Assembly: GCF_030505395.1 (NCBI RefSeq)
Contig: NZ_CP130044.1
Coordinates: 2,155,001 to 2,219,000, forward strand
Reading direction: 5' to 3'
DNA length: 64,000 bases
DNA from: Asticcacaulis sp. ZE23SCel15
GTDB taxonomy: Bacteria; Pseudomonadota; Alphaproteobacteria; Caulobacterales; Caulobacteraceae
In this document: in pieces, positions 1 to 64,000 of the stretch
How positions within the stretch are numbered: position 1 is the first letter of the stretch
Layout of the letters: every line of letters starts with the position of its first letter
Notes under the pieces: generated by a model
The model's input: the letters and a program-made list of their open reading frames with translations, nothing else
What the model was told of the DNA's origin: nothing
The model's database searches: none
Position numbers and translations under genes: made by a program

Positions 1-241
1 GCACCTGCTCCTCAAACTCCATGCGCTTGAGGTCGTTGCTTAACGCCCGCTCAGGCGTGGCGGAAAAGACCATGCTCTGGGCGCGGTAAATGTGAACGGC
101 GGCCAGTTCACCGGCGTGATCGACGCGCAGGATTTCTTCTAAGCGGTGGCGTGCGGCCCCTTTGCCCGGACGTGGCGGGACACCCGAAGGCGTAGGCGTG
201 ACCGCTTCGGGGATTTCTTCGACCAGAATATCGTCACTCAT
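1..241 (-). CDS. coq7: Coq7-family demethoxyubiquinone hydroxylase (partial, N-terminal part)
   Basis: The first 80 codons or so run off the left edge of the window. Reading from the ATG at 241, the peptide has a short acidic, proline-rich leader and then LRVDHAGELAAVHIYRAQ, the signature of the first metal-binding helix of Coq7/CAT5 di-iron hydroxylases. The E of that motif is a di-iron ligand in the family. Coq7 hydroxylates demethoxyubiquinol in ubiquinone synthesis at the inner membrane. The remaining ligands lie outside the window and cannot be checked. An intergenic palindromic repeat (260-313) lies just upstream of the start. Confidence 0.85.
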   Translation of the reverse strand, partial: MSDDILVEEIPEAVTPTPSGVPPRPGKGAARHRLEEILRVDHAGELAAVHIYRAQSMVFSATPERALSNDLKRMEFEEQV

Positions 242-259
242 GGCAGGGTTCCCGCAGGG

Positions 260-313
260 CTAAGCGCATTCCAAAAAGTGTAGGGCGGTTTTTGGATACA
301 AATGCGCGACAAA
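260..313 (+). repeat. Palindromic intergenic repeat, copy 1
   Basis: This copy reads CTAAGCGCAT, then CCAAAAAGTG, a short loop, GCGGTTTTTGG, and ATGCGCGACAAA. The outer GCGCAT/ATGCGC arms and the inner CCAAAAA/TTTTTGG arms can both pair. Related copies are at 31785-31839, 41199-41248 and 61659-61713, all in the opposite orientation to this one. It lies between coq7 and the 3' end of dsbB. The arrangement resembles abundant palindromic elements of other alphaproteobacteria, a judgement made from memory. Confidence 0.75.
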
Positions 314-321
314 TATAAAGC

Positions 322-900
322 CTATTTTGTCAGGTTTTTAGGGCGGCGGAAGAAGTATTTTAGTCGCAGGGAGGCGATAAAGCTCAATACCGCCAGAATA
401 GCGGAAATGATGGCGTTCCATCCGGCCATGCTCAGGCCCCACATTTTCCAGGCGACCACATCGCACTGCGGGATGGTGATCGGTGCGCCCGATAGCAGAG
501 CGGCCATAGAATTGATACTGATATCGTCACCGCCACCGGTGCAGGTTTCGGGGCCGGGCCACCATTTCAGTTCGACCCCGGCGTGAAACAGGGCCAGAGC
601 CGCGCCGGTGGCAAAAATGGCAAACAGTACAAAGGCAAACACCCGTGGCGGGCCTTTGGCGCCGGTAAACAGCGCCCAGACGCTGGCGACAAGTGACACC
701 ACCACGGCGATCCAGTAGATATCGCGTTGCTTAAGGCACAGATGGCATGGATCAAGCCCGCCGAATTTCTGAAACGCATGGGCCGTCATCAGCAGGGCCA
801 GCGACGCAATCAGGGCTGTAATCGTCCACCAGCGGCCGAACAGGAGCGCGGCCCGCATGGTTATTTTCTGGCCGTCCTTATCGAATTTTGAAGCGTTCAT
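322..900 (-). CDS. dsbB: Disulfide bond formation protein DsbB
   Basis: This inner-membrane quinone reductase reoxidises the periplasmic thiol oxidase DsbA. The 192-residue product has four hydrophobic segments. The first periplasmic loop carries the CHLC redox pair (C52, C55), followed by LKQRD. The second loop carries the other cysteine pair (C120 in ETCTGG and C146 in IPQCD). The length is usual for DsbB. Start 900 gives a 14-residue cytoplasmic leader, and an AGGGA sits directly before the ATG; the internal ATG at residue 15 is an alternative. No dsbA lies nearby. Confidence 0.93.
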   Translation of the reverse strand: MNASKFDKDGQKITMRAALLFGRWWTITALIASLALLMTAHAFQKFGGLDPCHLCLKQRDIYWIAVVVSLVASVWALFTGAKGPPRVFAFVLFAIFATGAALALFHAGVELKWWPGPETCTGGGDDISINSMAALLSGAPITIPQCDVVAWKMWGLSMAGWNAIISAILAVLSFIASLRLKYFFRRPKNLTK

Positions 901-1037
901 TCCCTATCCGCACGCAATCGGTAATCGTCGCGGTAACCCGCAGCCAGTGTGTGATCCGGCGGCGCGCATCATGCAACAGATTTCAGCCTTTGTCGCACCG
1001 TTTTTAACTAAGTCCGCATTTGGGCGGGGAAAATCCC

Positions 1038-1619
1038 TTAGTGCGGGATCATCTTGATGGCGACAATCAGCAAAACCAGCACGGCCAGAGCGATGGCTGA
1101 AACCGTATAGATGCGCTTTTCGATGTGATGGGTGATTTCCGGCCCGAACTTTTTCAAAAGGTACGCCACCAGCAAAAACCGCGGCGTACGGGTAATGATG
1201 CAACTGGCGATAAAGATGCCCAGATTCATATGCCCAAGCCCTGCGGCAATGGTCACCAGCTTGAACGGAATGGGGGTCAATCCCTTGGCGATGATGACCC
1301 ACGGGCCCCATTGCGCCATAAAGTCATGGAACTTTGACAGGTCGTCGCTGTAGCCGAAAAGTTTCAGCAGCCAGATGCCGACCGGCTCCAGATAATAACC
1401 AATGGCATAGCCCAGCATCGCCCCGAACACAGAGGCAATGGTGCAGACTATGGCATACCGGTAAGCCTTGTCCGGCCGTGCCAGAGCCATCGGCGCCAGC
1501 ATGACATCGGGCGGGATAGGAAAGAATGAGCTTTCGGCGAACGATACGACGGCGAGCGCCTTCTCGGCATGGCGGCTGCCCGCCAGGTTGATCATCCAGT
1601 TATAAATGGGGCGCAGCAC
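1038..1619 (-). CDS. YqaA-like DedA/SNARE-associated membrane protein
   Basis: A 193-residue polytopic protein of the VTT/DedA superfamily (YqaA branch). Visible marks are the early AESSFFPIPPDVML segment, the glycine-rich AMLGYAIGYYLE helix and the ITRTPRFLLVAYLLKKFGP segment, which resembles the re-entrant-helix region of the family. DedA relatives take part in lipid-carrier or membrane homeostasis, but the substrate cannot be inferred here. It lies upstream of dsbB on the same strand with a gap of about 137 bp, so they may be separate units. Confidence 0.85.
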   Translation of the reverse strand: MLRPIYNWMINLAGSRHAEKALAVVSFAESSFFPIPPDVMLAPMALARPDKAYRYAIVCTIASVFGAMLGYAIGYYLEPVGIWLLKLFGYSDDLSKFHDFMAQWGPWVIIAKGLTPIPFKLVTIAAGLGHMNLGIFIASCIITRTPRFLLVAYLLKKFGPEITHHIEKRIYTVSAIALAVLVLLIVAIKMIPH

Positions 1620-1828
1620 GTTAAAATCTTTGGCTTGAAATAAAGGATAGGTTCCTATGGCATGTTGCCATCACCAAGCAAACGGCTTTGTCGCTATGGG
1701 CGAACTTTATTTCAGGCTGTGGCCCGATGAGGCATCTGTTTGGCGGATGTATCGGTTTAGTGGATGTGGTTGGCGGATTAACTAAAACTCATTTGTATTA
1801 AGCGTTGGGGCAAGGCATAAACATGACA

Positions 1829-1844
1829 ATTATAAAACTATAAT
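1829..1844. promoter_or_regulatory. Palindrome overlapping a -10 box upstream of the MarR gene
   Basis: ATTATA-AAAC-TATAAT is a perfect inverted repeat. Its right arm is a consensus -10 hexamer (1839-1844), and the MarR start codon lies about 55 bp downstream. MarR proteins often bind palindromes over their own promoters, so this is a candidate autoregulatory operator. I did not find a convincing -35 at the standard spacing. Confidence 0.4.
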
Positions 1845-1898
1845 GCGCAGATGTGTGTTTGCGTATGTTTTTCTATACCCTTCAGGAGGCTATTCGAA

Positions 1899-2360
1899 AT
1901 GTCGGTGAGTAAGCTTGCGCTTGATGATTACCTTCCCTACCGTTTGTCGGTAGCGTCGAACGCCGTCAGCACGCTTATTTCAACCGCTTACGACAGCATC
2001 CACGGGCTGAAAATCCCCGAATGGCGGCTGATCTGGGTGCTGAATGAGGATGGTCCCTCGACCCAGCAGGCGCTGGTTAAGCGCACCGGCATGGATAAGG
2101 TCACAATCTCACGCGCCGCTCAGGCTTTGGCCAAACGTCGCCTGATCACCCGCGCGCCCCATGAATATGACGGACGTTCGCACCACCTGATTCTAAGTTC
2201 TGAGGGTGAGCGTCTGTTTGCCGATGTTGCCCCGTCAGCGGTCGAGTTTGAAAAAGTCGTCCTGGCGAATCTCAGCGCGGAAGAGGTAGTGGTGCTTAAA
2301 GACCTGTTGCGCCGTGTCGAAGAGGCCGCGCTCAAGGTACAAAACGACAAATCCAAGTGA
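1899..2360 (+). CDS. MarR-family transcriptional regulator
   Basis: A winged-helix regulator of about 153 residues. The core matches MarR proteins: the IPEWRLIWVLNEDG helix, the recognition region MDKVTISRAAQALAKRRLI, and a wing containing the DGRSHHLILS segment. Start 1899 is preferred over the upstream in-frame ATG because AGGAGG lies at 1884-1889 with good spacing. The gene stands alone, and the effector and targets are unknown. A palindrome at 1829-1844 may be its own operator. Confidence 0.9.
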   Translation: MSVSKLALDDYLPYRLSVASNAVSTLISTAYDSIHGLKIPEWRLIWVLNEDGPSTQQALVKRTGMDKVTISRAAQALAKRRLITRAPHEYDGRSHHLILSSEGERLFADVAPSAVEFEKVVLANLSAEEVVVLKDLLRRVEEAALKVQNDKSK

Positions 2361-2419
2361 TTTAACCCGCCGAACTTTCGCCATTCAGGCATCTGGGACT
2401 CGTCACAGCGGGGGCGTTT

Positions 2420-2444
2420 GTGTTAACCTTATCCCTGTGTTAAC
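2420..2444. promoter_or_regulatory. Direct repeat GTGTTAAC x2 upstream of the 2514 gene
   Basis: GTGTTAAC occurs at 2420-2427 and again at 2437-2444, 17 bp apart, about 70-95 bp before the next start codon. TTAAC is the half-site of the cell-cycle regulator CtrA, but the spacing here differs from the usual TTAA-N7-TTAA. It may be a regulatory site for the downstream membrane protein. This is a weak call. Confidence 0.25.
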
Positions 2445-2513
2445 GGTTACGATAAAGTGCGTTCCCGCTTGAGTGACGGGTGCGGCTGAGCGCAGGCGGG
2501 GGAAGTTCTGAAC

Positions 2514-3425
2514 ATGGCTATGAGGTACAACTCATTTACTCCGGCGGAAGATCCCAACGACTTCGCGTATGAGACCGTGTCCTATGATCTCAGCCTGCTG
2601 TTCCTCGCCATCGTCGTGGCCCTTATTCTGGCGTTTTTGCTGTGGGCCGCCTATGCCAAGGGCAAGTCGGATACGCGTAAAGCCCTTCGCCGCCAGAGAG
2701 AACGGTCGGCTGAAAATATCTACGAAGCTGTGCGCCGCGCACTGGATAAGGTCATTGTGTCCACGACTGACGGCATTTACGCGCCGACGAATGAACTTTT
2801 GGCCGTTCTGGACAGCCGATTAGGTAAAACGCTGGCCTTATGCAGTGATATCAAAAAGCTACGCGATACGATTAATAAGGCGCTGGACGCCAAAGACGAC
2901 GCCCTCCCTAAAAAAGACGGCGCCAAAGACGGAACTATTCTGGTGCCGGTCAATCTCAATTTTGGCGGCACAACACCGGGGACTCCACCAGTGGGTATAG
3001 TCTCGCCAGCCCAGGTCTACACCGGCGGTGGTCATATGCCGATGCGTTATCAGGAACACCGCGCCGCCATCCGCATGGCCGTCGAGGAGTTGGATAGCTT
3101 TTGGCGTAACAAGCAATATGTCAAAAAGCTGATCATAGATGCTCAGGAAGAACTGCTGTATTCTGAGGATATACGGCCTGAAATTGACATTCTTGGTGTC
3201 TCTTTTGATGGTGCGCCCCGTCAGCGTCGCCGCCGCAATCCGTTCACGCGCCCGCCCGAAGAGCACGGCCCGCACTCAGGCGGGCACTCAGGGGGCGGGC
3301 ATCATCAGGCCCCTTCTGCCAGCTATGCCGAGGCTGTGTCATCGGCTGCCGAAGCGCCCCGTCGGCCTGAGCCAGATCCGACACCGCCGCCACCCAAGAA
3401 GCGCCGCCGGCCCGGACTGGCTTAG
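2514..3425 (+). CDS. Unknown single-span membrane protein with a His/Pro-rich tail
   Basis: I do not recognise the family. The 303 residues have a soluble start and one strong membrane helix (about residues 28-48, LLFLAIVVALILAFLLWAAY). A basic, helical cytoplasmic domain follows (KALRRQRERSAENIYEAV onward), with a later helical segment at about residues 180-220. The tail is low-complexity, with histidine/glycine repeats (HSGGHSGGGHH) and a final basic run PPPPKKRRRPGLA. A purine-rich GGGGGAAG precedes the start; a second ATG lies two codons in. It is read toward tRNA-Leu and is the last core gene before the island. Confidence 0.75.
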   Translation: MAMRYNSFTPAEDPNDFAYETVSYDLSLLFLAIVVALILAFLLWAAYAKGKSDTRKALRRQRERSAENIYEAVRRALDKVIVSTTDGIYAPTNELLAVLDSRLGKTLALCSDIKKLRDTINKALDAKDDALPKKDGAKDGTILVPVNLNFGGTTPGTPPVGIVSPAQVYTGGGHMPMRYQEHRAAIRMAVEELDSFWRNKQYVKKLIIDAQEELLYSEDIRPEIDILGVSFDGAPRQRRRRNPFTRPPEEHGPHSGGHSGGGHHQAPSASYAEAVSSAAEAPRRPEPDPTPPPPKKRRRPGLA

Positions 3426-3528
3426 GGCTTTGACTTAAGCCTGTGAATGGCAACGGATTTGGACTTGCGTGGGGCTAAAAAAGCCTTTATCACCGCCGTC
3501 CTTACCGCGCTAAAAATCCGTAATACGG

Positions 3529-3613
3529 GCCCCTGTGGTGGAATTGGTAGACGCGCCGGATTCAAAATCCGGTACCGAGAGGTGTGTCGGTTCGAGTCCG
3601 ACCGGGGGCACCA
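3529..3613 (+). tRNA. tRNA-Leu(CAA)
   Basis: The 85-nt sequence folds as a class II tRNA with an encoded CCA. The acceptor stem is GCCCCTG/CGGGGGC. The anticodon stem CCGGA/TCCGG encloses TTCAAAA, giving anticodon CAA. A short variable arm and a GGTTCGAGTCC T-arm follow. Its 3' end forms the left attachment site of the island (3591-3614). Confidence 0.96.
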
Positions 3614-3614
3614 G
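3591..3614 (+). other. attL: left attachment site in the 3' end of tRNA-Leu
   Basis: The T-arm and acceptor end of the tRNA are repeated at 24845-24868. The core CCGACCGGGGGCACCAG (3598-3614) is identical over 17 bp in both copies, and five more identical bases (TTCGA) lie beyond a 2-base mismatch. P4-type integrases typically use tRNA 3' ends, and such an integrase starts 171 bp away. Confidence 0.85.
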
Positions 3615-3717
3615 GATACCGTGCGGCTCAGTCCGGGTAAGTTGAAAAATCCTTAAAAATCTGATACTTTAGGCAGTGAAACGTACATCGCTGTCCACGC
3701 TTGTCCACCCGTTTCCA

Positions 3718-3783
3718 TACCCCAGTCGGGGTAGAATTCGGGGTACGTTTCGCGAATTTGGCTCAACTCGCACACGGTACCCC
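3718..3783. promoter_or_regulatory. Cluster of TACCCC/GGGGTA hexamers upstream of the integrase
   Basis: The hexamer occurs four times in 66 bp: TACCCC at 3718, GGGGTA at 3728 (the first pair forming a hairpin around AGTC), GGGGTA at 3740, and TACCCC at 3778, directly before the integrase ATG. Between attL and int, such repeats could be integrase arm-type sites or a repressor site. The 171 bp from the tRNA to int hold nothing else that I can name. Confidence 0.35.
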
Positions 3784-3785
3784 AC

Positions 3786-5063
3786 ATGGCACTCACAGAC
3801 GCACAAATTCGCGGCGCAAAACCCAAAAGCGACCGCGCCTACAAACTTTATGATGAATACGGCCTGTTTATACACATTTCGCTGACCGGGGCGAAACTCT
3901 GGCGGTTCCGCTTTCAGTATGCGGGTAAAGAGAAAACCCTCTCATTGGGCGCATACCCCGCCATTGGCGTGCGGGAGGCCAGGCATAACCGTGATGAGGC
4001 TCGCCGTCTGCTCGCCGTTGGCAAAGACCCTTCCGCTGAACGCAAACGACAAAAGATCGCAACGAGCCTCGCGGCTAGGAACACCTTTGCGGCTGTGGCC
4101 GAAGAGCTAATCGACAAAAACGAAAAAGAAGGGATGGCCGAGGTCACTCTCAGCAAGCAGCGCTGGATCGTTTCCTTGTTGGCCCCCACTATCGGTGATC
4201 GGCCCATTTCTGACCTTGAACCTCTGGAAGTGCTGAATGCCCTAAAGCAAATTGAAAAGGGCGCGCGATACGAGACCACACAACGCGCACGGTCTCTGGC
4301 CTCACGCATATTCCGATATGCGATCATCACAGGCCGCGCCCGCCACAATGCGGCGGCGGACCTCGGCATGGCGCTTATTTCCCACAAGCCCAAACACCAT
4401 GCCGCTATCATTGATCCCGACGCGCTGGGCGCGCTTCTGAGAGCCATTGAAGACTTTGAAGCCGGTACGTCGGTGATGTTCGGGCTGCGGCTCTTGCCTC
4501 ATGTCTTTGTCCGGCCAGGTGAGTTGCGTCATGCCGAGTGGAGGGAGTTTGATTTTGAAAAGGCGATCTGGCGCATTCCAGCAGGGCGCATGAAAATGCG
4601 CGATGAGCATGTCTTGCCCTTGTCCCGACAATCCAAAGCGATCCTTCAGGAAGCGCGGCAATATCACATCAATGGTCCATTGGTGTTCCCAAGTGTCCGG
4701 ACATGGACGAGGCCTATGTCAGAAAACACCCTGACTGCCGCGCTTCGGCGGATGGGGTATTCTGGTGACGAAATGACAGCGCACGGCTTCCGAAGTACTG
4801 CCAGCACCCTCCTAAACGAAAGTGGTCTGTGGTCGCCCGACACGATTGAGCGCGCCTTGGCTCATAAGGACTCCAATACCGTCAGGGGCATTTATCATCG
4901 GGGTACGCATTGGAAAGAACGGGTTGAAATGGCGCAGTGGTGGTCTGACCATCTGGATGAATTGCGCCTGAAGGCTGGCCTCGCACGTCGCGAAGCCTCA
5001 AAAGTTGCCTGTCAGGCAACGCCATTCTTGACGTCGAGGGCGTTGTCTGGTAGACAACAATGA
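3786..5063 (+). CDS. int: P4-type tyrosine integrase
   Basis: A 425-residue site-specific recombinase. The N-terminal DUF4102 arm-binding domain covers about residues 1-90 (LTDAQIRGAKP, then KLWRFRFQYAGKEKTLSLGAYP). A core-binding domain follows, then the catalytic domain with R243 (RPGEL), H333 and R336 (HGFR), H360 (ALAH) and the nucleophile Y370 (GIYHR). It catalyses integration and excision at tRNA-Leu. The last codons overlap the higB start by four bases (ATGA), and two palindromes lie inside its 3' end (5004-5058). No ribosome-binding site is clear; TACCCCAC precedes the ATG. Confidence 0.95.
   Translation: MALTDAQIRGAKPKSDRAYKLYDEYGLFIHISLTGAKLWRFRFQYAGKEKTLSLGAYPAIGVREARHNRDEARRLLAVGKDPSAERKRQKIATSLAARNTFAAVAEELIDKNEKEGMAEVTLSKQRWIVSLLAPTIGDRPISDLEPLEVLNALKQIEKGARYETTQRARSLASRIFRYAIITGRARHNAAADLGMALISHKPKHHAAIIDPDALGALLRAIEDFEAGTSVMFGLRLLPHVFVRPGELRHAEWREFDFEKAIWRIPAGRMKMRDEHVLPLSRQSKAILQEARQYHINGPLVFPSVRTWTRPMSENTLTAALRRMGYSGDEMTAHGFRSTASTLLNESGLWSPDTIERALAHKDSNTVRGIYHRGTHWKERVEMAQWWSDHLDELRLKAGLARREASKVACQATPFLTSRALSGRQQ
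5004..5058. promoter_or_regulatory. Tandem palindromes, likely HigA operators, inside the int 3' end
   Basis: GTTGCCT-GTC-AGGCAAC (5004-5020) and GTTGTCT-GGT-AGACAAC (5042-5058) share the pattern GTTGYCT-N3-AGRCAAC. Their centres are 38 bp apart, and the second ends one base before the higB ATG. Antitoxins of the HigA type repress their own operon through palindromes near the start, so these are strong operator candidates. They are fully contained in integrase coding sequence. Confidence 0.65.
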
Positions 5064-5341
5064 TCAAGAGCTTTGGTGACAAGATTACGGAACAACTGTT
5101 TCAGGGGCTTGCCGTCAGGCGGATGGATCGGGGGCTGCAAAAACAGGCCCTGAGACGTCTCAGATACATCGATGCAGCCGTCACCCTCGAAGACCTGCGG
5201 ATACCGCCCGCCAATCGACTGGAGGCACTGCAAGGTGATTTGAAGGGCTGGTACTCGATCCGAGTCAATGATCAGTTTCGGATCATTTTTCGATGGATTG
5301 ATGGCGAAGCTCACGACGTGAAACTGATAGATTACCATTGA
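5060..5341 (+). CDS. higB: HigB/RelE-superfamily toxin
   Basis: A 93-residue toxin of the HigB (RelE fold) family, in which members cleave mRNA on the ribosome. It starts MIKSFGDKITEQLFQG and ends with the typical FRIIFRWIDGEAHDVKLIDYH strand-turn-strand, containing the R and H residues expected in the active-site area. The toxin precedes its antitoxin, as in other higBA pairs. Its ATG overlaps the integrase stop as ATGA, so translation is probably coupled to int. Confidence 0.92.
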   Translation: MIKSFGDKITEQLFQGLAVRRMDRGLQKQALRRLRYIDAAVTLEDLRIPPANRLEALQGDLKGWYSIRVNDQFRIIFRWIDGEAHDVKLIDYH

Positions 5342-5353
5342 GCGAGGTTAGCC

Positions 5354-5650
5354 ATGTCTCACATCGAAATTGAACACCCTGGGGTAATGCTTCGCGAGGA
5401 TTTCCTTGAGGCAATGGGTATAAAGCCTGGAGCCTTAGCCGCTGCTATCGGCGTTGACCGGGCGGCTATCAAAAAGATTATCGAGGGCAAGCGGGCAATC
5501 ACCGCCGAAATGGCACTACGGCTAAGTATCTTTTTCGGGACCACTGCTGAGTTCTGGATGAACCTACAATCCGATTATGACCTTCGGATGGCTCGGCGCG
5601 AACGGTTGGAAGAGTTTTCGTTGAGAATATTGCCTAAAGGGCTGGCGTGA
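5354..5650 (+). CDS. higA: HigA-family antitoxin (XRE-type HTH)
   Basis: The 98-residue antitoxin belongs to the HigA/VapA-like addiction-module family. It begins with the HPGVMLREDFLEAMG motif, followed by an XRE helix-turn-helix (ALAAAIGVDRAAIKKIIEGKR) and the FFGTTAEFWMNLQSDYDL segment typical of the family. It should neutralise HigB and repress the operon, probably through the palindromes at 5004-5058. It lies 12 bp after higB. Confidence 0.93.
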   Translation: MSHIEIEHPGVMLREDFLEAMGIKPGALAAAIGVDRAAIKKIIEGKRAITAEMALRLSIFFGTTAEFWMNLQSDYDLRMARRERLEEFSLRILPKGLA

Positions 5651-5704
5651 TAATATTGGTATTTTCAGTGCTTCAATGGAAATTTTAAATACTAGGGGGC
5701 TGAA

Positions 5705-6487
5705 GTGACGAATTGGACTGACATCGACACACGATTTGAGGGCGCCCGGCGTCGGTTTCTAATTAGCGCCGAAAACTCGGATACAATCGGCCGAAAGGCG
5801 ATACAAAAGTGCATTCAACATTTCGAAAAATTTCTTGACGACGAAGATAAGCGTGCGCCGGAAATACGTAAAGCAGCCATTGATATTCTGGCGTCAATAA
5901 GAAAATTTAGCAATATTGAGACGCAACTTTACGAAAGAGCTGCAATAGGGGTTATCGCATATAAGAGTCATCGAATTGCAGGTACTTCAGAATCAATTCG
6001 GGAAATATTGGAAAAATTTGCTACTCCAAATCCTTCTCTTTCAGATGTTCACATGGTTCGGGTTTTGTGGGCAGGCGAATGTGCTGCTGAAATTCTTGAT
6101 CAGGCGGCTCACATTCTCGATCTAAGAACAGCTTCGCTCTCAGAGTTCCTTCAAGACAGTGTTGAGATTTCAGCGACAGATATTCTGAAGGCAATGCAGG
6201 AAACAGCGAAGGGGGAGGTTGGAGACAGGTTGTTAGACGCAATTCTAACTGCGGTTGTGCCCCCAGTCGCCATTGTTATGCAGGCGATAAAGGCACTAAA
6301 TGCGTTGCGGGAAAATGTTAATGAAGTAGCCCGGTCGTACAGAACTCGCGGCCCGGAAGACGATATGTTTGAATTTAGCAATCACCTAAAAGATCAAGAC
6401 GCGTTGATTGAAAGCACCATAGTGGCGATGTCAACGACGATTGACGCTCTCGTCGCTATGCCTGATGCTCATCAATCGGGCTCCTAA
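5705..6487 (+). CDS. Unknown 260-aa island protein
   Basis: I do not recognise this protein. It starts at GTG 5705 behind an AGGGGGCT purine run. It is mostly alpha-helical and acidic. There is one hydrophobic stretch at about residues 180-200 (LLDAILTAVVPPVAIVMQAI), too weak to call a membrane helix with confidence, and no signal peptide. The codon choice is distinctly more AT-rich than in the neighbouring genes, which points to acquisition from another source. It lies 54 bp after higA on the same strand and converges on the HTH gene at 6519-6812. A role in host defence or element maintenance is possible but has no direct support. Confidence 0.75.
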   Translation: MTNWTDIDTRFEGARRRFLISAENSDTIGRKAIQKCIQHFEKFLDDEDKRAPEIRKAAIDILASIRKFSNIETQLYERAAIGVIAYKSHRIAGTSESIREILEKFATPNPSLSDVHMVRVLWAGECAAEILDQAAHILDLRTASLSEFLQDSVEISATDILKAMQETAKGEVGDRLLDAILTAVVPPVAIVMQAIKALNALRENVNEVARSYRTRGPEDDMFEFSNHLKDQDALIESTIVAMSTTIDALVAMPDAHQSGS

Positions 6488-6518
6488 TGCCTACCGTCAT
6501 ATTAGAGCCTCTACAGTC

Positions 6519-6812
6519 CTATCTACGGGGCTTAAGGGGCAATTCTAACTGCGCTGGTCGCTGAATGGCCGCCGACACAATTTTAGCCTCTGGAAGTGCT
6601 GGCGAGGGGGCTTGCGCTGACGCCTCTGGCTCGCCGCCCTGATTGAGGAAATCGAGTAGGTCAATGCGCAGGATAAGACGGCGGCCACCGACCTTCACAG
6701 ATCGCAACTTACCCTCGGCCATTTTCTCATACAGGAAAGAGCGACCAAGGCCCGATGCCTTCACGGCTTCATCAATACGGTATGCAATCTTGTCAGTGGC
6801 GTTGAAAGGCAT
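6519..6812 (-). CDS. AlpA/excisionase-like helix-turn-helix protein
   Basis: A small DNA-binding protein (97 residues) with a MerR/AlpA-type HTH: YRIDEAVKASGLGRSFLYEK, then a wing GKLRSVKVGGRRLILRIDLLDFL. The rest is proline/alanine-rich and low-complexity. The start at 6812 is chosen because GGAG lies five bases upstream. The open frame continues to 7061, but that part shows no family resemblance. In P4-type islands such proteins act as excisionases or as activators of int, which fits the location. Confidence 0.8.
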   Translation of the reverse strand: MPFNATDKIAYRIDEAVKASGLGRSFLYEKMAEGKLRSVKVGGRRLILRIDLLDFLNQGGEPEASAQAPSPALPEAKIVSAAIQRPAQLELPLKPRR

Positions 6813-7382
6813 GTCGGCTCCTTGGTCGGGAACTAAGATACCGTTGCCTTTGAAATTGGCAGATAGTCCTTTCATCCTCGGAACCCACCGTTTGACCGCA
6901 GTTGGAGCGTCCGACCGGCCCCCAAAAGGCCAGGGCGGGCGCGCAGCGCAAGGGCACTTTAGAGCGGTGGCAACATCGAATGTGGTTGAGAGGCTGAAAA
7001 ATAATTGCAAATTCAAATAGTTAAGTAAATTTAGTCTCTTGACACTAATCCAAGTCTCCACAAAAAACGATGTGCAGACAAAGACTTGGCCGATTTAGGA
7101 GGCATTGCTTTTATCTTGCTCTAAACCTTACAAACTGAATTTTCTCAACTTTTAGGCCATTTCTCATCATACAAAGTTCAAAATCCAGACGCTTGGCTCG
7201 TGATCCCAGCCGAGTAGAAACCGTCGTCAACAATGGGCTGACGGTTTGCCGGACATCCCGTGCGGACAGCTATGGACGGCCATCATGTCAAAGGCTGACC
7301 TGAAACGCTGGAAAATATAATCCGCAATCATGGCATTGCAGGGCGAGTCAACGACAATTATAGATAGTGGACGCCAACGGAA
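6813..7382. other. Gene-free stretch inside the island
   Basis: The 570 bp between the AlpA-like gene and the MNT-HEPN gene contain no ORF that I can support; the frames present are low-complexity or extensions. The section from about 7010 to 7200 is AT-rich and may hold promoters for the two divergent genes. No repeat or RNA was recognised. Confidence 0.5.
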
Positions 7383-8294
7383 ATGCACATGTTACCTGAC
7401 GCCCTTGATCACCTGCCGGATACCAAACGCCGCGAGCTTGAGCATGTGGTGAAGGTGCTGTTCGACAGTTTTGAGGCCGCTACGCAGACCAAGCTGTCAG
7501 AGAAACGCAAGGGCGGTCGCATCCTAAAGATCATACTTTTCGGGTCATATGCGCGCGGTGACTGGGTTGAAGATCGCCTGTCTGGCTATCGCTCAGATTA
7601 TGACCTTCTGGTCGTCGTCAACAGCTATGAGTTCACCGATTTGCAGGAATACTGGAGTGCGGCGGATGATCGCTTCGTCCGAGAATACACACTCACACAT
7701 GACCTAAAAACGCCGGTCAGTTTTATCGTCCATAGCCTGGCTGACGTAAACGACCAACTTGCCAAAGGTCGCCCGTTTTTCTCGGACATCGTCAAAGATG
7801 GCGTTGTACTATATGAGGCAGCGGGACATCCGCTGGCCAAGCCAAAGGCGCTGACGCCAGAGGAACTGCAGGCCGAGGCCAAGGGTTATTATGACCAGTG
7901 GATGTCGAAGATGGCAGGCCTCGATCTCACATTTGAGGCAGCGTTGATCGCTGATGACAGAAAGCTCGCGTCTTTCCTTCTCCATCAAAAAACCGAGTCA
8001 TTGTACCACTGCGTATTACTCACGCTCTCCCTTTACAGCCCGAAATCTCACCGACTTTCATTTTTAAGATCGCAAGCCGAAGGACTGGATGAGCGGCTGA
8101 GAACTATTTGGCCGGATGATGATAAGTTTGCCAAAAGATGCTTTGCCAAACTGCAACGCGCTTACGTAGAGGCCCGGTATTCTGCGGATTATGACATCGG
8201 CTTCGACGAACTGATGTGGCTTAAAGAGCGAATTGAGCATCTAAGACTCACCATCCAAATGATCTGCGAAATGAAAATCGCAACTACGGCCTGA
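7383..8294 (+). CDS. MNT nucleotidyltransferase-HEPN fusion protein
   Basis: The 303-residue protein joins two domains usually encoded as a toxin-antitoxin pair. The N-terminal half is a minimal nucleotidyltransferase with ILFGSYARGDWVED, followed by GYRSDYDLLVVV. The GSYARGD and SDYDLLV metal-binding aspartates are both intact. The C-terminal half is a helical HEPN domain with the AYVEARYSADYDIGFDEL segment. The canonical RNase motif R-x4-6-H is not apparent there, so RNase activity is doubtful. Fused MNT-HEPN proteins of this length are a known annotation class, and unfused relatives act by AMPylating or nucleotidylating the HEPN partner. No partner gene is adjacent. Confidence 0.88.
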   Translation: MHMLPDALDHLPDTKRRELEHVVKVLFDSFEAATQTKLSEKRKGGRILKIILFGSYARGDWVEDRLSGYRSDYDLLVVVNSYEFTDLQEYWSAADDRFVREYTLTHDLKTPVSFIVHSLADVNDQLAKGRPFFSDIVKDGVVLYEAAGHPLAKPKALTPEELQAEAKGYYDQWMSKMAGLDLTFEAALIADDRKLASFLLHQKTESLYHCVLLTLSLYSPKSHRLSFLRSQAEGLDERLRTIWPDDDKFAKRCFAKLQRAYVEARYSADYDIGFDELMWLKERIEHLRLTIQMICEMKIATTA

Positions 8295-8632
8295 ACCGGA
8301 GCCTTTTCCTTCTGATGGCCCGGCAAGGCCGAGTTCGAGCAGTTGCGTGTGGTGTGGCAAACCGTCTTTCTGGTCATTCTGCTGTCAGTCAATGCTGGTT
8401 CGATCATGAGGATAAGATACAGCCGAAACGATTTTAGTTTACCTTGGGTTGTGTGTGGGGTATGTGTTTCCTCAGCAGATTGATCTGCTTTACCATCAAC
8501 CCACTATCCACAAAGCTATAACTGCTTAGGCTGCCTCTTCCCCTTGGGGTGGCTTAAGCGTTTTTTTGGGCTCGGTATGGTGACGGATAAATTCAACCTC
8601 AAAGACTGCCACCCCCAACGATAAGGCTACGC
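8295..8632. other. Intergenic stretch with a hairpin
   Basis: The 338 bp between the MNT-HEPN gene and the convergent small membrane gene hold no supported ORF. A CCCCTTGGGG-centred hairpin near 8530-8555, followed by GCGTTTTTTT, could terminate rightward transcription. A short palindrome CAGATTGATCTG lies near 8478. Confidence 0.35.
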
Positions 8633-8983
8633 CTATGCCCCTAACAGGCCGAGCGTCGTTAGGTAGGCGTAATAGCCAACAGACAATGACAGATGGGCGG
8701 CTAAGTGTGTCAGGGCACCCGCCAGATGGCATGACGTGATCATAATCGTCCATAGCCTGCGCGATCGGTAAGAGATGGCAAACAGGACGAGGGTCACAAA
8801 AGCATCGAGCAGCGCTGTATAAATGCCCGGATCGTAGCCGCGTTGAAGGTGAGGGGTAATCAGCCATGCGCAAATCACCAGCACGGCGGCCGACCTTTCG
8901 GCCCAACCGCCCCGCCAGATCGCCAGCCCTCCGCATGTGAAGAGTAGCGTATATCCTAAAGCTATCCAGAGAGTTTGCAGCAT
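8633..8983 (-). CDS. Small polytopic membrane protein of the LuxR module
   Basis: A 116-residue protein with about four hydrophobic helices. One distinctive segment is RRLWTIMITSCHLAGALTHLA. Its ATG overlaps the stop codon of the upstream 119-residue gene at 8983, so the two are translationally coupled. Function is unknown. I have the impression of similar small proteins beside LuxR-type regulators in other alphaproteobacteria, but this is memory and was not searched. Confidence 0.75.
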   Translation of the reverse strand: MLQTLWIALGYTLLFTCGGLAIWRGGWAERSAAVLVICAWLITPHLQRGYDPGIYTALLDAFVTLVLFAISYRSRRLWTIMITSCHLAGALTHLAAHLSLSVGYYAYLTTLGLLGA

Positions 8984-9342
8984 CAGGTCGTAATGGCGAG
9001 CCCCGTTGTTATACCTGCACCACCACCCCCGGTTTTTTTGTCGTTTTCAGGTTTGTCGAAATCATTGCCGGTAAGGACGACGTTTTTAGCCCAGGTGGTA
9101 TGAATCTTTTTGAGTTCTTTGTGCGCTTCGAGGAAGCCGCCACGGACCAGTGCCAGATTGCGGGTATTATCAACGATGCACATCAGCGCATCCTGACCAA
9201 ACATGGCTGACATGCCACTGGTGGCCCTTAGCCGTGCTAAGGTGGACAGTAGCTCACCGGCTTCGGATAAGGCCAGGTCAATGGCGTTTTCTGTTTGGTG
9301 CATTTTTTCGGCACCGGCTAAAACGACTTCTGATTTTTTCAA
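8983..9342 (-). CDS. Unknown 119-aa helical protein of the LuxR module
   Basis: An unrecognised soluble protein. Residues 1-85 are predicted helical and amphipathic (AEKMHQTENAIDLALSEAG, then ALVRGGFLEAHKELKKIHTTW). The tail is lysine- and glycine-rich (KKTGGGGAGITTGLAITT). It has no signal peptide and no membrane helix. It sits 59 bp after the LuxR-type gene and overlaps the start of the small membrane gene, so the three probably form one operon. Confidence 0.75.
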   Translation of the reverse strand: MKKSEVVLAGAEKMHQTENAIDLALSEAGELLSTLARLRATSGMSAMFGQDALMCIVDNTRNLALVRGGFLEAHKELKKIHTTWAKNVVLTGNDFDKPENDKKTGGGGAGITTGLAITT

Positions 9343-9401
9343 AGGTATTCTCCTTTTGTGGGTGGCTTTTGGGCCGGGCTGATGGCCACCCGGAGGTTTA
9401 A

Positions 9402-10055
9402 TTACCCGGTTTGGCCGCTGAAATTAGTAATGGCCTGAAACACCCCCATGAGGACAACCACCACACTGCCTGCGGCGATGACGATCATGAGCGTTACCGC
9501 AAGGGTAAGTCCGGCCCATTGTATGAGGCTATACTTCTGTAACCGATCGATTAGGGCTAGGTACTGGTCAAATCGAGAAGAGCGAACATCAGCATTGTTA
9601 CCGCCGCTGTTTCCCCTTCCTCGTCCCTCACTTTGAATATCGTGTTCAAAGTTGGGAGAATATCGTGCACTTTCTCGGTGGCTGTTAAGTTCAACATCGC
9701 TTCCGCCAGATCGCTCTTTAGGATCGTCAAACTGGGTTCGTTTTTGGTTTGGATTGTATTGCTCATGCCCCAAGGATGATGTCTCAAACCCTTGCCGGGC
9801 AATCCCTTCTGAAGCGCGATAACCTTCAGGGGGGATCAGCGGATGCGCCTCATGGTGCGCCAGCATAAGGGCGGCCTGCACCGAAGATTGAGCCCCTAAC
9901 AGCTTACGGGCCTTCTCTTTGTGGGTCTTTACGGTGTGCTCAGAAATTTCAAGTTTGCGGGCAATTTCCTTGGCCAATAAATGCTGAGATGTCAGCCGCA
10001 ACACTTCCTTTTGCCGGGGGGTTAGCACGTCAAATTTTGATAAGGACTCGCCCAA
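9402..10055 (-). CDS. LuxR-type HTH regulator with a C-terminal membrane anchor
   Basis: The 217 residues have unusual order. The LuxR/GerE DNA-binding domain is at the N-terminus (LTPRQKEVLRLTSQ, LLAKEIARKLEISEHTVKTHKEKARKLLG, about residues 11-60). A long, charged, low-complexity linker follows (about 75-165). One membrane helix lies near the C-terminus (LTLAVTLMIVIAAGSVVVVLMG, about 183-204). There is no receiver or autoinducer domain. The architecture implies a DNA-binding domain tethered to the inner membrane and released or sensing there. It leads an operon with the 119-aa and 116-aa genes. Confidence 0.88.
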   Translation of the reverse strand: MGESLSKFDVLTPRQKEVLRLTSQHLLAKEIARKLEISEHTVKTHKEKARKLLGAQSSVQAALMLAHHEAHPLIPPEGYRASEGIARQGFETSSLGHEQYNPNQKRTQFDDPKERSGGSDVELNSHRESARYSPNFEHDIQSEGRGRGNSGGNNADVRSSRFDQYLALIDRLQKYSLIQWAGLTLAVTLMIVIAAGSVVVVLMGVFQAITNFSGQTG

Positions 10056-10228
10056 ACTGCCCCTCCCTCGACTCGATCCCCATTACAGGGGTCGGGGTTA
10101 AGGTTAATCAGACAATATGTGATCACGCTAGTAGGTTTTGGATCACAACCGACAATGGATGTGCAAAGGTTGAAAATACAGTTCGCTGTTGATAGCGGTT
10201 TCAGGCCGGCTAATTAAGGGGCTGATGC

Positions 10229-10462
10229 TTAGTTCACGCTTGAGCGAGATACAGTAATATCTCCGCCGCACGGCATATTACCGCAGATGAAAAACTCATG
10301 AAGGGCCATGACTTTGAGGTGGCCGAGGTTTGATGCCTGAAGGGCGCCGGCTGTTGTTTCGCGCGAATGACCACAGGTGCAGCGGATGAACAGGCTTTCC
10401 CCGGTACCAAGATCATTGAGGGTTACAGGTGCATTGCTGGTAAGGTCAAATTTCATGTACAT
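10229..10462 (-). CDS. Small Cys-containing protein, unknown
   Basis: A 77-residue (or 75-residue, from the second ATG at 10456) protein with cysteines spaced as RCTCGHS near the middle and ICGNMPCGGD near the end. The four cysteines plus nearby histidines could form a small zinc site. No ribosome-binding site is obvious. It lies between the LuxR-type gene and the peptidase promoter. Real coding is likely but not certain. Confidence 0.5.
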   Translation of the reverse strand: MYMKFDLTSNAPVTLNDLGTGESLFIRCTCGHSRETTAGALQASNLGHLKVMALHEFFICGNMPCGGDITVSRSSVN

Positions 10463-10581
10463 CGCCTAAGAGGTCTATCAACTACCTTTTTTGGATCAGT
10501 AACATAGGATTTTTAGGGGGGGATAAGTGGCGAAGACGTGGAGTTGGTCGTGTTAATGTGTCACATTTGAAACTAAAGCAC

Positions 10582-10617
10582 TTGACGATTTATCAGAAAG
10601 GCGTCTCATTTGAGACG
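10582..10617 (+). promoter_or_regulatory. Promoter with overlapping palindromic operator for the S9 peptidase
   Basis: A -35-like TTGACG is at 10582-10587. The expected -10 position falls inside CGTCTCA-TT-TGAGACG (10602-10617), a perfect 7+7 palindrome. The peptidase ATG follows at 10638. The overlap with the -10 region suggests a repressor site. A related single arm is not repeated at the downstream TonB receptor. Confidence 0.5.
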
Positions 10618-10637
10618 TAATTTTTTGGAGTGTGATA

Positions 10638-12638
10638 ATGCCTCATCGCAGAACGTCTGTAGCCAAAGGCTTTTTAAAGGTTTCCGCAGCAGTCCTTGCT
10701 CTTTCATGCTTTGGTATTAATGCACCTGCTATTGCACAGCCTTTATCAATCGAAGCGTTGGCTCAATACGAAGCCGTGACAGGTGCGACATTATCACCGG
10801 ACGGTAAGCATGTGGCCGCGATCGTCGCTGCCAAGGGGCAAAAATGGCCGGTCATATCGATCTGGGATGCCAACGATCTGTCCAAAACGCCGGTGTGGAT
10901 CCCATCGGAAAATATGCGCATCATAGCCGTCGATTTTATCGGCAATGACCGGATATACTTTATCACCGAGTCACCAATAATCGGCTACGATGGCCGCCCA
11001 ACCCTTACGCGTAAGCTCTATTTCACGGATCTTCAGGGCAAATCGTTTGAAGAGCCTTTCCGGACAACAGGGAGCCGCAATAAGGCCGTGCGTGATGCCG
11101 AAGAGCGCGGTATCAATGTTGGTATTTTCAATGACAACCTTTACGACCCAGACCTTATCCTTATGGAAAAGGGCGATATTAATTCCGGCGCGCAGGAAAT
11201 CGTTGAGTTCAATACTAAAACGAATAAAACCCGCGTGATCGCCAAGGGGGGCGAAAAGACGGCCTTCCTGTCGGCAGGTGTCGATCTGGTGACCGGCGAG
11301 CCAATGATTAAGGCTGAAATCGAGACCATAAGCAATGAATTCTGGTACCGCGTCTATATTAAGGATCGCGCCAATGGGCAGTGGGTTTATCATGCACCCT
11401 TAAGCTATGAGCTCAAAAAACGCCGCGATATTTCCCCAATGGGCTTTGACACTGATCCGTCAAAGCTGATTGTCGCGAGCAATCTCAACCGCAACTTTAT
11501 GGCCATTTACAGCTACGATATCAAGTCGCAGACCTTCTCGGCTGAACCATTGTACGCTAACGAACAGTTCGACATCAATAACGTTGGATTTAAACCTGAC
11601 CGGGTTGCAAAGACCTCGACGATCGCCAGTATAACCGTAAGGGGACCGGCGCCCATTCAGGTTTTTGTGGATTCAAAGTGGGAGCCCGTTCAACGCTCAA
11701 TCAAGGCCGCATTTCCGGGTAAAAATGTCGATATAAGTTCAACCTCTGGCGACAGTGCCATCGTCACCGTCGAAGGCCCCGACCTGCCACCGGAATATTA
11801 TCTCTACAAGGGCGGCAAGCTGGCGCTTTTGGGCAAGCAGCGCCCGTGGATCGACCCCCAGACTCTGGGCAAGGCCGAATATATCACCTTCAAGGCCCGC
11901 GACGGTCTGGATATACCAGCTTTTGTGACCTACCCGCCGGGGTGGACGCCGGAAAAAGGGCCGGTGCCGCTGGTGGTTATGCCGCATGGCGGCCCGTGGG
12001 CGCGCGATGACCTGAGCTGGGACGGGGCTGGCTGGATTCAGTTTCTGGCGACGCGCGGCATAGCGGTCGTTCAGCCTCAGTACCGCGGCTCCGACGGTTG
12101 GGGCTATAAGCTCTGGACTGCCGGGGATAAGGAATGGGGCCAAAAGATGCAGGACGATAAAGACGATGCTGCGGCCTATCTTGTTTCTAAAGGCGTGGCT
12201 GACCCTAAGCGGATGGCTATGTTTGGGTATTCATACGGGGGTTTTTCGGCTATAGCAGCCTCCGTTCGACCTAACAGCCCCTATAAATGCGCTATTGCCG
12301 GCGCAGGTGTTGCCAGTCTGGACCGGATTGGGAACCTATGGGGCAACAACCACCTGCAACGTGACATTCAGGGATGGACGGTCGCCGGCATGGATCCGCT
12401 TAAAAACGTCGATAAGGCCAATATTCCGATCATGTTGTATCATGGTGACCATGATCGTCAGGCCGACACAGACCATTCACGTATGTTCTTTAAAGCCATG
12501 AAAGCAGCCGGAAAAGATGTAGAATACCATGAAATCAAGGGTATGTGGCACACTCTGCCGTGGCGGGTCGAATGGCATGACGAAACTTTGGGATTAATTG
12601 AGGGCTATCTAAAAAGCCCAAAATGTGGTTTGCTGTAA
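10638..12638 (+). CDS. S9 family peptidase (prolyl oligopeptidase type), secreted
   Basis: This alpha/beta-hydrolase peptidase of about 666 residues has a signal peptide (FLKVSAAVLALSCFGINAPA, cleaved near AIAQ). An N-terminal propeller-like region is followed by the catalytic domain. The triad can be read: S532 in GYSYGG, D606 in HGDHD, and H638 in MWHTLPW. The oxyanion region MPHGGPWARDD is also present. The start at 10638 is preferred over the GTG at 10632 because GGAG sits seven bases upstream. It would cut oligopeptides in the periplasm. The TonB receptor downstream on the same strand suggests joint peptide use, although a terminator separates them. Confidence 0.92.
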   Translation: MPHRRTSVAKGFLKVSAAVLALSCFGINAPAIAQPLSIEALAQYEAVTGATLSPDGKHVAAIVAAKGQKWPVISIWDANDLSKTPVWIPSENMRIIAVDFIGNDRIYFITESPIIGYDGRPTLTRKLYFTDLQGKSFEEPFRTTGSRNKAVRDAEERGINVGIFNDNLYDPDLILMEKGDINSGAQEIVEFNTKTNKTRVIAKGGEKTAFLSAGVDLVTGEPMIKAEIETISNEFWYRVYIKDRANGQWVYHAPLSYELKKRRDISPMGFDTDPSKLIVASNLNRNFMAIYSYDIKSQTFSAEPLYANEQFDINNVGFKPDRVAKTSTIASITVRGPAPIQVFVDSKWEPVQRSIKAAFPGKNVDISSTSGDSAIVTVEGPDLPPEYYLYKGGKLALLGKQRPWIDPQTLGKAEYITFKARDGLDIPAFVTYPPGWTPEKGPVPLVVMPHGGPWARDDLSWDGAGWIQFLATRGIAVVQPQYRGSDGWGYKLWTAGDKEWGQKMQDDKDDAAAYLVSKGVADPKRMAMFGYSYGGFSAIAASVRPNSPYKCAIAGAGVASLDRIGNLWGNNHLQRDIQGWTVAGMDPLKNVDKANIPIMLYHGDHDRQADTDHSRMFFKAMKAAGKDVEYHEIKGMWHTLPWRVEWHDETLGLIEGYLKSPKCGLL

Positions 12639-12667
12639 TCTCACTCTAGTTTCTTGAAAAACTTTAT

Positions 12668-12704
12668 AAAGGCCTCATTCCGGTATAATGAGGCCTTTGT
12701 TTTT
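12668..12704 (+). terminator. Rho-independent terminator after the S9 peptidase
   Basis: AAAGGCCTCATT and AATGAGGCCTTT form a 12-bp stem around an 8-nt loop, followed by GTTTTTG. It is symmetrical enough to act on both strands. Confidence 0.9.
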
Positions 12705-12844
12705 GCATAATTCCCTTTAGATACACAAATATGAGGCTGAAAAGCCACACTTGGTGGTATTGTTTCTTTTTTTACGGCTTTTAGATTGCGTCAGAAAAGT
12801 GACAAGATAGTGTCGCTTTAATGATGGTTTAATTGGAGGCTGTA

Positions 12845-15838
12845 GTGTCCTTGAAATTCCCCCGCAAATGGCTGCTCGCTAGCAGCGTTTTTACAAGTGT
12901 AGTGTTTGGCGCGCCAGCTTTGGCGCAAGAAACTACGACCACTACAACCACAACTACTGAGGAAGTGGTTACAGAAGTTGTCATCACCGGTTCGCGCATT
13001 AAGGGAAAAGAATATACCTCTGCTTCGCCAGTCACCGTTATTACATCGGAACGCTCAACGGCTGCGGGCTTAATCAGTGCGTCTGAAATTCTGCAAAGCA
13101 CAGGCGCTGCAGCCAGTTCCGGCCAAATCAATAACACCTTTACCGGCTTTGTTGTCGGCGGCGGTGGCGGTATCAACACCGTCTCTCTTCGTGGCCTGGG
13201 TGCCCAGCGGTCTCTGGTGCTTATCAATGGTCGCCGTATGCCGCCTGCGGGTGTGGGTGGTACGGTTGGTCCGGTCGATCTGAATACCATTCCGTCGGCC
13301 TTCGTTTCCCGTTACGAAATCCTGAAGGACGGTGCATCGTCTATCTACGGTTCTGATGCTGTGGCCGGTGTGGTCAACGTCATAACTCGCGCCAATTACG
13401 AAGGCTTCAACCTCGAAGGCACAACCAATATCACTGAGCAGGGCGGGGGTGAAACCTACCAACTCAGCGGCATGTGGGGTAAGTCTTTTGATAAAGGCCA
13501 CTTCGCAGTATCGGCCGAAGCGTATGAGCAAAAGGCTCTGGTTGCCGGTGATCGCGACAGCTTTGCTTGTCCGACCGATAATTTTTACTATGGTGACGAC
13601 CGCGCCGATGCTATCGATCCGACCACGGGTAACTATAAGTGTTATACGCACGGCATCGAGGGTTACGTAGGGACCTATTTGCCATCTGATGTGTTTGGGC
13701 TGTCTTTCTTCGGCAGCCGTGCGATTTCTCCGGGATCGACCACAAACGGTGTTCCTGGGTGGGCATTTATCCCTTATGAAGCCCGCAGCTTTAATGACCC
13801 GCGTGGTCTAAGCGCCACCATCTTATCACCCGTCAAGCGCTTCACCCTGTTTGCGCAAGGTGAGTACCGCCCCGATTGGCTGGGCGGTGCTGAGCTTTAT
13901 TCGGAATTGATGTATACCAAACGCGAGTTTGAGCAGGTCGCCTGGGCTCAATTCTTCCCATATTATCATGAGCAATCGTCAGCGAACCCCTTCAGCGTCG
14001 GTACGGTTGCGGCGAATCCAATCTTGGAATGTGATACCATTGAGGAATTCTTTGGTCCGGGGACAACCTGCAACGAGACATTTGCCGAGCTTGGGTATCC
14101 CGGCCTTGTCGCCAATCCCATTGTTCTTTATGAGAGCCAACGCGAACAGGATGTTGAAACCTATCGCTTGCTGGGTGGTGTTCGCGGTGATTGGGGTAAG
14201 TGGAGCTATGATGCCTACCTGTCTCATTCCAAGAGCAAGGGCGATTACTCGCAAACCGCTATCTACAATGATCGCGTAGATTACGGCACAGGCACAAATC
14301 AGCTTACGCTTGGCTTGATGCCGGGCGGAGTATGTGGCACCGGTGCTCCCGCAGGCTGTGTACCTTTGGATCTGTTTAATCAGGCCGCACTCGAAGATGG
14401 CCAGTTCTCCCAAGCGGTTCTCGACTACTACTTTACCCGCGATGCCGGCAGCACCGAATATACTCAAACGATCATGGAAGCCTCTATGACGGGCGACCTG
14501 TTTGAATTGCCTGCGGGGCCTTTGGGTTCGGCGTTCGGTATCTCCATCCGTAAAGATGAAATCGACGACACGCCTGGTCCGCTGTCGATCGCCCAAAACA
14601 TCTGGGGTAGTACTACCGCAGGGGTTACCCGTGGCGATGATACATTGTCCGAAGTTTACGGCGAACTGGAAGCTCCGGTGTTTCGTAATCTTCCGTTCAT
14701 TAAAGATTTCAAGGTAAACCTATCGGCTCGTTATTCGAACTACGACAGCGTAGGTTCGGATACGACTTACAAGGTTGGCATGAATTGGGTTGTAGACGAT
14801 ACCTTGCGGATCCGCGCCACCCATGGCACATCATTCCGAGCACCGGCACTTTATGAATTATATTTGAATGATCAGACCAGCTTCCTCGCCCAATCTCAGG
14901 TTGATCCCTGCATCAACTACGGTCAGGTCGGCGAAGGCGGTGGCTTCGTTAAAAATGAACAAGTCCGCGCAAACTGTGCCGCTGAAGGACTTCCGGAAGA
15001 CTACGCCGGTGCGGGTTCTTCGGCTCAGATTTTCACAGGTGGCGGTCTTGACCTGAAGCCTGAAACGTCTGAAGCCACCACATTTGGTATCGTACTTACG
15101 CCACCAGATACGGGCTTTAAATTCGCCATCGATTTCTGGAAGATCAAGGTTGAAGATCAGATCAGTTCATCTGGCGCCGGTGTTGTTGGAGCGTGTTACG
15201 CGTCGTTTGACTTTCCGACTAATGGCTTCTGTAACCTGTTTGAGCGCAGTACGCTGGATAACAGTATTACAGCCATTGACGCCAGTTACCGTAACATCCC
15301 GACCGAAGAAGTCCAGGGCATTGACTATACCGCCGCCTACGAGAAAGAGTTCAACTTCGGTACCTTGGCTATCGATCTTGAAGCCACCTACACTAAGGAA
15401 TATCTGTCTCAGTTGTTCCCTGGCGATGTGGTCTATGATTACCAGGGTCTGATCGGTGAACCCGAATGGACGGGTCGCGTACAAACCCGCTTTGAGCACA
15501 AGGACTGGACCGTCAACTACACTCTGAACTACACGGGTTCGTCCTCAAACATGGATCGCTTCGGCGAAGATGGCACCGTGGGCACAGATATCTTCTACGC
15601 AGTTGGTGCAACCTACGCTGCTGAGACGAATGAATTCTACACTCATGATATTAGCGTCCGTTACGAAGCTAAGGAGTGGAGCATTCTGGCGGGTATCTCG
15701 AACTTCACAGATGAAGAGCCTCCGATCCTGGGGAATGGTTCATCCTTCACCCGTCTTGGCAATTACCCACTGTCGAGCCAGTACTATGAAGGCTTTCTTG
15801 GCCGCCAGTTCTTCCTGCGGGTCAGCAAGGACTTCTAA
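12845..15838 (+). CDS. TonB-dependent outer-membrane receptor (island-borne)
   Basis: A receptor of about 997 residues. The signal peptide is followed by an unusual run of threonines (ETTTTTTTTEE), then a TonB-box-like region EVVITGSRI. The plug domain carries the VSLRGLGAQRSLVLINGRR motif, and the barrel ends in phenylalanine (VSKDF). The start is taken as GTG 12845 with GGAGG five bases upstream; an in-frame TTG at 12833 is the alternative. It probably imports a peptide or other oligomer, given the neighbouring S9 peptidase. Cargo of this kind on an integrase island is notable. Confidence 0.92.
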   Translation: MSLKFPRKWLLASSVFTSVVFGAPALAQETTTTTTTTTEEVVTEVVITGSRIKGKEYTSASPVTVITSERSTAAGLISASEILQSTGAAASSGQINNTFTGFVVGGGGGINTVSLRGLGAQRSLVLINGRRMPPAGVGGTVGPVDLNTIPSAFVSRYEILKDGASSIYGSDAVAGVVNVITRANYEGFNLEGTTNITEQGGGETYQLSGMWGKSFDKGHFAVSAEAYEQKALVAGDRDSFACPTDNFYYGDDRADAIDPTTGNYKCYTHGIEGYVGTYLPSDVFGLSFFGSRAISPGSTTNGVPGWAFIPYEARSFNDPRGLSATILSPVKRFTLFAQGEYRPDWLGGAELYSELMYTKREFEQVAWAQFFPYYHEQSSANPFSVGTVAANPILECDTIEEFFGPGTTCNETFAELGYPGLVANPIVLYESQREQDVETYRLLGGVRGDWGKWSYDAYLSHSKSKGDYSQTAIYNDRVDYGTGTNQLTLGLMPGGVCGTGAPAGCVPLDLFNQAALEDGQFSQAVLDYYFTRDAGSTEYTQTIMEASMTGDLFELPAGPLGSAFGISIRKDEIDDTPGPLSIAQNIWGSTTAGVTRGDDTLSEVYGELEAPVFRNLPFIKDFKVNLSARYSNYDSVGSDTTYKVGMNWVVDDTLRIRATHGTSFRAPALYELYLNDQTSFLAQSQVDPCINYGQVGEGGGFVKNEQVRANCAAEGLPEDYAGAGSSAQIFTGGGLDLKPETSEATTFGIVLTPPDTGFKFAIDFWKIKVEDQISSSGAGVVGACYASFDFPTNGFCNLFERSTLDNSITAIDASYRNIPTEEVQGIDYTAAYEKEFNFGTLAIDLEATYTKEYLSQLFPGDVVYDYQGLIGEPEWTGRVQTRFEHKDWTVNYTLNYTGSSSNMDRFGEDGTVGTDIFYAVGATYAAETNEFYTHDISVRYEAKEWSILAGISNFTDEEPPILGNGSSFTRLGNYPLSSQYYEGFLGRQFFLRVSKDF

Positions 15839-15862
15839 GGCGACTAATTTTTGATAGAATGT

Positions 15863-15896
15863 AGGCGGTGAACTTAGGTTCGCCGCCTTTTCTTTT
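15863..15896 (+). terminator. Terminator after the island TonB receptor
   Basis: AGGCGGTGAAC and GTTCGCCGCCT pair around TTAG, followed by TTTCTTTT. It lies 25 bp after the receptor stop codon. Confidence 0.85.
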
Positions 15897-15926
15897 AGTA
15901 ATTTTCACCAGATGCAATTGTTATTA

Positions 15927-16939
15927 TCATCCGGTCTCAAGTTTAAGTCTTGACGACAGACCGCCCGATCCATCCATGCGATGCTCGGCCTCTTTGACCA
16001 GCCATTTGCGCGCATCTATTTCGGCCTTGAAGCCGGTCAGGTAATGGGCCGCTCTGGCGTGATATCGGGGCGACCTAAGGCCAAAGAGATTGAGGTCGTG
16101 GCCTTGGAGCGCGCGACGCGCTTATGTTCGGCCTCTGCCGCCTGCCTTGCGCTGGTCTCGCTGGCATAGGTTTTTTTTGAGGCGCTTGGGCTTACCGTCG
16201 CCGTTGCCGCCACCGGGCACCACGGTCTTTTTCTCACCCTTAGCGGCGTCGTGATAGCTGGCCTCCACGCCGTTATAGGTGTCGCGTTCCGCCCGCGAAT
16301 ATTCCGGTGAGCCTGTGGTTTGATCGCAGGAAATCGTCTCGGTCGGGATGGCTTTGCCCCTGCGGTCTGGCCCTTGCTGATGGGTGCAAAGATCAGCTTG
16401 CCCATGGCGACGCCACCAAAGCGCCTGCCCAGTTCATTGAGGCGGGCGGCGTCAGAGCGCGCGCCGGTGCCAAGCGCCGGGAAAGGTTTGCCGGTCAGGT
16501 CGGAATTGATATGGGACGTCAGGCCATTATCGGCGGCTATGGCCCCGATGATATCGCCCACCGTGGCATCTACGAAAGACCGTTCACGGCGGATCGCAAA
16601 GCCATCCGTCAAATCGGCCGATCTGGCGCGGATGGTGATGGTGTCGGGATTGCCGCGCCAACTGGCTTCGTCGACCTTGAACGTGCCTTTGCTAATCAGG
16701 CCCAAGGGCAGATTGGCACCCTGTTTCCAGCCCAGTTCGACCGTGAGGGTGCGACCAGATGAGGGGATTTCAAGCTGACCGTCTTTGTCATCGAGTACGA
16801 TTTCCAATTCATCGGCCTCTTCGCCGCGCTTTTCGGTCAAGGATAGGCCGATCAGGCGCGGGCGCATGATGTCGGTCAGGTCGCGGCCATTAAGGGTGAC
16901 CCGCCATGTGGCAATAGGATGGCGCTTTTCATTAGCCAT
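15927..16939 (-). pseudogene. Phage late control protein gpD (P2-type tail), frameshifted
   Basis: The N-terminal two thirds read as gpD of P2-like phages, a baseplate/tail-tip protein (WRVTLNGRDLTD, then DELEIVLDDKDGQLEIP, SFVDATVGDIIGAIA). After about residue 190, near position 16360, the frame slips and the conserved sequence (PTETISCDQTTGSPEY onward) continues one frame over. It slips back at an A8 tract near 16171-16178, resuming at KKTYASETSARQA, and slips a third time near 16043. The conserved C-terminus (FKAEIDARKWLVKEAEHRMD) then runs to the stop at 15929-15927. Three indels make a functional product unlikely. It overlaps gpU by one base, the normal P2 order. Confidence 0.85.
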
Positions 16940-17372
16940 TACTGCGCCGCCTCGGTCGCGGTCTCAGACTGGGCATCATCGCCGCGCTTAAGTTCGATGG
17001 TAAAGTCGGCCTTGCGGTGCATCCCATCGACAAAGAAATTTGAGCGCTTTTCCTCAAGGCTTAAGATGATCCATTCGCCCAGGACTTCGCCAGTGCCGGA
17101 CACCATAGTGTAGGCATCGCCGGTGTCGGCCAATTCGCGGACCTGCTCAATCGCACCATAGTTCCCGATGACGCCGCCAAAGAGCGCGCCGGAAAGCGTG
17201 ATGGTTTCTTCGCCGGGCCCAACATATTGCAGGGCCGGACGCGCCATAAAGCGGTCGGTCTGGGCATGACGCCACGACATACGGCGCTGCAGTTCCTGAT
17301 AGGGCAGGGAAGTCTTATCCGGGCGTAGGATCCCTGTGATTACCGACTTGGCAAATACAAACAGGAGATCAT
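16939..17372 (-). pseudogene. Phage tail protein gpU (P2-type), 5' end damaged
   Basis: The frame has clear gpU features: LFVFA, then LPYQELQRRMSWRHAQTDRF, GPGEETITLSGALFGG, and the C-terminal FFVDGMHRKADFTIELKR. The expected start ATG at 17372 is in another frame, and a one-base slip just after it would restore the LFVFA segment. About ten extra residues also separate LFVFA from the conserved TLPYQ-like motif. In the open frame the next upstream ATG lies inside the histidine kinase gene. I judge it a remnant. It directly precedes gpD, and no other phage genes are nearby. Confidence 0.75.
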
Positions 17373-17407
17373 TTGATTTGCGGCGGAACGCTCCGCTAGT
17401 CTTCCCG

Positions 17408-18625
17408 CTACACATCCGCGCGCTTAAGTGAAAGTTCAAAGCAGGCACCACTCAATCGGCTGAGGTCGCCGGGATCAGGGGCCTTGAGGACAAGTTCATT
17501 GCCATGGCCCTGCATAATCTGGCGGGCCAGACTGAGGCCGACCCCGGTGCCGGTGGCCTTGGTGGTGTAAAAGGGCATAAATATTTGATCGATCTCGCTC
17601 GCAGGAATACCATTGCCCGAATCCTCGATACGCAAACGGACCGTGTCGTCAACCTCTCTCACCGTGAGGCGGACAGTCGGGTCCGTTCCCTCCAGCGCGG
17701 CCTGAGCGGCGTTATTGAGCAGATTTCCGGCACAAAGCCACATTTGATCCTCGTCCATAAGGACGGATGTTGCCGGTGGTTCAACATAGTTTAAAACAAC
17801 ACCTTTGTCAGCCCATTGTCCCATAAAGCTTTCGCGCAGGACATCCAGCCATTCTGCTAGATTGGCGGTGCGCACCACGGGTCGCGGCAGGTATGTCAAC
17901 GCTCTGTAGGCATTAATAAAATTGTGCAAGCCCTCGATGCGCGCCACGACGCGCTCTATGGCCCTGATGGCTGCTGACCGGGACGCCTCTGTGTCATCCC
18001 CCAGCAGGTCGAGGGCACTTTTGCTCATGGATGCCACAGGGGTCAGGGCATTCATCAGTTCATGATTCAGCACCCGCAAAAGATCACGAAGTGCAGTGGC
18101 TTCGGCCGCGCGCACATCGGCAGATATATCGGTGAGAACCGCCAGAAACGACGTACGATCAGCCTCAGTCATTTCGGCACGGTGCACGGCATAGGTTGCC
18201 CCTTTCCAGCGAAGCTGATGCCCAATGCCTGCCAGGTTTTCGTTCTTGTCCAGTAGCGCCTTACGACTGGCGACGGGTAAGGTGTAGGCCACATCGAACA
18301 GTCGGCGCGCCGCACGGTTGACCGCGATGACCTGCTCACCGGTTTGCAACAGCAATGGTGAGGGTGTCTCATCAAGCAGCAACTGCAACCTGCGGCGACT
18401 TAGTTCCGAAGTAAAGGTCGTGCCGGGTGCTAACCGCCCTATACGCTCCCGAACCTGGCGCAGGGATATGGTGTTCAGACTGAGTGCCACCAGCGCCAAA
18501 GCGGCAAGTCCGCACAACAGGGCGCTGGCGAACAGACTGCGAGTCAGAGCCATCCAGCCTAAAGCCCCGAAGGCAAAGATGCCGACCTGAGCCCCAAGCA
18601 CAATAATGAGACGTCTATAGTCCAT
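17408..18625 (-). CDS. Sensor histidine kinase (NtrY-like)
   Basis: A 405-residue kinase. Two N-terminal membrane helices (about 7-25 and 30-50) are followed by a PAS-like region with LLDETPSPLLLQTGEQVIAVNRAA. The dimerisation domain has the phospho-accepting H in RVLNHELMNALTP. The ATPase domain has an N box (LLNNAAQAAL), G1 (DSGNGIP), an F-box region (IFMPFYTTK) and G2 (GTGVGLSLARQI). It should phosphorylate the response regulator encoded 11 bp into its start (overlap 18615-18625). The pair is divergent from an ABC exporter, which is the likely target. Confidence 0.92.
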   Translation of the reverse strand: MDYRRLIIVLGAQVGIFAFGALGWMALTRSLFASALLCGLAALALVALSLNTISLRQVRERIGRLAPGTTFTSELSRRRLQLLLDETPSPLLLQTGEQVIAVNRAARRLFDVAYTLPVASRKALLDKNENLAGIGHQLRWKGATYAVHRAEMTEADRTSFLAVLTDISADVRAAEATALRDLLRVLNHELMNALTPVASMSKSALDLLGDDTEASRSAAIRAIERVVARIEGLHNFINAYRALTYLPRPVVRTANLAEWLDVLRESFMGQWADKGVVLNYVEPPATSVLMDEDQMWLCAGNLLNNAAQAALEGTDPTVRLTVREVDDTVRLRIEDSGNGIPASEIDQIFMPFYTTKATGTGVGLSLARQIMQGHGNELVLKAPDPGDLSRLSGACFELSLKRADV

Positions 18626-19220
18626 GCTTTTCCATACGCCGGTAAAGAGCCGCCCGCGTCAGGCCGAGGTCTTTAGCTGCTGCCGAGATATTGAACTGAT
18701 GCCGCCCCAGTGCGGCCTGAATCAAGTCGCGCTCGGAGCGTTCCAGATTGAGATCCTTGGGGGGCGTATTGGTGGGCACGCGGCGCGGCGTGTCGATGGC
18801 CGCACGGATTGAGGCCAAAAACCGGTCGTTATTCCAGGGCTTAACGACGAAATCCTGAGCGCCCATACGCATAGCCTGAATGGCAATGCTCATGCCCGAA
18901 TGTCCTGTCACGATGACGACGGCCAGATCGGGAGTCTTAACCAGACATTCTCGTAAAAAGTCGAGCCCCGCTTCACCCGACGTATCTCCGCGCCGGAAGT
19001 TCAGGTCCAGCAACAGCACATCGATGGCGTTGGTCCTCAGTAAAGCGCGCGCCTCATCCGGCGTCTGAGCGCCCAGAAAGGTAAATCCCTGCCGCGTCAG
19101 TATAAGTTCAGCCGAACTGAGAATATCGGCATCATCATCGAGAAACAGGGCGATTAAAGGATCGGAGGGCATGTTCGATTTCGGACACTTTGAGGCTTTC
19201 TGAGACGTGGATTTTGACAT
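18615..19220 (-). CDS. Response regulator with receiver and Fis-type HTH, no AAA+ domain
   Basis: About 201 residues. The receiver has acidic residues LFLDDD and the phospho-acceptor aspartate in VLLLDLNF, with the conserved T in VIVTGH and K in VVKPW. The linker leads to a C-terminal Fis-like HTH (LIQAALGRHQFNISAAAKDLGLTRAALYRRMEK). The NtrC ATPase domain is missing, so it should act without sigma-54, like PrrA/RegA-type regulators. The start could be 19220 or 19172; neither has a strong ribosome-binding site, and the exporter's promoter overlaps the longer version. Confidence 0.88.
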   Translation of the reverse strand: MSKSTSQKASKCPKSNMPSDPLIALFLDDDADILSSAELILTRQGFTFLGAQTPDEARALLRTNAIDVLLLDLNFRRGDTSGEAGLDFLRECLVKTPDLAVVIVTGHSGMSIAIQAMRMGAQDFVVKPWNNDRFLASIRAAIDTPRRVPTNTPPKDLNLERSERDLIQAALGRHQFNISAAAKDLGLTRAALYRRMEKHGL

Positions 19221-19241
19221 CAATTTCTCTAAAAGTCAAAT
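19214..19241 (+). promoter_or_regulatory. Candidate promoter of the exporter operon
   Basis: TTGACA (19214-19219) and TCAAAT (19236-19241) have 16-bp spacing, about 50 bp before the HlyD start at 19290. It lies at the divergent junction with the response regulator gene, so the regulator could act here. Confidence 0.4.
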
Positions 19242-19289
19242 AAAATGAAGTATTTATGCTTATTGCTGAGAGGGTGTTATTCTACTAAC

Positions 19290-20588
19290 ATGCCCGATAC
19301 TCTCCCTCCCTCATCCGCCCCCGCCATGGATCGCCGCGTGACGCGCAAATGGTATCGCCGTGCGCAATATCAGTTAGGTGGCGCGGTTTTTATCGTTGCC
19401 GTAGTTACCGCAGGTCTATTTGCCCAGATGCCAGCCACAAATACCGTCAATATCGACATAGGCACGCTCGATATCGGTGAAGCGGTGCGGGCACCCTATC
19501 AGGATTATGTCCCTTTGCGGGCCGAAGTCGTCCCGCTGGAAACCACCTATATTACGGCAGAAACCTCTGGTCGTGTCGAATCCATTGCCGTATCAGATGG
19601 TGATACCGTGCTGCCGGGGCAGGCCCTGGCTTATCTGGCCAATCCGTCCCTGACACTGGAGGTTTCGGCGCGTGAAGCCGATATTTCCGCGCGACTGAGC
19701 GACAACAATAATCAGCTAATGACTCTTAAAACGGCGCAAGAAAATCGTGAGCAGGCTTTGGCTGACACAACTTACGCGCTGAACAAGGCCAAGCAAGAAT
19801 TGCAGAAACGCGAGACCTTGCGCGCCCGTGATATTATCAGTGAGGCGACGGTTAAACCGTATAGCGACGAAGTCACCTATTTGCAGCAAAGACTTACCGC
19901 CCTTAAGTCAGCGCACGTCACTGATGCGCAGTTCTATGCTTCACAACGCCAGCAAATTCAACGCAATGCCGACGACCTGCGTCGTAATTTAGGCGAGGTC
20001 CGTGGCGGCCTGAGCGCGCTCATCCTCACGGCACCAACGCAAGGCCGGCTCACGGCATTCAGCCTCAAGCCCGGTCAGGCGGTGAAAGTCGGGGATCCGA
20101 TGGGGCAGGTCGATTCTGAGGGCGCCTATAAACTGCGTGCTGAGGTCGATGAGTTTTATCTGTCGCGTCTGTCAAGCGGCCTGCAGGCTCAGGCGTCGAT
20201 ACATAATCAACCGGTCTCGGTCCGGCTGTCCAAAGTGTTTCCGCAAGTGAGCAATGGTCGCGTGGTCGTCGAACTGGAGTTTGTGACTAACCCGCCCGCC
20301 GATCTTAAACGCGGCGAAACCGTTGATACCCGCCTGTCTCTGGGGCAGACCGAGGTGGCAACCCTCGCACCGGCAGGGAGCTGGCTCAACGACACCGGCG
20401 GCGCGTCGGTATTTGTGCTGAACCCCAAAGGCGATAAGGCGACACGGCGCTCCGTCACGGTCGGTCGCCGTAATCCGGAACAGGCCGAAATTCTTAGCGG
20501 CCTGAAAGCCGGTGAGCGCATCGTTACGGGCGGCGCACAAAATTATCAAAAAGCTGAACATCTTGCACTCAAGGGCAACTCCGAATGA
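19290..20588 (+). CDS. Periplasmic adaptor (HlyD/MacA family) of an ABC exporter
   Basis: About 432 residues. A cytoplasmic leader is followed by one membrane anchor (QLGGAVFIVAVVTAGLFAQM). The biotinyl-lipoyl half motif TAETSGRVESIAVSDGDTV is followed by a long coiled-coil hairpin and a second lipoyl half with TAPTQGRLTAFSLKPGQAV, then a beta-barrel domain. It should join the inner-membrane pump to an outer-membrane channel that is not encoded nearby. The start at 19290 fits the upstream promoter better than the in-frame 19245. The stop overlaps the next gene by four bases. Confidence 0.9.
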   Translation: MPDTLPPSSAPAMDRRVTRKWYRRAQYQLGGAVFIVAVVTAGLFAQMPATNTVNIDIGTLDIGEAVRAPYQDYVPLRAEVVPLETTYITAETSGRVESIAVSDGDTVLPGQALAYLANPSLTLEVSAREADISARLSDNNNQLMTLKTAQENREQALADTTYALNKAKQELQKRETLRARDIISEATVKPYSDEVTYLQQRLTALKSAHVTDAQFYASQRQQIQRNADDLRRNLGEVRGGLSALILTAPTQGRLTAFSLKPGQAVKVGDPMGQVDSEGAYKLRAEVDEFYLSRLSSGLQAQASIHNQPVSVRLSKVFPQVSNGRVVVELEFVTNPPADLKRGETVDTRLSLGQTEVATLAPAGSWLNDTGGASVFVLNPKGDKATRRSVTVGRRNPEQAEILSGLKAGERIVTGGAQNYQKAEHLALKGNSE

Positions 20589-21265
20589 TTGAACTGAAAA
20601 ATATTAGTCGCCTTTACCGCTCCGATGAGATCGAAACGACGGCGCTTCATGATATCAACCTGAAAATCGGGCGTGGCGAATTCGTTGCCATTATGGGCCC
20701 CTCAGGGTGTGGGAAATCGACCCTCCTCAACACTCTGGGCACCATAGATCGGCCGACCTCAGGCCAGTATCTTTTTGACGGGATTGATCTTGCGCAAATG
20801 CCGGAAACGGGATTGGCCAAGCATCGCGCGCAGCATCTGGGCTTTATCTTTCAGAGCTTCAACCTGATCGACGATCTGACCATTTATGAAAATATTGAAC
20901 TCGGCCTCCTATACCGATCAGGCCAGAAGGGATCTCGTCGACAGGTGATTGAGGCGGCTATGGATCGCGTGGCCATCGGCCATCGCGCCCGGCATTTTCC
21001 GCACCAGCTTTCCGGTGGTCAGCAGCAAAGGGCAGCGATTGCCAGGGCCATTGTTGGCGACCCCGATCTGATTCTGGCGGATGAGCCGACGGGTAACCTC
21101 GATACCGAAAATGGGGCACAGGTCATGGATATTCTGCACGGCCTGAACGCAGCCGGTGCGACCATAATCATGGTCACTCACTCACCCAGCCACGCCGATC
21201 AGGCCACGCGCCGCATTGATATCCTTGATGGACAACTCGTTACGTCCGTTGCGCGGGTGCTGTAA
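20585..21265 (+). CDS. ABC transporter ATP-binding protein (MacB/LolD-type)
   Basis: A 226-residue ATPase of the exporter. It shows Walker A (GPSGCGKST), the Q-loop region FIFQSFNLIDDLT, the signature LSGGQQQRAAIARA, Walker B (LILADEPTGNLD) and the switch H (VTHSP). The ATGA overlap with the adaptor gene and the TAATG overlap with the permease gene mark a tightly coupled operon. Confidence 0.95.
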   Translation: MIELKNISRLYRSDEIETTALHDINLKIGRGEFVAIMGPSGCGKSTLLNTLGTIDRPTSGQYLFDGIDLAQMPETGLAKHRAQHLGFIFQSFNLIDDLTIYENIELGLLYRSGQKGSRRQVIEAAMDRVAIGHRARHFPHQLSGGQQQRAAIARAIVGDPDLILADEPTGNLDTENGAQVMDILHGLNAAGATIIMVTHSPSHADQATRRIDILDGQLVTSVARVL

Positions 21266-23712
21266 TGGGACGCTCAACATTCATCGCCTTTTACCGCTCA
21301 TTCACACGTCATCCGCTGTATGCGCTTCTAAATCTTCTGGGCCTCAGCTTTGGCATCGCGGTTTTTATCGCCCTCAGCCTACTTTACCGGTTTGAAACCA
21401 GCTATGAGAACTGGAGCCCCGAACGCGATAAAATACACGTCATCGGTGGGCAGTATTTTTTTCCGGGAATGCCCGACGATATTTTTATCGGCTCAATGGG
21501 CGGTTTACTCGAAGAAATGAAGGTCGCATACCCGCACCTCGAGGGTGTTAGGGACTGGAGCAATCCCGTCACGGTTCATAACGGCGCGGAGGTTTATGCC
21601 GAACAGATCGAACTGGTTGACGCCAATTATCTGAGTTTCTTCAAGGTGCCTATGTTGCACGGCGATGCCGCCACGGCTCTCAATACACCCAACAGCATAG
21701 CGCTGTCCGAAGATAAGGCGCGCAAGTATTTTGGAACGACGGATGCCGTGGGCAAAACCATCACCTTAAGCGACACCGAAGGTCGCAAAGCATACACAGT
21801 CAGCGCGGTTATGCGTAATTTGCCAAAGAATACCGACAGTAAACTCGACTTTGCACGTCTGCTGACGCCCCAACGCATGAGCGCCGAGGAAAACTGGCAC
21901 GAATGGGGATCGATCCAGCTACTGACCTATTTCAAGTTTCGCGATCCGAAACAGGCAGCGACACTTCAGGCGCAGTTTCCCGCTTTCGTCAATCGTCAGG
22001 TCGGCGACCGCTTCGGAAGCGATGCGAAGGGCAGCGACGTTTTGGCGCTGCATCTCGTGCCGCTAGCTGATGTACACCTGATTGATCCACAGCAAAAAGC
22101 CGCGATCGTCTCACTCGGGATGGTTGGCGTTGTGGCGCTGGCTCTCGCGCTTATAAACTATGTCAACCTTGCCACGGCACGGGCCGGACTGCGGGCGCGT
22201 GAGGTGGCGGTGCGCAAGACGCTTGGGGCCAACCCTGGAGCACTACGGCGGCAGTTTCTGGGCGAAGCGGCTCTGACCCTGCTGCTGGCCTTTCTAATAG
22301 GTCTGTCGCTGGTGGAACTGAGCCTGCCGTTGATCAATGCTGTGGGTAGCCTTAATCTGCGTCTGAATTATCGTACCGAGGGCTTGTGGTTGGGCGGGAT
22401 ACTGAGCCTCGTGATGGTGGCAGGTTTGATCGCCGCTATTTATCCGGCCTTTGCGCTATCGGCATTTAAACCGGCGCAGGTTCTGGCCTCCAGCCGTACC
22501 CCCGCCGGGGGCCGCGTCGGGGTGCGGTTACGCGAGGCGCTGGTGGTCATGCAGTTTGCGACAGTCGTCATCGCCTTCGTTCTGATGGTTGGCTTCATGC
22601 GCCAGATAGATCATATGCAAAAGGCCGATCTTGGCTTTAAACGCGAGGGTCTTCTGCTGGTTACCTCTGCCCGTGACCCATTGATTTCAAACGGGCAGCG
22701 GGCGGCTTATCTGACGGCGGTTAAAGCTTTGCCGCAGGTCAAGCTGGCCAGTATCGGCAATGCTATTCCCGCCGACCAGGAATCGGTCAGCAACAGCAAT
22801 ATTGTCCGTCCCGGACTGGCCGACAGCGCTACAGTGTCACCCACGGTTAACTGGTCGGTTGTAGGCCCCGATTATTTTCAGCTTATGAGCACACGCCTTG
22901 TCGCCGGGCGCCTGTTTGATGTGCGCTATGGCGGTGACCAGATGTGGCGTGATGATGCCGACGGTCGGGAAGCGGCAGACGTAACCAATGTCATCATCAG
23001 CCGTCTGACCGTGCAGCGCATGGGCTACCCATCGCCGCAGGCCGCCATCGGTCAGACCGCACGCTTCGCCAACCGTCAGGTCCGAATTGTCGGTGTGGTT
23101 GAGGATATGCGCTTTTATCATCCGGCGTCGGAAATTCCGGCCAAGCTCTACCTGTTCGATGCCAATCCGCAGAACAGCCCCGTCATATTTGTGCGCTATC
23201 AGGGCTTATCTGAGCCTCAAATGCGCGCAAAACTGCAACAGGTCTGGCGCCGGGTTGCGCCGGATGTACCGTTCGAGATCATCTCCACAACCGCCAATCT
23301 CGATAAGTACTATAAGCCGGAGCGCGATCGCTCCAACCTGTTCAGCATCGGTGCGGGAATAGCGGCCCTGATCGGTTGCATTGGTCTTTATGGCATGGCG
23401 GCGTTTAATACGTCGCGCCGGGTGCGCGAAATAGGCCTGCGAAAAGTGCTAGGGGCCTCGCGCGGCAAGGTTGTCAGGCTGCTGATCGGACAATTCCTGA
23501 GACCGGTCGTAATTGCCAGCGTTCTGGCCTTGCCCCTGGCATGGCTGGCGCTCAGGCAGTGGTTGTCACAGTTCGACGATGCGATTGCTATCAGTCCGTG
23601 GTTCTTTGTGGTAGCCGTGGGGGCGGCTCTGCTGATTGCGCTGGGCACCGTTGGCGGACTGGCTCTGGTCAGCGCCTCGACGGAACCAGGGAAAGCCCTA
23701 AGGTACGAATAG
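21265..23712 (+). CDS. ABC transporter permease, FtsX/MacB type
   Basis: An 815-residue permease with duplicated FtsX units. It has an N-terminal helix, a MacB-like periplasmic domain (about 50-250) and three helices around 270-420 with the VRKTLGANPGALRRQFLGEA coupling motif. A second helix begins at about 425, followed by a second periplasmic domain. The final helices carry the matching coupling motif REIGLRKVLGASRGKVVRLL. It would work as a mechanotransmitting pump with its ATPase and adaptor. The substrate is unknown; antimicrobial peptides or envelope lipids are common for the family. Confidence 0.93.
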   Translation: MGRSTFIAFYRSFTRHPLYALLNLLGLSFGIAVFIALSLLYRFETSYENWSPERDKIHVIGGQYFFPGMPDDIFIGSMGGLLEEMKVAYPHLEGVRDWSNPVTVHNGAEVYAEQIELVDANYLSFFKVPMLHGDAATALNTPNSIALSEDKARKYFGTTDAVGKTITLSDTEGRKAYTVSAVMRNLPKNTDSKLDFARLLTPQRMSAEENWHEWGSIQLLTYFKFRDPKQAATLQAQFPAFVNRQVGDRFGSDAKGSDVLALHLVPLADVHLIDPQQKAAIVSLGMVGVVALALALINYVNLATARAGLRAREVAVRKTLGANPGALRRQFLGEAALTLLLAFLIGLSLVELSLPLINAVGSLNLRLNYRTEGLWLGGILSLVMVAGLIAAIYPAFALSAFKPAQVLASSRTPAGGRVGVRLREALVVMQFATVVIAFVLMVGFMRQIDHMQKADLGFKREGLLLVTSARDPLISNGQRAAYLTAVKALPQVKLASIGNAIPADQESVSNSNIVRPGLADSATVSPTVNWSVVGPDYFQLMSTRLVAGRLFDVRYGGDQMWRDDADGREAADVTNVIISRLTVQRMGYPSPQAAIGQTARFANRQVRIVGVVEDMRFYHPASEIPAKLYLFDANPQNSPVIFVRYQGLSEPQMRAKLQQVWRRVAPDVPFEIISTTANLDKYYKPERDRSNLFSIGAGIAALIGCIGLYGMAAFNTSRRVREIGLRKVLGASRGKVVRLLIGQFLRPVVIASVLALPLAWLALRQWLSQFDDAIAISPWFFVVAVGAALLIALGTVGGLALVSASTEPGKALRYE

Positions 23713-24054
23713 CGAGGTGTCCTCCGCCGGTGATGAAACCGACACGATGATAGCGAAGACGATGTCATATTGATCGGACCGCTGGGCCGGAAGATTGTGC
23801 ACCTTCGATTGTTCTCGCTTAACGGTGGCACGTAAAGGCAGCTTGTACACACGGATCTGCTGCATTAGCGGCATTTAGGGCAAGTCGCAGGGTAAATCTC
23901 GACAATCACGCACCTTTGTCCGCTACTAGTCGCATACCATCGCGTCATCATCAATGTCTGCTTTCGGCGCCAAGCCGAAGGCCGTTGCGTTATATGCAGC
24001 GGTTAAGAGGTTCTAAACTCGGACTGGGCGAGAAACTCACCGGGTGCAGTGTAC
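23713..24054. other. Gene-free stretch after the exporter
   Basis: The 342 bp hold no ORF that I can support. A GCTTTCGGC/GCCGAAGGC hairpin near 23961-23983 is present without a T tract. Nothing else was recognised. Confidence 0.4.
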
Positions 24055-24516
24055 TTACTGCGGTACCGCCTCTGCCCGGAAACGCGCGCGCAACTCTTCC
24101 AACAGGCGGCCGAGGCGGTTCTCTCCTGTTCCGTCTGGACCTGCGCCCCAAAATTTATCACCTGGTGCGCTTTCGATGAGCGGACGCTCGCCGGTCGAGA
24201 GAAGCAGCGCGCGCAAGTCGGGATGGGTCTCGAATTTGGCGGTCACAACACGCCGCATGACTTCCACACGTGCCACGTCCCAGTCCAGACGAAGCGGAAG
24301 GGTGCGCGTGCGTCCTAGGTCGGCCGCCTGCTTAGCCGAAGATGCTCGACGTATCTTCTCCCTGTACGCCGCATCATCGAACTTCTGTGACTGGAAGTAA
24401 TGCTCGGCGGTGGGCCACCAGACGCCATCTATTGCCACGCCGAACTTGGCGAAGTTAGAGAAATTACCATAGGGACCATCCGGCGTGTAGAAGAAGATCG
24501 CATCCACCATGGTCAT
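24055..24516 (-). CDS. NADAR-domain protein (YbiA-like ADP-ribose glycosidase)
   Basis: The protein of about 153 residues has the NADAR hallmarks: FYTPDGPYGNFSNFAKF, then WWPTAEHYFQSQKF, RVEVMRRVVTAKFETHPDLR, and FWGAGPDGTGENRLGRLLEELR. NADAR enzymes hydrolyse N-glycosidic bonds of ADP-ribose derivatives. Some reverse guanine ADP-ribosylation of nucleic acid and act as antitoxins to DarT-like toxins. No DarT-like gene is visible next to it. The start may be ATG 24516, ATG 24510, or the TTG at 24525. It is the last gene before attR, a frequent position for defence-related cargo. Confidence 0.9.
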   Translation of the reverse strand: MTMVDAIFFYTPDGPYGNFSNFAKFGVAIDGVWWPTAEHYFQSQKFDDAAYREKIRRASSAKQAADLGRTRTLPLRLDWDVARVEVMRRVVTAKFETHPDLRALLLSTGERPLIESAPGDKFWGAGPDGTGENRLGRLLEELRARFRAEAVPQ

Positions 24517-24844
24517 TAATTTCAACTCATCCTTAGCTGACTGCCCTTAGCTAAATATATCAGATCAATTCCACAAAGCGACAAGCGATCTCGAATGTCC
24601 GCTCTCGAAGATTTCGTCTGGCAAGTTAGGCCGCTATGGGCGCTAATTCAGAAAAAGTCTAAATTGAATATATATCCATGGAAGCCATTGGATAAATATG
24701 GACTTTCATGTATATCTGCAGTGTCGACATTTTTTTGTAAATATTTGCTCAATTAGGTGCAAAATTAGCACGGGGTATTAATTGGGTGTCGGCATAAGTT
24801 AATTGCTCCGATATATTTTTTTATTCAATTGGTTCAATTATTTA
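24517..24844. other. AT-rich stretch before attR
   Basis: The 328 bp contain no supported ORF. From about 24640 to 24850 the sequence is strongly AT-rich, as is common at the ends of integrated elements. No inverted repeats that look like arm sites stood out. Confidence 0.5.
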
Positions 24845-24868
24845 TTCGAAGCCGACCGGGGGCACCAG
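24845..24868 (+). other. attR: duplicated tRNA-Leu 3' end
   Basis: TTCGA, two mismatched bases, then CCGACCGGGGGCACCAG (24852-24868), repeating the tRNA-Leu T-arm/acceptor end at 3591-3614. No tRNA body precedes it, so it is a displaced copy created by integration and not a gene. Confidence 0.85.
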
Positions 24869-24996
24869 AATTTTTCTCCGATAAATTTGGATTTTAGCAG
24901 CGTTCAGCGGTAAGCAGTCTGCGCTCCCACTTGGTCGCTAGTCGCGGCACTCGGCGATGACGGCTTTCGCTCACAACCAAAAATCGCGTTAAGTAT

Positions 24997-25025
24997 GAAA
25001 ATCGTTGGGGTCAGGCCCCGATTTT
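24997..25025. terminator. Hairpin near the right island junction
   Basis: AAAATCG...GGGG and CCCCGATTTT pair with a small bulge and loop. It could end transcription leaving the island or entering it. No gene ends immediately upstream, so the role is unclear. Confidence 0.35.
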
Positions 25026-25080
25026 GCATATGCTCACGCTATTGACCTGAGCCGTCCAGAAACGGCGCACTTATTCGTGG

Positions 25081-25428
25081 ATGGTGACTAAGATGATAGC
25101 GACGTGGCAGGATGCGATTGCGTGGGGTGTGCTGGTCTTACCCTTGATCGTGCTGGCCTGGGCGGCCATGTGGTTTGTCAATGTGCAGGCCGAGCGCAAC
25201 CGCTATGAGCGCTATCAACGCTTTCATGCCATTATGGAACAGTTGGGCAGCAAGGATGGCTCAACGGCGGACAAGATGGCGGCGGCCTATGAGCTGCGTA
25301 ACTACCGCGAATATGCCGATGTGATCTCGAAAATCTTCGCCAATGGCCATGTCCGCACTGATGCCAATGACATGCTTCAGGCCCAGCTAAAAGAAACCCT
25401 CAAATATGTGCGCGGGCCCAAGACCTGA
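25081..25428 (+). CDS. Small single-span membrane protein, unknown
   Basis: A 115-residue protein. One N-terminal membrane helix (about 12-32, AIAWGVLVLPLIVLAWAAMW) is followed by a charged cytoplasmic helical domain (ERNRYERYQRFHAIMEQLG; MAAAYELRNYREYADVISK). It resembles small DUF4760-like proteins, but I am not confident of that. It is the first gene after the island and ends four bases before the convergent cupin gene. No clear ribosome-binding site is seen. Confidence 0.7.
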   Translation: MVTKMIATWQDAIAWGVLVLPLIVLAWAAMWFVNVQAERNRYERYQRFHAIMEQLGSKDGSTADKMAAAYELRNYREYADVISKIFANGHVRTDANDMLQAQLKETLKYVRGPKT

Positions 25429-25432
25429 GCCG

Positions 25433-25924
25433 CTATTTGCGCGGGTCTTTGCTGGCATCGACATAGACCGTGTCGGTTGGCCCCATGCCCGTAATATAGA
25501 CGATCGCCGACTGATCGCGGGTGATGGCGAAATGGGGATCGCCGACAGGTTCCGTGTAAAAGCTACCGGCCGTCAGTTTCTTGACCTTGATGTCGTCGGT
25601 CAGGGGGCCATAACCAAAATACCATTCCCCGCTGATCACGATGGCTGAGCGATTGTCTCGGTGGCTGTGGGCGGCAATTCGTGTATGAGGCGGCACCTGA
25701 AGTTTAATGGTATAGAGGCCCGCTTGGGTTGGGTCGCCATACAGCACCGTGGTTTCTATACCGGCCATGCCGGATGTGCCGGCACCAGCGCTGGCTTTCG
25801 ATAGGGCCGCGATATCACCGGGCGTCAGGCGGGCACGCTCCGTTGGCGCATCGGGCGTCTGGGCCGCAGCCGGGGCTGCGATCAGCAAGGACAGGGCGAT
25901 TGGCCATAAGGTGAGCGCTTTCAT
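25433..25924 (-). CDS. Secreted cupin-domain protein
   Basis: A 163-residue protein with a signal peptide (LWPIALSLLIAAPAAAQ) and one cupin fold. The metal-binding motif is seen as HTRIAAHSHRDNRSAIVISGE with HSH, and a second motif around GDPHFAIT. The substrate is unknown. Its ATG overlaps the end of the upstream hydrolase gene by four bases, so the two are co-translated. Confidence 0.87.
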   Translation of the reverse strand: MKALTLWPIALSLLIAAPAAAQTPDAPTERARLTPGDIAALSKASAGAGTSGMAGIETTVLYGDPTQAGLYTIKLQVPPHTRIAAHSHRDNRSAIVISGEWYFGYGPLTDDIKVKKLTAGSFYTEPVGDPHFAITRDQSAIVYITGMGPTDTVYVDASKDPRK

Positions 25925-26853
25925 AGCTTTGTGCCCAGGAATGTGCGGACGATCTTTACCGTCGCGTCGGGGTTTTCTTCCATGATCCAGTGACCTGATG
26001 CGGGTATGACCGCGCCGGTGACACGGCTGCCCGCAAACTCCATGACCGTAGCCATGCCGTTGCCGAAGGATTTTTCACCGCCGACCGCAAGTATCGGCAT
26101 GGTGAGTTTTCCCTTGGTCAGAAAGGCGCGGTTATCGACCGCATCCTGATCAAAGGCGGCAAACTGGGCAAAGCCCGCATGCATGGCGCCCGGTTGCGCA
26201 TAGAGGGCGGCGTAATGCTGGCGCGAGGCTTCGGTGAATTTTGACGGATCGGCGGAGAACTCATTCCAGAAGCGGTCGAGATAGATGCGCTCACGCCCGG
26301 CCACCAGCCGTTCCATATCCGGGCCTCCGAACCGGAAGTGCCACAGCAGCGGGTTTTTAAGAATCTCCTCCCACGGCCCGACTCCTGGCACCGGGGCGTC
26401 GATCAGGACAAAGCGTGTGATCCGCTCCGGATACTGGGCGGCCAGGGCAAAACCTACCATATTGCCGATGTCATGGGTCACTAGGTCGGCTTTCTTGACC
26501 TTGAGCGCGTCCATTACACCGGCGATATCAAGCCCCTGCGTCTTTTTATCGTAGCCGCCATCGGCTCGGGCTGACAGGCCCATGCCGCGCAGGTCAGGCA
26601 CGATGACGGTATGGTCGCGCTGTAAATCCGCCGCTAACGGCGCCCACATGTCGCCGGTTTCGCCGTAACCATGCAGCAGGATGACCGCAGGGCCCTTACC
26701 GCCGGTGCGGACATGAAGCGTTGTGCCGTTGGTCGTGATTTCCTGTGTTTTGAAACCGACCGGAAACGCAGGCACCTGAGCAAGTGCCGCTGTCGCCATA
26801 GACGCGGACACGCCAGCGGCAATACTGCCGCCGAAGAAAGTTCGTCTGAGCAT
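25921..26853 (-). CDS. Secreted alpha/beta hydrolase (epoxide hydrolase/dehalogenase-like)
   Basis: The 310 residues begin with a twin-arginine-like signal (MLRRTFFGGSIAAGVSASM, cleaved near ALAQ). The catalytic core shows the HGYGETGDMW oxyanion motif. The nucleophile position has VTHDIGNMVG, with D as in epoxide hydrolases and haloalkane dehalogenases. The base is the histidine in IPASGHWIMEE. It could also be a lactonase-like enzyme. It lies in a two-gene operon with the cupin and downstream of a TonB receptor, separated from it by a terminator. Confidence 0.9.
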   Translation of the reverse strand: MLRRTFFGGSIAAGVSASMATAALAQVPAFPVGFKTQEITTNGTTLHVRTGGKGPAVILLHGYGETGDMWAPLAADLQRDHTVIVPDLRGMGLSARADGGYDKKTQGLDIAGVMDALKVKKADLVTHDIGNMVGFALAAQYPERITRFVLIDAPVPGVGPWEEILKNPLLWHFRFGGPDMERLVAGRERIYLDRFWNEFSADPSKFTEASRQHYAALYAQPGAMHAGFAQFAAFDQDAVDNRAFLTKGKLTMPILAVGGEKSFGNGMATVMEFAGSRVTGAVIPASGHWIMEENPDATVKIVRTFLGTKL

Positions 26854-26944
26854 GATAGTACCTTTTCAATTAATAGGTGAAGGCACAGCATATCAGTATG
26901 GGCTGGTCTGCAGAAAACCGTTGCGGGGGATATATGGGGGATAA

Positions 26945-26976
26945 AAAAGCCGCCGGTGGTGACACCGGCGGCTTTT
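26945..26976. terminator. Bidirectional terminator after the TonB receptor
   Basis: AAAAGCCGCCGGTG and CACCGGCGGCTTTT pair around a 4-nt loop, 20 bp past the receptor stop on the minus strand. Confidence 0.9.
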
Positions 26977-26996
26977 AGTTTACGGGTTACGCTAAC

Positions 26997-29900
26997 CTAG
27001 TACTTGTAGGTCATGCCAAAGGTGACCGTGCGGCCGATACGCGTTTCAAACAGCGTGTCCTCACGGGTGGAGTCGATAAACAGGCGGTTCTGCTCATCGG
27101 TCAGGTTCTGGGCTTCGAGCGAGATCTTCAGGCGGTCGCTGACGGCGTAGGAGGCCGAGGCGTCGACATAGAAGGTATCGTCATTGCCTTGCAGATCACT
27201 GCCCGCCGACGCCGGGATGCCGCGTATATAGTTGCCGCGATAGGAGCCGGTGGCACGGACGCTGAACTTATCGTCTTCGTAGTAGATGGTCCCCGAAGCC
27301 GATTCCCGTGACAGACCGGTCAGGTCGTTGGTCGTGGTTGTGGTTGGTGTCAGGATGTAGGTGATTTCCGAGCTAATGTTGGTGTAGTTACCCAGCACCC
27401 CGATATTGGCAAACGGGCCCGGCAGGAAGTCGAGATCGAACTGAGCGTTCAACTCATAACCTTTGAGTGGTCCACCTTCTGTGTTGGTGAAGCGGGCGAC
27501 GTTAAACAGGTCGGTTGCCACGGCACCGCTGGCATTACCGACCAGCAGTTCTTCGGGCAGGCCAAGCTGGTTATAAGGCACCAGTTCATTGACGCGTTGA
27601 ACGAAGGTTTTGATGTCCTTATGGAAATAAGCGACGGAAACCAGTGAGCCCGGACGGAAGTACCATTCCAGAGCCGCATCAAACGTAGTGGCGCGGATCG
27701 GATCGAGGAACGGGTTGTTGATCGTGCCTGTGCGGGTCGTGAAGGTCACGCCGCTCGATGGGGTAAGCGCGCCCAGTTCCGGACGGGACATGACCTTGGC
27801 AGCCGAGAAGCGGGCCAGCAGGTCAGGCGTGATCTCAAACACGACGTTGGCGGACGGCAGGGTGTCGCTGTAGCTACGCTCGACCTCGTTGCGCAGGCCA
27901 CGGGTCGGATATGGCAGACCGCCGGGGACGGGCACCGGAATATGACCGACCGCGAACTGATCGGTGAAGACGGTGCGGATGCCGACATCGCCGCGTACAG
28001 GTATGGGCAGCAGGCTGTCGGTATTGAATTCGGTCATGAAGTAGACGCTCTTGACCGTTTCCTTGATCTGCGACTTTCCAGCGCCACATTCGACACCGCA
28101 GTACTGGAAGCTGTCGAAATCAAAGACATCGCGCCATTTGGCCGAATCGACCGCCACCCAGCTTGATGGCGCACCGCCGCCCCACAGTTCATCCACGCCG
28201 GTGATCTGCGTGGTGATGCTGGCCAGAGTTACGCCGGCGGGCAGGGCTCTGACCGCAACCTGGCTTGGGATCAGGTTGAGGTTATAGGCGTTGAAATCGT
28301 TTTCGCGGTACTGAGCGCCGACCTTGAACGTGACGTCGGCATTCAACTCATACTTGGTGTCGAGGTTGATGGTGGTGATCTTGGTCTTGTTATTGGCGGG
28401 CTTGCCCTGAACCGAGAAGCCGCCGGTAACCGTGCCGTCAGACCCACCCGGAGCATAAAGGAAGTTAGCCGGATCAGAGACATCGACGCCAAAATCAAGC
28501 ACCGGCGTCGTGCCGCCGCCCCGGAAGTCGATCGACACATTGTCGGCATCAATAATGTCAACAAAGGTTTGCAGGCGCATCGGGCCGTCCCACACCGATT
28601 CCGACACGCCAACCATACCGGACACTTCAAAGCGTTCGGTGAAGCGGCGGCGGAAGTTCAGGTTGGCTTGCTTGAACTCGGACGTGAACTGATCAACCAG
28701 CCCTTCGGAGCGTATATCCATGCCGTCGAACAGGCCGTAAACCAGTGAGCCATTGTCGTCGAATTCGACATCCTTGACCGAGACCATAGGCTGGCCGTTA
28801 TTGCCGATGTTACGGGCCAGAGACAGCATGGCGATATAGTTATCGCGGCGCTCAACTTCGTACTTGGAATAGAGCACGTCGAACGATACTTCGGTATCGC
28901 TGTCCGGGCGCCATTGGAAGGTCAGGCTGCCGCCGGTGCGCTTGGCGTCCTGCTCAGAGTTAACGTAACGGGGAATGCGCGGGAAGAAGGCACCCGAACC
29001 TGGGGTGGTCAAAGCATCAGCGCGGCGCAGATTATAGATGGTGTTGTAGGCGGCAATTGTGCCGGTGCGCGGATTGTTGGTCGAGCAGTTGGTGGCCGTG
29101 GCCCCCTTGGCCCCGTGAACCGATGGATCAGGGCTGATGGTGGCTCCCCCGGTCGGTGATACCCAGCCGATCGGCGTACAGAACGGCTGCGCCTCGTTTA
29201 ATGGAGCGGTCGTGACCGGAAGGCCCGCGGCATCGCGGCGAACGGCATTGAAGGCATTGATATTGGACGGCAGGATGTCAACGGCGGAGTAACCGACTTC
29301 GCGGATGTTGCGATCCTGATAGGTCAGGGTGCCCAAAATACCGAACTTGCCATCGGCGAATTTCTTGGAGGCCAACAGTGACAGGCGCGGATCGGTGGAT
29401 TTGCTCACCTCGTTATACACGCCCTTAGCCGTGAAGCTTAAGACCTGATCTTCGCGATAATCGAACGGACGCGGGGAACGCAGGTCAACCGTGGCACCCA
29501 GCGAGCCTTCTTCGACATCGGCAGAGGCCGTTTTACGCGTCGACAGGGCCGAGAAAATTTCCGACGGGAAGACGTTGAAGTCAAAGCTGCGGCCGGAGTT
29601 ACCCGCGCCGTAAATGTCCGACGATCCGGTTTGCGCTGCGCCTTCCATGCCGTTCAAGCGCACACGGGTGTAGCCAGGGCCCAAGCCGCGTACGGAAATG
29701 TTACGGCCTTCGCCGCCGTCGCCACGCGACAGGGTGACACCGGGGATGCGCTGCATCGATTCGGCCAGGTTTGAATCCGGGAATTTGGCGACATCTTCGG
29801 ACAGGATCGAATTGACCGTGCCAGCGCTGTTCTTCTTGACGTTAAGGGCGCTTTTCAAGCTGCCGCGAAAGCCGGTCACGACCACTTCGGTCACGTCATC

Positions 29901-30038
29901 TTCGGCGGCGGGGGCTGGCGTTTCCTGTGCCATAGCCGCACCGGCAGCCAGTGCCAAGGCCAGAACCGAGGCGGTCATCATGGTGGATTTGATTGGGCGC
30001 ACGCCCTTGGTCACGCCGTAATTACGGGTGTTTTTCAT
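26997..30038 (-). CDS. TonB-dependent receptor (large Caulobacter/Xanthomonas type)
   Basis: A 1013-residue receptor. It has a long signal region (about 1-38), a TonB box VTEVVVTGFRGSLKSAL, a plug with FPDSNLAESMQRIPGVTLSR and ISVRGLGPGYTRVRLNGM, and a barrel ending in FGMTYKY. The plug type is that of receptors for oligomeric nutrients in Caulobacterales and Xanthomonadales. It is divergent from the secreted amidohydrolase gene at 30425 over a 386-bp intergenic region, which suggests shared control and possibly a peptide substrate. Confidence 0.93.
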   Translation of the reverse strand: MKNTRNYGVTKGVRPIKSTMMTASVLALALAAGAAMAQETPAPAAEDDVTEVVVTGFRGSLKSALNVKKNSAGTVNSILSEDVAKFPDSNLAESMQRIPGVTLSRGDGGEGRNISVRGLGPGYTRVRLNGMEGAAQTGSSDIYGAGNSGRSFDFNVFPSEIFSALSTRKTASADVEEGSLGATVDLRSPRPFDYREDQVLSFTAKGVYNEVSKSTDPRLSLLASKKFADGKFGILGTLTYQDRNIREVGYSAVDILPSNINAFNAVRRDAAGLPVTTAPLNEAQPFCTPIGWVSPTGGATISPDPSVHGAKGATATNCSTNNPRTGTIAAYNTIYNLRRADALTTPGSGAFFPRIPRYVNSEQDAKRTGGSLTFQWRPDSDTEVSFDVLYSKYEVERRDNYIAMLSLARNIGNNGQPMVSVKDVEFDDNGSLVYGLFDGMDIRSEGLVDQFTSEFKQANLNFRRRFTERFEVSGMVGVSESVWDGPMRLQTFVDIIDADNVSIDFRGGGTTPVLDFGVDVSDPANFLYAPGGSDGTVTGGFSVQGKPANNKTKITTINLDTKYELNADVTFKVGAQYRENDFNAYNLNLIPSQVAVRALPAGVTLASITTQITGVDELWGGGAPSSWVAVDSAKWRDVFDFDSFQYCGVECGAGKSQIKETVKSVYFMTEFNTDSLLPIPVRGDVGIRTVFTDQFAVGHIPVPVPGGLPYPTRGLRNEVERSYSDTLPSANVVFEITPDLLARFSAAKVMSRPELGALTPSSGVTFTTRTGTINNPFLDPIRATTFDAALEWYFRPGSLVSVAYFHKDIKTFVQRVNELVPYNQLGLPEELLVGNASGAVATDLFNVARFTNTEGGPLKGYELNAQFDLDFLPGPFANIGVLGNYTNISSEITYILTPTTTTTNDLTGLSRESASGTIYYEDDKFSVRATGSYRGNYIRGIPASAGSDLQGNDDTFYVDASASYAVSDRLKISLEAQNLTDEQNRLFIDSTREDTLFETRIGRTVTFGMTYKY

Positions 30039-30424
30039 CCTGTTGTTCCTTTTTACACAACCGCCTCAATTAAGGATAAGGCGGCTGACCCTGGTGCTTC
30101 GGTTCTTTTGACGACCGAAGCTGTTACTGATTTTTGTTTTATCGCCTTATGAGGGCAATAATTGTCACACTATTACGGATTCTGGGGTTTTCAAACGCAA
30201 TTATGCTCAAAAGCGCGCGCAAAAAATCTTATACGATCTTGTGTGGCTTATTTGCATAGTTGAAGTAATCAGGGCCGATCATGTCTTTTTGTAAATAAAA
30301 CAAACTCATGACGACGGTTGTGCGGTGTTTTGTTACTGTATTTCATGTTGCGCTGCAAATAAGCGCTTTTCATTGCCGCATCCCCGGTTATTCTCGTCAG
30401 GCTTTAGGGTAAGGGGACGTGATC
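30039..30424. promoter_or_regulatory. Divergent promoter region between a TonB receptor and an amidohydrolase
   Basis: The 386 bp hold no ORF. They are AT-rich compared with the flanking genes and must contain both divergent promoters. No clear palindrome or riboswitch was recognised. Confidence 0.45.
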
Positions 30425-31693
30425 ATGAAAAATCTGTGGCTGGCGGCGTGTGCATTTGTATCAATGACGGGCGTGGCAGAGGCCAAAACCGTAGTGGTCA
30501 CTGCGGCCAAGCTGATTGAGGTTGAAACCGGCAAGGTGATTGATAAACCCGCCGTCATGATTGTTGATGGGCGGATTGCTGCGGTCGGTGCGCAGGGACA
30601 GCTTAATGTGCCTGCCGATGCGGAACTGATCAATCTGCCGGAGGTGACACTGTTGCCGGGGCTGATCGACATGCATGTGCATCTGGATAGCGATCCAACT
30701 TACGGCGGCTATACGGGGTTGCAGTTCACCGATCGTTTTTGGGGCATCATGACCGTGCCCAATGCCGAAAAGACGCTGAAAGCCGGGTTCACGACCGTGC
30801 GCAATGTTGGGGCCGGAGACTATAATGATGTCGGCTTGCGTGAAGCGATCGACGAAGGCGTGATCAAGGGCCCGCGCGTGGTCACGGCCGCCATGAGTTT
30901 TGGCGCGACCGGCGGCCACTGCGACTCGACCTATTTTCCGCCGTCGTTTCAGTCCAAGAACCCCTATAATGCGGACAGCCCTGCCGAAGGGGTCAAGTCG
31001 GTGCGTACGCTAAAAAAATACGGCGCTCAGGTCATCAAGATTTGCGCAACCGGCGGGGTGTTTTCGCGAGGCACGACGCCGGGCGGCCAGCAGCTTTCCT
31101 ATGAAGAAATGAAGGCCATTGTCGATGAGGCCCATATGCAGGGCCTTAAGGTTGCCGCCCATGCCCACGGCGCGTCGGGCATCCGTGACGCCGTCCGCGC
31201 CGGGGTCGATACCATCGAGCACGCCTCGCTGGTTGACGACGAAGGCATCAAGCTGGCTATCCAAAAAGGCGCCTGGTTTTCGATGGATATTTACAACACC
31301 GACTACACGCAGGCCGAGGGCGCTAAAAACGGTGTCCTTGAGGAAAGCCTGAAAAAAGATCGCGATATCGCCGAAATCCAGCGCCAGAATTTCAAAAAGG
31401 CCCTGAAGGCCGGGGTGAAAATGGTCTATGGCACGGATTCAGGCGTCTATCCGCACGGCGATAACGCCAAACAGTTCGCGGTCATGGTGCGTTATGGCGC
31501 CACACCGTTGCAGGCCATCCAGACCGCGACCGTTAATGCGGCGCAGGCATTGGGGCAGGACAAAGATGTCGGCTCGCTGCGCGTCGGTTTTTATGGCGAC
31601 CTTATCGGCGTAAAAGGCGATCCGCTGACCGACGTGACCGTGCTTGAAAAACCGGCTTTTGTCATGAAGGGCGGCGTGGTGGTTGCTCAATAA
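30425..31693 (+). CDS. Secreted metal-dependent amidohydrolase (Xaa-Pro/Xaa-Arg dipeptidase-like)
   Basis: About 422 residues with a signal peptide (NLWLAACAFVSMTGVAEA). The amidohydrolase motifs are in order: GLIDMHVHLDSD (HxH), the likely carboxylated lysine in KICATGG, a metal histidine in VAAHAHG, IEHASLVDD, and the catalytic aspartate in YGTDSG. Relatives of this subgroup hydrolyse dipeptides with C-terminal proline or basic residues. The start at 30425 follows an AAGGGGA at good spacing. It is divergent from a TonB receptor, which fits peptide scavenging. Confidence 0.9.
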   Translation: MKNLWLAACAFVSMTGVAEAKTVVVTAAKLIEVETGKVIDKPAVMIVDGRIAAVGAQGQLNVPADAELINLPEVTLLPGLIDMHVHLDSDPTYGGYTGLQFTDRFWGIMTVPNAEKTLKAGFTTVRNVGAGDYNDVGLREAIDEGVIKGPRVVTAAMSFGATGGHCDSTYFPPSFQSKNPYNADSPAEGVKSVRTLKKYGAQVIKICATGGVFSRGTTPGGQQLSYEEMKAIVDEAHMQGLKVAAHAHGASGIRDAVRAGVDTIEHASLVDDEGIKLAIQKGAWFSMDIYNTDYTQAEGAKNGVLEESLKKDRDIAEIQRQNFKKALKAGVKMVYGTDSGVYPHGDNAKQFAVMVRYGATPLQAIQTATVNAAQALGQDKDVGSLRVGFYGDLIGVKGDPLTDVTVLEKPAFVMKGGVVVAQ

Positions 31694-31726
31694 AAAGACG
31701 CCTGAGGTAAACTCGGGCGTCTTTTG
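31692..31726 (+). terminator. Terminator after the amidohydrolase
   Basis: AAAAGACGCC(TGAG) and (CTCG)GGCGTCTTTT pair around a short loop, starting at the stop codon. Confidence 0.85.
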
Positions 31727-31784
31727 TTCTGTATGTCCGTGCCGCGGCCGCGGTACGTTCCGATCCTAAGGGCTTACCCTTAGT

Positions 31785-31839
31785 TAGTGTGCGGGTTTTT
31801 TTATCCAAAAACCGCGCACATTTTTTGGAAAGCCCTTAG
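31785..31839 (-). repeat. Palindromic intergenic repeat, copy 2 (diverged)
   Basis: Read on the minus strand it is CTAAGGGCTTTCC, AAAAAATGTGC, then GCGGTTTTTGG, and a diverged outer end. The TAA is the stop codon of the TonB receptor gene (31838-31836). The outer AAGGGCTT at 31768 pairs with AAGCCCTT here, and an inner GTGCGGGTTTTT/AAAAACCGCGCAC stem may work as a terminator for either side. Confidence 0.65.
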
Positions 31840-34628
31840 TTACGGAAGCGAACGCCGAAGAAGATACGCTTGCCGAAGGTTTCATTGCCGATGCGGCGGA
31901 AGGCATTGTTGTTTTCAATGCGCTGTTCGCCGGTCAGGTTGACGCCTTCGAGGAAGACGGTCCAGTTTTCATTGACATTGTAGTTGGCCGAGGCATCGAG
32001 CGAGCCGTATTCTTCGTTGAACTCAGGCAGTGAACCCCGGCCGGATGGGGTGATCAGCCATTGCTCACGCCAGTTATAGGATAAACGGGCCTGCACACGG
32101 TCGTTCTCATAGTAGATCGAGGCATTATAGCTGTCGCCGGAGATGCCGGGGAAGGGCAGGATTTCGCCGGTAAGCAGGTTGGTGCCTTTGTAGCCTTCAT
32201 CCGTCTGATGGGTATAGTTGGCCAAAACGCCAATACCATTAAAGGGGGCAGGCAGGAAGTCGAGTGCGTACTGAATACCGGCTTCGACACCATTGATGGT
32301 GACTTTGTCGGTCCCGTTGACCGGGCGATTGATGGAGTAGGTTACGCCATCAATGACTTCCGGAGACGACACATTGGTGATGAAGGATGAGATTTCCTTA
32401 CGGAACAGGGTAACCGAGGCAAAGCTGTCAGCGTTGAAGTAGTGCTCAAGGCCCCAGTCATACTGCGTCGCCTGGAAAGGTTGCAGATCCGGGTTGCCGC
32501 GTGAGCCGGTCAGGCCGACAATGTCGGTCGAGCGGCGCAGCGCCAGTTGGGCCGGAGCCGGACGAGCCATGACTTCGGACGCTGTAAAGCGACCCACCCA
32601 CTTGTTCGGCACAAAGTTGAAGCGCAGGTTCAGCGACGGAAGGGCCTTGGTATAGCCACCGCTTTGCACGCCCGGAACGAAGGTGACGACGCCAGCATTG
32701 GTGACTTGGTTGAACCCGGTGGATGTCGTTTCCGTATCGATTATGCGAGTGCCGATGACGCCGTTTACCGTGAAGTTGAACACTGGCAGTTCAAATTCCA
32801 TCTGGACGTAACCGCTCTTGGTCTTTTCCTCAACACCCCAGGTATCGAGATAGTTCTGGTAGCTGGAGTTTTTATTGGGGTTCGGATTTACCGCATAGGG
32901 GCTGTTGCCATCGGTCACACCGGCTGCCGCCAGAATGGCGTAGTAGGTGTCCATCGTGTTGTTGTTCCACTGCTTAATGCCGCCGGAGAAGCCCAGATCG
33001 CCGGTTTCAAAGAAGGCGATCTCATTGACGCCTGAGGTCGAATTGATGATCGACTGGATGGTGGCCGCGGGCACATTATAGACCACAGTGGCCGCGCTGG
33101 ACGTCGGCATGGGCGTGCGGTCAGCAATGCGGGTGGTGCGTTGGTACAGGATAGAATTGTTGGTGGTTTCGCGGATATCGAAACCGCCCTTGATCGACCT
33201 CAGCCACTCGCTGGCGGGGCGATAGGTGGCGTTGAACTTATAGCTGGTTTCTTCGGCATCGTTGTCACGCGGATTATAGATCGCGTCGGCTTGATTGATG
33301 CCTTGTGACGAGGCGACATCAAGGCCGGGGAAGGACATGTTAGGCGCACCTTCACCGCCAGTGTAGTCGATCACGGCGCGCGGCACACCAAAGACATAGG
33401 CGGTCGCGTTGATTTCGTCGTTATGCACCTTGCCGCTGGAGAGGGCGATCTTACCGTCAATGGTCAGCTTTTCATTGATGTCCCACTTGCCGCCGATCGC
33501 CGTGGTGTACTGAGTGCGTTGCAGGCTGCCCAGAATATTACGGTAGGTCAGGTCGATCGGAAAGGCGGTGGTCGAGACGATTTCAATGTGATCGGCCGTA
33601 TTGTCTTCGCCGACCGAAGAATTGGCATAGTCAATAACACCGGCGGAGCCTGCCAGTTGCAGGAACATCGAATCGACTTCTTCATCGGCCTTGGCGTAGG
33701 TGCCTTCCCAATAGAGTTGCACCCCGTCACGTGGTCGCCATTCGACGACGCTGTTGAAGGCCATGCGCTCGGTGTCGCGACGGTCGATGATGTAGCGCGG
33801 GATTTCCGGAATCCAGTCATTAACGCCGTCGCCGTTAATATCTGAATCGCGGCCGGTCGGGCCATTCGCAACGCCAGAGGTGGCAGCTTCACGACGAATC
33901 CAGCCGGTCGTGCGGGCATTGTTGGAATTGAGATTACGCTTTTCAAACGACGCGCTCAGCAAGACGCCCAGAGTGTCATCCATAAACAGGCGTGACCCGA
34001 TCAGGGAGACCTTGGGATCATACTTATCGGCCAGATCGGAATAGATGCCTTGGGCTGAGGCGGCAAAGAACGGGCGACGGCTGTCGAACGGCCGGCGGGT
34101 AATGATGCGCACCGTGCCGCCAATGCCGCCTTCGGTCATGTCGGCGGTCGGGGATTTAACGACCTCAAGACGGGAGATGAACTCCACCGGCAGGTCACGG
34201 AAGTCAACGGCGCGATCACCGGCGCCGACCGTCAGCGACAGGGCGGATGAGCCGTCCACTTCAACGCGGACCATATTGGGTTCGGCACCGCGAATTGACA
34301 CGCCGCGACCTTCGCCGTCCTGACGCGAAATCTGCACGCCGGTCACCCGTTGCAGAGCCTCACCGAGGTTCTTATCCGGGAACTGGCCGATATCTTCGGC
34401 GGTGATGGCGTCCATGACCTGCACCGAATTGCGCTTGACGTTCATGGCTGAACGCAGGGAACTGCGGATGCCGGTGACGACGACTTCCTGAATTTCCTCT
34501 TCGGCTTGCGGGGCGGTAGGGGCAGCGTCCTGCGCCGTCGCGGCATGGGTGAGGCTCAAGCCGGTCAGGATAGCGATCAGCGATCCTCCGACTTTCAGGA
34601 CGGATTTGTGGCTTTGGATTGTTTTCAT
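31836..34628 (-). CDS. TonB-dependent receptor
   Basis: About 930 residues from ATG 34628. A signal peptide ends near THAATAQD. The TonB box is EVVVTGIRSSLRSAM, the plug has FPDKNLGEALQRVTGVQISR and VSIRGAEPNMVRVEVDG, and a large barrel ends FFGVRFRN. The family is the same as for the receptor at 26997-30038, but the two are not close duplicates. The gene converges on the amidohydrolase gene and ends inside a palindromic repeat. The substrate is unknown. Confidence 0.92.
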   Translation of the reverse strand: MKTIQSHKSVLKVGGSLIAILTGLSLTHAATAQDAAPTAPQAEEEIQEVVVTGIRSSLRSAMNVKRNSVQVMDAITAEDIGQFPDKNLGEALQRVTGVQISRQDGEGRGVSIRGAEPNMVRVEVDGSSALSLTVGAGDRAVDFRDLPVEFISRLEVVKSPTADMTEGGIGGTVRIITRRPFDSRRPFFAASAQGIYSDLADKYDPKVSLIGSRLFMDDTLGVLLSASFEKRNLNSNNARTTGWIRREAATSGVANGPTGRDSDINGDGVNDWIPEIPRYIIDRRDTERMAFNSVVEWRPRDGVQLYWEGTYAKADEEVDSMFLQLAGSAGVIDYANSSVGEDNTADHIEIVSTTAFPIDLTYRNILGSLQRTQYTTAIGGKWDINEKLTIDGKIALSSGKVHNDEINATAYVFGVPRAVIDYTGGEGAPNMSFPGLDVASSQGINQADAIYNPRDNDAEETSYKFNATYRPASEWLRSIKGGFDIRETTNNSILYQRTTRIADRTPMPTSSAATVVYNVPAATIQSIINSTSGVNEIAFFETGDLGFSGGIKQWNNNTMDTYYAILAAAGVTDGNSPYAVNPNPNKNSSYQNYLDTWGVEEKTKSGYVQMEFELPVFNFTVNGVIGTRIIDTETTSTGFNQVTNAGVVTFVPGVQSGGYTKALPSLNLRFNFVPNKWVGRFTASEVMARPAPAQLALRRSTDIVGLTGSRGNPDLQPFQATQYDWGLEHYFNADSFASVTLFRKEISSFITNVSSPEVIDGVTYSINRPVNGTDKVTINGVEAGIQYALDFLPAPFNGIGVLANYTHQTDEGYKGTNLLTGEILPFPGISGDSYNASIYYENDRVQARLSYNWREQWLITPSGRGSLPEFNEEYGSLDASANYNVNENWTVFLEGVNLTGEQRIENNNAFRRIGNETFGKRIFFGVRFRN

Positions 34629-34902
34629 GGTGTCTGGCCCTGTGTACACCGCGCGATTGATGGTGCGCGTTATTAGTTTTATATGATTGTGAGCGAGTGT
34701 AATTGCTCAAATATGATCGTATACCAAAGTTATTTACCGTGCAAGGCGAATTCCAGCCAATCGCGCGAGTGTGATGGGTGATGTTTTCAACCTGTTGCGC
34801 AATATCCACGCGCTTTTATTTTGGAAAGCTGTCACAAGGGCCTGTGTTCGCCGCCAAATGTTCGGCCCCGTTCGCATCCAGCCCTCACAAAAGGAGACGA
34901 CG
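34629..34902. other. Divergent promoter region
   Basis: The 274 bp between the TonB receptor and the small basic protein gene include an AT-rich segment at about 34670-34735, probably holding the receptor promoter. No ORF is supported. Confidence 0.4.
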
Positions 34903-35034
34903 ATGGCCAAGGGACAAAAAAAGAGCAACAAGGAAGTCCGCAAACCCAAGGCCGCCAAGGTCAAGGTTGAGACGGTATCCGCAGGCTTCAGCAAGGGCCA
35001 GCAAGCGACCCTGCTGAACATTAAAAAAGACTAG
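34903..35034 (+). CDS. Small basic protein (43 aa), conserved type
   Basis: MAKGQKKSNKEVRKPKAAK opens a lysine-rich 43-residue protein. A strong ribosome-binding site AAGGAGA lies seven bases or so upstream of the ATG. Very similar short proteins (MAKGQ.xSNKExKKPK) are widespread in alphaproteobacteria as unnamed genes, in my recollection. The charge suggests nucleic-acid or ribosome binding, which is only inference. It precedes gatB on the same strand by 78 bp. Confidence 0.78.
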   Translation: MAKGQKKSNKEVRKPKAAKVKVETVSAGFSKGQQATLLNIKKD

Positions 35035-35112
35035 TGTGCCTTGATCTGATGCCTGCGTAATTTTTAACAAACCGGCTTGGCCTTGGGATTTGGTTTCGGC
35101 TATAGAGTTTGG

Positions 35113-36618
35113 ATGAGCACAGAATCCAACACCAAAACCATTCAGGGCCGCACTGGCTCTTGGGAACTTGTCATCGGGCTTGAAATCCATGCGCAGGTGG
35201 CCTCAAACTCAAAGCTGTTTTCGGGCGCGGCCGTAGGCTTTGGCGCCGGACCGAACGAGCAGGTCTCACTGGTGGACGCCGGTTTCCCCGGCATGTTGCC
35301 GGTGCTCAACAAATACTGCGTCGAGCAGGCGGTGAAGACCGGCCTTGGCCTCAAGGCGCAGATCAACGCCCACTCGCGCTTTGACCGTAAGAACTATTTC
35401 TATCCAGATCTGCCGCAGGGCTATCAGATCAGCCAGTTGTTCTTCCCCATTGTCGGGGAAGGCGAAGTGCTGATTGACCTCAGCGACGGCTCTCAAAAGA
35501 CCGTGCGCATTGAGCGCCTGCACCTTGAGCAGGACGCCGGTAAGTCGATCCACGACCTTGATCCGAATGCAACCTATGTTGATCTGAACCGCGCCGGCAC
35601 CGCCTTGATGGAAATCGTCAGTAAGCCCGATATCCGCTCGGCCGAAGAGGCGGTGGCTTATTTCAAAAAGATCCGTACCATCCTTGTGTACCTCGGCACC
35701 TCCGATGGTGACATGGAAAAGGGTAATATGCGCGCTGACGTCAATGTGTCGGTCTGTAAGGCCGGGGCCTATGAGCGCTTCCGCGAGACCGGCGATTTCA
35801 AGCAACTGGGCACGCGCTGCGAGATCAAGAACGTCAATTCGTTCCGCTTCATGCAGCAGGCGATTGAATATGAGGCCCGCCGCCAGATCGAAATCATCGA
35901 GGACGGCGGCAAGGTCGATCAGGAAACCCGCCTGTTTGATTCGGTCAAGGTTGAGACGCGGTCTTTGCGATCCAAGGAAGAAGCGCATGATTACCGCTAC
36001 TTCCCCGATCCCGACCTGCTGCCGCTTGAGCTTGAGCTGGCCTGGATCGAAGACATCAAGAAATCCCTGCCCGAACTGCCGGACGATAAGCGTCAGCGGT
36101 TGGTCAGCCAGTACGGCCTGAGCGTCTATGACGCGACCGTGCTGATCACCGAGCAGGCGCGCGCCGACTATTTTGAGGCTGCGGCAAAAGGTCGTGACGC
36201 CAAGCTGGTCGCCAACTGGGTGACCAACGAACTTCTGGCGCGGTTGTCGAAAGACGGCCACGAGATTACAGACAGCCCGCTGCCGCCGGCGCACATTGCG
36301 GGACTGGTCGAACTGATCGAGACCAATGTCATCTCAAGCAAGATCGCCAAGACCGTGTTTGAGCACATGTGGGACGCCAAGGGGACGATAACCCCGGCTG
36401 AGATCGTTGAAAAACATGGGTTGAAGCAGGTTACTGACACCGGCGCGATTGAAAAAGCCATTGACGATATTATCGCCGCCAACCCAGATAAGGCTGCGGA
36501 AGTCGCCACCAAGCCGCAGGCCATCGGCTGGTTCGTCGGTCAGGTCATGAAGGCGACCGGCGGCAAGGCTAACCCCGCTGCGGTCAATGAGATACTCAAA
36601 GCCAAGCTGGGGGTGTAA
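35113..36618 (+). CDS. gatB: Aspartyl/glutamyl-tRNA amidotransferase subunit B
   Basis: A 501-residue GatB, the kinase-like subunit of GatCAB. This complex turns Glu-tRNA(Gln) and Asp-tRNA(Asn) into their amidated forms. Signatures are [13 protein letters not shown] near the start, [47 protein letters not shown] and the tail domain [17 protein letters not shown]. The start at 35113 is preferred over the longer frame because homology begins just after it. gatA and gatC are not in the window. Confidence 0.97.
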
Positions 36619-36620
36619 AC

Positions 36621-36660
36621 AAAAAAAGCCGCTGTCCATCAAAGACAGCGGCTTTTTCTT
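36621..36660. terminator. Bidirectional terminator between gatB and an outer-membrane protein gene
   Basis: AAAAAGCCGCTGTC and GACAGCGGCTTTTT pair around a 7-nt loop. It serves both convergent genes. Confidence 0.92.
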
Positions 36661-36673
36661 AGTCACAACACGC

Positions 36674-37525
36674 TTAGAATACGGCGCGCAGCTTAATGCT
36701 GACCGGATAGGTGACGCGCTTGCCTTCTTCGTTGATAGAGGCGAGGCCCAGGCCGCCAATGGCGCTGTCATTGCCATCAAGGTCGCCGTAGTAACGCACG
36801 CCGGTCTCGGCCGACACCGATACCGTTTCCGACAAGGCGTATGACACACCGACATCAAGCCCGGCGGTCAGGATGGTCGTCTCATCATAGAACGGCACGT
36901 TTTGCAGCGACTGATTGATGGTCAGGTCAGGGATGGTAAAGCTGGCGTCAATGGCGTCAATCTTTGAGGCCCCGACGCGGCCAGCGATATAGGGCTGGAA
37001 CGTGCCGCCCTCGTTGAACCATTGGCGCAGGCCGACCGAGACGCCCATGCCTTTGTATTCGCCAAAGCGGCCATAGACCGGCACTTCGGCGACGGTGGTG
37101 GTGCCATTGACAACAGCCGCCGTGCCAACCTGAACCGAGCCTTCGTCGGCCTTGGCGTAATCAAAGCTGCCGAACACTTCGCGACCGCCGCCGAGGCCAT
37201 AGGTGCCCTCAAGGTTAAACGTCATGGCGTTGTCATAGATATCGTCAAAACCGCGCGATTGAATACGCAACTGACCGGCATTGCCCGTGGCCGTGATCGC
37301 ACCGGGCAGGGCGGGCGCGCCGGGATCGCGCAGGGAGGCGATGACGCTGAGCGGAATTTCGCCGGTAGTTGCCCCGCCGTGGACATCGCCGGAGGTGGAC
37401 AGTTCCGAACCGACGCTGCCGGAAACGGCCCAACGCCCGGCATCGACGGCCTGAGCGGAGGCGGTGGCGACAAGGGCTGCGGAGGATAGCAAGACTAAGG
37501 CGCTTAGGCCTGAACGATATTTCAT
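36674..37525 (-). CDS. Outer-membrane beta-barrel protein (OmpA/porin-like)
   Basis: A 283-residue secreted protein with a signal peptide (LSALVLLSSAALVATASAQA). The rest is rich in alternating hydrophobic strands with glycine turns (NLEGTYGLGGGREVFGSFDYA; GVSVGLRQWFNEGG; TVSVSAETGVRYYGDLDG) and ends in phenylalanine (SIKLRAVF), typical of barrel proteins recognised by BamA. The specific function is unknown. Confidence 0.85.
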   Translation of the reverse strand: MKYRSGLSALVLLSSAALVATASAQAVDAGRWAVSGSVGSELSTSGDVHGGATTGEIPLSVIASLRDPGAPALPGAITATGNAGQLRIQSRGFDDIYDNAMTFNLEGTYGLGGGREVFGSFDYAKADEGSVQVGTAAVVNGTTTVAEVPVYGRFGEYKGMGVSVGLRQWFNEGGTFQPYIAGRVGASKIDAIDASFTIPDLTINQSLQNVPFYDETTILTAGLDVGVSYALSETVSVSAETGVRYYGDLDGNDSAIGGLGLASINEEGKRVTYPVSIKLRAVF

Positions 37526-37624
37526 GGAGGCACCTGTAGATCAAAGTTAAGGTTAAGCATTTTTGTAAATGCGGCCTGTTTACGCCTGATCCGCGAGTTT
37601 GGATTTTAAGCCCTTCACACGAAA

Positions 37625-37655
37625 AAAGGCCCCCTCCGTTACGGAAGGGGCCTTA
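37625..37655 (-). terminator. Terminator of the 37678 gene
   Basis: AAGGCCCCCTCC and GGAAGGGGCCTT pair around a 5-nt loop. On the minus strand it is followed by a TTTTTTC tract. Confidence 0.85.
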
Positions 37656-37677
37656 AAAGGTACTATTTTAAAGTGGC

Positions 37678-38064
37678 TTACATGCCGCCGTCAGTTTTGG
37701 GTTCCGTCGGCATTGGTGCTTGAGCTTCAGGCTCTGCGGGCAGAGGCGTCGGGGCCGGGGCGGCACTAGGGTCGCTCATATTATGATCCGGAGTTTCCGG
37801 GTTCATGGTATCAGGGGCCGGAACGCTGGTGGCCGTGCTGGCAGGCACTGAGCCTTCGGTGGCTTCGGGGGCGGCAAGGCCGGTCGGGCCCGCGGCGACG
37901 GTCGCCATAGCGGTGGCCTTGGCCTGAGCGTTCAGGGCGGCGGTGCCTTCGTTCTGAGTGGCGTTATCCTGAGCGGCGGTGGGCTCAGCCGTTTGGGCCA
38001 TAGCGAGTGGAGCCGCGAGTGCGCCGAACATAGCGGCGGTAATCATAAGGTTACGAGCATTCAT
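37678..38064 (-). CDS. Secreted Ala/Pro/Thr-rich protein, unknown
   Basis: A 128-residue protein with a signal peptide (LMITAAMFGALAAPLAMAQ). The mature part is low-complexity, rich in alanine, threonine and proline, without cysteines or recognisable domains (AEPTAAQDNATQNEGTAAL; PAPTPLPAEPEAQAPMPTEP). It may be an intrinsically disordered envelope protein. It has its own terminator downstream. Confidence 0.75.
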   Translation of the reverse strand: MNARNLMITAAMFGALAAPLAMAQTAEPTAAQDNATQNEGTAALNAQAKATAMATVAAGPTGLAAPEATEGSVPASTATSVPAPDTMNPETPDHNMSDPSAAPAPTPLPAEPEAQAPMPTEPKTDGGM

Positions 38065-38242
38065 AGATATCTCCTTTGTGTGTAAATATTACGGATGCGT
38101 TGCCGTTTGACCTTAATATCAGGCATGTAAAATATCGATCTGTTGTTCGGCCTTAATAGTATGAATGTGAAATGCGTTCGTGATTTATGCGAATGCTTTA
38201 ATCTGTAAATAAAAATCGGATGACATGTTAACCGGAGGCATA

Positions 38243-38275
38243 AAAAAGGCCCCCGCAATGTGCGGGAGCCTCAAG
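38243..38275 (-). terminator. Terminator of the RcnB-like gene
   Basis: On the minus strand GGCTCCCGCA and TGCGGGGGCC pair around CAT, followed by TTTTTTA. Confidence 0.85.
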
Positions 38276-38309
38276 TTTAGGGCCATGACCTGCCCATTGG
38301 ATCGGGTGA

Positions 38310-39191
38310 TCAGAATATGTCGAAAAACACGTCCAGGATCACACCGGTAGCGATGGCGACCAGAATGATGTCGCTGCCGCTATAGACATATTCGTAGCCG
38401 TAAGGGGCTGCGGGCAGATCGTAATAGTACGGATCATGGACCCGGTAGCTGTAGTAGTAGCTCGGCAGGCGCTGACCCCGGTTCCAGCGATGGCCGTAAT
38501 ACTGAGCGGGCGGGCGGTAGTAGCCATAGCCCGGTGCGTAGTAATAGCCACGCCTTACGCCCTGATAGTCGCGCCAGTCGCGATCATTGCGGTAGGTGGG
38601 ACGGCGATAGCTCGACCAGTTGTGGTTACGGGTCCATTGCTGTTGGCGCGCGTAATCCCTGCGGTCGTCACGGCGGTCAGCGCGGTAGTCTCCGCGATCA
38701 TCGCGGCGATCCTGGCGATAGTCGGGACGGCTTGGGGTCGGGTCGCGACGATAATCCTGACGGTCGTCGCGACGTTCCTGACGGAAATCCTGCCGGTCAT
38801 CGCGGCGCTCTTGCCTGAAATCCTGACGGTTATCCTGACGTTGTGCCTGCGGGATCTGCGGACGCAAAGGTTGGGTGCCGGGGCGGCCTTGCGGGCGTTC
38901 CTGAATTTGGGGGCGTTGCTGTGGCTGGCGATTTTCAGTTTGACGGTTTTCAGTGCGTTGGCCGCGGTTTTCCTGACGCTGTTGCGGACGCGCCTCGCGG
39001 CGGTTATCGCGATCATCATCGTGATCGGGGCTGCGCTGGGCGACGGTGACCGGCGCCTGACGGTTTTGATTGCGGCGCACTTCCTGTTGCTGGCGCTCGG
39101 ACGGGCCTATGGCGGAACCGGCCAGCGCGTCGGCGGCAAAGCCCACCCCCATCAGGAAGGCAAACGCAGCGGCGGTTTTGCGGGTCTTCAT
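38310..39191 (-). CDS. RcnB-family periplasmic protein with an Arg/Asp/Gln repeat region
   Basis: About 293 residues with a signal peptide (TAAAFAFLMGVGFAADALA). The central 150 residues are a tandem low-complexity tract of the type RQDFRQERRDDRQDYR. The C-terminal part matches the RcnB domain (RWNRGQRLPSYYY, HDPYYYDLPAAPYGYEYV, then a hydrophobic SGSDIILVAIATGVI). RcnB in enterics influences nickel/cobalt efflux, but many alphaproteobacterial relatives have no known role. The start at 39191 is chosen over 39206 because a regular signal peptide follows. Confidence 0.85.
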   Translation of the reverse strand: MKTRKTAAAFAFLMGVGFAADALAGSAIGPSERQQQEVRRNQNRQAPVTVAQRSPDHDDDRDNRREARPQQRQENRGQRTENRQTENRQPQQRPQIQERPQGRPGTQPLRPQIPQAQRQDNRQDFRQERRDDRQDFRQERRDDRQDYRRDPTPSRPDYRQDRRDDRGDYRADRRDDRRDYARQQQWTRNHNWSSYRRPTYRNDRDWRDYQGVRRGYYYAPGYGYYRPPAQYYGHRWNRGQRLPSYYYSYRVHDPYYYDLPAAPYGYEYVYSGSDIILVAIATGVILDVFFDIF

Positions 39192-39419
39192 AACAAAAGT
39201 CCTCACTCACTACGGGGTTAAAAAGGGAGCCGTGTCAGCGCGATTGCGGGTTCGGGCCTTTTAAACCAATTCTGCGGAAATATTTTTCCGGATTGAGCCC
39301 ACTATGGCAGGGCGTGGCTGAATGGAACCTGAACGGTTTCGTCAGTATTATATTTCGCGCGCGCAAGCTGAATTGCGGATGAAACCTTTGGGGTGGCGTT
39401 GGTGGTTGCTTTGGTTTGT

Positions 39420-39610
39420 TGGGAAATTCAATGTTTATTTGCATGTGTTAACAAGATTAATATGAATTATTAACGATAATTTCTGGTATATTTACGAATA
39501 TATCTAATTTTATATTTTAAAATTTTGTAATTTTTAATGATTATGTATTTAATTGTAAATGAATTTATTAAAATTAACTTTGTTTTTACATAAAATATTT
39601 GCTCAAAAAT
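39420..39610. other. Extremely AT-rich intergenic segment
   Basis: About 190 bp are overwhelmingly A/T with runs such as TTTTATATTTTAAAATTTTG, in strong contrast to the GC-rich genes on both sides. No ORF is supported. It lies upstream of the Sel1-like gene. It may be a binding region for AT-preferring proteins (GapR- or MucR-like), or a foreign scrap. Confidence 0.6.
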
Positions 39611-39697
39611 GCGCCATTAACCTTAACTTCACTTGCGAATGGAAAACTAAGATTATCAACAGCAAGGGAACGCGCAAAATGCGCGGGTTTAAGTTCA

Positions 39698-39985
39698 ATG
39701 ACGATCGCAGCTAATGAAATGGCTCCACTGCCTCTGCCAACCCCGGATATGGGGTCTGACGACCTGATGCGTCTGGGCATGATGTATTCCACCGGTTCCG
39801 GCGGCGCGCCGGTTGATCTGGTGTCGGCGCACATGATGTTCAATCTGGCGGCCATGCGCGGCAGCCTGGAAGCCAGCGTCTATCGCCGGGAACTGTCCAA
39901 AGAAATGGAACGCGAAGATGTGGCTGAAGCCCAGCGCTGCGCCCGTCAGTGGCTGGATCAGGGCCGTATTGGTTTAGTCGCCTAA
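39698..39985 (+). CDS. Small Sel1-repeat-like protein
   Basis: About 95 residues from ATG 39698. The SDDLMRLGMMYSTGSGGAPVDLVSAHMMFNLAAMRGSLEAS segment matches one Sel1-type helical repeat, a protein-interaction module. No signal peptide is seen. The open frame extends up to 39599, but the extra codons lie at the AT-rich boundary and look non-coding. It converges on chrA. Confidence 0.75.
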   Translation: MTIAANEMAPLPLPTPDMGSDDLMRLGMMYSTGSGGAPVDLVSAHMMFNLAAMRGSLEASVYRRELSKEMEREDVAEAQRCARQWLDQGRIGLVA

Positions 39986-39996
39986 AAAAACTCCGC

Positions 39997-41184
39997 CTAA
40001 ATCGGCAAGAGTTCGCCCGCCACGCACACGGCTATGATTGCGCCCACCACCATGAGGGGCGGCGTCTTAAGCCGTTCCAAAGCGATGAAACCCGCGACCG
40101 CGATCAGCGCATCGCGTGGACTTAGGATCGCTGAGGTGCCGACGGGACTATAGAGGGCGGCGGCCAATATGCCGACCACGCCGGCATTGATCCCCATCAG
40201 GGCGGTTTGGGCCGCCGGATGAGATCTAATCCACGCCCAAAGCGGCGCACCGGCTATGGCCAGCAGCAGTCCGGGCAGGGACAGCGCAATCAACGCGCTA
40301 AAAGCCCATAATGGTGCAGCGCCCGCAGGCGCAGACATCGCCCCCAGATAGGCGGCCAGCGTAAACAGCGGCCCCGGCACAGCTTGAGCGCCGCCATATC
40401 CGGCCAGAAAATCAGCGTCGCTGATCAGGCCATTGGCCACCATTGGCTCATGCAGCAGCGGCAGCACCACATGCCCGCCGCCGAACACCAGAGCCCCGGC
40501 GCGGTAGTGAATATCAATCAGGCTGATCAGCCGGTCATGGCCCGCCACCAGCGGCAATCCCACCATAAATATTGCAAATGCCCCAAGTGCTATCAAGCCG
40601 GTGTTGCGGCTTATAGGCAGGCTAAGGCCCGTGGCGGCGACCTCAGTAGCGCGGCAAAGTATAAGGCCCGCAATGGCCGCCACAGCAATAGCGCTGACCT
40701 GCGCCCACACGCCACCTATCATAACCACGCCAAGCCCGCACACGGCGGCGATCAGCAGGCGCTGAACGTCGGGGCACAGTTTGCGGCCCATGCTCCAGAC
40801 GGCCTGAGCGACCACGCATACGGCGACCAGTTTCAGGGCGTGAAAGATCGGTTCGGCTAACTCACCGTTCATATGCGGGGCGGCGACGGCCAGGGCATAC
40901 ATCAATAGTGCTGACGGCAGGGTAAAGCCTATCCATGACAGGACTGCCCCCAAGGCGCCCGCCCGCTGCCAGCCGATCAGAAAATTGGCCTGAGAACTGG
41001 CGGGGCCGGGGAGCAACTGACACAGGGCGACAATCTCGCCGTAAGCCTGCGGCGTCAGCCAGTTGAGCCTACGCACATAGGTGTTTTCAAAATAACCCAG
41101 ATGGGCAATTGGCCCGCCGAACGACGTCAACCCCAACCGCAGAGACACTGAAAACGTCTCCCAAAGGCGGGCGGGTTTGGGCAT
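39997..41184 (-). CDS. chrA: Chromate transporter ChrA (CHR family, two-domain)
   Basis: A 395-residue membrane protein with two homologous CHR halves. The first has SFGGPIAHLGYF and CQLLPGPASSQANFLIGW. The second has FGGGHVVLPLL and AGYGGAQAVPGPLFTLAAYLG. Family members export chromate, driven by membrane potential, though many genomic copies have untested substrates. No chrB regulator is visible. It stands alone, with a palindromic repeat upstream. Confidence 0.93.
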   Translation of the reverse strand: MPKPARLWETFSVSLRLGLTSFGGPIAHLGYFENTYVRRLNWLTPQAYGEIVALCQLLPGPASSQANFLIGWQRAGALGAVLSWIGFTLPSALLMYALAVAAPHMNGELAEPIFHALKLVAVCVVAQAVWSMGRKLCPDVQRLLIAAVCGLGVVMIGGVWAQVSAIAVAAIAGLILCRATEVAATGLSLPISRNTGLIALGAFAIFMVGLPLVAGHDRLISLIDIHYRAGALVFGGGHVVLPLLHEPMVANGLISDADFLAGYGGAQAVPGPLFTLAAYLGAMSAPAGAAPLWAFSALIALSLPGLLLAIAGAPLWAWIRSHPAAQTALMGINAGVVGILAAALYSPVGTSAILSPRDALIAVAGFIALERLKTPPLMVVGAIIAVCVAGELLPI

Positions 41185-41198
41185 TTCTTTTCCTGTTA

Positions 41199-41248
41199 GG
41201 CGCGCATCTATATCCCAAAACCGCGTAGCACTTTTGGGGATGCGCTAG
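41199..41248 (-). repeat. Palindromic intergenic repeat, copy 3
   Basis: On the minus strand it reads CTAGCGCATCCCCAAAAGTG, loop, GCGGTTTTGGG, and ATGCGCGCC. The TAG is the stop codon of hfsD (41247-41245). The inner arm has G/C exchanges (CCCAAAA/TTTTGGG) that keep the pairing, evidence that the structure is maintained. Confidence 0.75.
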
Positions 41249-41973
41249 TTACTATTATACAGCAGATAGGTCATGATGCCAGACGGGATCAGGTCATTGA
41301 CATGCTGCTGCACCCACACACCCGCTTCGGCAATATTGGAGCGCGGCACAAAGATAATATCATTGCGACGGATGGCAAACAGTTCGCCACCACGCCCGTC
41401 GATGACGTTTTGCAGGTTGATGACCCGCCGCATGGCCTGGCCGCTGGGGCCACGGCGGATGACGACGACTTCCTTGCGGCGCGCCGCAGGGGTGAAGCCA
41501 CCGGCGGCCATGACGGCCTGAAGGGCATCCATATCGCCGGACATATCAATCCAGCCGCCATTCTTGACCTCGCCGCCGACAATCACCCGCATCGGTGTAT
41601 CGGTCGGCAACACATTGACTGTGGGATTGCGCAGATACGGCGCATAGGCTTTGGCGATATCGGCCTCTAGCTGCGGCACGGATTTGTGGGCGGCCATGAC
41701 CTGACCGGCCATAGGTAGCGAAATGCGACCATCCTGGCCCACCACGGCCTGGCGGTTAAGTTCGGGCGCGGAGGGCACCTGAATATCCAGCTTATCGGTC
41801 GGATAAAACGCGTATGCGGCATCGCTGTCCTGCCAGGCGGAAAAGGCGATGGGTTCGGCAAGAGGTTGCGTTTGGCTGCGGTTACTGGCCGGGCCAGTGG
41901 CGCAGGCGTTCAGGGCCGGTGTCGCAGCCAGCAGGGTTAACGCGCCTTTGAGGATGTGCCGACGTAAAAGCAT
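41245..41973 (-). CDS. hfsD: Outer-membrane polysaccharide export protein HfsD (Wza family)
   Basis: A 242-residue secreted protein of the polysaccharide export (Wza/SLBB) family. It has a signal sequence with a lipobox-like TPALNACATG, the PES domain LDIQVPSAPELNRQAVVGQDGRISLPMAG, and an SLBB domain with MRVIVGGEVKNGGWIDMSGD. It would form the outer-membrane channel of holdfast export. It lies divergent from hfsA-hfsB, and the Caulobacter hfsDAB genes encode the same three components. Gene assignment rests on family and order. Confidence 0.82.
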   Translation of the reverse strand: MLLRRHILKGALTLLAATPALNACATGPASNRSQTQPLAEPIAFSAWQDSDAAYAFYPTDKLDIQVPSAPELNRQAVVGQDGRISLPMAGQVMAAHKSVPQLEADIAKAYAPYLRNPTVNVLPTDTPMRVIVGGEVKNGGWIDMSGDMDALQAVMAAGGFTPAARRKEVVVIRRGPSGQAMRRVINLQNVIDGRGGELFAIRRNDIIFVPRSNIAEAGVWVQQHVNDLIPSGIMTYLLYNSN

Positions 41974-42131
41974 AAAAAGCGCCCGAATAAACTAAAATGA
42001 ATCAAAAGTTCATAGGTATTAACAATCTTTAGAAATAGGTAAGGTTTGGTTAATGGCTTGCCGCCAAACTTCACCTAAAGCCTAAAGTGCGACCAAGGTT
42101 TGAGTTGTCGGGGCGAGCTAAGAACAGGCAA

Positions 42132-43658
42132 ATGGTGGCAGATACCGGCAACAGGGCAGGGCGGACAGGGGCGGCCAAAACCGTCGATAGTCGCCGTGTG
42201 TCCAAAATCCAGTCCCATGCCTTTATGCAATATGATGTCAGCGATATTTTCGCCCTGCTGCGGCGGGAAATCTGGCTGATGCTGATTGTGTTTGCCGTTA
42301 TTTTCGGCGCGGGTGCGTTTGTCGCTCTGCGCATGAACCAGACCTATACGGCAGGCGCTTCGCTGCTGATGAAGGTCGGCGAAGATTACGCCTATGTGCC
42401 GCGCACCGGCGATCCTTCGCGTGGCACGATTGCCACCATCGACGAAGTGGTGCAGTCCGAAGTCGAAATCCTCAATTCCAACGGCCTTAAACGCCGGGTG
42501 ATCGAAAAACTGGGTTACGGCGCGATTATCCCTGACCTGCCGACGGGCTGGGTGCCGCGTAACGAGGCCGACAAGCTTGAGGCCGACAAACAGGCCATGA
42601 AAATTTTGTACGGCGGCTTTGAGACCGGCACGACGCCGCAGATCAATGTGGTACGCTTAAGCTTCAAGCACGAAAACCCCAATAGTGCCGCCCTGATCCT
42701 CAACACCATGATCGACGAATATGTCAGCTATCGCCAGCAGGTGTTTTCGGATGTCACCGCGCCGGTGCTGGCCGAACAGAAAAACGCTTTTGATCGTAGG
42801 CTGCATAGCGCCGATGTGGCGTTTGAAAACTTCCTGACCCAAAACGGCGTCGGTGATTTTCAGGCGGCCAAGGCAACCTATGCCAAGCTGCATGAAACCG
42901 TGCTGGGTCAGCTTTATGATGCGGACTCCCGCATCGCAGAAGGTAATGCCCGCCTGTCGGCGCTGAATGCGCGGGTGCAGCGTCTGGCGCCGGAAATCAG
43001 CCTGTCGCGTGATCTCGATCTGTCTATTCCGTCAAAGCTTCTGGCGCTCAAGGCCCAGCGCGAGGACCTGCTGGCCCGTTATCAACCGTCGGCGCCGCCG
43101 GTCAGGGATATCGAGGCCCAGATCGCCCAGTACGAGCAGATGATGGCCTCTGGCCGCGGGGTGGGGGAGCGCGAGCACCGGCTTGGGATCAATCCGATCT
43201 ATCAGGATCTACTGACCGAAAAGCTGCGACTGGAGGCCGAACTGGCGTCGCTCAATGGTCGCCGGTCGCAACTGCAGGCCCAGGTCGATCACGTCAATAT
43301 CAAAATGCAGAGCCTGATGGGGCTGGAAGGCGAATATAACAGCTTGTCGGCTGAGCGTGAGGCCCTGCAAACCAATATCCGCGCCTTCACCAACCGCATT
43401 CAGGATACCGAAGCTGCCGCCGAAATCGCCAAGGTCTCCGAAGAAACCGTGCGGGTGGTTGACCGGGCTGAGCCGCCGCTGACGGGTAAGAGCCTGAAAA
43501 AGCTGGTGCTGATCGGATCGTTTTTGTTTGCCGCCTTTACCGCCCTGTGTGCGGGCTTGGCCATGGCCTATAGCCGCAAGGGGTTTGTCAGTGCGCGCTC
43601 AGCCTCACGGATGCTCGATCTGCCGGTGCTGACCACGGCGGGGGCGAAAAAGGCGTAA
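42132..43658 (+). CDS. hfsA: Chain-length/export protein HfsA (Wzz/GumC family)
   Basis: About 508 residues with two membrane helices (REIWLMLIVFAVIFGAGAFV near the start and LVLIGSFLFAAFTALCAGLA near the end). A periplasmic domain with long coiled coils lies between (about 190-400; LRLEAELASLNGRRSQLQAQ). It lacks a C-terminal kinase domain, which is supplied by the separate hfsB. It should bridge the inner membrane to HfsD. Possible starts are 42087, 42132 and 42225; the family's usual N-terminus fits 42225 (MQYDVSDIFALLRRE). Confidence 0.83.
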   Translation: MVADTGNRAGRTGAAKTVDSRRVSKIQSHAFMQYDVSDIFALLRREIWLMLIVFAVIFGAGAFVALRMNQTYTAGASLLMKVGEDYAYVPRTGDPSRGTIATIDEVVQSEVEILNSNGLKRRVIEKLGYGAIIPDLPTGWVPRNEADKLEADKQAMKILYGGFETGTTPQINVVRLSFKHENPNSAALILNTMIDEYVSYRQQVFSDVTAPVLAEQKNAFDRRLHSADVAFENFLTQNGVGDFQAAKATYAKLHETVLGQLYDADSRIAEGNARLSALNARVQRLAPEISLSRDLDLSIPSKLLALKAQREDLLARYQPSAPPVRDIEAQIAQYEQMMASGRGVGEREHRLGINPIYQDLLTEKLRLEAELASLNGRRSQLQAQVDHVNIKMQSLMGLEGEYNSLSAEREALQTNIRAFTNRIQDTEAAAEIAKVSEETVRVVDRAEPPLTGKSLKKLVLIGSFLFAAFTALCAGLAMAYSRKGFVSARSASRMLDLPVLTTAGAKKA

Positions 43659-43723
43659 AGGCTGGTCTGTCGCCTGTCGCCAAAACCGCCTAGACTTACC
43701 TTTATGTGATTCGTGAAGGGCCT

Positions 43724-44422
43724 ATGGTCGATCTGACGCGTGAAATGGCGGAACTGATGCAGGGCCTTAATCGGGCGATGGGTAAGCCATCCGCCACGAT
43801 GGGGCGGGCGATCCTGTTTGTGTCGGCCTATGATGGCGAAGGCGTATCGACCGTGGCGCGCGAATTTGCCCGCACCGAAGCCGCCTTTGCCAAGCGTCCG
43901 GTTTGGCTGGTTGATGCTGACCTGAAAGCGCAGGGCCAGTTGGTGGCGATGGGGACAGAACCCGCGCGCTTTGGTCCGGCAGGGCCACTGTGTGCCGCCA
44001 CCCCGGATGGTTCGGCCTTTTTTGCGATCACCCCGCCCGCCCGCGACCGTGATGGTCATATGGTGCCGGACGCGAAGTTTCTGGTGGCACGGCCATTTTT
44101 TGACGGCAAGTTGTGGGTGACGCGCTTTCGTGAGCAAAATCTCAGCAAGGGCCAAACCGTCAAGCTGTTTACCCAGACCAGCTACTGGCAGGCCCTGCGC
44201 CAGCATGCTCAGACGATTGTTGTCGATGTACCCTCGGCTGAACGATCCGATGCCGCGCTAAGGCTGGCGCCACTCATGGATGCGGTGGTAATGGTGGTGT
44301 CGGAACCTGATGGCGACCTGTCGGCGCGGCTGGCGCTTAAAGCCGATATCGAAGCCGCAGGCGGTCAGTTTGCAGGCATGGTCTATAACCGCGCCCGTGA
44401 GGTAAAGCGGGCGAAAGCCTAA
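43724..44422 (+). CDS. hfsB: HfsB, BY-kinase-like protein with a degenerate Walker A motif
   Basis: About 232 residues with the P-loop fold of capsular polysaccharide autokinases (CpsD/Wzc C-domain). The Walker A region reads SAYDGEGVSTVA where the family has a lysine (GEGKST-like), so the nucleotide-binding lysine is replaced by valine. The Walker A' segment WLVDADLKA is retained. There is no tyrosine-rich tail. It is probably a non-catalytic partner of HfsA in holdfast export. The start at 43724 has GAAGGG four bases upstream. Confidence 0.8.
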   Translation: MVDLTREMAELMQGLNRAMGKPSATMGRAILFVSAYDGEGVSTVAREFARTEAAFAKRPVWLVDADLKAQGQLVAMGTEPARFGPAGPLCAATPDGSAFFAITPPARDRDGHMVPDAKFLVARPFFDGKLWVTRFREQNLSKGQTVKLFTQTSYWQALRQHAQTIVVDVPSAERSDAALRLAPLMDAVVMVVSEPDGDLSARLALKADIEAAGGQFAGMVYNRAREVKRAKA

Positions 44423-44796
44423 GCCTGAGCGGCGACGCACAGTATCCCCAACACCACAAAACCGACGCCGATAGCCTTGGCGACGCTGATGGTTTCGCCG
44501 AACATGGTCATGCCCGCCGCCACCGTGACGACAATGCCGAGGGCCACGAACGGATAGGCCGACGACAACGGCACCTTGGACAGCACAAACAGCCAGACAA
44601 TGGCACTGAGGCCAAAGCAGAACAGTCCTCCGATCACCAGCGGCGAAGTGAGTATCGCCAGCGCAATCGTCAGCATATTGCCGCTTTGCAGGCTGGTTTG
44701 CATGGCCGGATCGACCATGCCTTTTTTCAGGATAATCTGGGAGCCGGAGGATAGGGCCACGCTCAGCAGGATGGGGGCGACAAGTTGCAGGTTCAA
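44419..44796 (-). CDS. EamA/SMR-type four-helix transporter
   Basis: A 125-residue protein with four membrane helices, resembling half-size EamA transporters such as ArnE/ArnF, which flip a lipid-linked aminoarabinose. Features are GSQIILKKGMVDP early and PLSSAYPFVALGIVVTVAAG with FGETISVAKAIG later. It is the last gene of an operon with a polytopic membrane protein and a UbiA fusion, so a lipid-linked sugar is a reasonable substrate guess. It converges on hfsB with a 4-bp overlap. Confidence 0.85.
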   Translation of the reverse strand: MNLQLVAPILLSVALSSGSQIILKKGMVDPAMQTSLQSGNMLTIALAILTSPLVIGGLFCFGLSAIVWLFVLSKVPLSSAYPFVALGIVVTVAAGMTMFGETISVAKAIGVGFVVLGILCVAAQA

Positions 44797-44814
44797 AGCG
44801 GGTCTTTCAGATTA

Positions 44815-46266
44815 TCAGAGAGGCTGGCATTGTTTGATGTCGGCGGGGTCGAGCGGTGGATAGGTCTTGGCTGTATCACGCGACGGTTCGGTCTTGATCA
44901 GGTCCCAGGACTGATAGGTCTTGACGGAGTTAAGCTGCGACAGGCATCCGGCGGTCGTCACGGTCGCTTGCAGGCGGTGGACATTGTTGATGCCGCCAAA
45001 GATGATGACGGTGACCGCCAGCCCCACGGCAACCCAGCGGTAGCGGCTGAACCACGAAAACGCCGTGACCAGCAGGATCATCGGCATGAAGTGCCAGCTA
45101 TAGAGGAAGGTGACTTCGCCGTAGACTGAGTGCAGCAGGGTCTGGAAAGCCAGCATGACGCCGACCCCGATGGCCACTGTGCGCAAGGGGTGATGGCTGA
45201 TGGCGCCCCAGACACCAAGACCGAGCAAAACGACCCAGGCGGCGGTGGCGATGACCGGTGAGATTTCGCCCTTGGGGAAGCTTGACGTCTGGTTGGTGGT
45301 GACCAGTTCAATGGTGTTTTGCTGCTCGACCTCGGACGGCATGGCGACCACGGTGGTCACATACAGGCTGCGCAGATTGGTCAGCGGGTTCCAGCCGGCT
45401 TTATAGTCGCCCTTGGCCTGCATAGCGGGCTGGGTGAAGTTGGTTTCGCGCATCAGGGGGATGGGGTTGAAGAAATAGGCTGATTTTTCAAACAGAGGAT
45501 GCTGCACAACCGCCAACACACCCACGGAGCCAAGAGCTATGGTGGCAATCGCAAAGAACGATTTCAGACGGTGACGCGCGGCGGTCGCGATCAGGCCTGC
45601 CGTCCAGTTGGTGGTGGTAATCCCCAGTGTCAGGACATTGAGCACCACCCACCACACGGCCTTGAGCGGACGGGTATAGGCCAGCAGAAACAGGCTAAGG
45701 ATGATGGTGAAGCCTGCAAACGGGAACAACTCGATCACCGAGCCCCAGAACACGAAACAGGCGCTGGATATAAACAGGGCGGTAAACAGCGCCACCGCAT
45801 AGCGGGGCAGGCCGAGCAGACGCACGGTGGCGGCAAACAGGGCGACATTGGCACCACAAATAGCCACAGTCATGGCCTTGGCGGCGGCGATGGGCGATAA
45901 GCCTATGGCGGTCAACACATAGCCGATCGGGGTCAGCAGAATTGACGAAATCGGATGCACTGCCGTGCGCGAATGGTTGCCCGACGGGGTGACCAGGTTT
46001 TCCGCGACCCGCCCGACGTCTGATTGCAGGAAGATGCTCATATAGGTGTTGATACCGGGTACGCGCTGTGTCTGTGCAAAGGCCCATAATGATATGGCCA
46101 CACCGATCAGGCCCATGACGGCGCATAAGATTATATCGGCGCGGCTTAAGGTCGTGGCGTCGTCCGCGACCTTGCGATCGAGCCGATCCCATAGTTTATT
46201 GACGGGGTGCGACTCGACATATTTGTCGTAATATTTGCTATAAATATTTGAAAATGTTGAAAACAT
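44815..46266 (-). CDS. Polytopic membrane protein, possible GT-C glycosyltransferase
   Basis: A 483-residue protein with about ten membrane helices and a charged N-terminal cytoplasmic start. The long loop after the second helix contains SDVGRVAENLVTPSGNHSRTAVHPI, with acidic and histidine residues as in GT-C enzymes that use polyprenyl-phosphate sugars. I cannot assign a specific family. Its position between the UbiA fusion and the EamA transporter suggests transfer of a polyprenyl-linked sugar to an envelope glycan. Confidence 0.72.
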   Translation of the reverse strand: MFSTFSNIYSKYYDKYVESHPVNKLWDRLDRKVADDATTLSRADIILCAVMGLIGVAISLWAFAQTQRVPGINTYMSIFLQSDVGRVAENLVTPSGNHSRTAVHPISSILLTPIGYVLTAIGLSPIAAAKAMTVAICGANVALFAATVRLLGLPRYAVALFTALFISSACFVFWGSVIELFPFAGFTIILSLFLLAYTRPLKAVWWVVLNVLTLGITTTNWTAGLIATAARHRLKSFFAIATIALGSVGVLAVVQHPLFEKSAYFFNPIPLMRETNFTQPAMQAKGDYKAGWNPLTNLRSLYVTTVVAMPSEVEQQNTIELVTTNQTSSFPKGEISPVIATAAWVVLLGLGVWGAISHHPLRTVAIGVGVMLAFQTLLHSVYGEVTFLYSWHFMPMILLVTAFSWFSRYRWVAVGLAVTVIIFGGINNVHRLQATVTTAGCLSQLNSVKTYQSWDLIKTEPSRDTAKTYPPLDPADIKQCQPL

Positions 46267-46281
46267 GATGGCCTGTAATCT

Positions 46282-47742
46282 CTATAGTCTAATCATGGCG
46301 GCCAGCATGACTACGCCGCAGGCCGCGACCGTCAGCAAGCTGTTGCGGTCTTTTAAGGCAAACACGATCGGGTCATCGTTCATATCGCGGCGGTGGGCCA
46401 GCATCAGGCAGCGGCCCAGCCAATACAGCAGCAGCGGGCAGATCAGCCACAGAAGTTTAGGGTTAGCATAAAGCTGGCTGATCTTGTCATCCGACACATA
46501 GAGCGCAAACACGGTGACGGCGTTAAAGCCCGCGGCGGCGGCCAGCGTCGCCACAATCGGCAGATCGGCCTTACGGTAGTTGCGGTTGGTCGGGTCAGGC
46601 AGATCCTGATCGAAGCGCACCGTCAGTTCAGTGTAGCGCTTAATGAGCGCCAGCGCGGTAAAGACAAATACCGAAAAGGCCAGCAGCCATTCCGACACTA
46701 CGACCGAAATCGCCGCCGCCCCGCCGACCACACGGATGGTGTAAAGCCCGGCCAGTGCCACGACATCGACCAGCAGTTTGCGCTTAAGGCTAAAAGTATA
46801 GAGGGTGGTCAGCACCAGATACCCGGTCAGAACCGCCAGAAACAGCGGGTTGACCAGAAACGCGCCGATGAGTGACGCCAGCAAAAGTATGGGGGCGGCA
46901 ATCATGGCAGGCAGGATCGGCACGGTGCCGGCGGCCAGAGGTCGGCGCTTTTTCGACGGGTGCTGACGATCCGCATCGATATCAACCAAGTCATTGATAA
47001 TATAGATAGATGACGCCGCCAGCGAGAACGCAAAAAAGGCCGCGACCGCCTGCGTGATCGAGGTCACGCTAAAGCTTTGCGAGGTCAGGACCGGCACCAT
47101 GACCAGACCGTTCTTGGCCCACTGGTGGACGCGCAGCAGCTTGATCCACGCCTTACCCTGCTTAGGCAGGGTCTTGAGGACGACGGCATTGGGGCTCATC
47201 TTTTTAAGCTTTGAACGCACGGCCCCCGGCGCGTTAACGGCGATACATTCGCGCGCTTGCGGCCAGACCTTAAGGTCGATGGCGTCGTTACCGATATAGT
47301 CGAAGCCCTTTTCGCCAAACTCGGCGACCAGACGGGCGGCTTTTTTCGAGCCTGACAGGTTGATCGTCTCATCCGAGGCGAACCAGCCGGTAAAGACGCC
47401 CAAATGGTTGGCGACCGCTTCGACATATTTCTTATGGGTGGCCGAGGCCAGATAAACCTCGCGGCCGTCATTGCGCGCCTGCTGGATCAGGGCCAGCACT
47501 TCGGCGTCATAGGGCAGGTGGGCGACATCGATATCGGTGCGTTCGGCGATGTAAGATTTGAGCGCCGGTTTGCCGCGCAGGTAAGCGCCTAACATGCCAA
47601 ATAATGACGCAGGGTTATTACCGAGGGCGGCGAAGGCGGACTCGATCAACAGGTCGGATTTGACCAGGGTGCCATCGAGATCGACCACCAGAGGCGGGGC
47701 CTGAACCACGGCGGAAATGTCTTTAAGCGCATCGAATTTCAT
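46282..47742 (-). CDS. HAD-UbiA fusion, polyprenyl-phosphate phosphoribosyltransferase-like
   Basis: About 486 residues in two domains. Residues 1-190 are a HAD phosphatase with VVDLDGTLVKSD, ASATHKKYV and DYIGNDAIDLKVW. From about 200 the protein is a UbiA prenyltransferase with RVHQWAKNGLVMVPVL and the aspartate motif NDLVDIDADRQHPSKKRRP. This motif is the type found in decaprenyl-phosphate phosphoribosyltransferases (DPPR synthases), and the HAD domain could remove the 5'-phosphate. The inferred product is polyprenyl-phosphoribose. It is the first gene of the operon that runs leftward to 44419. Confidence 0.85.
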   Translation of the reverse strand: MKFDALKDISAVVQAPPLVVDLDGTLVKSDLLIESAFAALGNNPASLFGMLGAYLRGKPALKSYIAERTDIDVAHLPYDAEVLALIQQARNDGREVYLASATHKKYVEAVANHLGVFTGWFASDETINLSGSKKAARLVAEFGEKGFDYIGNDAIDLKVWPQARECIAVNAPGAVRSKLKKMSPNAVVLKTLPKQGKAWIKLLRVHQWAKNGLVMVPVLTSQSFSVTSITQAVAAFFAFSLAASSIYIINDLVDIDADRQHPSKKRRPLAAGTVPILPAMIAAPILLLASLIGAFLVNPLFLAVLTGYLVLTTLYTFSLKRKLLVDVVALAGLYTIRVVGGAAAISVVVSEWLLAFSVFVFTALALIKRYTELTVRFDQDLPDPTNRNYRKADLPIVATLAAAAGFNAVTVFALYVSDDKISQLYANPKLLWLICPLLLYWLGRCLMLAHRRDMNDDPIVFALKDRNSLLTVAACGVVMLAAMIRL

Positions 47743-48054
47743 AAAATAACCCCTTTTGCACATAAATAATCAATAAAAATTTGTGCACTGCGCCATAGGC
47801 AAGTTAGTTTTAAACTGGGCCATCAGCAACCTTAAATTGGCGGCCGCCCTTGATACACTGATACTGTAGCGTGTGCGCCACAAAGACCCATGTTATCTGA
47901 TGTGCCGTTTTAAATCGCACATGCGGATATGGTCTTCGCCGCTGCAAAAAATCCGCCAGTCAAATGAGCTCAAAAAACATATCGCAACGGTGGCAATATG
48001 TTACACTGAAGCGGGAATGGTCGGCAAGGCTATGCACTTAAGGACGAGATTTTC
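47743..48054. other. Intergenic region
   Basis: The 312 bp between the divergent UbiA fusion and the lipoprotein gene contain no supported ORF. They should hold both promoters. No structural element stood out. Confidence 0.4.
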
Positions 48055-48489
48055 ATGACCCTATTACCCCTCATACGCGCGCACATGGCACCCGTCATTG
48101 TGGGATTTAGCGTGGCGGTTAGTGCCTGCTCACGCGCGCCGGAGCCACCGCAAAACCCACCGGAATTACCGCCGGTCAGTGCTGAAATGCCAGTTTCGGC
48201 GTCTGCGGCGGCCTCATCTGTGCCCGACTGGACCGGAAAATGGACGGGCCCCGAAGGGACGTGGCTGGAGGTCAAACCTCTGGGCGGCGGATTTGAAGTG
48301 GCGATCCAGAACCTTGACGGCGTGCGCACTTTTCCGGCCGCATTCCAGCAGGGTGGGCTGGCCTTCACCCGTGATGGTGCCGAGCATATTATTCGCGCAG
48401 GTAGTGGCGCGGACACCGGCATGAAATGGCTGGCCGATAAAACTAACTGCCTGATCGTCATGACCGGCGAAGGCTATTGCCGGGGATAG
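48055..48489 (+). CDS. Probable lipoprotein, unknown
   Basis: A 144-residue protein with a signal peptide and a lipobox-like AVSAC (C25), then a proline-rich linker (PEPPQNPPELPP). The mature domain WTGKWTGPEGTWLEVKP resembles small beta-sheet envelope domains, with two cysteines near the end (NCLIVMTGEGYC). Function is unknown. Confidence 0.72.
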   Translation: MTLLPLIRAHMAPVIVGFSVAVSACSRAPEPPQNPPELPPVSAEMPVSASAAASSVPDWTGKWTGPEGTWLEVKPLGGGFEVAIQNLDGVRTFPAAFQQGGLAFTRDGAEHIIRAGSGADTGMKWLADKTNCLIVMTGEGYCRG

Positions 48490-48533
48490 TCTGATCGGTT
48501 AGCAGGGAACCCTTAGATTTATGGGAGCCTGAC

Positions 48534-48767
48534 ATGGCTGATGATGACGATATCGTAGTAAAAGACGCCAATGGCACCAAACTGTCCGATGGCGACAGCG
48601 TAACTCTGGTCAAGGACCTAAAGGTCAAGGGTTCCGGTGGGGTGACATTGAAGCGCGGCACGCTGATCAAGAATATCCGCCTGACCCCCGATGAGGACGA
48701 GATCGAGTGCAATCATGAAAAGGTGCGGGGTCTGGTGCTGCGGACTGAGTTTGTGAAAAAGGCATAA
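48534..48767 (+). CDS. PhnA-domain protein (YjdM-like, C-terminal domain only)
   Basis: A 77-residue protein matching the C-terminal domain of PhnA/YjdM proteins (VVKDANGTKLSDGDSVTLV; VKGSGGVTLKRGTLIKNIRL). The N-terminal zinc ribbon of the full-length family is missing. The historical phosphonate label does not imply a role in phosphonate use. A terminator follows. Confidence 0.85.
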   Translation: MADDDDIVVKDANGTKLSDGDSVTLVKDLKVKGSGGVTLKRGTLIKNIRLTPDEDEIECNHEKVRGLVLRTEFVKKA

Positions 48768-48772
48768 TGAAT

Positions 48773-48806
48773 GGGCTGGGACATAGGTTCCGGCCCTTTT
48801 TCGTAT
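48773..48806 (+). terminator. Terminator after the PhnA-domain gene
   Basis: GGGCTGGGA and TTCCGGCCC pair around a 6-nt loop, followed by TTTTT. Confidence 0.7.
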
Positions 48807-48870
48807 GATCCGTTTACGTTGATCGGGTGTATAATCCCAAAGAGCGGGGGCCTGATCACGGAGTGGTATC

Positions 48871-49683
48871 ATGGCCATTACAACCTTTTCGTCGCAATAT
48901 TCAGGTGTCGGACATCGCGCCACGGACGGTCTTCAGGCGCTCAGCCTGCTGATACTGGCGGTGGCGCAAATCGTCAGTGCGCAATTGCCGTTTATGCTGG
49001 GCTGGCCGGAAACGGTCGCCTCACAAGCCCGTGCGGTTGAAACCCCGCTGACCCCCGCAGGCTATAGCTTTGCGATCTGGGGCGTGATCTATCTGTGGTC
49101 GCTGGTGTTTGCGATCTGGCAGATATTGCCCAGACAACTGCATCATCCGGTGGTCAGACGCGCAGGCTGGCCAATTGCGGGGGCCTTCGCGGCCAATACT
49201 TTGTGGTCATGGTGGGTGCCGCAAAACGGTGTCGATGCCGTCAGTTTCCTGATCATCGCGGCGGGGGTGACGTGCGCCTGCGCGGCCATGCTCAATCTGG
49301 TGCGCTCGGAAATCCTGCTGACGCGGGCAGAAGACACGCTTATGCTGATGCCGGTCAGCCTGTTGGCGGGGTGGGTGAGTGCGGCGGCTTTTGTCAATGC
49401 GGCCTCGGCGGTACGCCTTTATGGCATAGACCAGCTTGACCCGTTGCGCCCGGATGTGGCTATGGGCTTTCTGCTGACGGCCATGGCGTTTTTGCTGACC
49501 CTGACGCGGTTAGGCGGGCAGATGTTCTACGCCTTAGCGGGCATGTGGGCCTTGCAGGGCATTGTCGCCGCCAACCTTAACCGGGGTGAGGCGAGTATGT
49601 TGAACATTGTGGCGGGGGCAGGTATTGCCCTTCTGGCGGCCAATCTGATCTGGGCCAAGGTCAGAAAACCCGACGAAGCCTGA
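48871..49683 (+). CDS. TspO/MBR-related membrane protein
   Basis: A 270-residue protein with about seven helices. The segment TPAGYSFAIWGVIYLWSLVFAIWQ and the tryptophan-rich ANTLWSWWVPQ motif match tryptophan-rich sensory (TspO-like) proteins, though it is longer than the usual 160 residues. TspO proteins bind porphyrins and affect stress signalling. The start at ATG 48871 is used; no strong ribosome-binding site was seen. Confidence 0.78.
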   Translation: MAITTFSSQYSGVGHRATDGLQALSLLILAVAQIVSAQLPFMLGWPETVASQARAVETPLTPAGYSFAIWGVIYLWSLVFAIWQILPRQLHHPVVRRAGWPIAGAFAANTLWSWWVPQNGVDAVSFLIIAAGVTCACAAMLNLVRSEILLTRAEDTLMLMPVSLLAGWVSAAAFVNAASAVRLYGIDQLDPLRPDVAMGFLLTAMAFLLTLTRLGGQMFYALAGMWALQGIVAANLNRGEASMLNIVAGAGIALLAANLIWAKVRKPDEA

Positions 49684-49745
49684 CTGGCGAAAATCCCACA
49701 CAGTTAGCGGCTGTGTGGGATAGGTTCGCAGAGGGCAATTTCTTA

Positions 49746-51269
49746 TTATTGAGCCGGTGTTGGAACGGCATCCGGCCCTACGGTGACCGTGTCATTCTTG
49801 ACCGGCCTTTTCAGGGCGGCGCGGATGCCGTTACCGTAATCGGGATGAATCCGGTCAAAATGGCCCAAGGCCCGCTCGATGATGAAATCCGGCACCCCGT
49901 CCATAGCCGCCGCGATATTGCCAAACAGGCGCGCTTTCTGATCGGCGTCAAACAGATTGAACAGGGCGCGTGGCTGCACATAGTCATCATTGCCGTCGCG
50001 GTGATTATAGCGGTCGGCATCGCCTGAGATTTTCAGAGGCGGCTCGGCGTAAGTTTCCGTCTGCACCGGCCCTCCGAAGCTGTTGGGCTCATAATAGACA
50101 TCCGGGTTGCCGGTATCGTTCTGGAAGAAGCGCATAGCTCCGTCCTTATGGTAGTGGTGAACCGGACATTTCGGCGCATTGACCGGCAGGGCCTCATAGT
50201 GGGTGCCCAGACGGTGGCGGTGGGCATCGGCATAGGCAAAGATGCGGCCTTGCAACACCTTATCCGGTGAGAAACCTATCCCCGGCACGATGTTGGACGG
50301 TGAAAAGGCCGCCTGCTCGATCTCCGCGAAATAGTTATCGGCATTGCGGTTAAGCTCCAGCGTGCCCACCGGAATGACCGGATATTCGTCGTGCGGCCAC
50401 ACCTTAGTCAGATCAAACGGGTTATAGGATGTTTTGTCGGCGTCTTCTTCGGGCATGATCTGCACCTGCACGTCCCAGCGCGGGAACGCGCCGCGCTCGA
50501 TCTTGCCGAACAGGGCTTCCTGATAGCTTTCACGCGACTGGGCGATCACGTCGGCGGATTCGGCATTAGTGTAGTGTTTATGCCCTTGCTGGGTCTTGAA
50601 GTGGAACTTGACCCAGAAGCGTTCATTCTGCGCATTGATGAAGCTGTAGGTATGGGAGCCGTAGCCGTTCATATGGGTCGGATCGACCGGAATGCCGCGG
50701 TCGGACATCAGGATGGTCACCTGATGCAGGCTTTCGGGGCTGAGCGACCAGAAATCCCACATGGCGGTTGGTGAGCGCAAATTAGTGCGCGGGTGGCGCT
50801 TTTGGGTGCGGATGAAATCCGGGAACTTATACGGGTCGCGGATGAAGAACACCGGCGTGTTGTTGCCCACCAGATCCCAGTTGCCTTCTTCGGTATAGAA
50901 TTTCATAGCAAAGCCGCGCACGTCGCGTTCGGCATCCGCCGCCCCTTGCTCACCGGCGACGGTCGAGAAACGCAGCAGCATGGGGGTTTGTTTGCCGACC
51001 TCAAACACCTTGGCGCGGGTATATTTCGTAATGTCGTGGGTGATGGTCAGGGTGCCATAGGCGCCCCAGCCCTTGGCATGGACGACGCGCTCAGGAATGC
51101 GCTCACGGTTCTGGTGGGCCAGCTTTTCCAGCAACTGATAGTCCTGCAGTAACAGAGGCCCGCGGGCGCCGGCTGTCAGGCTGTTCTGGTTGTCGGATAC
51201 CGGCGCGCCGGCGGTGGTGGTGAGGCCGGTTACCGGGCACTGTGAAGGTTGGGGATTGTCTGCACTCAT
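49746..51269 (-). CDS. katA: Monofunctional haem catalase
   Basis: A 507-residue small-subunit catalase that decomposes hydrogen peroxide. The active-site histidine lies in [14 protein letters not shown], the asparagine in [16 protein letters not shown], and the haem-ligand tyrosine in [14 protein letters not shown]. The substrate-channel motif [16 protein letters not shown] is also present. The length is that of clade 3 (KatA type). No oxyR gene is adjacent. The symbol is by family and is not certain. Confidence 0.95.
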
Positions 51270-51479
51270 GGGGGTGTCTCCGTCGTTTCAGCCGATCGCC
51301 ATCTCAGACATGGGTTGTCTTAAGCCGGTCAGCGGGTGGATAGTGCGCCCGTTAGGCGAATAAGGAAATTCAATTATAATTGAAATATGGATAAGAAAAA
51401 TCTATGAAAATGGGGGTGAAATGGGGGGCTGTGCGCTGCCGCGATATCGCGCTATGCTGATCTTTTGAAGGGATGGGGC

Positions 51480-51920
51480 ATGGTTGATATCGCTTATGCG
51501 CAGGGCGCGGACAAAGCCGCGTGGCTGCCACTGTGGAGCGCCTATCTTGAGTTTTATCAGCAGGATCTGTCGTCTGAAATCACCGACCTGACCTGGGAGC
51601 GTTTTCTCAACCCGGATGAGCATATGTATCTGCTGATCGCGCGAACGGGGGATGAGGTGACCGGCTTTGTCAGCTTTATGTTCCACCGCTCGACCTGGGC
51701 GCGCGGGGGTTATGTTTACCTAGAAGATTTGTTCGTCGATGAGGCTCGCAGAGGGCAGGGCATTGCCCGCAGCCTGATCGAGGGCGTGACCGCTCAGGCC
51801 CGTGAACTGGGCGCTGAGCGGGTCTACTGGGTCACCCACACCCATAATACTAACGCTCAGGCCCTGTACGATAAGGTCGCAACCCGCACCGACTTTTATA
51901 CCTATCATAAGGTGGTTTAG
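51480..51920 (+). CDS. GNAT-family N-acetyltransferase
   Basis: About 146 residues. The acetyl-CoA binding motif A is visible as YLEDLFVDEARRGQGIARSLIEG (R/Q-x-x-G-x-G/A), and motif B as VYWVTHTHNTNAQALYDKV. The substrate is unknown. The start at ATG 51480 follows GAAGGGA. It converges on the Sel1 gene, ending four bases before it. Confidence 0.9.
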   Translation: MVDIAYAQGADKAAWLPLWSAYLEFYQQDLSSEITDLTWERFLNPDEHMYLLIARTGDEVTGFVSFMFHRSTWARGGYVYLEDLFVDEARRGQGIARSLIEGVTAQARELGAERVYWVTHTHNTNAQALYDKVATRTDFYTYHKVV

Positions 51921-51923
51921 ACG

Positions 51924-52856
51924 TTAGTAGGCTCTGTAAAAGGCTTCGCGGTCCCAGGCGGTACATTCTTGACGGGTGTGTTCGGCGATTTTATCGCCAC
52001 GCAGGAAATGGAGCTTGCACTGAATAAGGGTGTCATTGCCACCGGAGATAATCACATTGTTCTTTGCTGCCTCGGCTCTCTCCGCCGTCATTTTGGCCAT
52101 CGCGCGATCATACCACATCAGGGCGGCGGCGGTGTCTTTGGGTACGCCCCGGCCGTGCTCATACACCCGCGCCAGAAACAGCATGGCGGTTTCATCGCCT
52201 TTGTTAGCGGCTTTGGTAAGGTAAGCAATGGCGGCGTTTGGGTCAGGTTTGCCACCTAGTTTTGCCATAGCGCCTTCATCGAACAGCAGGCTTCCCCATA
52301 CGGATTGGGCTGAGGTCAATTCCTGATCCGCCAGAGTTTTTATTTTCAGGAGCGCTGACTTTTGAGGCTCATCCCCACAGGGGAGGGTGTCGCCCTTATT
52401 GCATTCGATTATAGCCAACGCCTTTTCAAGCTGTGACTTTAACCTAAGCTCAGCCACGTCTTCGGCTGACATTGCTGTTATTCTTTCGATCTGTCGTTTT
52501 GACGCGCTGTGTCCTTTAGCCAGAGCGTCCTGATACCACTTGATCGCGCGATCTTTGGCGGCTTCCGGTGCGACATCGAAATCACCAGTCAATAATAGCC
52601 TGCCGACCTGCTGTATGGCGAAGTCATCGCTACGTTCAGCAATTTTCTTATACCAATCCAGGGCCAGATGATCATTTTGCTCAAAGCCGTCCCGACCGTG
52701 TAAATAGGCATCTGCCAGCGAGCTTTGTGCGTCAGGATTCCCATCTTCGGCCTGACCGTGCGTTTCCTGATGGGTTTGCGCCAGGGCTGGGACGGCTGCC
52801 ATGACACAAACGGCGGTAAACATGCTCAAAACAAGATGTTGGATGGTTTTGAGCAT
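51924..52856 (-). CDS. Secreted Sel1-repeat (TPR-like) protein
   Basis: About 310 residues with a signal peptide (HLVLSMFTAVCVMAAVPALA). At least four Sel1-type repeats are visible (NPDAQSSLADAYLHGRDGF; FAIQQVGRLLLTGDFDVAPEA; TSAQSVWGSLLFDEGAM; DETAMLFLARVYEHGRGVP). The C-terminal domain has cysteines. It is a periplasmic interaction scaffold of unknown partner. The start at 52856 is chosen over 52871. Confidence 0.87.
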   Translation of the reverse strand: MLKTIQHLVLSMFTAVCVMAAVPALAQTHQETHGQAEDGNPDAQSSLADAYLHGRDGFEQNDHLALDWYKKIAERSDDFAIQQVGRLLLTGDFDVAPEAAKDRAIKWYQDALAKGHSASKRQIERITAMSAEDVAELRLKSQLEKALAIIECNKGDTLPCGDEPQKSALLKIKTLADQELTSAQSVWGSLLFDEGAMAKLGGKPDPNAAIAYLTKAANKGDETAMLFLARVYEHGRGVPKDTAAALMWYDRAMAKMTAERAEAAKNNVIISGGNDTLIQCKLHFLRGDKIAEHTRQECTAWDREAFYRAY

Positions 52857-52880
52857 GGCTTCCCGTTTCAACTGGCTGAC

Positions 52881-53486
52881 TTAAACCTTGGCCCCGTCCA
52901 TGACCGCCAGGGCGTCTTTCAGGCTGGCGTCGAAATAGTGCTCAGCCGGGGCCAAATAGACGATGTAGTAGTTCAATCCGCCCTTGCTGACGGCCTGAGC
53001 GACACCCTTGATATCCAGCCCGTCCGAGGTCTTGGCGGTGAACTCAAAGCGCACGCCGCGGGAATCGCCAACAGTTACCGGCTTGGGGTTATCGGTCTCG
53101 ACCTTTTGGTATTCCAACACATTCAGGCTGGTGGCCACGAACTCCATCTGCTCGGACAGGGACATGTCCTTCTTGCCGCGCGGGGCGGGCGCGTTTTTGC
53201 GGTCGCCGGCGGTGGGCGATACCATCAACGGATCGTCACTGGTCAGGCCGTCAGAGATATATAGCCGGTTCAGGCCCGGCCCGTCGATCGACAGGATTCT
53301 GACCTTTTTGGCCTTGTGATAGGATAGCACACCGATGTCAGACCAGTCACGGCTAAAGGTCACGCTGGCATTGCCGAACGTCAGCTTGCCCGCGGGCACC
53401 AGCCTTGGCCCGGACCCGCAGGCGGCCAGAACCGCTACGGATGCGCCGATTACGGCTACGGTTTTCAATTTCGATTTAAGGTTCAT
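52881..53486 (-). CDS. Lipoprotein, unknown
   Basis: A 201-residue lipoprotein with a clear lipobox (ASVAVLAAC, C at about residue 23). The mature part is a mixed alpha/beta domain with no recognised family. It follows the M48 protease gene by one base on the same strand and is followed by the Sel1 gene, so these belong to one operon with the split gene at 54853-55570. Confidence 0.8.
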   Translation of the reverse strand: MNLKSKLKTVAVIGASVAVLAACGSGPRLVPAGKLTFGNASVTFSRDWSDIGVLSYHKAKKVRILSIDGPGLNRLYISDGLTSDDPLMVSPTAGDRKNAPAPRGKKDMSLSEQMEFVATSLNVLEYQKVETDNPKPVTVGDSRGVRFEFTAKTSDGLDIKGVAQAVSKGGLNYYIVYLAPAEHYFDASLKDALAVMDGAKV

Positions 53487-53487
53487 A

Positions 53488-54843
53488 TCACGCGCCCCCC
53501 TTGGTCAATGTCGCGATCTGGTCTTCGACCATCCAGGCGTCTTCAGCGTCGGGATGGGCTTTGATGTAGTTGGTGAGTGCCTCAATAGCATCAGGTTTGC
53601 GCTCCAGCTTGCGGTATACATCGCCAAGCTGGCGGTAAGTCTCAGTGGGCGCATCGGCATGTTGCAGCGCGGTTTTATAAGCCTCTACGGCGGCCTCAAG
53701 GTTCTTAGTCTTATCGACCTCAAACCGGTCGAGCTTATCGGCATTGGTCTCGGTCGTTTTGGCTTCCTTGACCCGCAGACGATAGGCTTCACCGGCATAG
53801 AAGTTGAGCAGGCCCAGATCCTCACCGTCGCGGCTCAGGCGCTTGATGGTAAACAGGGTCTGGCCATAGTCCATGCGGCGCAGATCGTCCTTCAGCCAGT
53901 CACCCAGATGGGCGCGGATGTGGGCGCGGTAGGCGGCACGGGCGGGCTTGAGGGCCGCGTCATCAAAGGCGCTGGCCTTGCCACCGTTCAGCGCCTTATC
54001 ATAGCCCTGAATGGCGGTGATCCGGTCGGTTTCCAGCGGGTGGGAGCCAAAGATATTGATGCGGGTCGGGGAATTGCGCACGCGTGAATAATCAGAAGCG
54101 GCGGTTTCATCCAGCAAGGTGCGCCACAGCCGTGACCCGGCCAGAGACGTGTAACCGGCCTGATGGGCGTACTGACTGCCAAAACGGTCAGCTTCGGTCT
54201 CCGTTTCCCGTGAATAGCCGAAATAGGCGGCGATCGATCCGAGATAAACCACGTCGATCAGGCCGCGCGTCAGGTTTGAGATGTCGCGGGCAGCGGCATA
54301 GCTGCCAGCGTTACCGGCCGCACCCACGCCCACCGCGGTTATAAGCATGGTGGCTGCCAGCACCGCATCGCGGTTTGACTTGAAGTTTTTATAGGCCTGA
54401 AGCGAATGGGAATGTCGGAAGTGAGCGAATTCGTGCCCCAGCACAAAGGCCAGTTCATCTTCGGTTTCCGCCCTTAGCAGCAGGCCCGACCATACTTCGG
54501 TATAGCCGTTGGGCGCCATGGAGGCGTTAAAAAACGGCCGGTCCATGACATAGACCCGCACATCGCCGCTATAGGAACCTGTGACCTTATCAACCACGCT
54601 GTCGACATAGGCGTTAAGCGCCGGATCGCGATTGCGCTCACCGGAGGTCTGGGCCTTGTATTCAGCCTTTTCTGACTGGTCCCACAGGCTATGCTCCAGA
54701 CTGTTGTCAGCCGGTTTCTGACCGGGAGTGCGCTCATCAAGGTCTTTGGCCGGTTTGGCGGCCGTTTGGGCCAGCACCGGTGCGGGCAGGATCGCACAAA
54801 ATGCGACCGCCGACATCAGCGCGCTAAGGGTTAAGCGTTTCAT
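53488..54843 (-). CDS. Periplasmic M48 metalloprotease with TPR repeats
   Basis: The 451 residues start with a signal peptide (LMSAVAFCAILPAPVLAQ). The zinc motif is HEFAHFRHSH, with the third ligand likely the glutamate in ETEADRFGSQYA. The C-terminal third contains TPR-like helices (APTETYRQLGDVYRKLERKPDAIEAL). Related BepA/YfgC-type proteases help assemble outer-membrane proteins. It sits between a lipoprotein gene and a frameshifted secreted protein gene on the same strand. Confidence 0.92.
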   Translation of the reverse strand: MKRLTLSALMSAVAFCAILPAPVLAQTAAKPAKDLDERTPGQKPADNSLEHSLWDQSEKAEYKAQTSGERNRDPALNAYVDSVVDKVTGSYSGDVRVYVMDRPFFNASMAPNGYTEVWSGLLLRAETEDELAFVLGHEFAHFRHSHSLQAYKNFKSNRDAVLAATMLITAVGVGAAGNAGSYAAARDISNLTRGLIDVVYLGSIAAYFGYSRETETEADRFGSQYAHQAGYTSLAGSRLWRTLLDETAASDYSRVRNSPTRINIFGSHPLETDRITAIQGYDKALNGGKASAFDDAALKPARAAYRAHIRAHLGDWLKDDLRRMDYGQTLFTIKRLSRDGEDLGLLNFYAGEAYRLRVKEAKTTETNADKLDRFEVDKTKNLEAAVEAYKTALQHADAPTETYRQLGDVYRKLERKPDAIEALTNYIKAHPDAEDAWMVEDQIATLTKGGA

Positions 54844-54852
54844 GACGCGACC

Positions 54853-55570
54853 TTAGATCGGCAGCTTTTTGAACAGGCGGGTAACCGTCGCGGTCGCCCC
54901 CTCAGGCGTGCGAATGTCTTCGCCGGTCGGCACCTTATCGAATTCGTACCACACGACCTTGCCGGTTTTGAGGTCAACCAGTGTCGCCTGCACGAACTGA
55001 CCGCCCAGAGGTACACCGGCGCCCAGAAGCGCCGCACCGACGGCCAAGGCCGCGCGCCCGCCGCTGGAATAGGACCCCGTAGCGCGCAGGAAGATCACAT
55101 ATTGCGGGGCGGCAGCACCCTCGGCCACCTGCGGGATCAGAACCTGCGTGCCTTCGCCCAGGGTCCAGTCGAACGCCGTCTTGGTGGGCAGACGAAGTGC
55201 CGGCCATTCCTGCATAGCGATGGAAGAGGTCACAACCGTATTCAGCTTAACCAGTTGGATCGCTCGTGGTTCCTGAGTAGGATTCGATCGGCACGGAATG
55301 GGTGGTGTAGCTGCGAGCCTTGACGGCGGTATCCAGCGCTTCGGCCAGGTATTTTTCGGCATTATCCGACCATTCGACCTTGGGCTCAGTGACCCCGGAT
55401 GCCGTCAGCATGCTCAGGTCGGCTTCCGGCTTGATCAGCAGGACAGGCGTGCCAGCCGCCGGTTTTTCGATTTTCACGAAGGTTTCGGTCTTAGCGGCAA
55501 AGGCCTGCGGCGCACACACGCAGACAGCGGTCGCCAGAGTGGCGGCGGCCAAAAAACGGTTCAATTTCAT
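54853..55570 (-). pseudogene. Secreted protein of the M48 cluster, interrupted by a frameshift
   Basis: Two overlapping frames together make one protein of about 238 residues. The first (from ATG 55570) has a signal peptide (LAAATLATAVCVCAPQAFA) and runs to HSVPIESYS. The second frame resumes near 55280 with TQEPRAIQLVKLNTVV and continues to a stop at 54853, containing a GGRAALAVGAALLGAGVPLGG segment and ending TVTRLFKKLPI. A one-base indel near 55265-55285 explains the break. It may be a real mutation or a sequencing error. The family is unknown. Confidence 0.75.
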
Positions 55571-55734
55571 AAGGTTCCCCCAACAGTCTCCCGACGGCTT
55601 TTATATATGAGCCTAAAATTTAGTCAACAGAGGGTTGAGATATGTAGCCGATACGTTACGGTTATTTCCTGTGGATATGCTATGAAGGCTTTATCGGCTA
55701 TAGTCTTATGGTCAAAATATCAGGGGGATTTGCG

Positions 55735-56271
55735 ATGTCGAATATCAAAAGCGTAATGAGTGTAGCCGTCGCGTGCGCCGCCGTTTTAAGTTTTGCGGGC
55801 GGCGCTTTGGCCCAAGGGGGCAAAGGATACCCCAAGCCGGTGCAGGATCACCTGAAATCCTTGTCGCTCATGTGCGCTGAGGTTGGCGGACGCTTCCTTG
55901 ATCCAGCCTCGGCCATGCGGGTGGCCGATTTCAACGGCGACGGACGGGCTGATTACGGCGTCTATCAGGGTGAACTGATCTGCGATGGCGCGGCCTCCCT
56001 TTATGGTGGCAATGCCGGATCACCGCTGACGGTTTTTGTGTCCGGGCCTGCGGGCTATAAAGAGGCGTGGGGCGGCTATGTCTACGCGGCCAATCTTGAT
56101 AAATCCGCCGCCAGCGCCAAGCTGTGGGTCGATGTGGCAGGAGCCGAATGTGGCAGTACGGCCAAGCGCAGCTTTGCGACCGAAGTGTTCTGCTCACGCG
56201 GCCTGATGTGGGTGCCCGCTAAGGGCAAGCTCGATTTTGAACCCTTGTCCAAAATGCGTAAGATTCAGTAG
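55735..56271 (+). CDS. Secreted protein with an EF-hand-like calcium loop
   Basis: About 178 residues with a signal peptide (VAVACAAVLSFAGGALAQ). The loop DFNGDGRADYG has the acidic spacing of EF-hand/FG-GAP calcium sites. Several cysteines (MCAEVGG; LICDGA; AECGST; VFCSRG) may form disulfides. Function is unknown. ATG 55735 is preferred over the upstream start because AGGGGGA precedes it by six bases. It converges on hfsH, overlapping it by 7 bp. Confidence 0.82.
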   Translation: MSNIKSVMSVAVACAAVLSFAGGALAQGGKGYPKPVQDHLKSLSLMCAEVGGRFLDPASAMRVADFNGDGRADYGVYQGELICDGAASLYGGNAGSPLTVFVSGPAGYKEAWGGYVYAANLDKSAASAKLWVDVAGAECGSTAKRSFATEVFCSRGLMWVPAKGKLDFEPLSKMRKIQ

Positions 56272-57029
56272 GTCGCGCGACTAACACCCTCAGCATAGGT
56301 CACGATCTCAAAATCATGGTCGCGGGCGCATCTGACGAGGGCTTCAAAGGTTTTGATGGTGCAGCCCCATGAGCTTGGGGCTTCGCGGACATCGTGGGTG
56401 TAGAGCACCAGCCAGCTATCCGGTGTGGCGCGGGCGGTTTCGATCCATTTCAGCCCCAGCGCTTCGCCGTCTGCGCCTTCGATGCCAATGGCAGGGGCCT
56501 GATTGAGGTCTGTGCCGGTGGTGATCAGGCCGTGATGCAGGGCGCGGGCGGAGGCATAGGTTTGGCTTAACACCGACTTGGCCTGGGGGGAAACGTCACC
56601 ATAAGGATAGGCGAAGGTGCTTATGCCGGTCACGCCGAGCGTGGACAGTTCGGCGCGGTTGCGCGCAAGGCTTTGGGCGATGGTTTGGGCGTCGGCGCGC
56701 CCGCAATCGAGATGCTCATAGGTATGGCAGGCGATTTCGTGGCCGCGGTCTGACAGGTCGCGGACCTCGTCGCCGGTCAGATAGGCCCCCAGATGGCTCT
56801 CATTGCCCATCAGTCCGGTCGAGATAAAATAGGTGCCGCGCGCATCGTAGGATTTGAGAATACGGGCCCCTTCCGTCAGGGCTGACTGCGGGGCATCATC
56901 AAAGCTGAAGGTGATCAGGGGACGTTTCAGTCCCTCAAGCCGCGCGGGCTTGCGGTAGATCAGCTTTGAGGCTCGCCGCCTGAGTTTGCCATAAAGCGAA
57001 CGGTCGGCGCTATAGATGGGCTCACTCAT
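56265..57029 (-). CDS. hfsH: Polysaccharide deacetylase HfsH
   Basis: A 254-residue NodB-type deacetylase. Motif 1 is TFSFDDAPQS (catalytic and metal aspartates), motif 2 is HEIACHTYEH (two metal histidines), motif 3 is FAYPYGD, and the last is VLYTHDVRE. Its Caulobacter counterpart removes acetyl groups from holdfast glycan and is needed for adhesion and anchoring. The start overlaps hfsG by four bases, and the order hfsF-hfsG-hfsH is as in Caulobacter. Confidence 0.85.
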   Translation of the reverse strand: MSEPIYSADRSLYGKLRRRASKLIYRKPARLEGLKRPLITFSFDDAPQSALTEGARILKSYDARGTYFISTGLMGNESHLGAYLTGDEVRDLSDRGHEIACHTYEHLDCGRADAQTIAQSLARNRAELSTLGVTGISTFAYPYGDVSPQAKSVLSQTYASARALHHGLITTGTDLNQAPAIGIEGADGEALGLKWIETARATPDSWLVLYTHDVREAPSSWGCTIKTFEALVRCARDHDFEIVTYAEGVSRATY

Positions 57030-57982
57030 AGAGCATTGGCATAGATGGCGGCGCGGTAAAGCCGCAGGGCAAAGGCGCGGGCTTTCAGCGGCAGGCTCTG
57101 GCTTTGCACGGTCGATTTCAATGCGCCGCGCAAGGCGCCACCAAACGGTAACGCCTTGATCAGGCGGGCCATCTTATAGCTGGGGTAGCGGGTAACGATC
57201 TCAGGGTGTTTGCGCACGACGCGGGCGAAATTGGCACCGGACTGCTCATATTTCGACAGCAGGACATCGGCGCTATCAAGGCCCATGTGGGTGGCGGTAT
57301 TGTCGATATGGTCAATCCCGAAATCGGCCGAGACGCGCATGGCCCATTCGACATCTTCCCAGCCCCAGCCGCGGAATTCCGGATCAAAATCGTGGGTTTT
57401 GAACACGTCCTTGCGCACCAGAAGGTTCGACGTGAACACATATTTTTCGGGCGCTTCCAACCGTTTGGCGGCACTTAAACAGTCACTATGACCGGCCATT
57501 TGGGTGTGCAGGGCGTAGGCTTTGGATTTGGGGGCTTTCAGCAGCGAAAACCCGCCAAACACCACGGGGGCTTCGGCGCGGGTCATATCGACCCAGCGCT
57601 CCAGGAAATTATCCTGATCGGGCAGCATGTCGGCATCGAGAAACAGCACATAGGCTCCGCGCGCCGCATCGACCAGGCGATTGCGGCCCTTGGCGCGACC
57701 AACATTGTGCTTGAGTTCGATAAAGCAGATGGCGATATTTAAGGTATCGAGCAGGTCCATGACCTCAAGGCTCAGTTCCGGGCGGCGCGACCCGTCATCC
57801 AGCACAACCACTTCGATGTCATCACGCACAACGGTGGCGATGGCGTTAAGCGCCTTCATCAGTTCGGCGGGGGATTCGCGGAAAAATGGGATCAGCACCG
57901 ACAGGCGCGGGGACACGCGCTCATGCACGCTGTTGAAAATCAGCGTCGCTTCGATATCGAGGCGGGTGTCCTGCATGATCAT
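57026..57982 (-). CDS. hfsG: Family 2 glycosyltransferase HfsG
   Basis: A 318-residue GT-A glycosyltransferase. It shows LSVLIPFFRESPAELMKAL, VVVLDDGSRRPELS, the DxD site FLDADMLPDQDN, and the acceptor region WGWEDVEWAMR (ED motif). It should add a sugar to the lipid-linked holdfast unit. It overlaps both hfsF and hfsH by four bases. Confidence 0.83.
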   Translation of the reverse strand: MIMQDTRLDIEATLIFNSVHERVSPRLSVLIPFFRESPAELMKALNAIATVVRDDIEVVVLDDGSRRPELSLEVMDLLDTLNIAICFIELKHNVGRAKGRNRLVDAARGAYVLFLDADMLPDQDNFLERWVDMTRAEAPVVFGGFSLLKAPKSKAYALHTQMAGHSDCLSAAKRLEAPEKYVFTSNLLVRKDVFKTHDFDPEFRGWGWEDVEWAMRVSADFGIDHIDNTATHMGLDSADVLLSKYEQSGANFARVVRKHPEIVTRYPSYKMARLIKALPFGGALRGALKSTVQSQSLPLKARAFALRLYRAAIYANAL

Positions 57983-59436
57983 ACGCCAAGCTTAGCGCGA
58001 AATAGATTATAAAATCTTAGTAAGTGTGCCCGAATACCGTGCAAATTGAAAAAATACGCGCAAAATCCGTAAATAATCGCACCCGTGGCCGATTTCAGCA
58101 CCAGTTCGATGATACCGCCATGTGACGGCAGGGCCGCGATCACCGCCATCATCGCCGCCGTACACAGCGCGGTTTTGGCCAAGTCTGCGGCGGGTACGGG
58201 CAGGGGGAGGGTGCGCAGGCCAAGCAGCCACGAGCCGATCAAACCGGCCCCGAAACTCAAAGCGCACGCCCATGCCGCCCCGATCAGGCCCAAGCGCGGG
58301 ATTAGCAGCACGTTAAGCGCGATATTGGCGACCGCCGGGATCAGCATGGCGACCACCAGCAGGCGAGTTTTTTTAGCCAGCGTAAAGGCCTGAAGGAAGT
58401 AATAGGTATTCAGGCCCGAAAACAGTGCCCCCAACGCCACCAAAGTGGTGATGCTGACGGCTTTGGCGCGCAGTTCTTCGCCGATCATCAACTCCCCAAA
58501 GGCCGGGGCGACCATGATCAGGCCGCCGACGGCAGGAAACAGGATAAAGCTCATGGTCTTGATCTGCTCTGCGGCGGTGGTTTTCAACGCTTTTTCGCCG
58601 CCGGATTCGAGCGCATGAACCATGGCCGGTGTACCCGCCGCCCCGAACCAGATGAACAGCACATCCAGTATACGTGACGCCAGACTGTAGCCGGCATGAT
58701 AGGCCCCGGCATCGGCCTCACTCAGATAATGCGCGATCAAAAACCGGTCAGCGGTATAGAGCGCCAGCGTCAGCACCAGTGAGGCGGCAATCGGAAAGCC
58801 ATAGTGGGCGTATTGTCTGGCGCGTTCGGCATCAAACCGGCCACGGACGGCGCGGCTCCAGTCTTCACGCGCAAAAAACGGCAGGCAGATCAGGGCGATA
58901 ACGGCGGCTCCTAACAGTGGCGATCCCCCGCCGGTGCCCAGCAGTGCAAACGCGACCCCAAAGCCGAACCCGCCTGCGGTTTGCAGCATATCAAGGAGGG
59001 AGGCGGCCCCGACCCGGCCTTCGGAACGGCGCTGTTCCTGCACCAGCTTGATCAGGCTGCGGAACACCACGGCCCCAAGGCCGTAAGCGACGGCAATCTT
59101 CAGCGCCGGATCTTCACCGGCGGGCCAAAGCCACAGACCTATCCCGCTCATGACTGCAAAGACGACCGTCACCCCGGCAAACAGACGGTATACGCTGCCG
59201 TACAGGGCCGGGGCCTCTACATCATCTCTGACCTCAGCCGGATAAAAGCGCGCCATGGCCGCTTCCAGCCAGGTAAAACACACCGTCTGGGCCAGAGATG
59301 ATACCCCGAACGCCAGCGCATAGCGGCCATAATCCTCTGGCGACAGGATGCGGGTGAACACCATCAGAGTGGCGAACCCGATTACCCCTTGCAGAATATT
59401 GGCGGGCAGATAGCCGATCAGGCCTTTACGGAACAT
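57979..59436 (-). CDS. hfsF: Lipid-linked oligosaccharide flippase HfsF (Wzx-like)
   Basis: A 485-residue polytopic membrane protein of the MATE/MOP superfamily. About 12-14 helices start GYLPANILQGVIGFATLMVF, with the PEDYGRYALAFGV motif typical of Wzx-type flippases. It would move the holdfast intermediate across the inner membrane. First gene of the hfsFGH operon. Confidence 0.83.
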   Translation of the reverse strand: MFRKGLIGYLPANILQGVIGFATLMVFTRILSPEDYGRYALAFGVSSLAQTVCFTWLEAAMARFYPAEVRDDVEAPALYGSVYRLFAGVTVVFAVMSGIGLWLWPAGEDPALKIAVAYGLGAVVFRSLIKLVQEQRRSEGRVGAASLLDMLQTAGGFGFGVAFALLGTGGGSPLLGAAVIALICLPFFAREDWSRAVRGRFDAERARQYAHYGFPIAASLVLTLALYTADRFLIAHYLSEADAGAYHAGYSLASRILDVLFIWFGAAGTPAMVHALESGGEKALKTTAAEQIKTMSFILFPAVGGLIMVAPAFGELMIGEELRAKAVSITTLVALGALFSGLNTYYFLQAFTLAKKTRLLVVAMLIPAVANIALNVLLIPRLGLIGAAWACALSFGAGLIGSWLLGLRTLPLPVPAADLAKTALCTAAMMAVIAALPSHGGIIELVLKSATGAIIYGFCAYFFNLHGIRAHLLRFYNLFRAKLGV

Positions 59437-59574
59437 GGGCGTATTGTCTGGCCATCTATCGTGAATGATCGGGTAATTGTGCCACGAAAACCTTTAAAAC
59501 CCCTGAAACATAGTGAGAATAAAACCCTGAAATTCCAGATCGATTTCTGATGCGGGGCGGGATTAGATGTCGTC

Positions 59575-61656
59575 ATGTCAGTCTGGAACACAGATCGCCT
59601 CCGCCGAATAACAGAGACGGCTAAGGCACGCCTAAGCACAGGTACCGCTTGGTCGCGCCAGAGGGCAATAAGGCTATGGGGCTCACCACAGGCCGTGCGG
59701 CTGCGTAACGGTGTTTCGCATGTGCCGCGTAAGGTGTTGTGGGGGATTGGTGCCGTGCTGGCCGTTGCGCTGGCGATCATCATTTTTCTGGCCCAGCCCA
59801 ACTGGAACTGGTTCAGGCCCACCCTGTCGTCGATCGTGTCGGATAAACTCAACCGACCGGTCGAGATTACCGGCAATCTCCGGGTCAAGCTGTTTAGTTT
59901 TACGCCAAACACGCGCATCAGCGGCCTTAAAATCGGCCAGCCGGACTGGGCGAAACCCGCGCTTAAAGCCAACATGGCGGAGGTTCAGCAACTCAATATT
60001 ACGACCGAGCTTATGCCGCTGTTTATCGGGCGGGTGGTGTTGCCGCGTGTTGAGATCACCCAGCCAGTTGTTACTCTGTTTCAGGATCAGACGGGGCGCG
60101 CCAACTGGAACTTCAGCAGCGGCGCCAAATCATCAAAGCCGTTCAAGCTGCCGCCCATCAAAACCTTTATCATCAATGATGGCCAGCTTAGCTATAACAG
60201 CCTGAGCCGCCGACTGAATTTTACCGGCACCGTGAGCGCACAGGAAACCGCAGGCGCGGGGCGAAAATATGCCTTTAATCTCAATGGCGATGGCCGGTTA
60301 AATCAGCGCGTGTTTGAACTGGAGGCCACCGGCGGGCCGCTGCTCAATGTGCGTACCGATAAACCCTATCCGTTTGATATGATGGTGCGCGCAGGCCCGA
60401 CGCGCCTTACCGCCAAAGGCCGCGTTTTGAGGCCGTTCAATCTGGGGCAGCTTGACGGCAATGTCTCGGTCAGCGGGCGCAGTCTGGCGGAGCTTTATGA
60501 GATTACCGGCCTGACCCTGCCCAACACGCCAGCCTACACGATAACCGCCCGCGTGGGCCGTGATGAGCGCGTTTATCACATCAACCGCATCAATGGCCGG
60601 ATCGGCGGCAGCGATGTGGCGGGTGACCTTAAGGTCGATCTGAATAATGAGGGGCGGCCCTATCTGACCGGCGACATCAGTTCAAAAATGCTCGATTTTA
60701 AGGACTTGGGCACGCTGTTTGGCGCGACGGCGGCTAACCGGCCAGATGCCCCTGAACTGGACGCCTCACCCGAAGCCACCCGCGCGGTGCGGCGTCTGCT
60801 GCCGGATGTACCGCTTGATGTCGCCCGCGTGCGCGGTATGGACGCCAAGGTCAATTATAAGGCACTGTCAGTTAAGACGCGGCCCAATTGGCCGCTGCGT
60901 CAGGTCAATCTGGGGATCGGGCTCGACAAAGGTAGGCTAACCCTTGATCCGGTCGAGTTCGACTTCCCCAATGGTCGCCTGACCGGCATGGCGGATATTG
61001 ATGCCCGCACGGACGTTCAGACGAACCATATCGACATGCGTCTGACGGGTTTGCGTATACAAGATTTTACGCCCACCATCGGCGGCGCTGATCCGGTCGA
61101 GGGCAGGCTGGATGCCCGTATTCGCGCCACCGGCACCGGCCACACGGTTCATGACGCGGCAGCGTCTGCTAATGGTGATTTCGCGTTGGTCATGCCGCAG
61201 GGCACCATTCGTCAGAGCTTTGCGGAACTGATGGGCGTCAATGCCACCAAGGGGCTGTTTCTATTGCTGTCCAAAGATAAAAAAGAAACCCCGGTACGGT
61301 GCGCGATTGCCGGGTTTAAAATTACCAATGGCACTATGCAGGCCCAGAATATTGTTTTTGATACCGAAGTGGTGCGCGTCAACGGCTCAGGACGTATCAA
61401 TCTTAAGGATGAGAGCCTTGATCTGGTGTTTGAGGGTAAGCCCAAGAAATTCCGGCTGGTACGGGTTGATGTCCCGATCGTTATCGGCGGCAACCTGACC
61501 CAGCCAAAGATTGGCCTGGATGCCAAAACCGCGATTGCCCAAGGCGGGATTGCGGCGGCGTTCAACAATGTTCTGCCGTTCGTCAATCTTGACTATGCCG
61601 GGGATGCCAACTGTGCAGCCCTTGAGGCGCAAACCCAGTCTAAGGTCCGCAGGTAG
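59575..61656 (+). CDS. AsmA-family envelope protein
   Basis: The 693 residues begin with a cytoplasmic leader and one membrane helix (LWGIGAVLAVALAIIIFLAQP). The AsmA hallmark follows: a repeated beta-sheet domain with NLRVKLFSFTPNTRISGLKIG and WAKPALKANMAEVQQLNI. The C-terminal AsmA domain has GRLTGMADIDARTDVQTNH and GSGRINLKDESLDLVFEG. AsmA-like proteins are thought to help lipid transport to the outer membrane. It sits between hfsF and hfsE on the opposite strand, interrupting the Caulobacter gene order. Confidence 0.9.
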   Translation: MSVWNTDRLRRITETAKARLSTGTAWSRQRAIRLWGSPQAVRLRNGVSHVPRKVLWGIGAVLAVALAIIIFLAQPNWNWFRPTLSSIVSDKLNRPVEITGNLRVKLFSFTPNTRISGLKIGQPDWAKPALKANMAEVQQLNITTELMPLFIGRVVLPRVEITQPVVTLFQDQTGRANWNFSSGAKSSKPFKLPPIKTFIINDGQLSYNSLSRRLNFTGTVSAQETAGAGRKYAFNLNGDGRLNQRVFELEATGGPLLNVRTDKPYPFDMMVRAGPTRLTAKGRVLRPFNLGQLDGNVSVSGRSLAELYEITGLTLPNTPAYTITARVGRDERVYHINRINGRIGGSDVAGDLKVDLNNEGRPYLTGDISSKMLDFKDLGTLFGATAANRPDAPELDASPEATRAVRRLLPDVPLDVARVRGMDAKVNYKALSVKTRPNWPLRQVNLGIGLDKGRLTLDPVEFDFPNGRLTGMADIDARTDVQTNHIDMRLTGLRIQDFTPTIGGADPVEGRLDARIRATGTGHTVHDAAASANGDFALVMPQGTIRQSFAELMGVNATKGLFLLLSKDKKETPVRCAIAGFKITNGTMQAQNIVFDTEVVRVNGSGRINLKDESLDLVFEGKPKKFRLVRVDVPIVIGGNLTQPKIGLDAKTAIAQGGIAAAFNNVLPFVNLDYAGDANCAALEAQTQSKVRR

Positions 61657-61658
61657 TT

Positions 61659-61713
61659 TTTTGTCGCGCATGTGATTCCAAAAACCGCATGACACTTTTT
61701 GGCATGCGCTTAG
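61659..61713 (-). repeat. Palindromic intergenic repeat, copy 4
   Basis: On the minus strand it reads CTAAGCGCATGCCAAAAAG, TG plus loop, GCGGTTTTTGG, and ATGCGCGACAAA. The TAA is the stop codon of hfsE (61712-61710). It nearly matches copy 1 in both outer ends. Confidence 0.78.
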
Positions 61714-63248
61714 CGGATCGCCTTACGGTCGCCCAATATGCACGGAAGGGTCATCATCATGATGTACAGATCCAGCCACAGTGATTGCCGCTCGATATAG
61801 TCGACATCAAGGCTGATACGTCGGCGCACATCGTCGGCATTATGCAGCGGACCGCGTGAGCCATTGACGGCGGCCCAGCCGGTCATGCCGGGCTTCATGC
61901 GGTGGCGCCAGGCGTATTCGGCCACCAGACGTGCCGACTCGTCCGGGCCGGTTTTCATGCCGATGGCGTGGGGGCGGGGGCCAACCAGCGACATTTCGCC
62001 CATGATGACATTGAACAACTGCGGCAGTTCATCAAGGCTGGTCTTCCGAATAATCCGGCCGATGCGGGTCACGCGCTCGTCGCCAGCAGTCACTTGCTGA
62101 GACGCGGTCGCATCTTCGGCATCGGTGCGCATGGAGCGGAATTTCCACACCATAATAGCTTCGTTATTAAAGCCGTGGCGGCGTTGACGGAAGAAGACCG
62201 GGCCGGGGCTGTCCAGCTTAATCAGGGCGGCAATCACCACCATGATCGGTGCAAACACGATCAGGGCGGTCACCCCGATCAGCATATCCTGAATACGCTT
62301 GTTGAAGGCACGCTTATCGTCCTCGGTAATGCCGGACACACGCGCCAAAGGCTGATCGGCCATGCGCGACAGAGCGGCTTCGCGGCCTTCGTCATTATGC
62401 ATGTCAACCAGCAGCGACACTTCGTTGGGCAGGCTTTTGAGGCGGGTGATGATGTCCTTGACGCGCGCCTTGGCCGACGGATCAAGCGCCACCACGATCT
62501 GATCGACATAGGGGGTGATCTTATGGCTGAGTAAGGCCTTGGTGTCGCCCAGCACCGGCACGCCCAGAACCGTATCCGGATTGCGCGCCAGCCGGTCGTC
62601 GAAAATACCCAATATATTGACATCGCGCCGCGCCAGAGCCCCGTCAATCAGGCGCTGGGCGTGCTTGGTCGCGCCTACAATCACGATGTTCGGCGTCAGG
62701 CGCCCTTGCCTACGCCAGCGCGCCACGGTGGTAAACCACAGCAGATGCAGCAGGCTGAAAAACGCCAGTGTCGCCGCCGCCCACATCTCAAGGGCCGGGG
62801 GAAAGGCCGTGGCCCCGCTGATCAGACTGGTGACGGCAAAGCCAGCGATAGCCCCCATCCCGACGGAACCGGCGACCTTCATCAGCCGTTCCCACAGCTT
62901 TTCGGTGCGGTTGAGGCGGTAAAGCCCGAACGCCGACAGGGTCATGGCGACCGTAATTGTGGCGCACAGAAACGGCAGGACATCACCGACCGGCAGCGCC
63001 AGTATCTGACCGGCAGAATGGGCACTGATGCCCAGAAATCCAAAGAAAACAAGGGCGCAGATATCAACCATACGGAACACATAGGCCGCCCAGTAGCCGC
63101 TCTTGCGTTCACGCAAAGACACCAGCCGCTGCGGGCGGAACGGCCCGCGCCGGACGTGCAGGGCTTCGGTCAGGCGGGCGCGTTGATCTGCCTGCGTCTG
63201 GCTTGGGCCCGCATTTGTCGCTTCAGGCCGAATAAGGTCGATAAGCAT
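61710..63248 (-). CDS. hfsE: Polyprenyl glycosylphosphotransferase HfsE
   Basis: A 512-residue initiating enzyme that transfers a sugar phosphate to undecaprenyl phosphate. It has four N-terminal helices, a cytoplasmic CoA-like/Rossmann region (NIVIVGATKHAQRLIDGAL), and the catalytic C-terminal domain with VFFRQRRHGFNNEAIMVWKF, KTSLDELPQLFNVIMGEMSLVGPRP and PGMTGWAAVNGSRG. It starts the holdfast repeat unit. In Caulobacter it heads hfsEFGH; here it is separated from hfsF by the AsmA gene. Confidence 0.88.
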   Translation of the reverse strand: MLIDLIRPEATNAGPSQTQADQRARLTEALHVRRGPFRPQRLVSLRERKSGYWAAYVFRMVDICALVFFGFLGISAHSAGQILALPVGDVLPFLCATITVAMTLSAFGLYRLNRTEKLWERLMKVAGSVGMGAIAGFAVTSLISGATAFPPALEMWAAATLAFFSLLHLLWFTTVARWRRQGRLTPNIVIVGATKHAQRLIDGALARRDVNILGIFDDRLARNPDTVLGVPVLGDTKALLSHKITPYVDQIVVALDPSAKARVKDIITRLKSLPNEVSLLVDMHNDEGREAALSRMADQPLARVSGITEDDKRAFNKRIQDMLIGVTALIVFAPIMVVIAALIKLDSPGPVFFRQRRHGFNNEAIMVWKFRSMRTDAEDATASQQVTAGDERVTRIGRIIRKTSLDELPQLFNVIMGEMSLVGPRPHAIGMKTGPDESARLVAEYAWRHRMKPGMTGWAAVNGSRGPLHNADDVRRRISLDVDYIERQSLWLDLYIMMMTLPCILGDRKAIR

Positions 63249-63488
63249 CTTGGGGCGAAACCATCACAAGCGTTTTTATTTTACACTACGAATACCATAC
63301 ATCCCTTATGGCGGCGTTAACGCACATGCGTCAGGGGAATTAATGCAATTTAAAGTTGATTTTGATCGTCTTCAGGATGCTGTGCCGGGGTTTTGAGCCC
63401 TAGCGATATAAAACTATAACGGCGACTTGTGTACAATTTATCGCAGGCCGTTGCCTTTTGGAAACGGACACGCTAAATCAGCCATAAC

Positions 63489-63580
63489 GGAGACGTGGCC
63501 GAGTGGCTGAAGGCAACGGTTTGCTAAATCGTCGTACCCTGTAAGGGGTACCCAGGGTTCGAATCCCTGCGTCTCCGCCA
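63489..63580 (+). tRNA. tRNA-Ser(GCT)
   Basis: A 92-nt class II tRNA with encoded CCA. The acceptor stem is GGAGACG/CGTCTCC. The anticodon stem ACGGT/ATCGT encloses TTGCTAA, giving anticodon GCT. A long variable arm (TACCCTGTAAGGGGTA) follows, with a GGTTCGAATCC T-arm. Confidence 0.96.
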
Positions 63581-63878
63581 TTTCCCGCATTATGTATTTG
63601 ATTTTATTAAGTTTTAGAATTTTTAATTGCTTAACCCAAGCGGTTTTGGCGGTTTGAGACGGATAAAAGCGGACACTTCTTGCTTTCGGTGTGCTGTTGA
63701 CGCAACGCTTTTTAAGGCTGGTTTTGGTTTGGAGTCACGTCTGCTCTCTATGCAGAGAGGCCAGTTTCCAGAAATCTGATAAGGTCGGCGCGCATGATGA
63801 GGTCATCCCCTTGGGGCTGCGCTGGCACGCTACTCTGGCGGAGCGTTATCTGGCCGCCTGATCTATATAGGCCAGTTT
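63581..63878. other. Gene-free stretch after tRNA-Ser
   Basis: About 300 bp. The first 60 bp are AT-rich. A short open frame without a start (about 63745-63862, containing HDEVIPLGLRWHATLAERYL) may be the remnant of a gene, but I cannot identify it. No integrase or repeat of the tRNA end was seen in the window. Confidence 0.35.
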
Positions 63879-64000
63879 TTACAGTGCTGATATCGGTTCC
63901 AGCATGCCCAAAATCGCTACAATAACCAGCACCGCCATGCCCGCCGCAGTTTCCAAAATCAAACTATGGCGCAGGGCTTTGAGGGCATCATCGACATAGC
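63879..64000 (-). CDS. CopD-family copper resistance protein (C-terminal part, cut by the window)
   Basis: The visible 40 residues end with ALKALRHSLILETAAGMAVL, then VIVAILGMLEPISAL and a stop at 63881-63879. This matches the last helix and tail of CopD-domain inner-membrane proteins. The rest lies outside the window, so the assignment is modest. Confidence 0.65.
   Translation of the reverse strand, partial: YVDDALKALRHSLILETAAGMAVLVIVAILGMLEPISAL

What the first reader, a model, noticed from the sequence alone, without database searches (positions are those of the whole stretch)
5004..5341. higBA toxin-antitoxin fused translationally to the integrase, with operators inside int
The higB ATG overlaps the integrase TGA as ATGA. 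Two related palindromes, GTTGYCT-N3-AGRCAAC, lie in the last 20 codons of int. This layout would make toxin synthesis depend on integrase translation, and would let HigA bind inside int, so the addiction module and the excision enzyme could share control. It is a plausible stabilising arrangement for the island.
Basis: partly seen in the sequence, partly recalled or inferred. Interest (0 to 1): 0.62.

Follow-up and report, generated by a model that had tools for sequence, protein, structure and literature searches.

The report
Toxin-antitoxin promoter embedded in integrase tail
A standard self-repressing toxin-antitoxin pair sits so tightly behind a genomic island's integrase gene that its own promoter and repressor sites fall inside the integrase's dispensable last 30 codons; related islands repeat this packing with unrelated toxin families, so it is mostly ordinary but shows a recurring way of bolting a toxin-antitoxin pair to an integrase.

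Summary
The integrase stop (5061-5063) and higB ATG (5060) overlap as ATGA. Two perfect dyads, O1 5004-5020 and O2 5042-5058, lie in the last 19 int codons and are the only exact matches in the 3.77-Mb genome. Four higBA homologues in the same genus, with no integrase upstream, carry the same GTTG-N9-CAAC pair at 37-38 bp spacing around the same TTGnnn-17-TAnACA promoter. The operators therefore belong to higBA, not to int. Operator type tracks HigA's recognition helix (6/6 versus 0/141). Int homologues end at about residue 395; the tail spanning the operators is under relaxed protein constraint while the GTTG/CAAC half-sites are unchanged. The ATGA is built into the family's Met-Ile start (150 of 156 higB genes begin NTGA). 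Best reading: an autonomous, autorepressed GraTA-type HigBA whose promoter overlaps int. No HigA site lies near the int promoter. Further result: behind 61 other int relatives, five unrelated TA modules follow int directly and two overlap it, so the compact layout recurs. Int-dependent toxin synthesis is untested and not excluded, because the window's -10 is only 3 nt from the ATG.

The parts
3529..3613 (+). tRNA-Leu(CAA), integration target; its last 24 nt (3590-3613) form the left att repeat
   Evidence: ARAGORN; repeat
3786..5063 (+). int, P4-like tyrosine recombinase, 425 aa
   Evidence: Pfam PF13356, PF22022, PF00589; NCBIfam PRK09692 domain match, below its cut-off
4971..5060 (+). non-conserved C-terminal tail of int (residues 396-425), overlapping the higBA promoter
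   Evidence: Homologues stop conserving at about residue 395; substitutions versus A. endophyticus: tail 5 in synonymous and 10 in nonsynonymous codons, body 72 and 11
5004..5020 (.). O1, 17-bp HigA operator GTTGCCTGTCAGGCAAC
   Evidence: same motif at the same spacing in int-less homologues
5028..5033 (+). predicted higBA -35, TTGACG
   Evidence: 17 bp from TAnACA in all six Asticcacaulis higBA loci
5042..5058 (.). O2, 17-bp HigA operator GTTGTCTGGTAGACAAC, covering the -10
5051..5056 (+). predicted higBA -10, TAGACA (preceded by TGG)
   Evidence: inference, no transcript data
5060..5341 (+). higB, GraT-type toxin (predicted ribosome-dependent mRNase)
   Evidence: PF05015; best solved relative 6f8s_B
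5354..5650 (+). higA, GraA-type antitoxin and repressor
   Evidence: TIGR02607; best solved relatives 6f8s_A and 6f8h/6fix
24844..24867 (+). right att repeat; island is about 3614-24867
   Evidence: 21/24 match to the tRNA-Leu 3' end; synteny with A. endophyticus resumes at 24852

Best explanation
This is an ordinary type II toxin-antitoxin module of the GraTA branch of HigBA, with its own autoregulated promoter (TTGACG-17-TAGACA), carried directly behind the integrase of a tRNA-Leu island. HigA dimers bind two 17-bp dyads, O1 upstream of the -35 and O2 over the -10, and repress higBA. The module is packed so closely behind int that int's reading frame runs through the promoter, giving Int a dispensable 30-residue tail and ending at the TGA that any Met-Ile start contains. 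Shown: anatomy, conservation of the operator-promoter unit without int, operator-helix co-variation, relaxed protein constraint on the tail. Inferred: HigA binding, promoter activity, toxin action. The likely role is maintenance of the island or of the module itself. No terminator is evident between the genes, so int read-through transcripts probably also enter higBA.
For: (1) Four same-genus homologues without int upstream (L117-L120, HigB 67-72% identical) have GTTG-N9-CAAC twice at 37-38 bp and the TTGnnn-17-TAnACA promoter in the same place. In 867 kb of fetched sequence such pairs occur only at these higBA promoters. (2) All six HigA with helix DRAAI have the GTTG operator and none of 141 others do; 37 of 41 PPRRI helices have a TAACG-type dyad. 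(3) Across 148 non-redundant homologues, 92 have a 17-bp dyad with at least 6/7 arm pairs within 75 bp upstream, against 16 in shuffles and 15 of 144 in a control region. (4) Int homology ends at about residue 395. Against A. endophyticus, nonsynonymous change is raised in the tail, and none of 16 GTTG/CAAC half-site bases differ versus 15 of the other 74. (5) 150 of 156 higB genes begin NTGA. (6) HigB and HigA match the GraTA structure 6f8s best. GraA autorepresses its promoter through palindromes (PMC6393540), as does P. aeruginosa HigA (PMC6987408).
Against: No binding or transcript data exist. The window and A. endophyticus have only 3 nt between the -10 and the ATG, against 5 in int-less relatives and a mode of 6 in the family, so the predicted start site could fall inside the start codon. 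The six GTTG-type loci are closely related and not independent. The half-site conservation comes from a single pair of species and is only marginally significant.
Confidence: 0.85

Rival explanations
1. One reading: higB is translated only or mainly by termination-reinitiation at ATGA on the int transcript, so toxin synthesis depends on integrase synthesis, and HigA on O1/O2 co-regulates int.
For: The ATGA overlap is real and shared with A. endophyticus. No terminator lies between the genes and higB has no clear Shine-Dalgarno. The -10 is unusually close to the ATG.
Against: The same operator-promoter unit serves int-less homologues. ATGA is intrinsic to Met-Ile starts. No operator lies near the int promoter. 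Overlap length varies among int-TA pairs while a -35 stays close to the toxin start.
Confidence: 0.1
2. The dyads are structural (for example an int terminator or Int arm-type binding sites), not HigA operators.
For: They lie at the 3' end of an integrase gene. Some int relatives have hairpins just after the int stop.
Against: They recur upstream of higB where there is no int and co-vary with HigA's helix. The terminator scan found no + strand terminator at 5004-5058.
Confidence: 0.04

Closest known systems
GraTA (HigBA family) of Pseudomonas putida, structures 6f8s/6f8h/6fix
   Same: Best solved relative of both proteins; toxin gene first; antitoxin represses its own promoter through palindromes (PMC6393540)
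   Different: GraA uses one central TAACGTTA with two dimers on opposite faces; here two separate GTTG-N9-CAAC dyads 38 bp apart and a different recognition helix; no integrase overlap described
HigBA of Pseudomonas aeruginosa
   Same: HigA autorepression via palindromes upstream of higB (PMC6987408)
   Different: TTAAC-GTTAA half-sites bound as one compact operator, not inside a neighbouring gene
mosAT of the SXT integrative element
   Same: TA of an integrated element, autorepressed, promotes element maintenance (PMC2654960)
   Different: Different proteins; near the middle of SXT, not overlapping int; induced by Xis/SetCD
Other integrase-adjacent TA modules in relatives of this int (L108 HI1419/HI1420, L213 and L211 Gp49/HTH_37, L104 MqsRA, L206 HipBA)
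   Same: Co-directional TA as the next module behind the same integrase family; L108 and L213 also overlap int
   Different: Unrelated toxin families and different overlap lengths

Membership tests
HigBA type II TA (GraTA branch) | HigB-like RelE-fold toxin | tested here: met
   PF05015 over the whole protein, 81.7 bits, cut-off 27; GraT and HigB in PDB
HigBA type II TA (GraTA branch) | HigA family HTH antitoxin | tested here: met
   TIGR02607 104 bits, cut-off 47.7
HigBA type II TA (GraTA branch) | Toxin gene precedes antitoxin gene, co-directional | tested here: met
   5060-5341 then 5354-5650; 80 of 80 homologous loci have higA following
HigBA type II TA (GraTA branch) | Palindromic operators at the toxin promoter | tested here: met
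   O1/O2 and family-wide dyads
HigBA type II TA (GraTA branch) | Toxicity neutralised by antitoxin; HigA represses promoter | not testable with these tools
   needs expression and binding assays
P4-like tyrosine recombinase island | Arm-binding, core-binding and catalytic domains next to a tRNA gene | tested here: met
P4-like tyrosine recombinase island | Direct repeats of the tRNA 3' end bound the element | tested here: met
   3590-3613 and 24844-24867; A. endophyticus synteny resumes at the repeat
Translationally coupled int-toxin operon | Toxin lacks its own conserved promoter | tested here: not met
   Promoter-operator unit conserved without int
Translationally coupled int-toxin operon | Reinitiation at the overlap on a shared transcript | not testable with these tools
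   needs translation reporter

The most novel reading that the evidence does not exclude
Integrases of this family repeatedly acquire a TA module whose promoter lies inside the int 3' tail. In the present lineage the start codon has moved to within 3 nt of the -10, so full-length toxin comes mainly from int read-through transcripts while HigA bound in int acts as a roadblock, linking addiction to integrase expression.
Probability: 0.1. Interest if true: 0.65.

Novelty: new member of a known kind. Interest (0 to 1): 0.34.

Why it matters
It corrects a tempting reading: an ATGA overlap and operators inside a gene do not imply coupling when the toxin family always starts Met-Ile and the operators travel with the TA. 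It supplies a new HigA operator class (GTTG-N9-CAAC with helix DRAAI) that can be tested directly. It also documents a recurring compact layout, TA modules packed against or into integrase tails across at least three toxin families, which makes the question of how integrated elements tie addiction to int testable.

Tried and rejected
Searched for the same int-higB junction elsewhere. An integrase profile run on upstream reading frames of 156 higB loci hit only the window and A. endophyticus (flanks of only 1.5 kb for the genome-search loci). The 17 viral-contig, 5 phage-record and 501 plasmid-record relatives were located; only the viral-contig loci entered the int test. The promoter scanner missed the higBA promoter because its -10 matches weakly. 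Literature searches for int-overlapping TA and leaderless higBA found no description of this arrangement in the open-access library. The library lacks most subscription papers, so absence is weak evidence. No structure prediction was run: family matches to solved GraTA were sufficient.

Full report
WHAT IS THERE. The window lies in a 3.77-Mb genome whose nearest named relative is Asticcacaulis endophyticus, Caulobacteraceae. A tRNA-Leu(CAA) gene (3529-3613) is followed by int (3786-5063), higB (5060-5341) and higA (5354-5650), all on the + strand. int has the three domains of P4-like tyrosine recombinases. HigB is PF05015 and HigA is TIGR02607. The int stop and higB start overlap as ATGA. O1 (5004-5020) and O2 (5042-5058) are perfect dyads and the only exact matches to GTTGYCT-N3-AGRCAAC in the genome.

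THE OPERATORS BELONG TO higBA. If the sites served int they should vanish where int is absent. Four higBA loci in the same genus (L117-L120; HigB 67-72% identical) have no match to this int nearby. Each carries GTTG-N9-CAAC twice, 37-38 bp apart, ending 3 bp before higB, with a TTGnnn-17-TAnACA promoter in the same register. In 867 kb of fetched sequence, pairs of this motif 30-45 bp apart occur only at these promoters. O1 lies upstream of the -35 and O2 covers the -10, the usual place for autorepression. Across 148 non-redundant homologues, 92 have a 17-bp dyad with at least 6 of 7 arm pairs in the 75 bp before higB, versus 16.2 expected from shuffles and 15 of 144 in a control region. Such operators are thus normal for the family.

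THE OPERATOR TYPE FOLLOWS HigA. The DNA-reading helix reads DRAAI in six HigA proteins and all six have GTTG-N9-CAAC; none of the other 141 has it. Of 41 with PPRRI, 37 have a TAACG/TGACG-type dyad. This supports HigA as the protein that binds O1 and O2, although the six are close relatives and binding itself is untested. GraA and P. aeruginosa HigA repress their promoters through palindromes (PMC6393540; PMC6987408). The closest solved structure for both proteins is GraTA (6f8s).

THE INT TAIL IS NOT CONSERVED AS PROTEIN. Int homologues stop aligning at about residue 395 of 425 and end in short, variable tails. In A. endophyticus, whose locus is syntenic, int differs by 72 changes in synonymous and 11 in nonsynonymous codons in the body, but by 5 and 10 in the 30-codon tail. 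In the 90 bp before higB none of the 16 GTTG/CAAC half-site bases differs, versus 15 of the other 74. This fits DNA function on a dispensable protein tail; with a single species pair the half-site part is only marginal statistically.

THE ATGA IS INHERENT. 150 of 156 higB genes begin NTGA because the toxin begins Met-Ile. Any upstream frame that runs open into the start in the right register must stop there. The overlap is therefore weak evidence for coupling.

IS THE LAYOUT UNIQUE? An integrase profile run on upstream frames of 156 higB loci hits only the window and A. endophyticus. I then looked behind 61 other, non-redundant relatives of this int; one of these is the A. endophyticus copy of the same int-higBA pair. 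Five others have a co-directional TA as the next module: HI1419/HI1420 (L108, 8-nt overlap), Gp49/HTH_37 (L213, 55-nt overlap; L211, +70), MqsRA (L104, +130) and HipBA (L206, +349), confirmed by Pfam and NCBIfam. In the two other overlapping cases a TTGACA lies inside the int tail about 35-40 nt before the toxin start (read by eye). Gp49 has only 12 hits in 25 genus genomes, and two of these lie directly behind an int of this family, which is far above a random placement (my estimate is about 0.004 expected). TA modules thus recur behind this integrase. Recurrence is shown; its cause (selection for island maintenance, or a shared hot spot) is inferred. TA modules near integrases have been noted before (PMC7280312), and mosAT shows that a TA can stabilise an integrated element (PMC2654960).

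MECHANISM. Most likely higBA is transcribed from its own promoter and repressed by HigA on O1/O2. The int reading frame simply overlaps it. int transcripts probably read into higBA, since no terminator separates them. HigA cannot repress int initiation from sites 1.2 kb downstream, and no copy of the motif lies near the int promoter. A roadblock to int elongation is possible and untested.

A LOOSE END. In 67 of 148 homologues a TTGnnn-16..18-TAnnnT promoter lies in the last 45 bp (5 expected from shuffles), with the -10 ending 5-6 nt before the start codon in 49. This implies leaderless or near-leaderless toxin mRNA, an inference. In the window and A. endophyticus the distance is only 3 nt, so the first transcribed base may fall in or after the ATG. 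If so, full-length toxin could depend partly on int transcripts.

ISLAND. The tRNA 3' end recurs at 24844-24867. Homology to A. endophyticus resumes exactly there, so the island is about 21.3 kb. In A. endophyticus the tRNA-int-higBA block is kept at the same site but the cargo differs. Its higB carries a compensating pair of indels that scrambles residues 23-48, so the toxin may be weakened there. Disrupted higB is common in pseudomonads (27% of homologous loci; PMC7280312).

VERDICT. A well-packed but ordinary GraTA-type HigBA whose promoter overlaps int. It is a new member of a known kind with a new operator specificity. The recurrence of int-embedded TA promoters deserves a systematic census.

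Noticed in passing
window 3590-3613 and 24844-24867: tRNA-Leu 3' end repeat defines a 21.3-kb island; the A. endophyticus island at the same site has other cargo but the same int-higBA.
   Followed up: yes
L005 4001-4282: A. endophyticus higB has a one-base insertion and a one-base deletion about 80 bp apart that scramble residues 23-48; the toxin may be inactive.
   Followed up: partly
upstream of higB in 148 homologous loci: The -10 usually ends 5-6 nt before the toxin start codon, suggesting leaderless toxin mRNA across this HigBA family.
   Followed up: partly
L108, L213, L211, L104, L206: Relatives of this int are followed by unrelated TA modules (HI1419/HI1420, Gp49/HTH_37, MqsRA, HipBA); two overlap int.
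   Followed up: partly
L201 6071-7265 (own genome): A second, 59-79% related integrase next to tRNA-Leu(CAG) is split by a frame change and followed by a HipB-like HTH gene.
   Followed up: no
window 7383-8294: Nucleotidyltransferase-domain protein (Polbeta, NTP_transf_2, weak SMODS) in the island cargo; function not examined.
   Followed up: no
window 6519-7061 (-): HTH_17 (AlpA/excisionase-like) gene in the island, on the opposite strand to int; candidate directionality factor.
   Followed up: no

Follow-up and report, generated by a model that had tools for sequence, protein, structure and literature searches.

ToxR-type heads and periplasmic domains are features of the known transmembrane transcription regulators. 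These regulators and their partner proteins, including ToxR, TcpP/TcpH and VtrA, are surveyed in PMC10269533, the available text of which recognizes them in sequence by a DNA-binding domain and at least one predicted transmembrane (TM) helix. In the stretch of Asticcacaulis sp. ZE23SCel15 DNA analysed here (64,000 nucleotides, hereafter the window), the product of gene 1 (g1) carries both, with a DNA-binding domain of the GerE type, and g1 is best read as a transmembrane transcription regulator whose partners are encoded alongside it and which would work like the regulator-partner pairs of that survey. As in the ToxR/ToxS and TcpP/TcpH type, a membrane partner is co-encoded, since g3 stands beside g1 and g2 in 27 of 32 loci. 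In contrast to ToxR, no periplasmic sensor domain follows the TM helix of g1, where a median of 16 residues is found in the family and at most 15 in the window protein, counted beyond residue 203 of 217. The module also differs from ToxR, TcpP and VtrA in its GerE/LuxR head, in its two partners of unknown families and in the apparent natural exchange of its heads.

The GerE helix-turn-helix (HTH) is shared with LuxR-type quorum receptors and GerE response regulators. However, the quorum receptors carry an autoinducer-binding domain before the HTH, which Pfam and NCBIfam searches did not find in g1, whose HTH is N-terminal and which has a TM helix, while response regulators carry a receiver domain and g1 gave no Response_reg match. 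Since these defining domains are absent, g1 is neither a LuxR quorum-sensing receptor nor a response regulator, and the family searches agree with the initial annotation, which had seen no receiver, ligand or protease domain. TraM, the anti-activator of TraR, has a two-helix fold. Like g2, it is a small protein that neighbours a LuxR-type regulator or acts on one, and CinS, the anti-repressor of PraR described in the available text of PMC4149787, has the corresponding relation to an XRE-type regulator; both likenesses are by analogy only, and g2 differs in having no sequence match to Pfam families or solved structures. The XRE repressors RtrA, RtrB, CdxA and TgrL of Caulobacter and phiCbK, as presented in the available text of PMC10688885, are relatives of the XRE proteins often encoded next to the module, although the module as such belongs to another kind of system. 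The same text considers that undiscovered anti-repressors for the RtrA/CdxA group may exist in C. crescentus, and its main text mentions neither LuxR nor Asticcacaulis. Among open-licence papers, none was recognized as describing the three-gene set. It seems to be undescribed as far as our searches go, and a transmembrane regulator with co-encoded partners is an already known kind.

Anatomy of the three genes and of the truncated g3

The positions of the three genes and of the surrounding element are given in Table 1. The g1 gene starts with TTG, and its product consists of an N-terminal GerE HTH, a linker without a recognized domain and a single TM helix near the C-terminus. The N-terminal DNA-binding domain and the single membrane helix had both been proposed in the initial annotation, and the Pfam match and the hydropathy profile in Table 1 confirm them; by hydropathy, 66 of 67 distinct g1 homologues have exactly one TM helix and none of 65 distinct g2 proteins has any. 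In the g1 family, K+R residues number 2.05 per 15 residues before the TM helix and 0.73 after it, and thus an HTH on the inside is favoured. The linker is the least conserved part of g1 (mean top-residue frequency 0.33), and it is short in sphingomonads, whose g1 proteins total 150-190 aa in a module that is otherwise alike. The overlaps proposed for the downstream genes stood in part: g2 and g3 have one base in common, but g1 and g2 are separated by 59 bp.

Table 1. Features of the three-gene module and its surroundings in the window
Feature	Position	Strand	Evidence
Left 17-base repeat, tRNA-Leu end, island boundary	3598..3614	+	Repeat search
Tyrosine integrase of the island	3786..5063	+	Pfam Phage_integrase and arm domain
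g3 C-terminus remnant, out of frame (fifth helix and tail)	8526..8640	-	DNA alignment; other-frame translation
g3 (gene 3), 116-aa membrane protein, C-terminally truncated	8633..8983	-	ORF; homologue model; no Pfam family
g2 (gene 2), 119-aa predicted helical hairpin, disordered tail	8983..9342	-	ORF; structure model; no Pfam family
g1 (gene 1), 217-aa LuxR/GerE-type regulator	9402..10055	-	ORF; Pfam; hydropathy; homologues
g1 TM helix, residues 185-203, then short tail	9447..9503	-	Hydropathy; family K+R bias
g1 HTH (output head), residues 9-64	9864..10031	-	Pfam PF00196, E=1.1e-14
Right 17-base repeat, opposite island boundary	24852..24868	+	Repeat search

The g2 product had been called helical from its sequence; the ORF is real, and its model is an all-helical hairpin with helices at residues 3-42 and 50-87 (mean pLDDT 81) and a disordered tail. 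E18 and H74 are invariant in both g2 alignments, and by simple register they would lie opposite each other across the hairpin.

The g3 product had been read as a 116-aa protein of four helices. Instead, the homologue model and the alignments indicate a truncated form of a five-helix protein. The model of the close homologue at L126 has five helices in 144 aa (mean pLDDT 92.7), and homologues are at least 137 aa long wherever the start was not trimmed, compared with 116 aa in the window; in the protein alignment, they extend beyond the end of the window g3. When the DNA was aligned with that of L071 and L072, the window was one base short near 8638, with a stop directly after, and the remaining homologous C-terminus could be aligned in another frame down to 8526. 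The four helices are thus what a one-base frameshift leaves of five. Since the frame beyond the lesion is well kept, the lesion is either recent or a sequencing error; the latter may be the case, and given the frameshift the window copy of the module may be damaged. By plain hydropathy, most g3 proteins show just one to three helices, so that the number five depends on the model. R24, G25, E29, R30, D60 and W78 are invariant in 31 g3 sequences, and H93 is present in 26 of the 31. K+R residues abound in loops 1 and 3 and at the C-terminus but are few in loops 2 and 4. This pattern favours an N-out, C-in arrangement, which would place the WRGGxxER and RxW motifs on the cytoplasmic side.

Neither protein could be placed in a known family. 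No Pfam family was found for g2 (window copy and 31 relatives) or for g3 (window copy and 38 members), apart from a weak Holin_9 match in one of the 38 g3 members (E=0.036), and PADLOC models matched neither. Among solved structures, sequence search gave no relative of either (best E 0.88), and Foldseek gave nothing at an E of 0.001 or better. VIA-align returned generic helical hairpins and bundles for g2 (best Z 9.9, 2.4 Å over 86 residues) and for g3 (best Z 11.2, 2.9 Å over 136 residues), with scores in the range that its notes call common for helical proteins. A known fold was dropped for both, since Foldseek had no match and the VIA-align likeness is only generic. TraM was not among the VIA-align matches listed for g2, a listing that does not exclude TraM.

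Distribution, genomic setting and neighbouring regulators

The initial annotation had proposed to ask whether the three genes are rarely neighbours elsewhere, in Caulobacterales and Sphingomonadales. We recruited 32 loci by the g3 pattern alone from named genomes of Asticcacaulis, Caulobacter, Phenylobacterium, Sphingomonas and relatives, and all three genes adjoin, as separate ORFs in order, at 27 of them (with a short g2 at L154); three-gene loci were found in both orders. Among the same 32, g1 and g2 form a single ORF followed by g3 at L148, g1 and g3 alone occur at L129 and L131, g2 and g3 occur without g1 at L141, and L130 has two g3 copies. Rarity as neighbours, which would have refuted the initial annotation, was thus not observed, and by this co-occurrence the three-gene set is a real conserved unit, beyond chance. 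A further 40 neighbourhoods were hand-picked from search matches and are biased to complete modules, so that the 32 loci give the fairer count; the Asticcacaulis loci are partly in both sets. The single ORF of L148 (4869-5948, Sphingomonas faeni ERG1.4) has a TM helix between its g1 and g2 parts; if the fusion is real, g2 would be placed across the membrane from the HTH, outside the cytoplasm, or would be separately translated.

When 100 relatives were searched gene by gene, 47 genomes gave a g2 match and 38 a g3 match, the latter being 22 of 25 Asticcacaulis genomes (the window's own included), 16 of 35 from the rest of the family and 0 of 40 from the rest of the order. A class-wide sample gave matches in 8 of 385 genomes, one of them weak (E=5e-4, G183) and outside the usual families. 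In a phylum-wide sample, 23 of 398 genomes had matches, all in the window's own family and in family f17, inferred from named loci to be Sphingomonadaceae, except two in f27 that are weak and lie inside long ORFs. By these matches, the set occurs in Caulobacteraceae and Sphingomonadaceae and is all but missing from the rest of the genomes sampled.

The module is not always complete. Of 30 Asticcacaulis modules in which g1 and g3 are present, 5 lack g2, which is therefore dispensable in some cases, and g1 is missing at L106, L107, L110, L130 and L141. The genome of the window itself has two further g3 copies on contig C1 (2772458-2772889 and 1063690-1064127), one with g1 but without g2 and one for which neither g1 nor g2 was found in its 3.4-kb locus. 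Occurrence is patchy, with several module copies per genome, on an island in the window and on plasmids elsewhere, while chromosomal settings recur in Phenylobacterium and Caulobacter. On plasmid pASEM-1 of A. excentricus M6, the annotation reads helix-turn-helix regulator, hypothetical, hypothetical, helix-turn-helix regulator. Plasmid spread as a general habit was rejected, as only two Asticcacaulis plasmids bear the module.

In the window, the module lies between two 17-base repeats, which occur nowhere else in the genome. Because the stretch between them also contains the integrase and cargo, namely a HigB-like toxin gene with an HTH partner, an excisionase-like gene and a nucleotidyltransferase-HEPN protein, the window copy is probably carried by an integrated element some 21 kb long (3598-24868) at tRNA-Leu. 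The element also carries a P2 GpU-type tail gene (16939-17451), transporter genes and two-component genes. The protein at 7383-8294 combines a nucleotidyltransferase domain with a weak HEPN match and is reminiscent of an MntA/HepT-type pair fused into one. It also gave a weak match to PDC-S09, a PADLOC candidate, and has no relative in the other module neighbourhoods read. The window integrase likewise has no relative there, so that islands as a rule were rejected and the island is particular to the window copy.

When L106 is counted with Asticcacaulis, a small XRE gene is the immediate next gene at 15 of 30 loci of that genus. The figure is 4 of 11 for the other Caulobacteraceae loci from the relatives' sample and 7 of 14 for named Caulobacteraceae loci outside Asticcacaulis, while none of the 9 named sphingomonad loci has such a neighbour. 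The XRE gene lies upstream or downstream of the module, on either strand, and none adjoins the window module. With 155 XRE matches in 25 Asticcacaulis genomes (about six per genome) and an assumed number of about 4,000 genes per genome, chance would give such adjacency at some 0.1 of 30 loci, which are not independent, some being orthologous. The XRE protein of L071 matches phiCbK gp216 (52.8% over residues 8-79), which is tgrL according to the available text of PMC10688885. At 8 of 12 sphingomonad loci, the gene after g3 is winged-helix-like and has the same orientation; the profile was built from six of the eight and found the other two (L114 and L115). A Pfam scan of three of these proteins gave one HTH_27 match at E=0.0005, below the curated cut-off, and nothing for the other two. 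At L106 and L110, g1 is absent, and g2 and g3 are flanked by two thioesterase-type genes on one side and an S24-peptidase regulator-like gene on the other; the same row is found in two genera (L106 7506-10058 and L110 7143-10025). As the neighbours are of XRE, winged-helix and S24 type, g2-g3 accompanies transcription regulators of several kinds.

Other neighbours vary by copy (RND-pump-like genes, a thiolase-like gene, an RTX protein, conjugation genes), and since they differ, gene context points to no common stress. A giant protein is encoded upstream near the module at L081, L082, L092 and L093, the L093 member having 1668 aa with RTX calcium-binding repeats. Conjugation genes lie near the pASEM-1 copy and, to judge from the sequences themselves and not from a family search, also near L084/L085 and L141; as they are no general companion of the module, a link to transfer genes as a rule was rejected. 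We also listed inverted repeats upstream of g1 for each locus, and no common operator motif was seen among them.

Heads and tails of g1

The initial annotation had suggested a dedicated membrane partner for the tethered regulator, and the tail of g1 tracks g3 in divergence and in trees, as such a partner would. When we compared pairwise distances among 20 non-redundant Asticcacaulis modules, the TM tail correlated with g3 at r=0.68 (0 of 500 shuffles) and the HTH with g3 at r=0.16 (8 of 500 shuffles). Leaving out pairs with g3 identity of at least 50% lowered these values to 0.41 and 0.10, respectively. When all 43 non-redundant modules of all genera are taken together, 12 of the 55 complete loci having been removed because their g3 was more than 75% alike, correlation extends to every pair of parts (r 0.56 to 0.73), and the contrast between tail and HTH is therefore visible only within Asticcacaulis.

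Individual loci illustrate this contrast. L087 resembles L091 in the HTH (91%) and linker (61%) but less in the tail (33%), g2 (39%) and g3 (44%), whereas it resembles L086 less in the HTH (62%) than in the tail (80%), g2 (67%) and g3 (67%); the similarity switches at about residues 150-165, immediately before the TM helix. The window and L071 share 40% in the HTH, 58% in the tail, 54% in g2 and 67% in g3. By contrast, the HTHs of L071 and L097 are 69% alike, against 16% for their tails and 28% for g3. The L087 and window/L071 cases explain why the tail and the HTH correlate so differently with g3.

The conflicting head and tail groups were also upheld by trees from two programs, which included the 23 Asticcacaulis loci with all three genes and retained close duplicates. 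There were two exceptions: the group of the window and L073 is missing from the HTH and linker tree, and that of the window, L071 and L072 from the IQ-TREE tree of the tail only. The simplest reading of the head and tail conflict would be recombination between modules, with the joint in the linker. The TM tail of g1 thus appears to travel with g2 and g3, and L087 is to all appearance one clean chimera. This fits a putative exchangeable membrane input unit that is plugged onto different DNA-binding heads.

A proposed membrane-based switch and its alternatives

We suggest that the three genes may form a membrane-based transcription switch with a tethered g1 head, g3 as input, g2 as coupler and an exchangeable HTH, a reading that we regard as evenly poised. 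The g1 protein would be a transmembrane regulator with its LuxR-type head in the cytoplasm and its short C-terminal TM helix at the inner membrane, against which the five-helix g3 protein would pack to receive the input, its conserved WRGGxxER and RxW loops probably being cytoplasmic. The g2 hairpin, also cytoplasmic, would couple g3 to g1, for example through retention or release of the head, so that the TM tail, g2 and g3 would make up one input unit and the HTH the exchangeable output. The targets would probably include the module itself and the adjacent small regulator, XRE in Caulobacteraceae and winged-helix in sphingomonads. The computed support comprises the linkage, the single TM helix, the model folds, the tail-g3 association, the head exchange and the regulator adjacency, and from these we infer the membrane insertion, the topology, the contacts, the direction of control and the targets. 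Against the switch stand the modules that are missing g2 or g1, the drop in tail-g3 correlation without close g3 pairs together with the correlation of all parts across genera, and the L148 fusion, which, if real, puts g2 opposite the HTH across the membrane.

A bolder version, which we consider improbable, is that the TM tail, g2 and g3 are a plug-in sensor moved between heads, and that g2 is the missing anti-repressor, freed by g3 to bind XRE. Here g2 would be held by g3 in one state and released in the other to bind the neighbouring XRE repressor, and the heads would differ, LuxR in the window and none but a neighbouring S24-peptidase-type regulator at L106 and L110.

If the tether works by release, with anti-sigma-like or TcpP/TcpH-like logic, g1 would be silent at the membrane until proteolysis of the linker frees it, and g2 and g3 would only hold or protect it. 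The long and poorly conserved linker agrees with this, and partners that govern the proteolysis of a membrane regulator are known for TcpH/TcpP in the available text on that pair, but the module contains no protease gene and sphingomonads keep the same module with short linkers, so we consider release unlikely. It is still less probable that the set is a toxin-antitoxin-like or addiction unit, in which g3 would be a membrane toxin, g2 or the regulator its antidote, and g1 and XRE would control expression. Its small genes, the several patchy copies per genome, on an island and plasmids, the frequently adjoining XRE gene and the frameshift in the window g3 would all suit such a unit; however, there are modules with g3 and without g2, g3 is tracked by the TM tail of g1 and not by a soluble antidote, the chromosomal settings recur in Phenylobacterium and Caulobacter, and PADLOC recognizes neither protein.

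A different question is whether the window copy, whatever the family does, is a decaying, functionless remnant on a mobile element. This is a real possibility, although we lean against it: the loss of one base and with it the fifth helix of g3, the position between repeats with an integrase, and the lack of an adjoining XRE gene speak for decay, whereas g1 and g2 are intact and align with their relatives over the full length, and the well-kept frame past the lesion points to a recent event or a sequencing error. A phage lysis-type function with a holin-like g3 is hardly credible. The single weak Holin_9 match and the occurrence of the neighbouring XRE family in phages too are outweighed by the absence of any g2 match in 50,697 phage records and of any g3 relative in viral contigs, by which a phage origin of the module is also disfavoured, and no lysis gene was seen among the neighbours read, not all of which were family-searched.

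Returning to the membrane-based switch, the head exchange and the link to XRE regulators carry more weight than the initial observation. The g2 and g3 proteins represent two families that Pfam lacks, and both are tied to a LuxR-type regulator across two orders, with the developmental model genus Caulobacter in one of them. The head exchange indicates which part probably serves as input and which as output, and chimeras could thus be built on a joint already used by evolution. Since the module often lies beside an XRE gene of the RtrA/CdxA/TgrL group, as that group is defined in the available text of PMC10688885, it offers a direct test of how those repressors are controlled, a question raised in that text. 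If the anti-repressor reading were true, g2 would be the missing anti-repressor of the RtrA/CdxA group, which controls adhesion and gene-transfer-agent production in Caulobacter.
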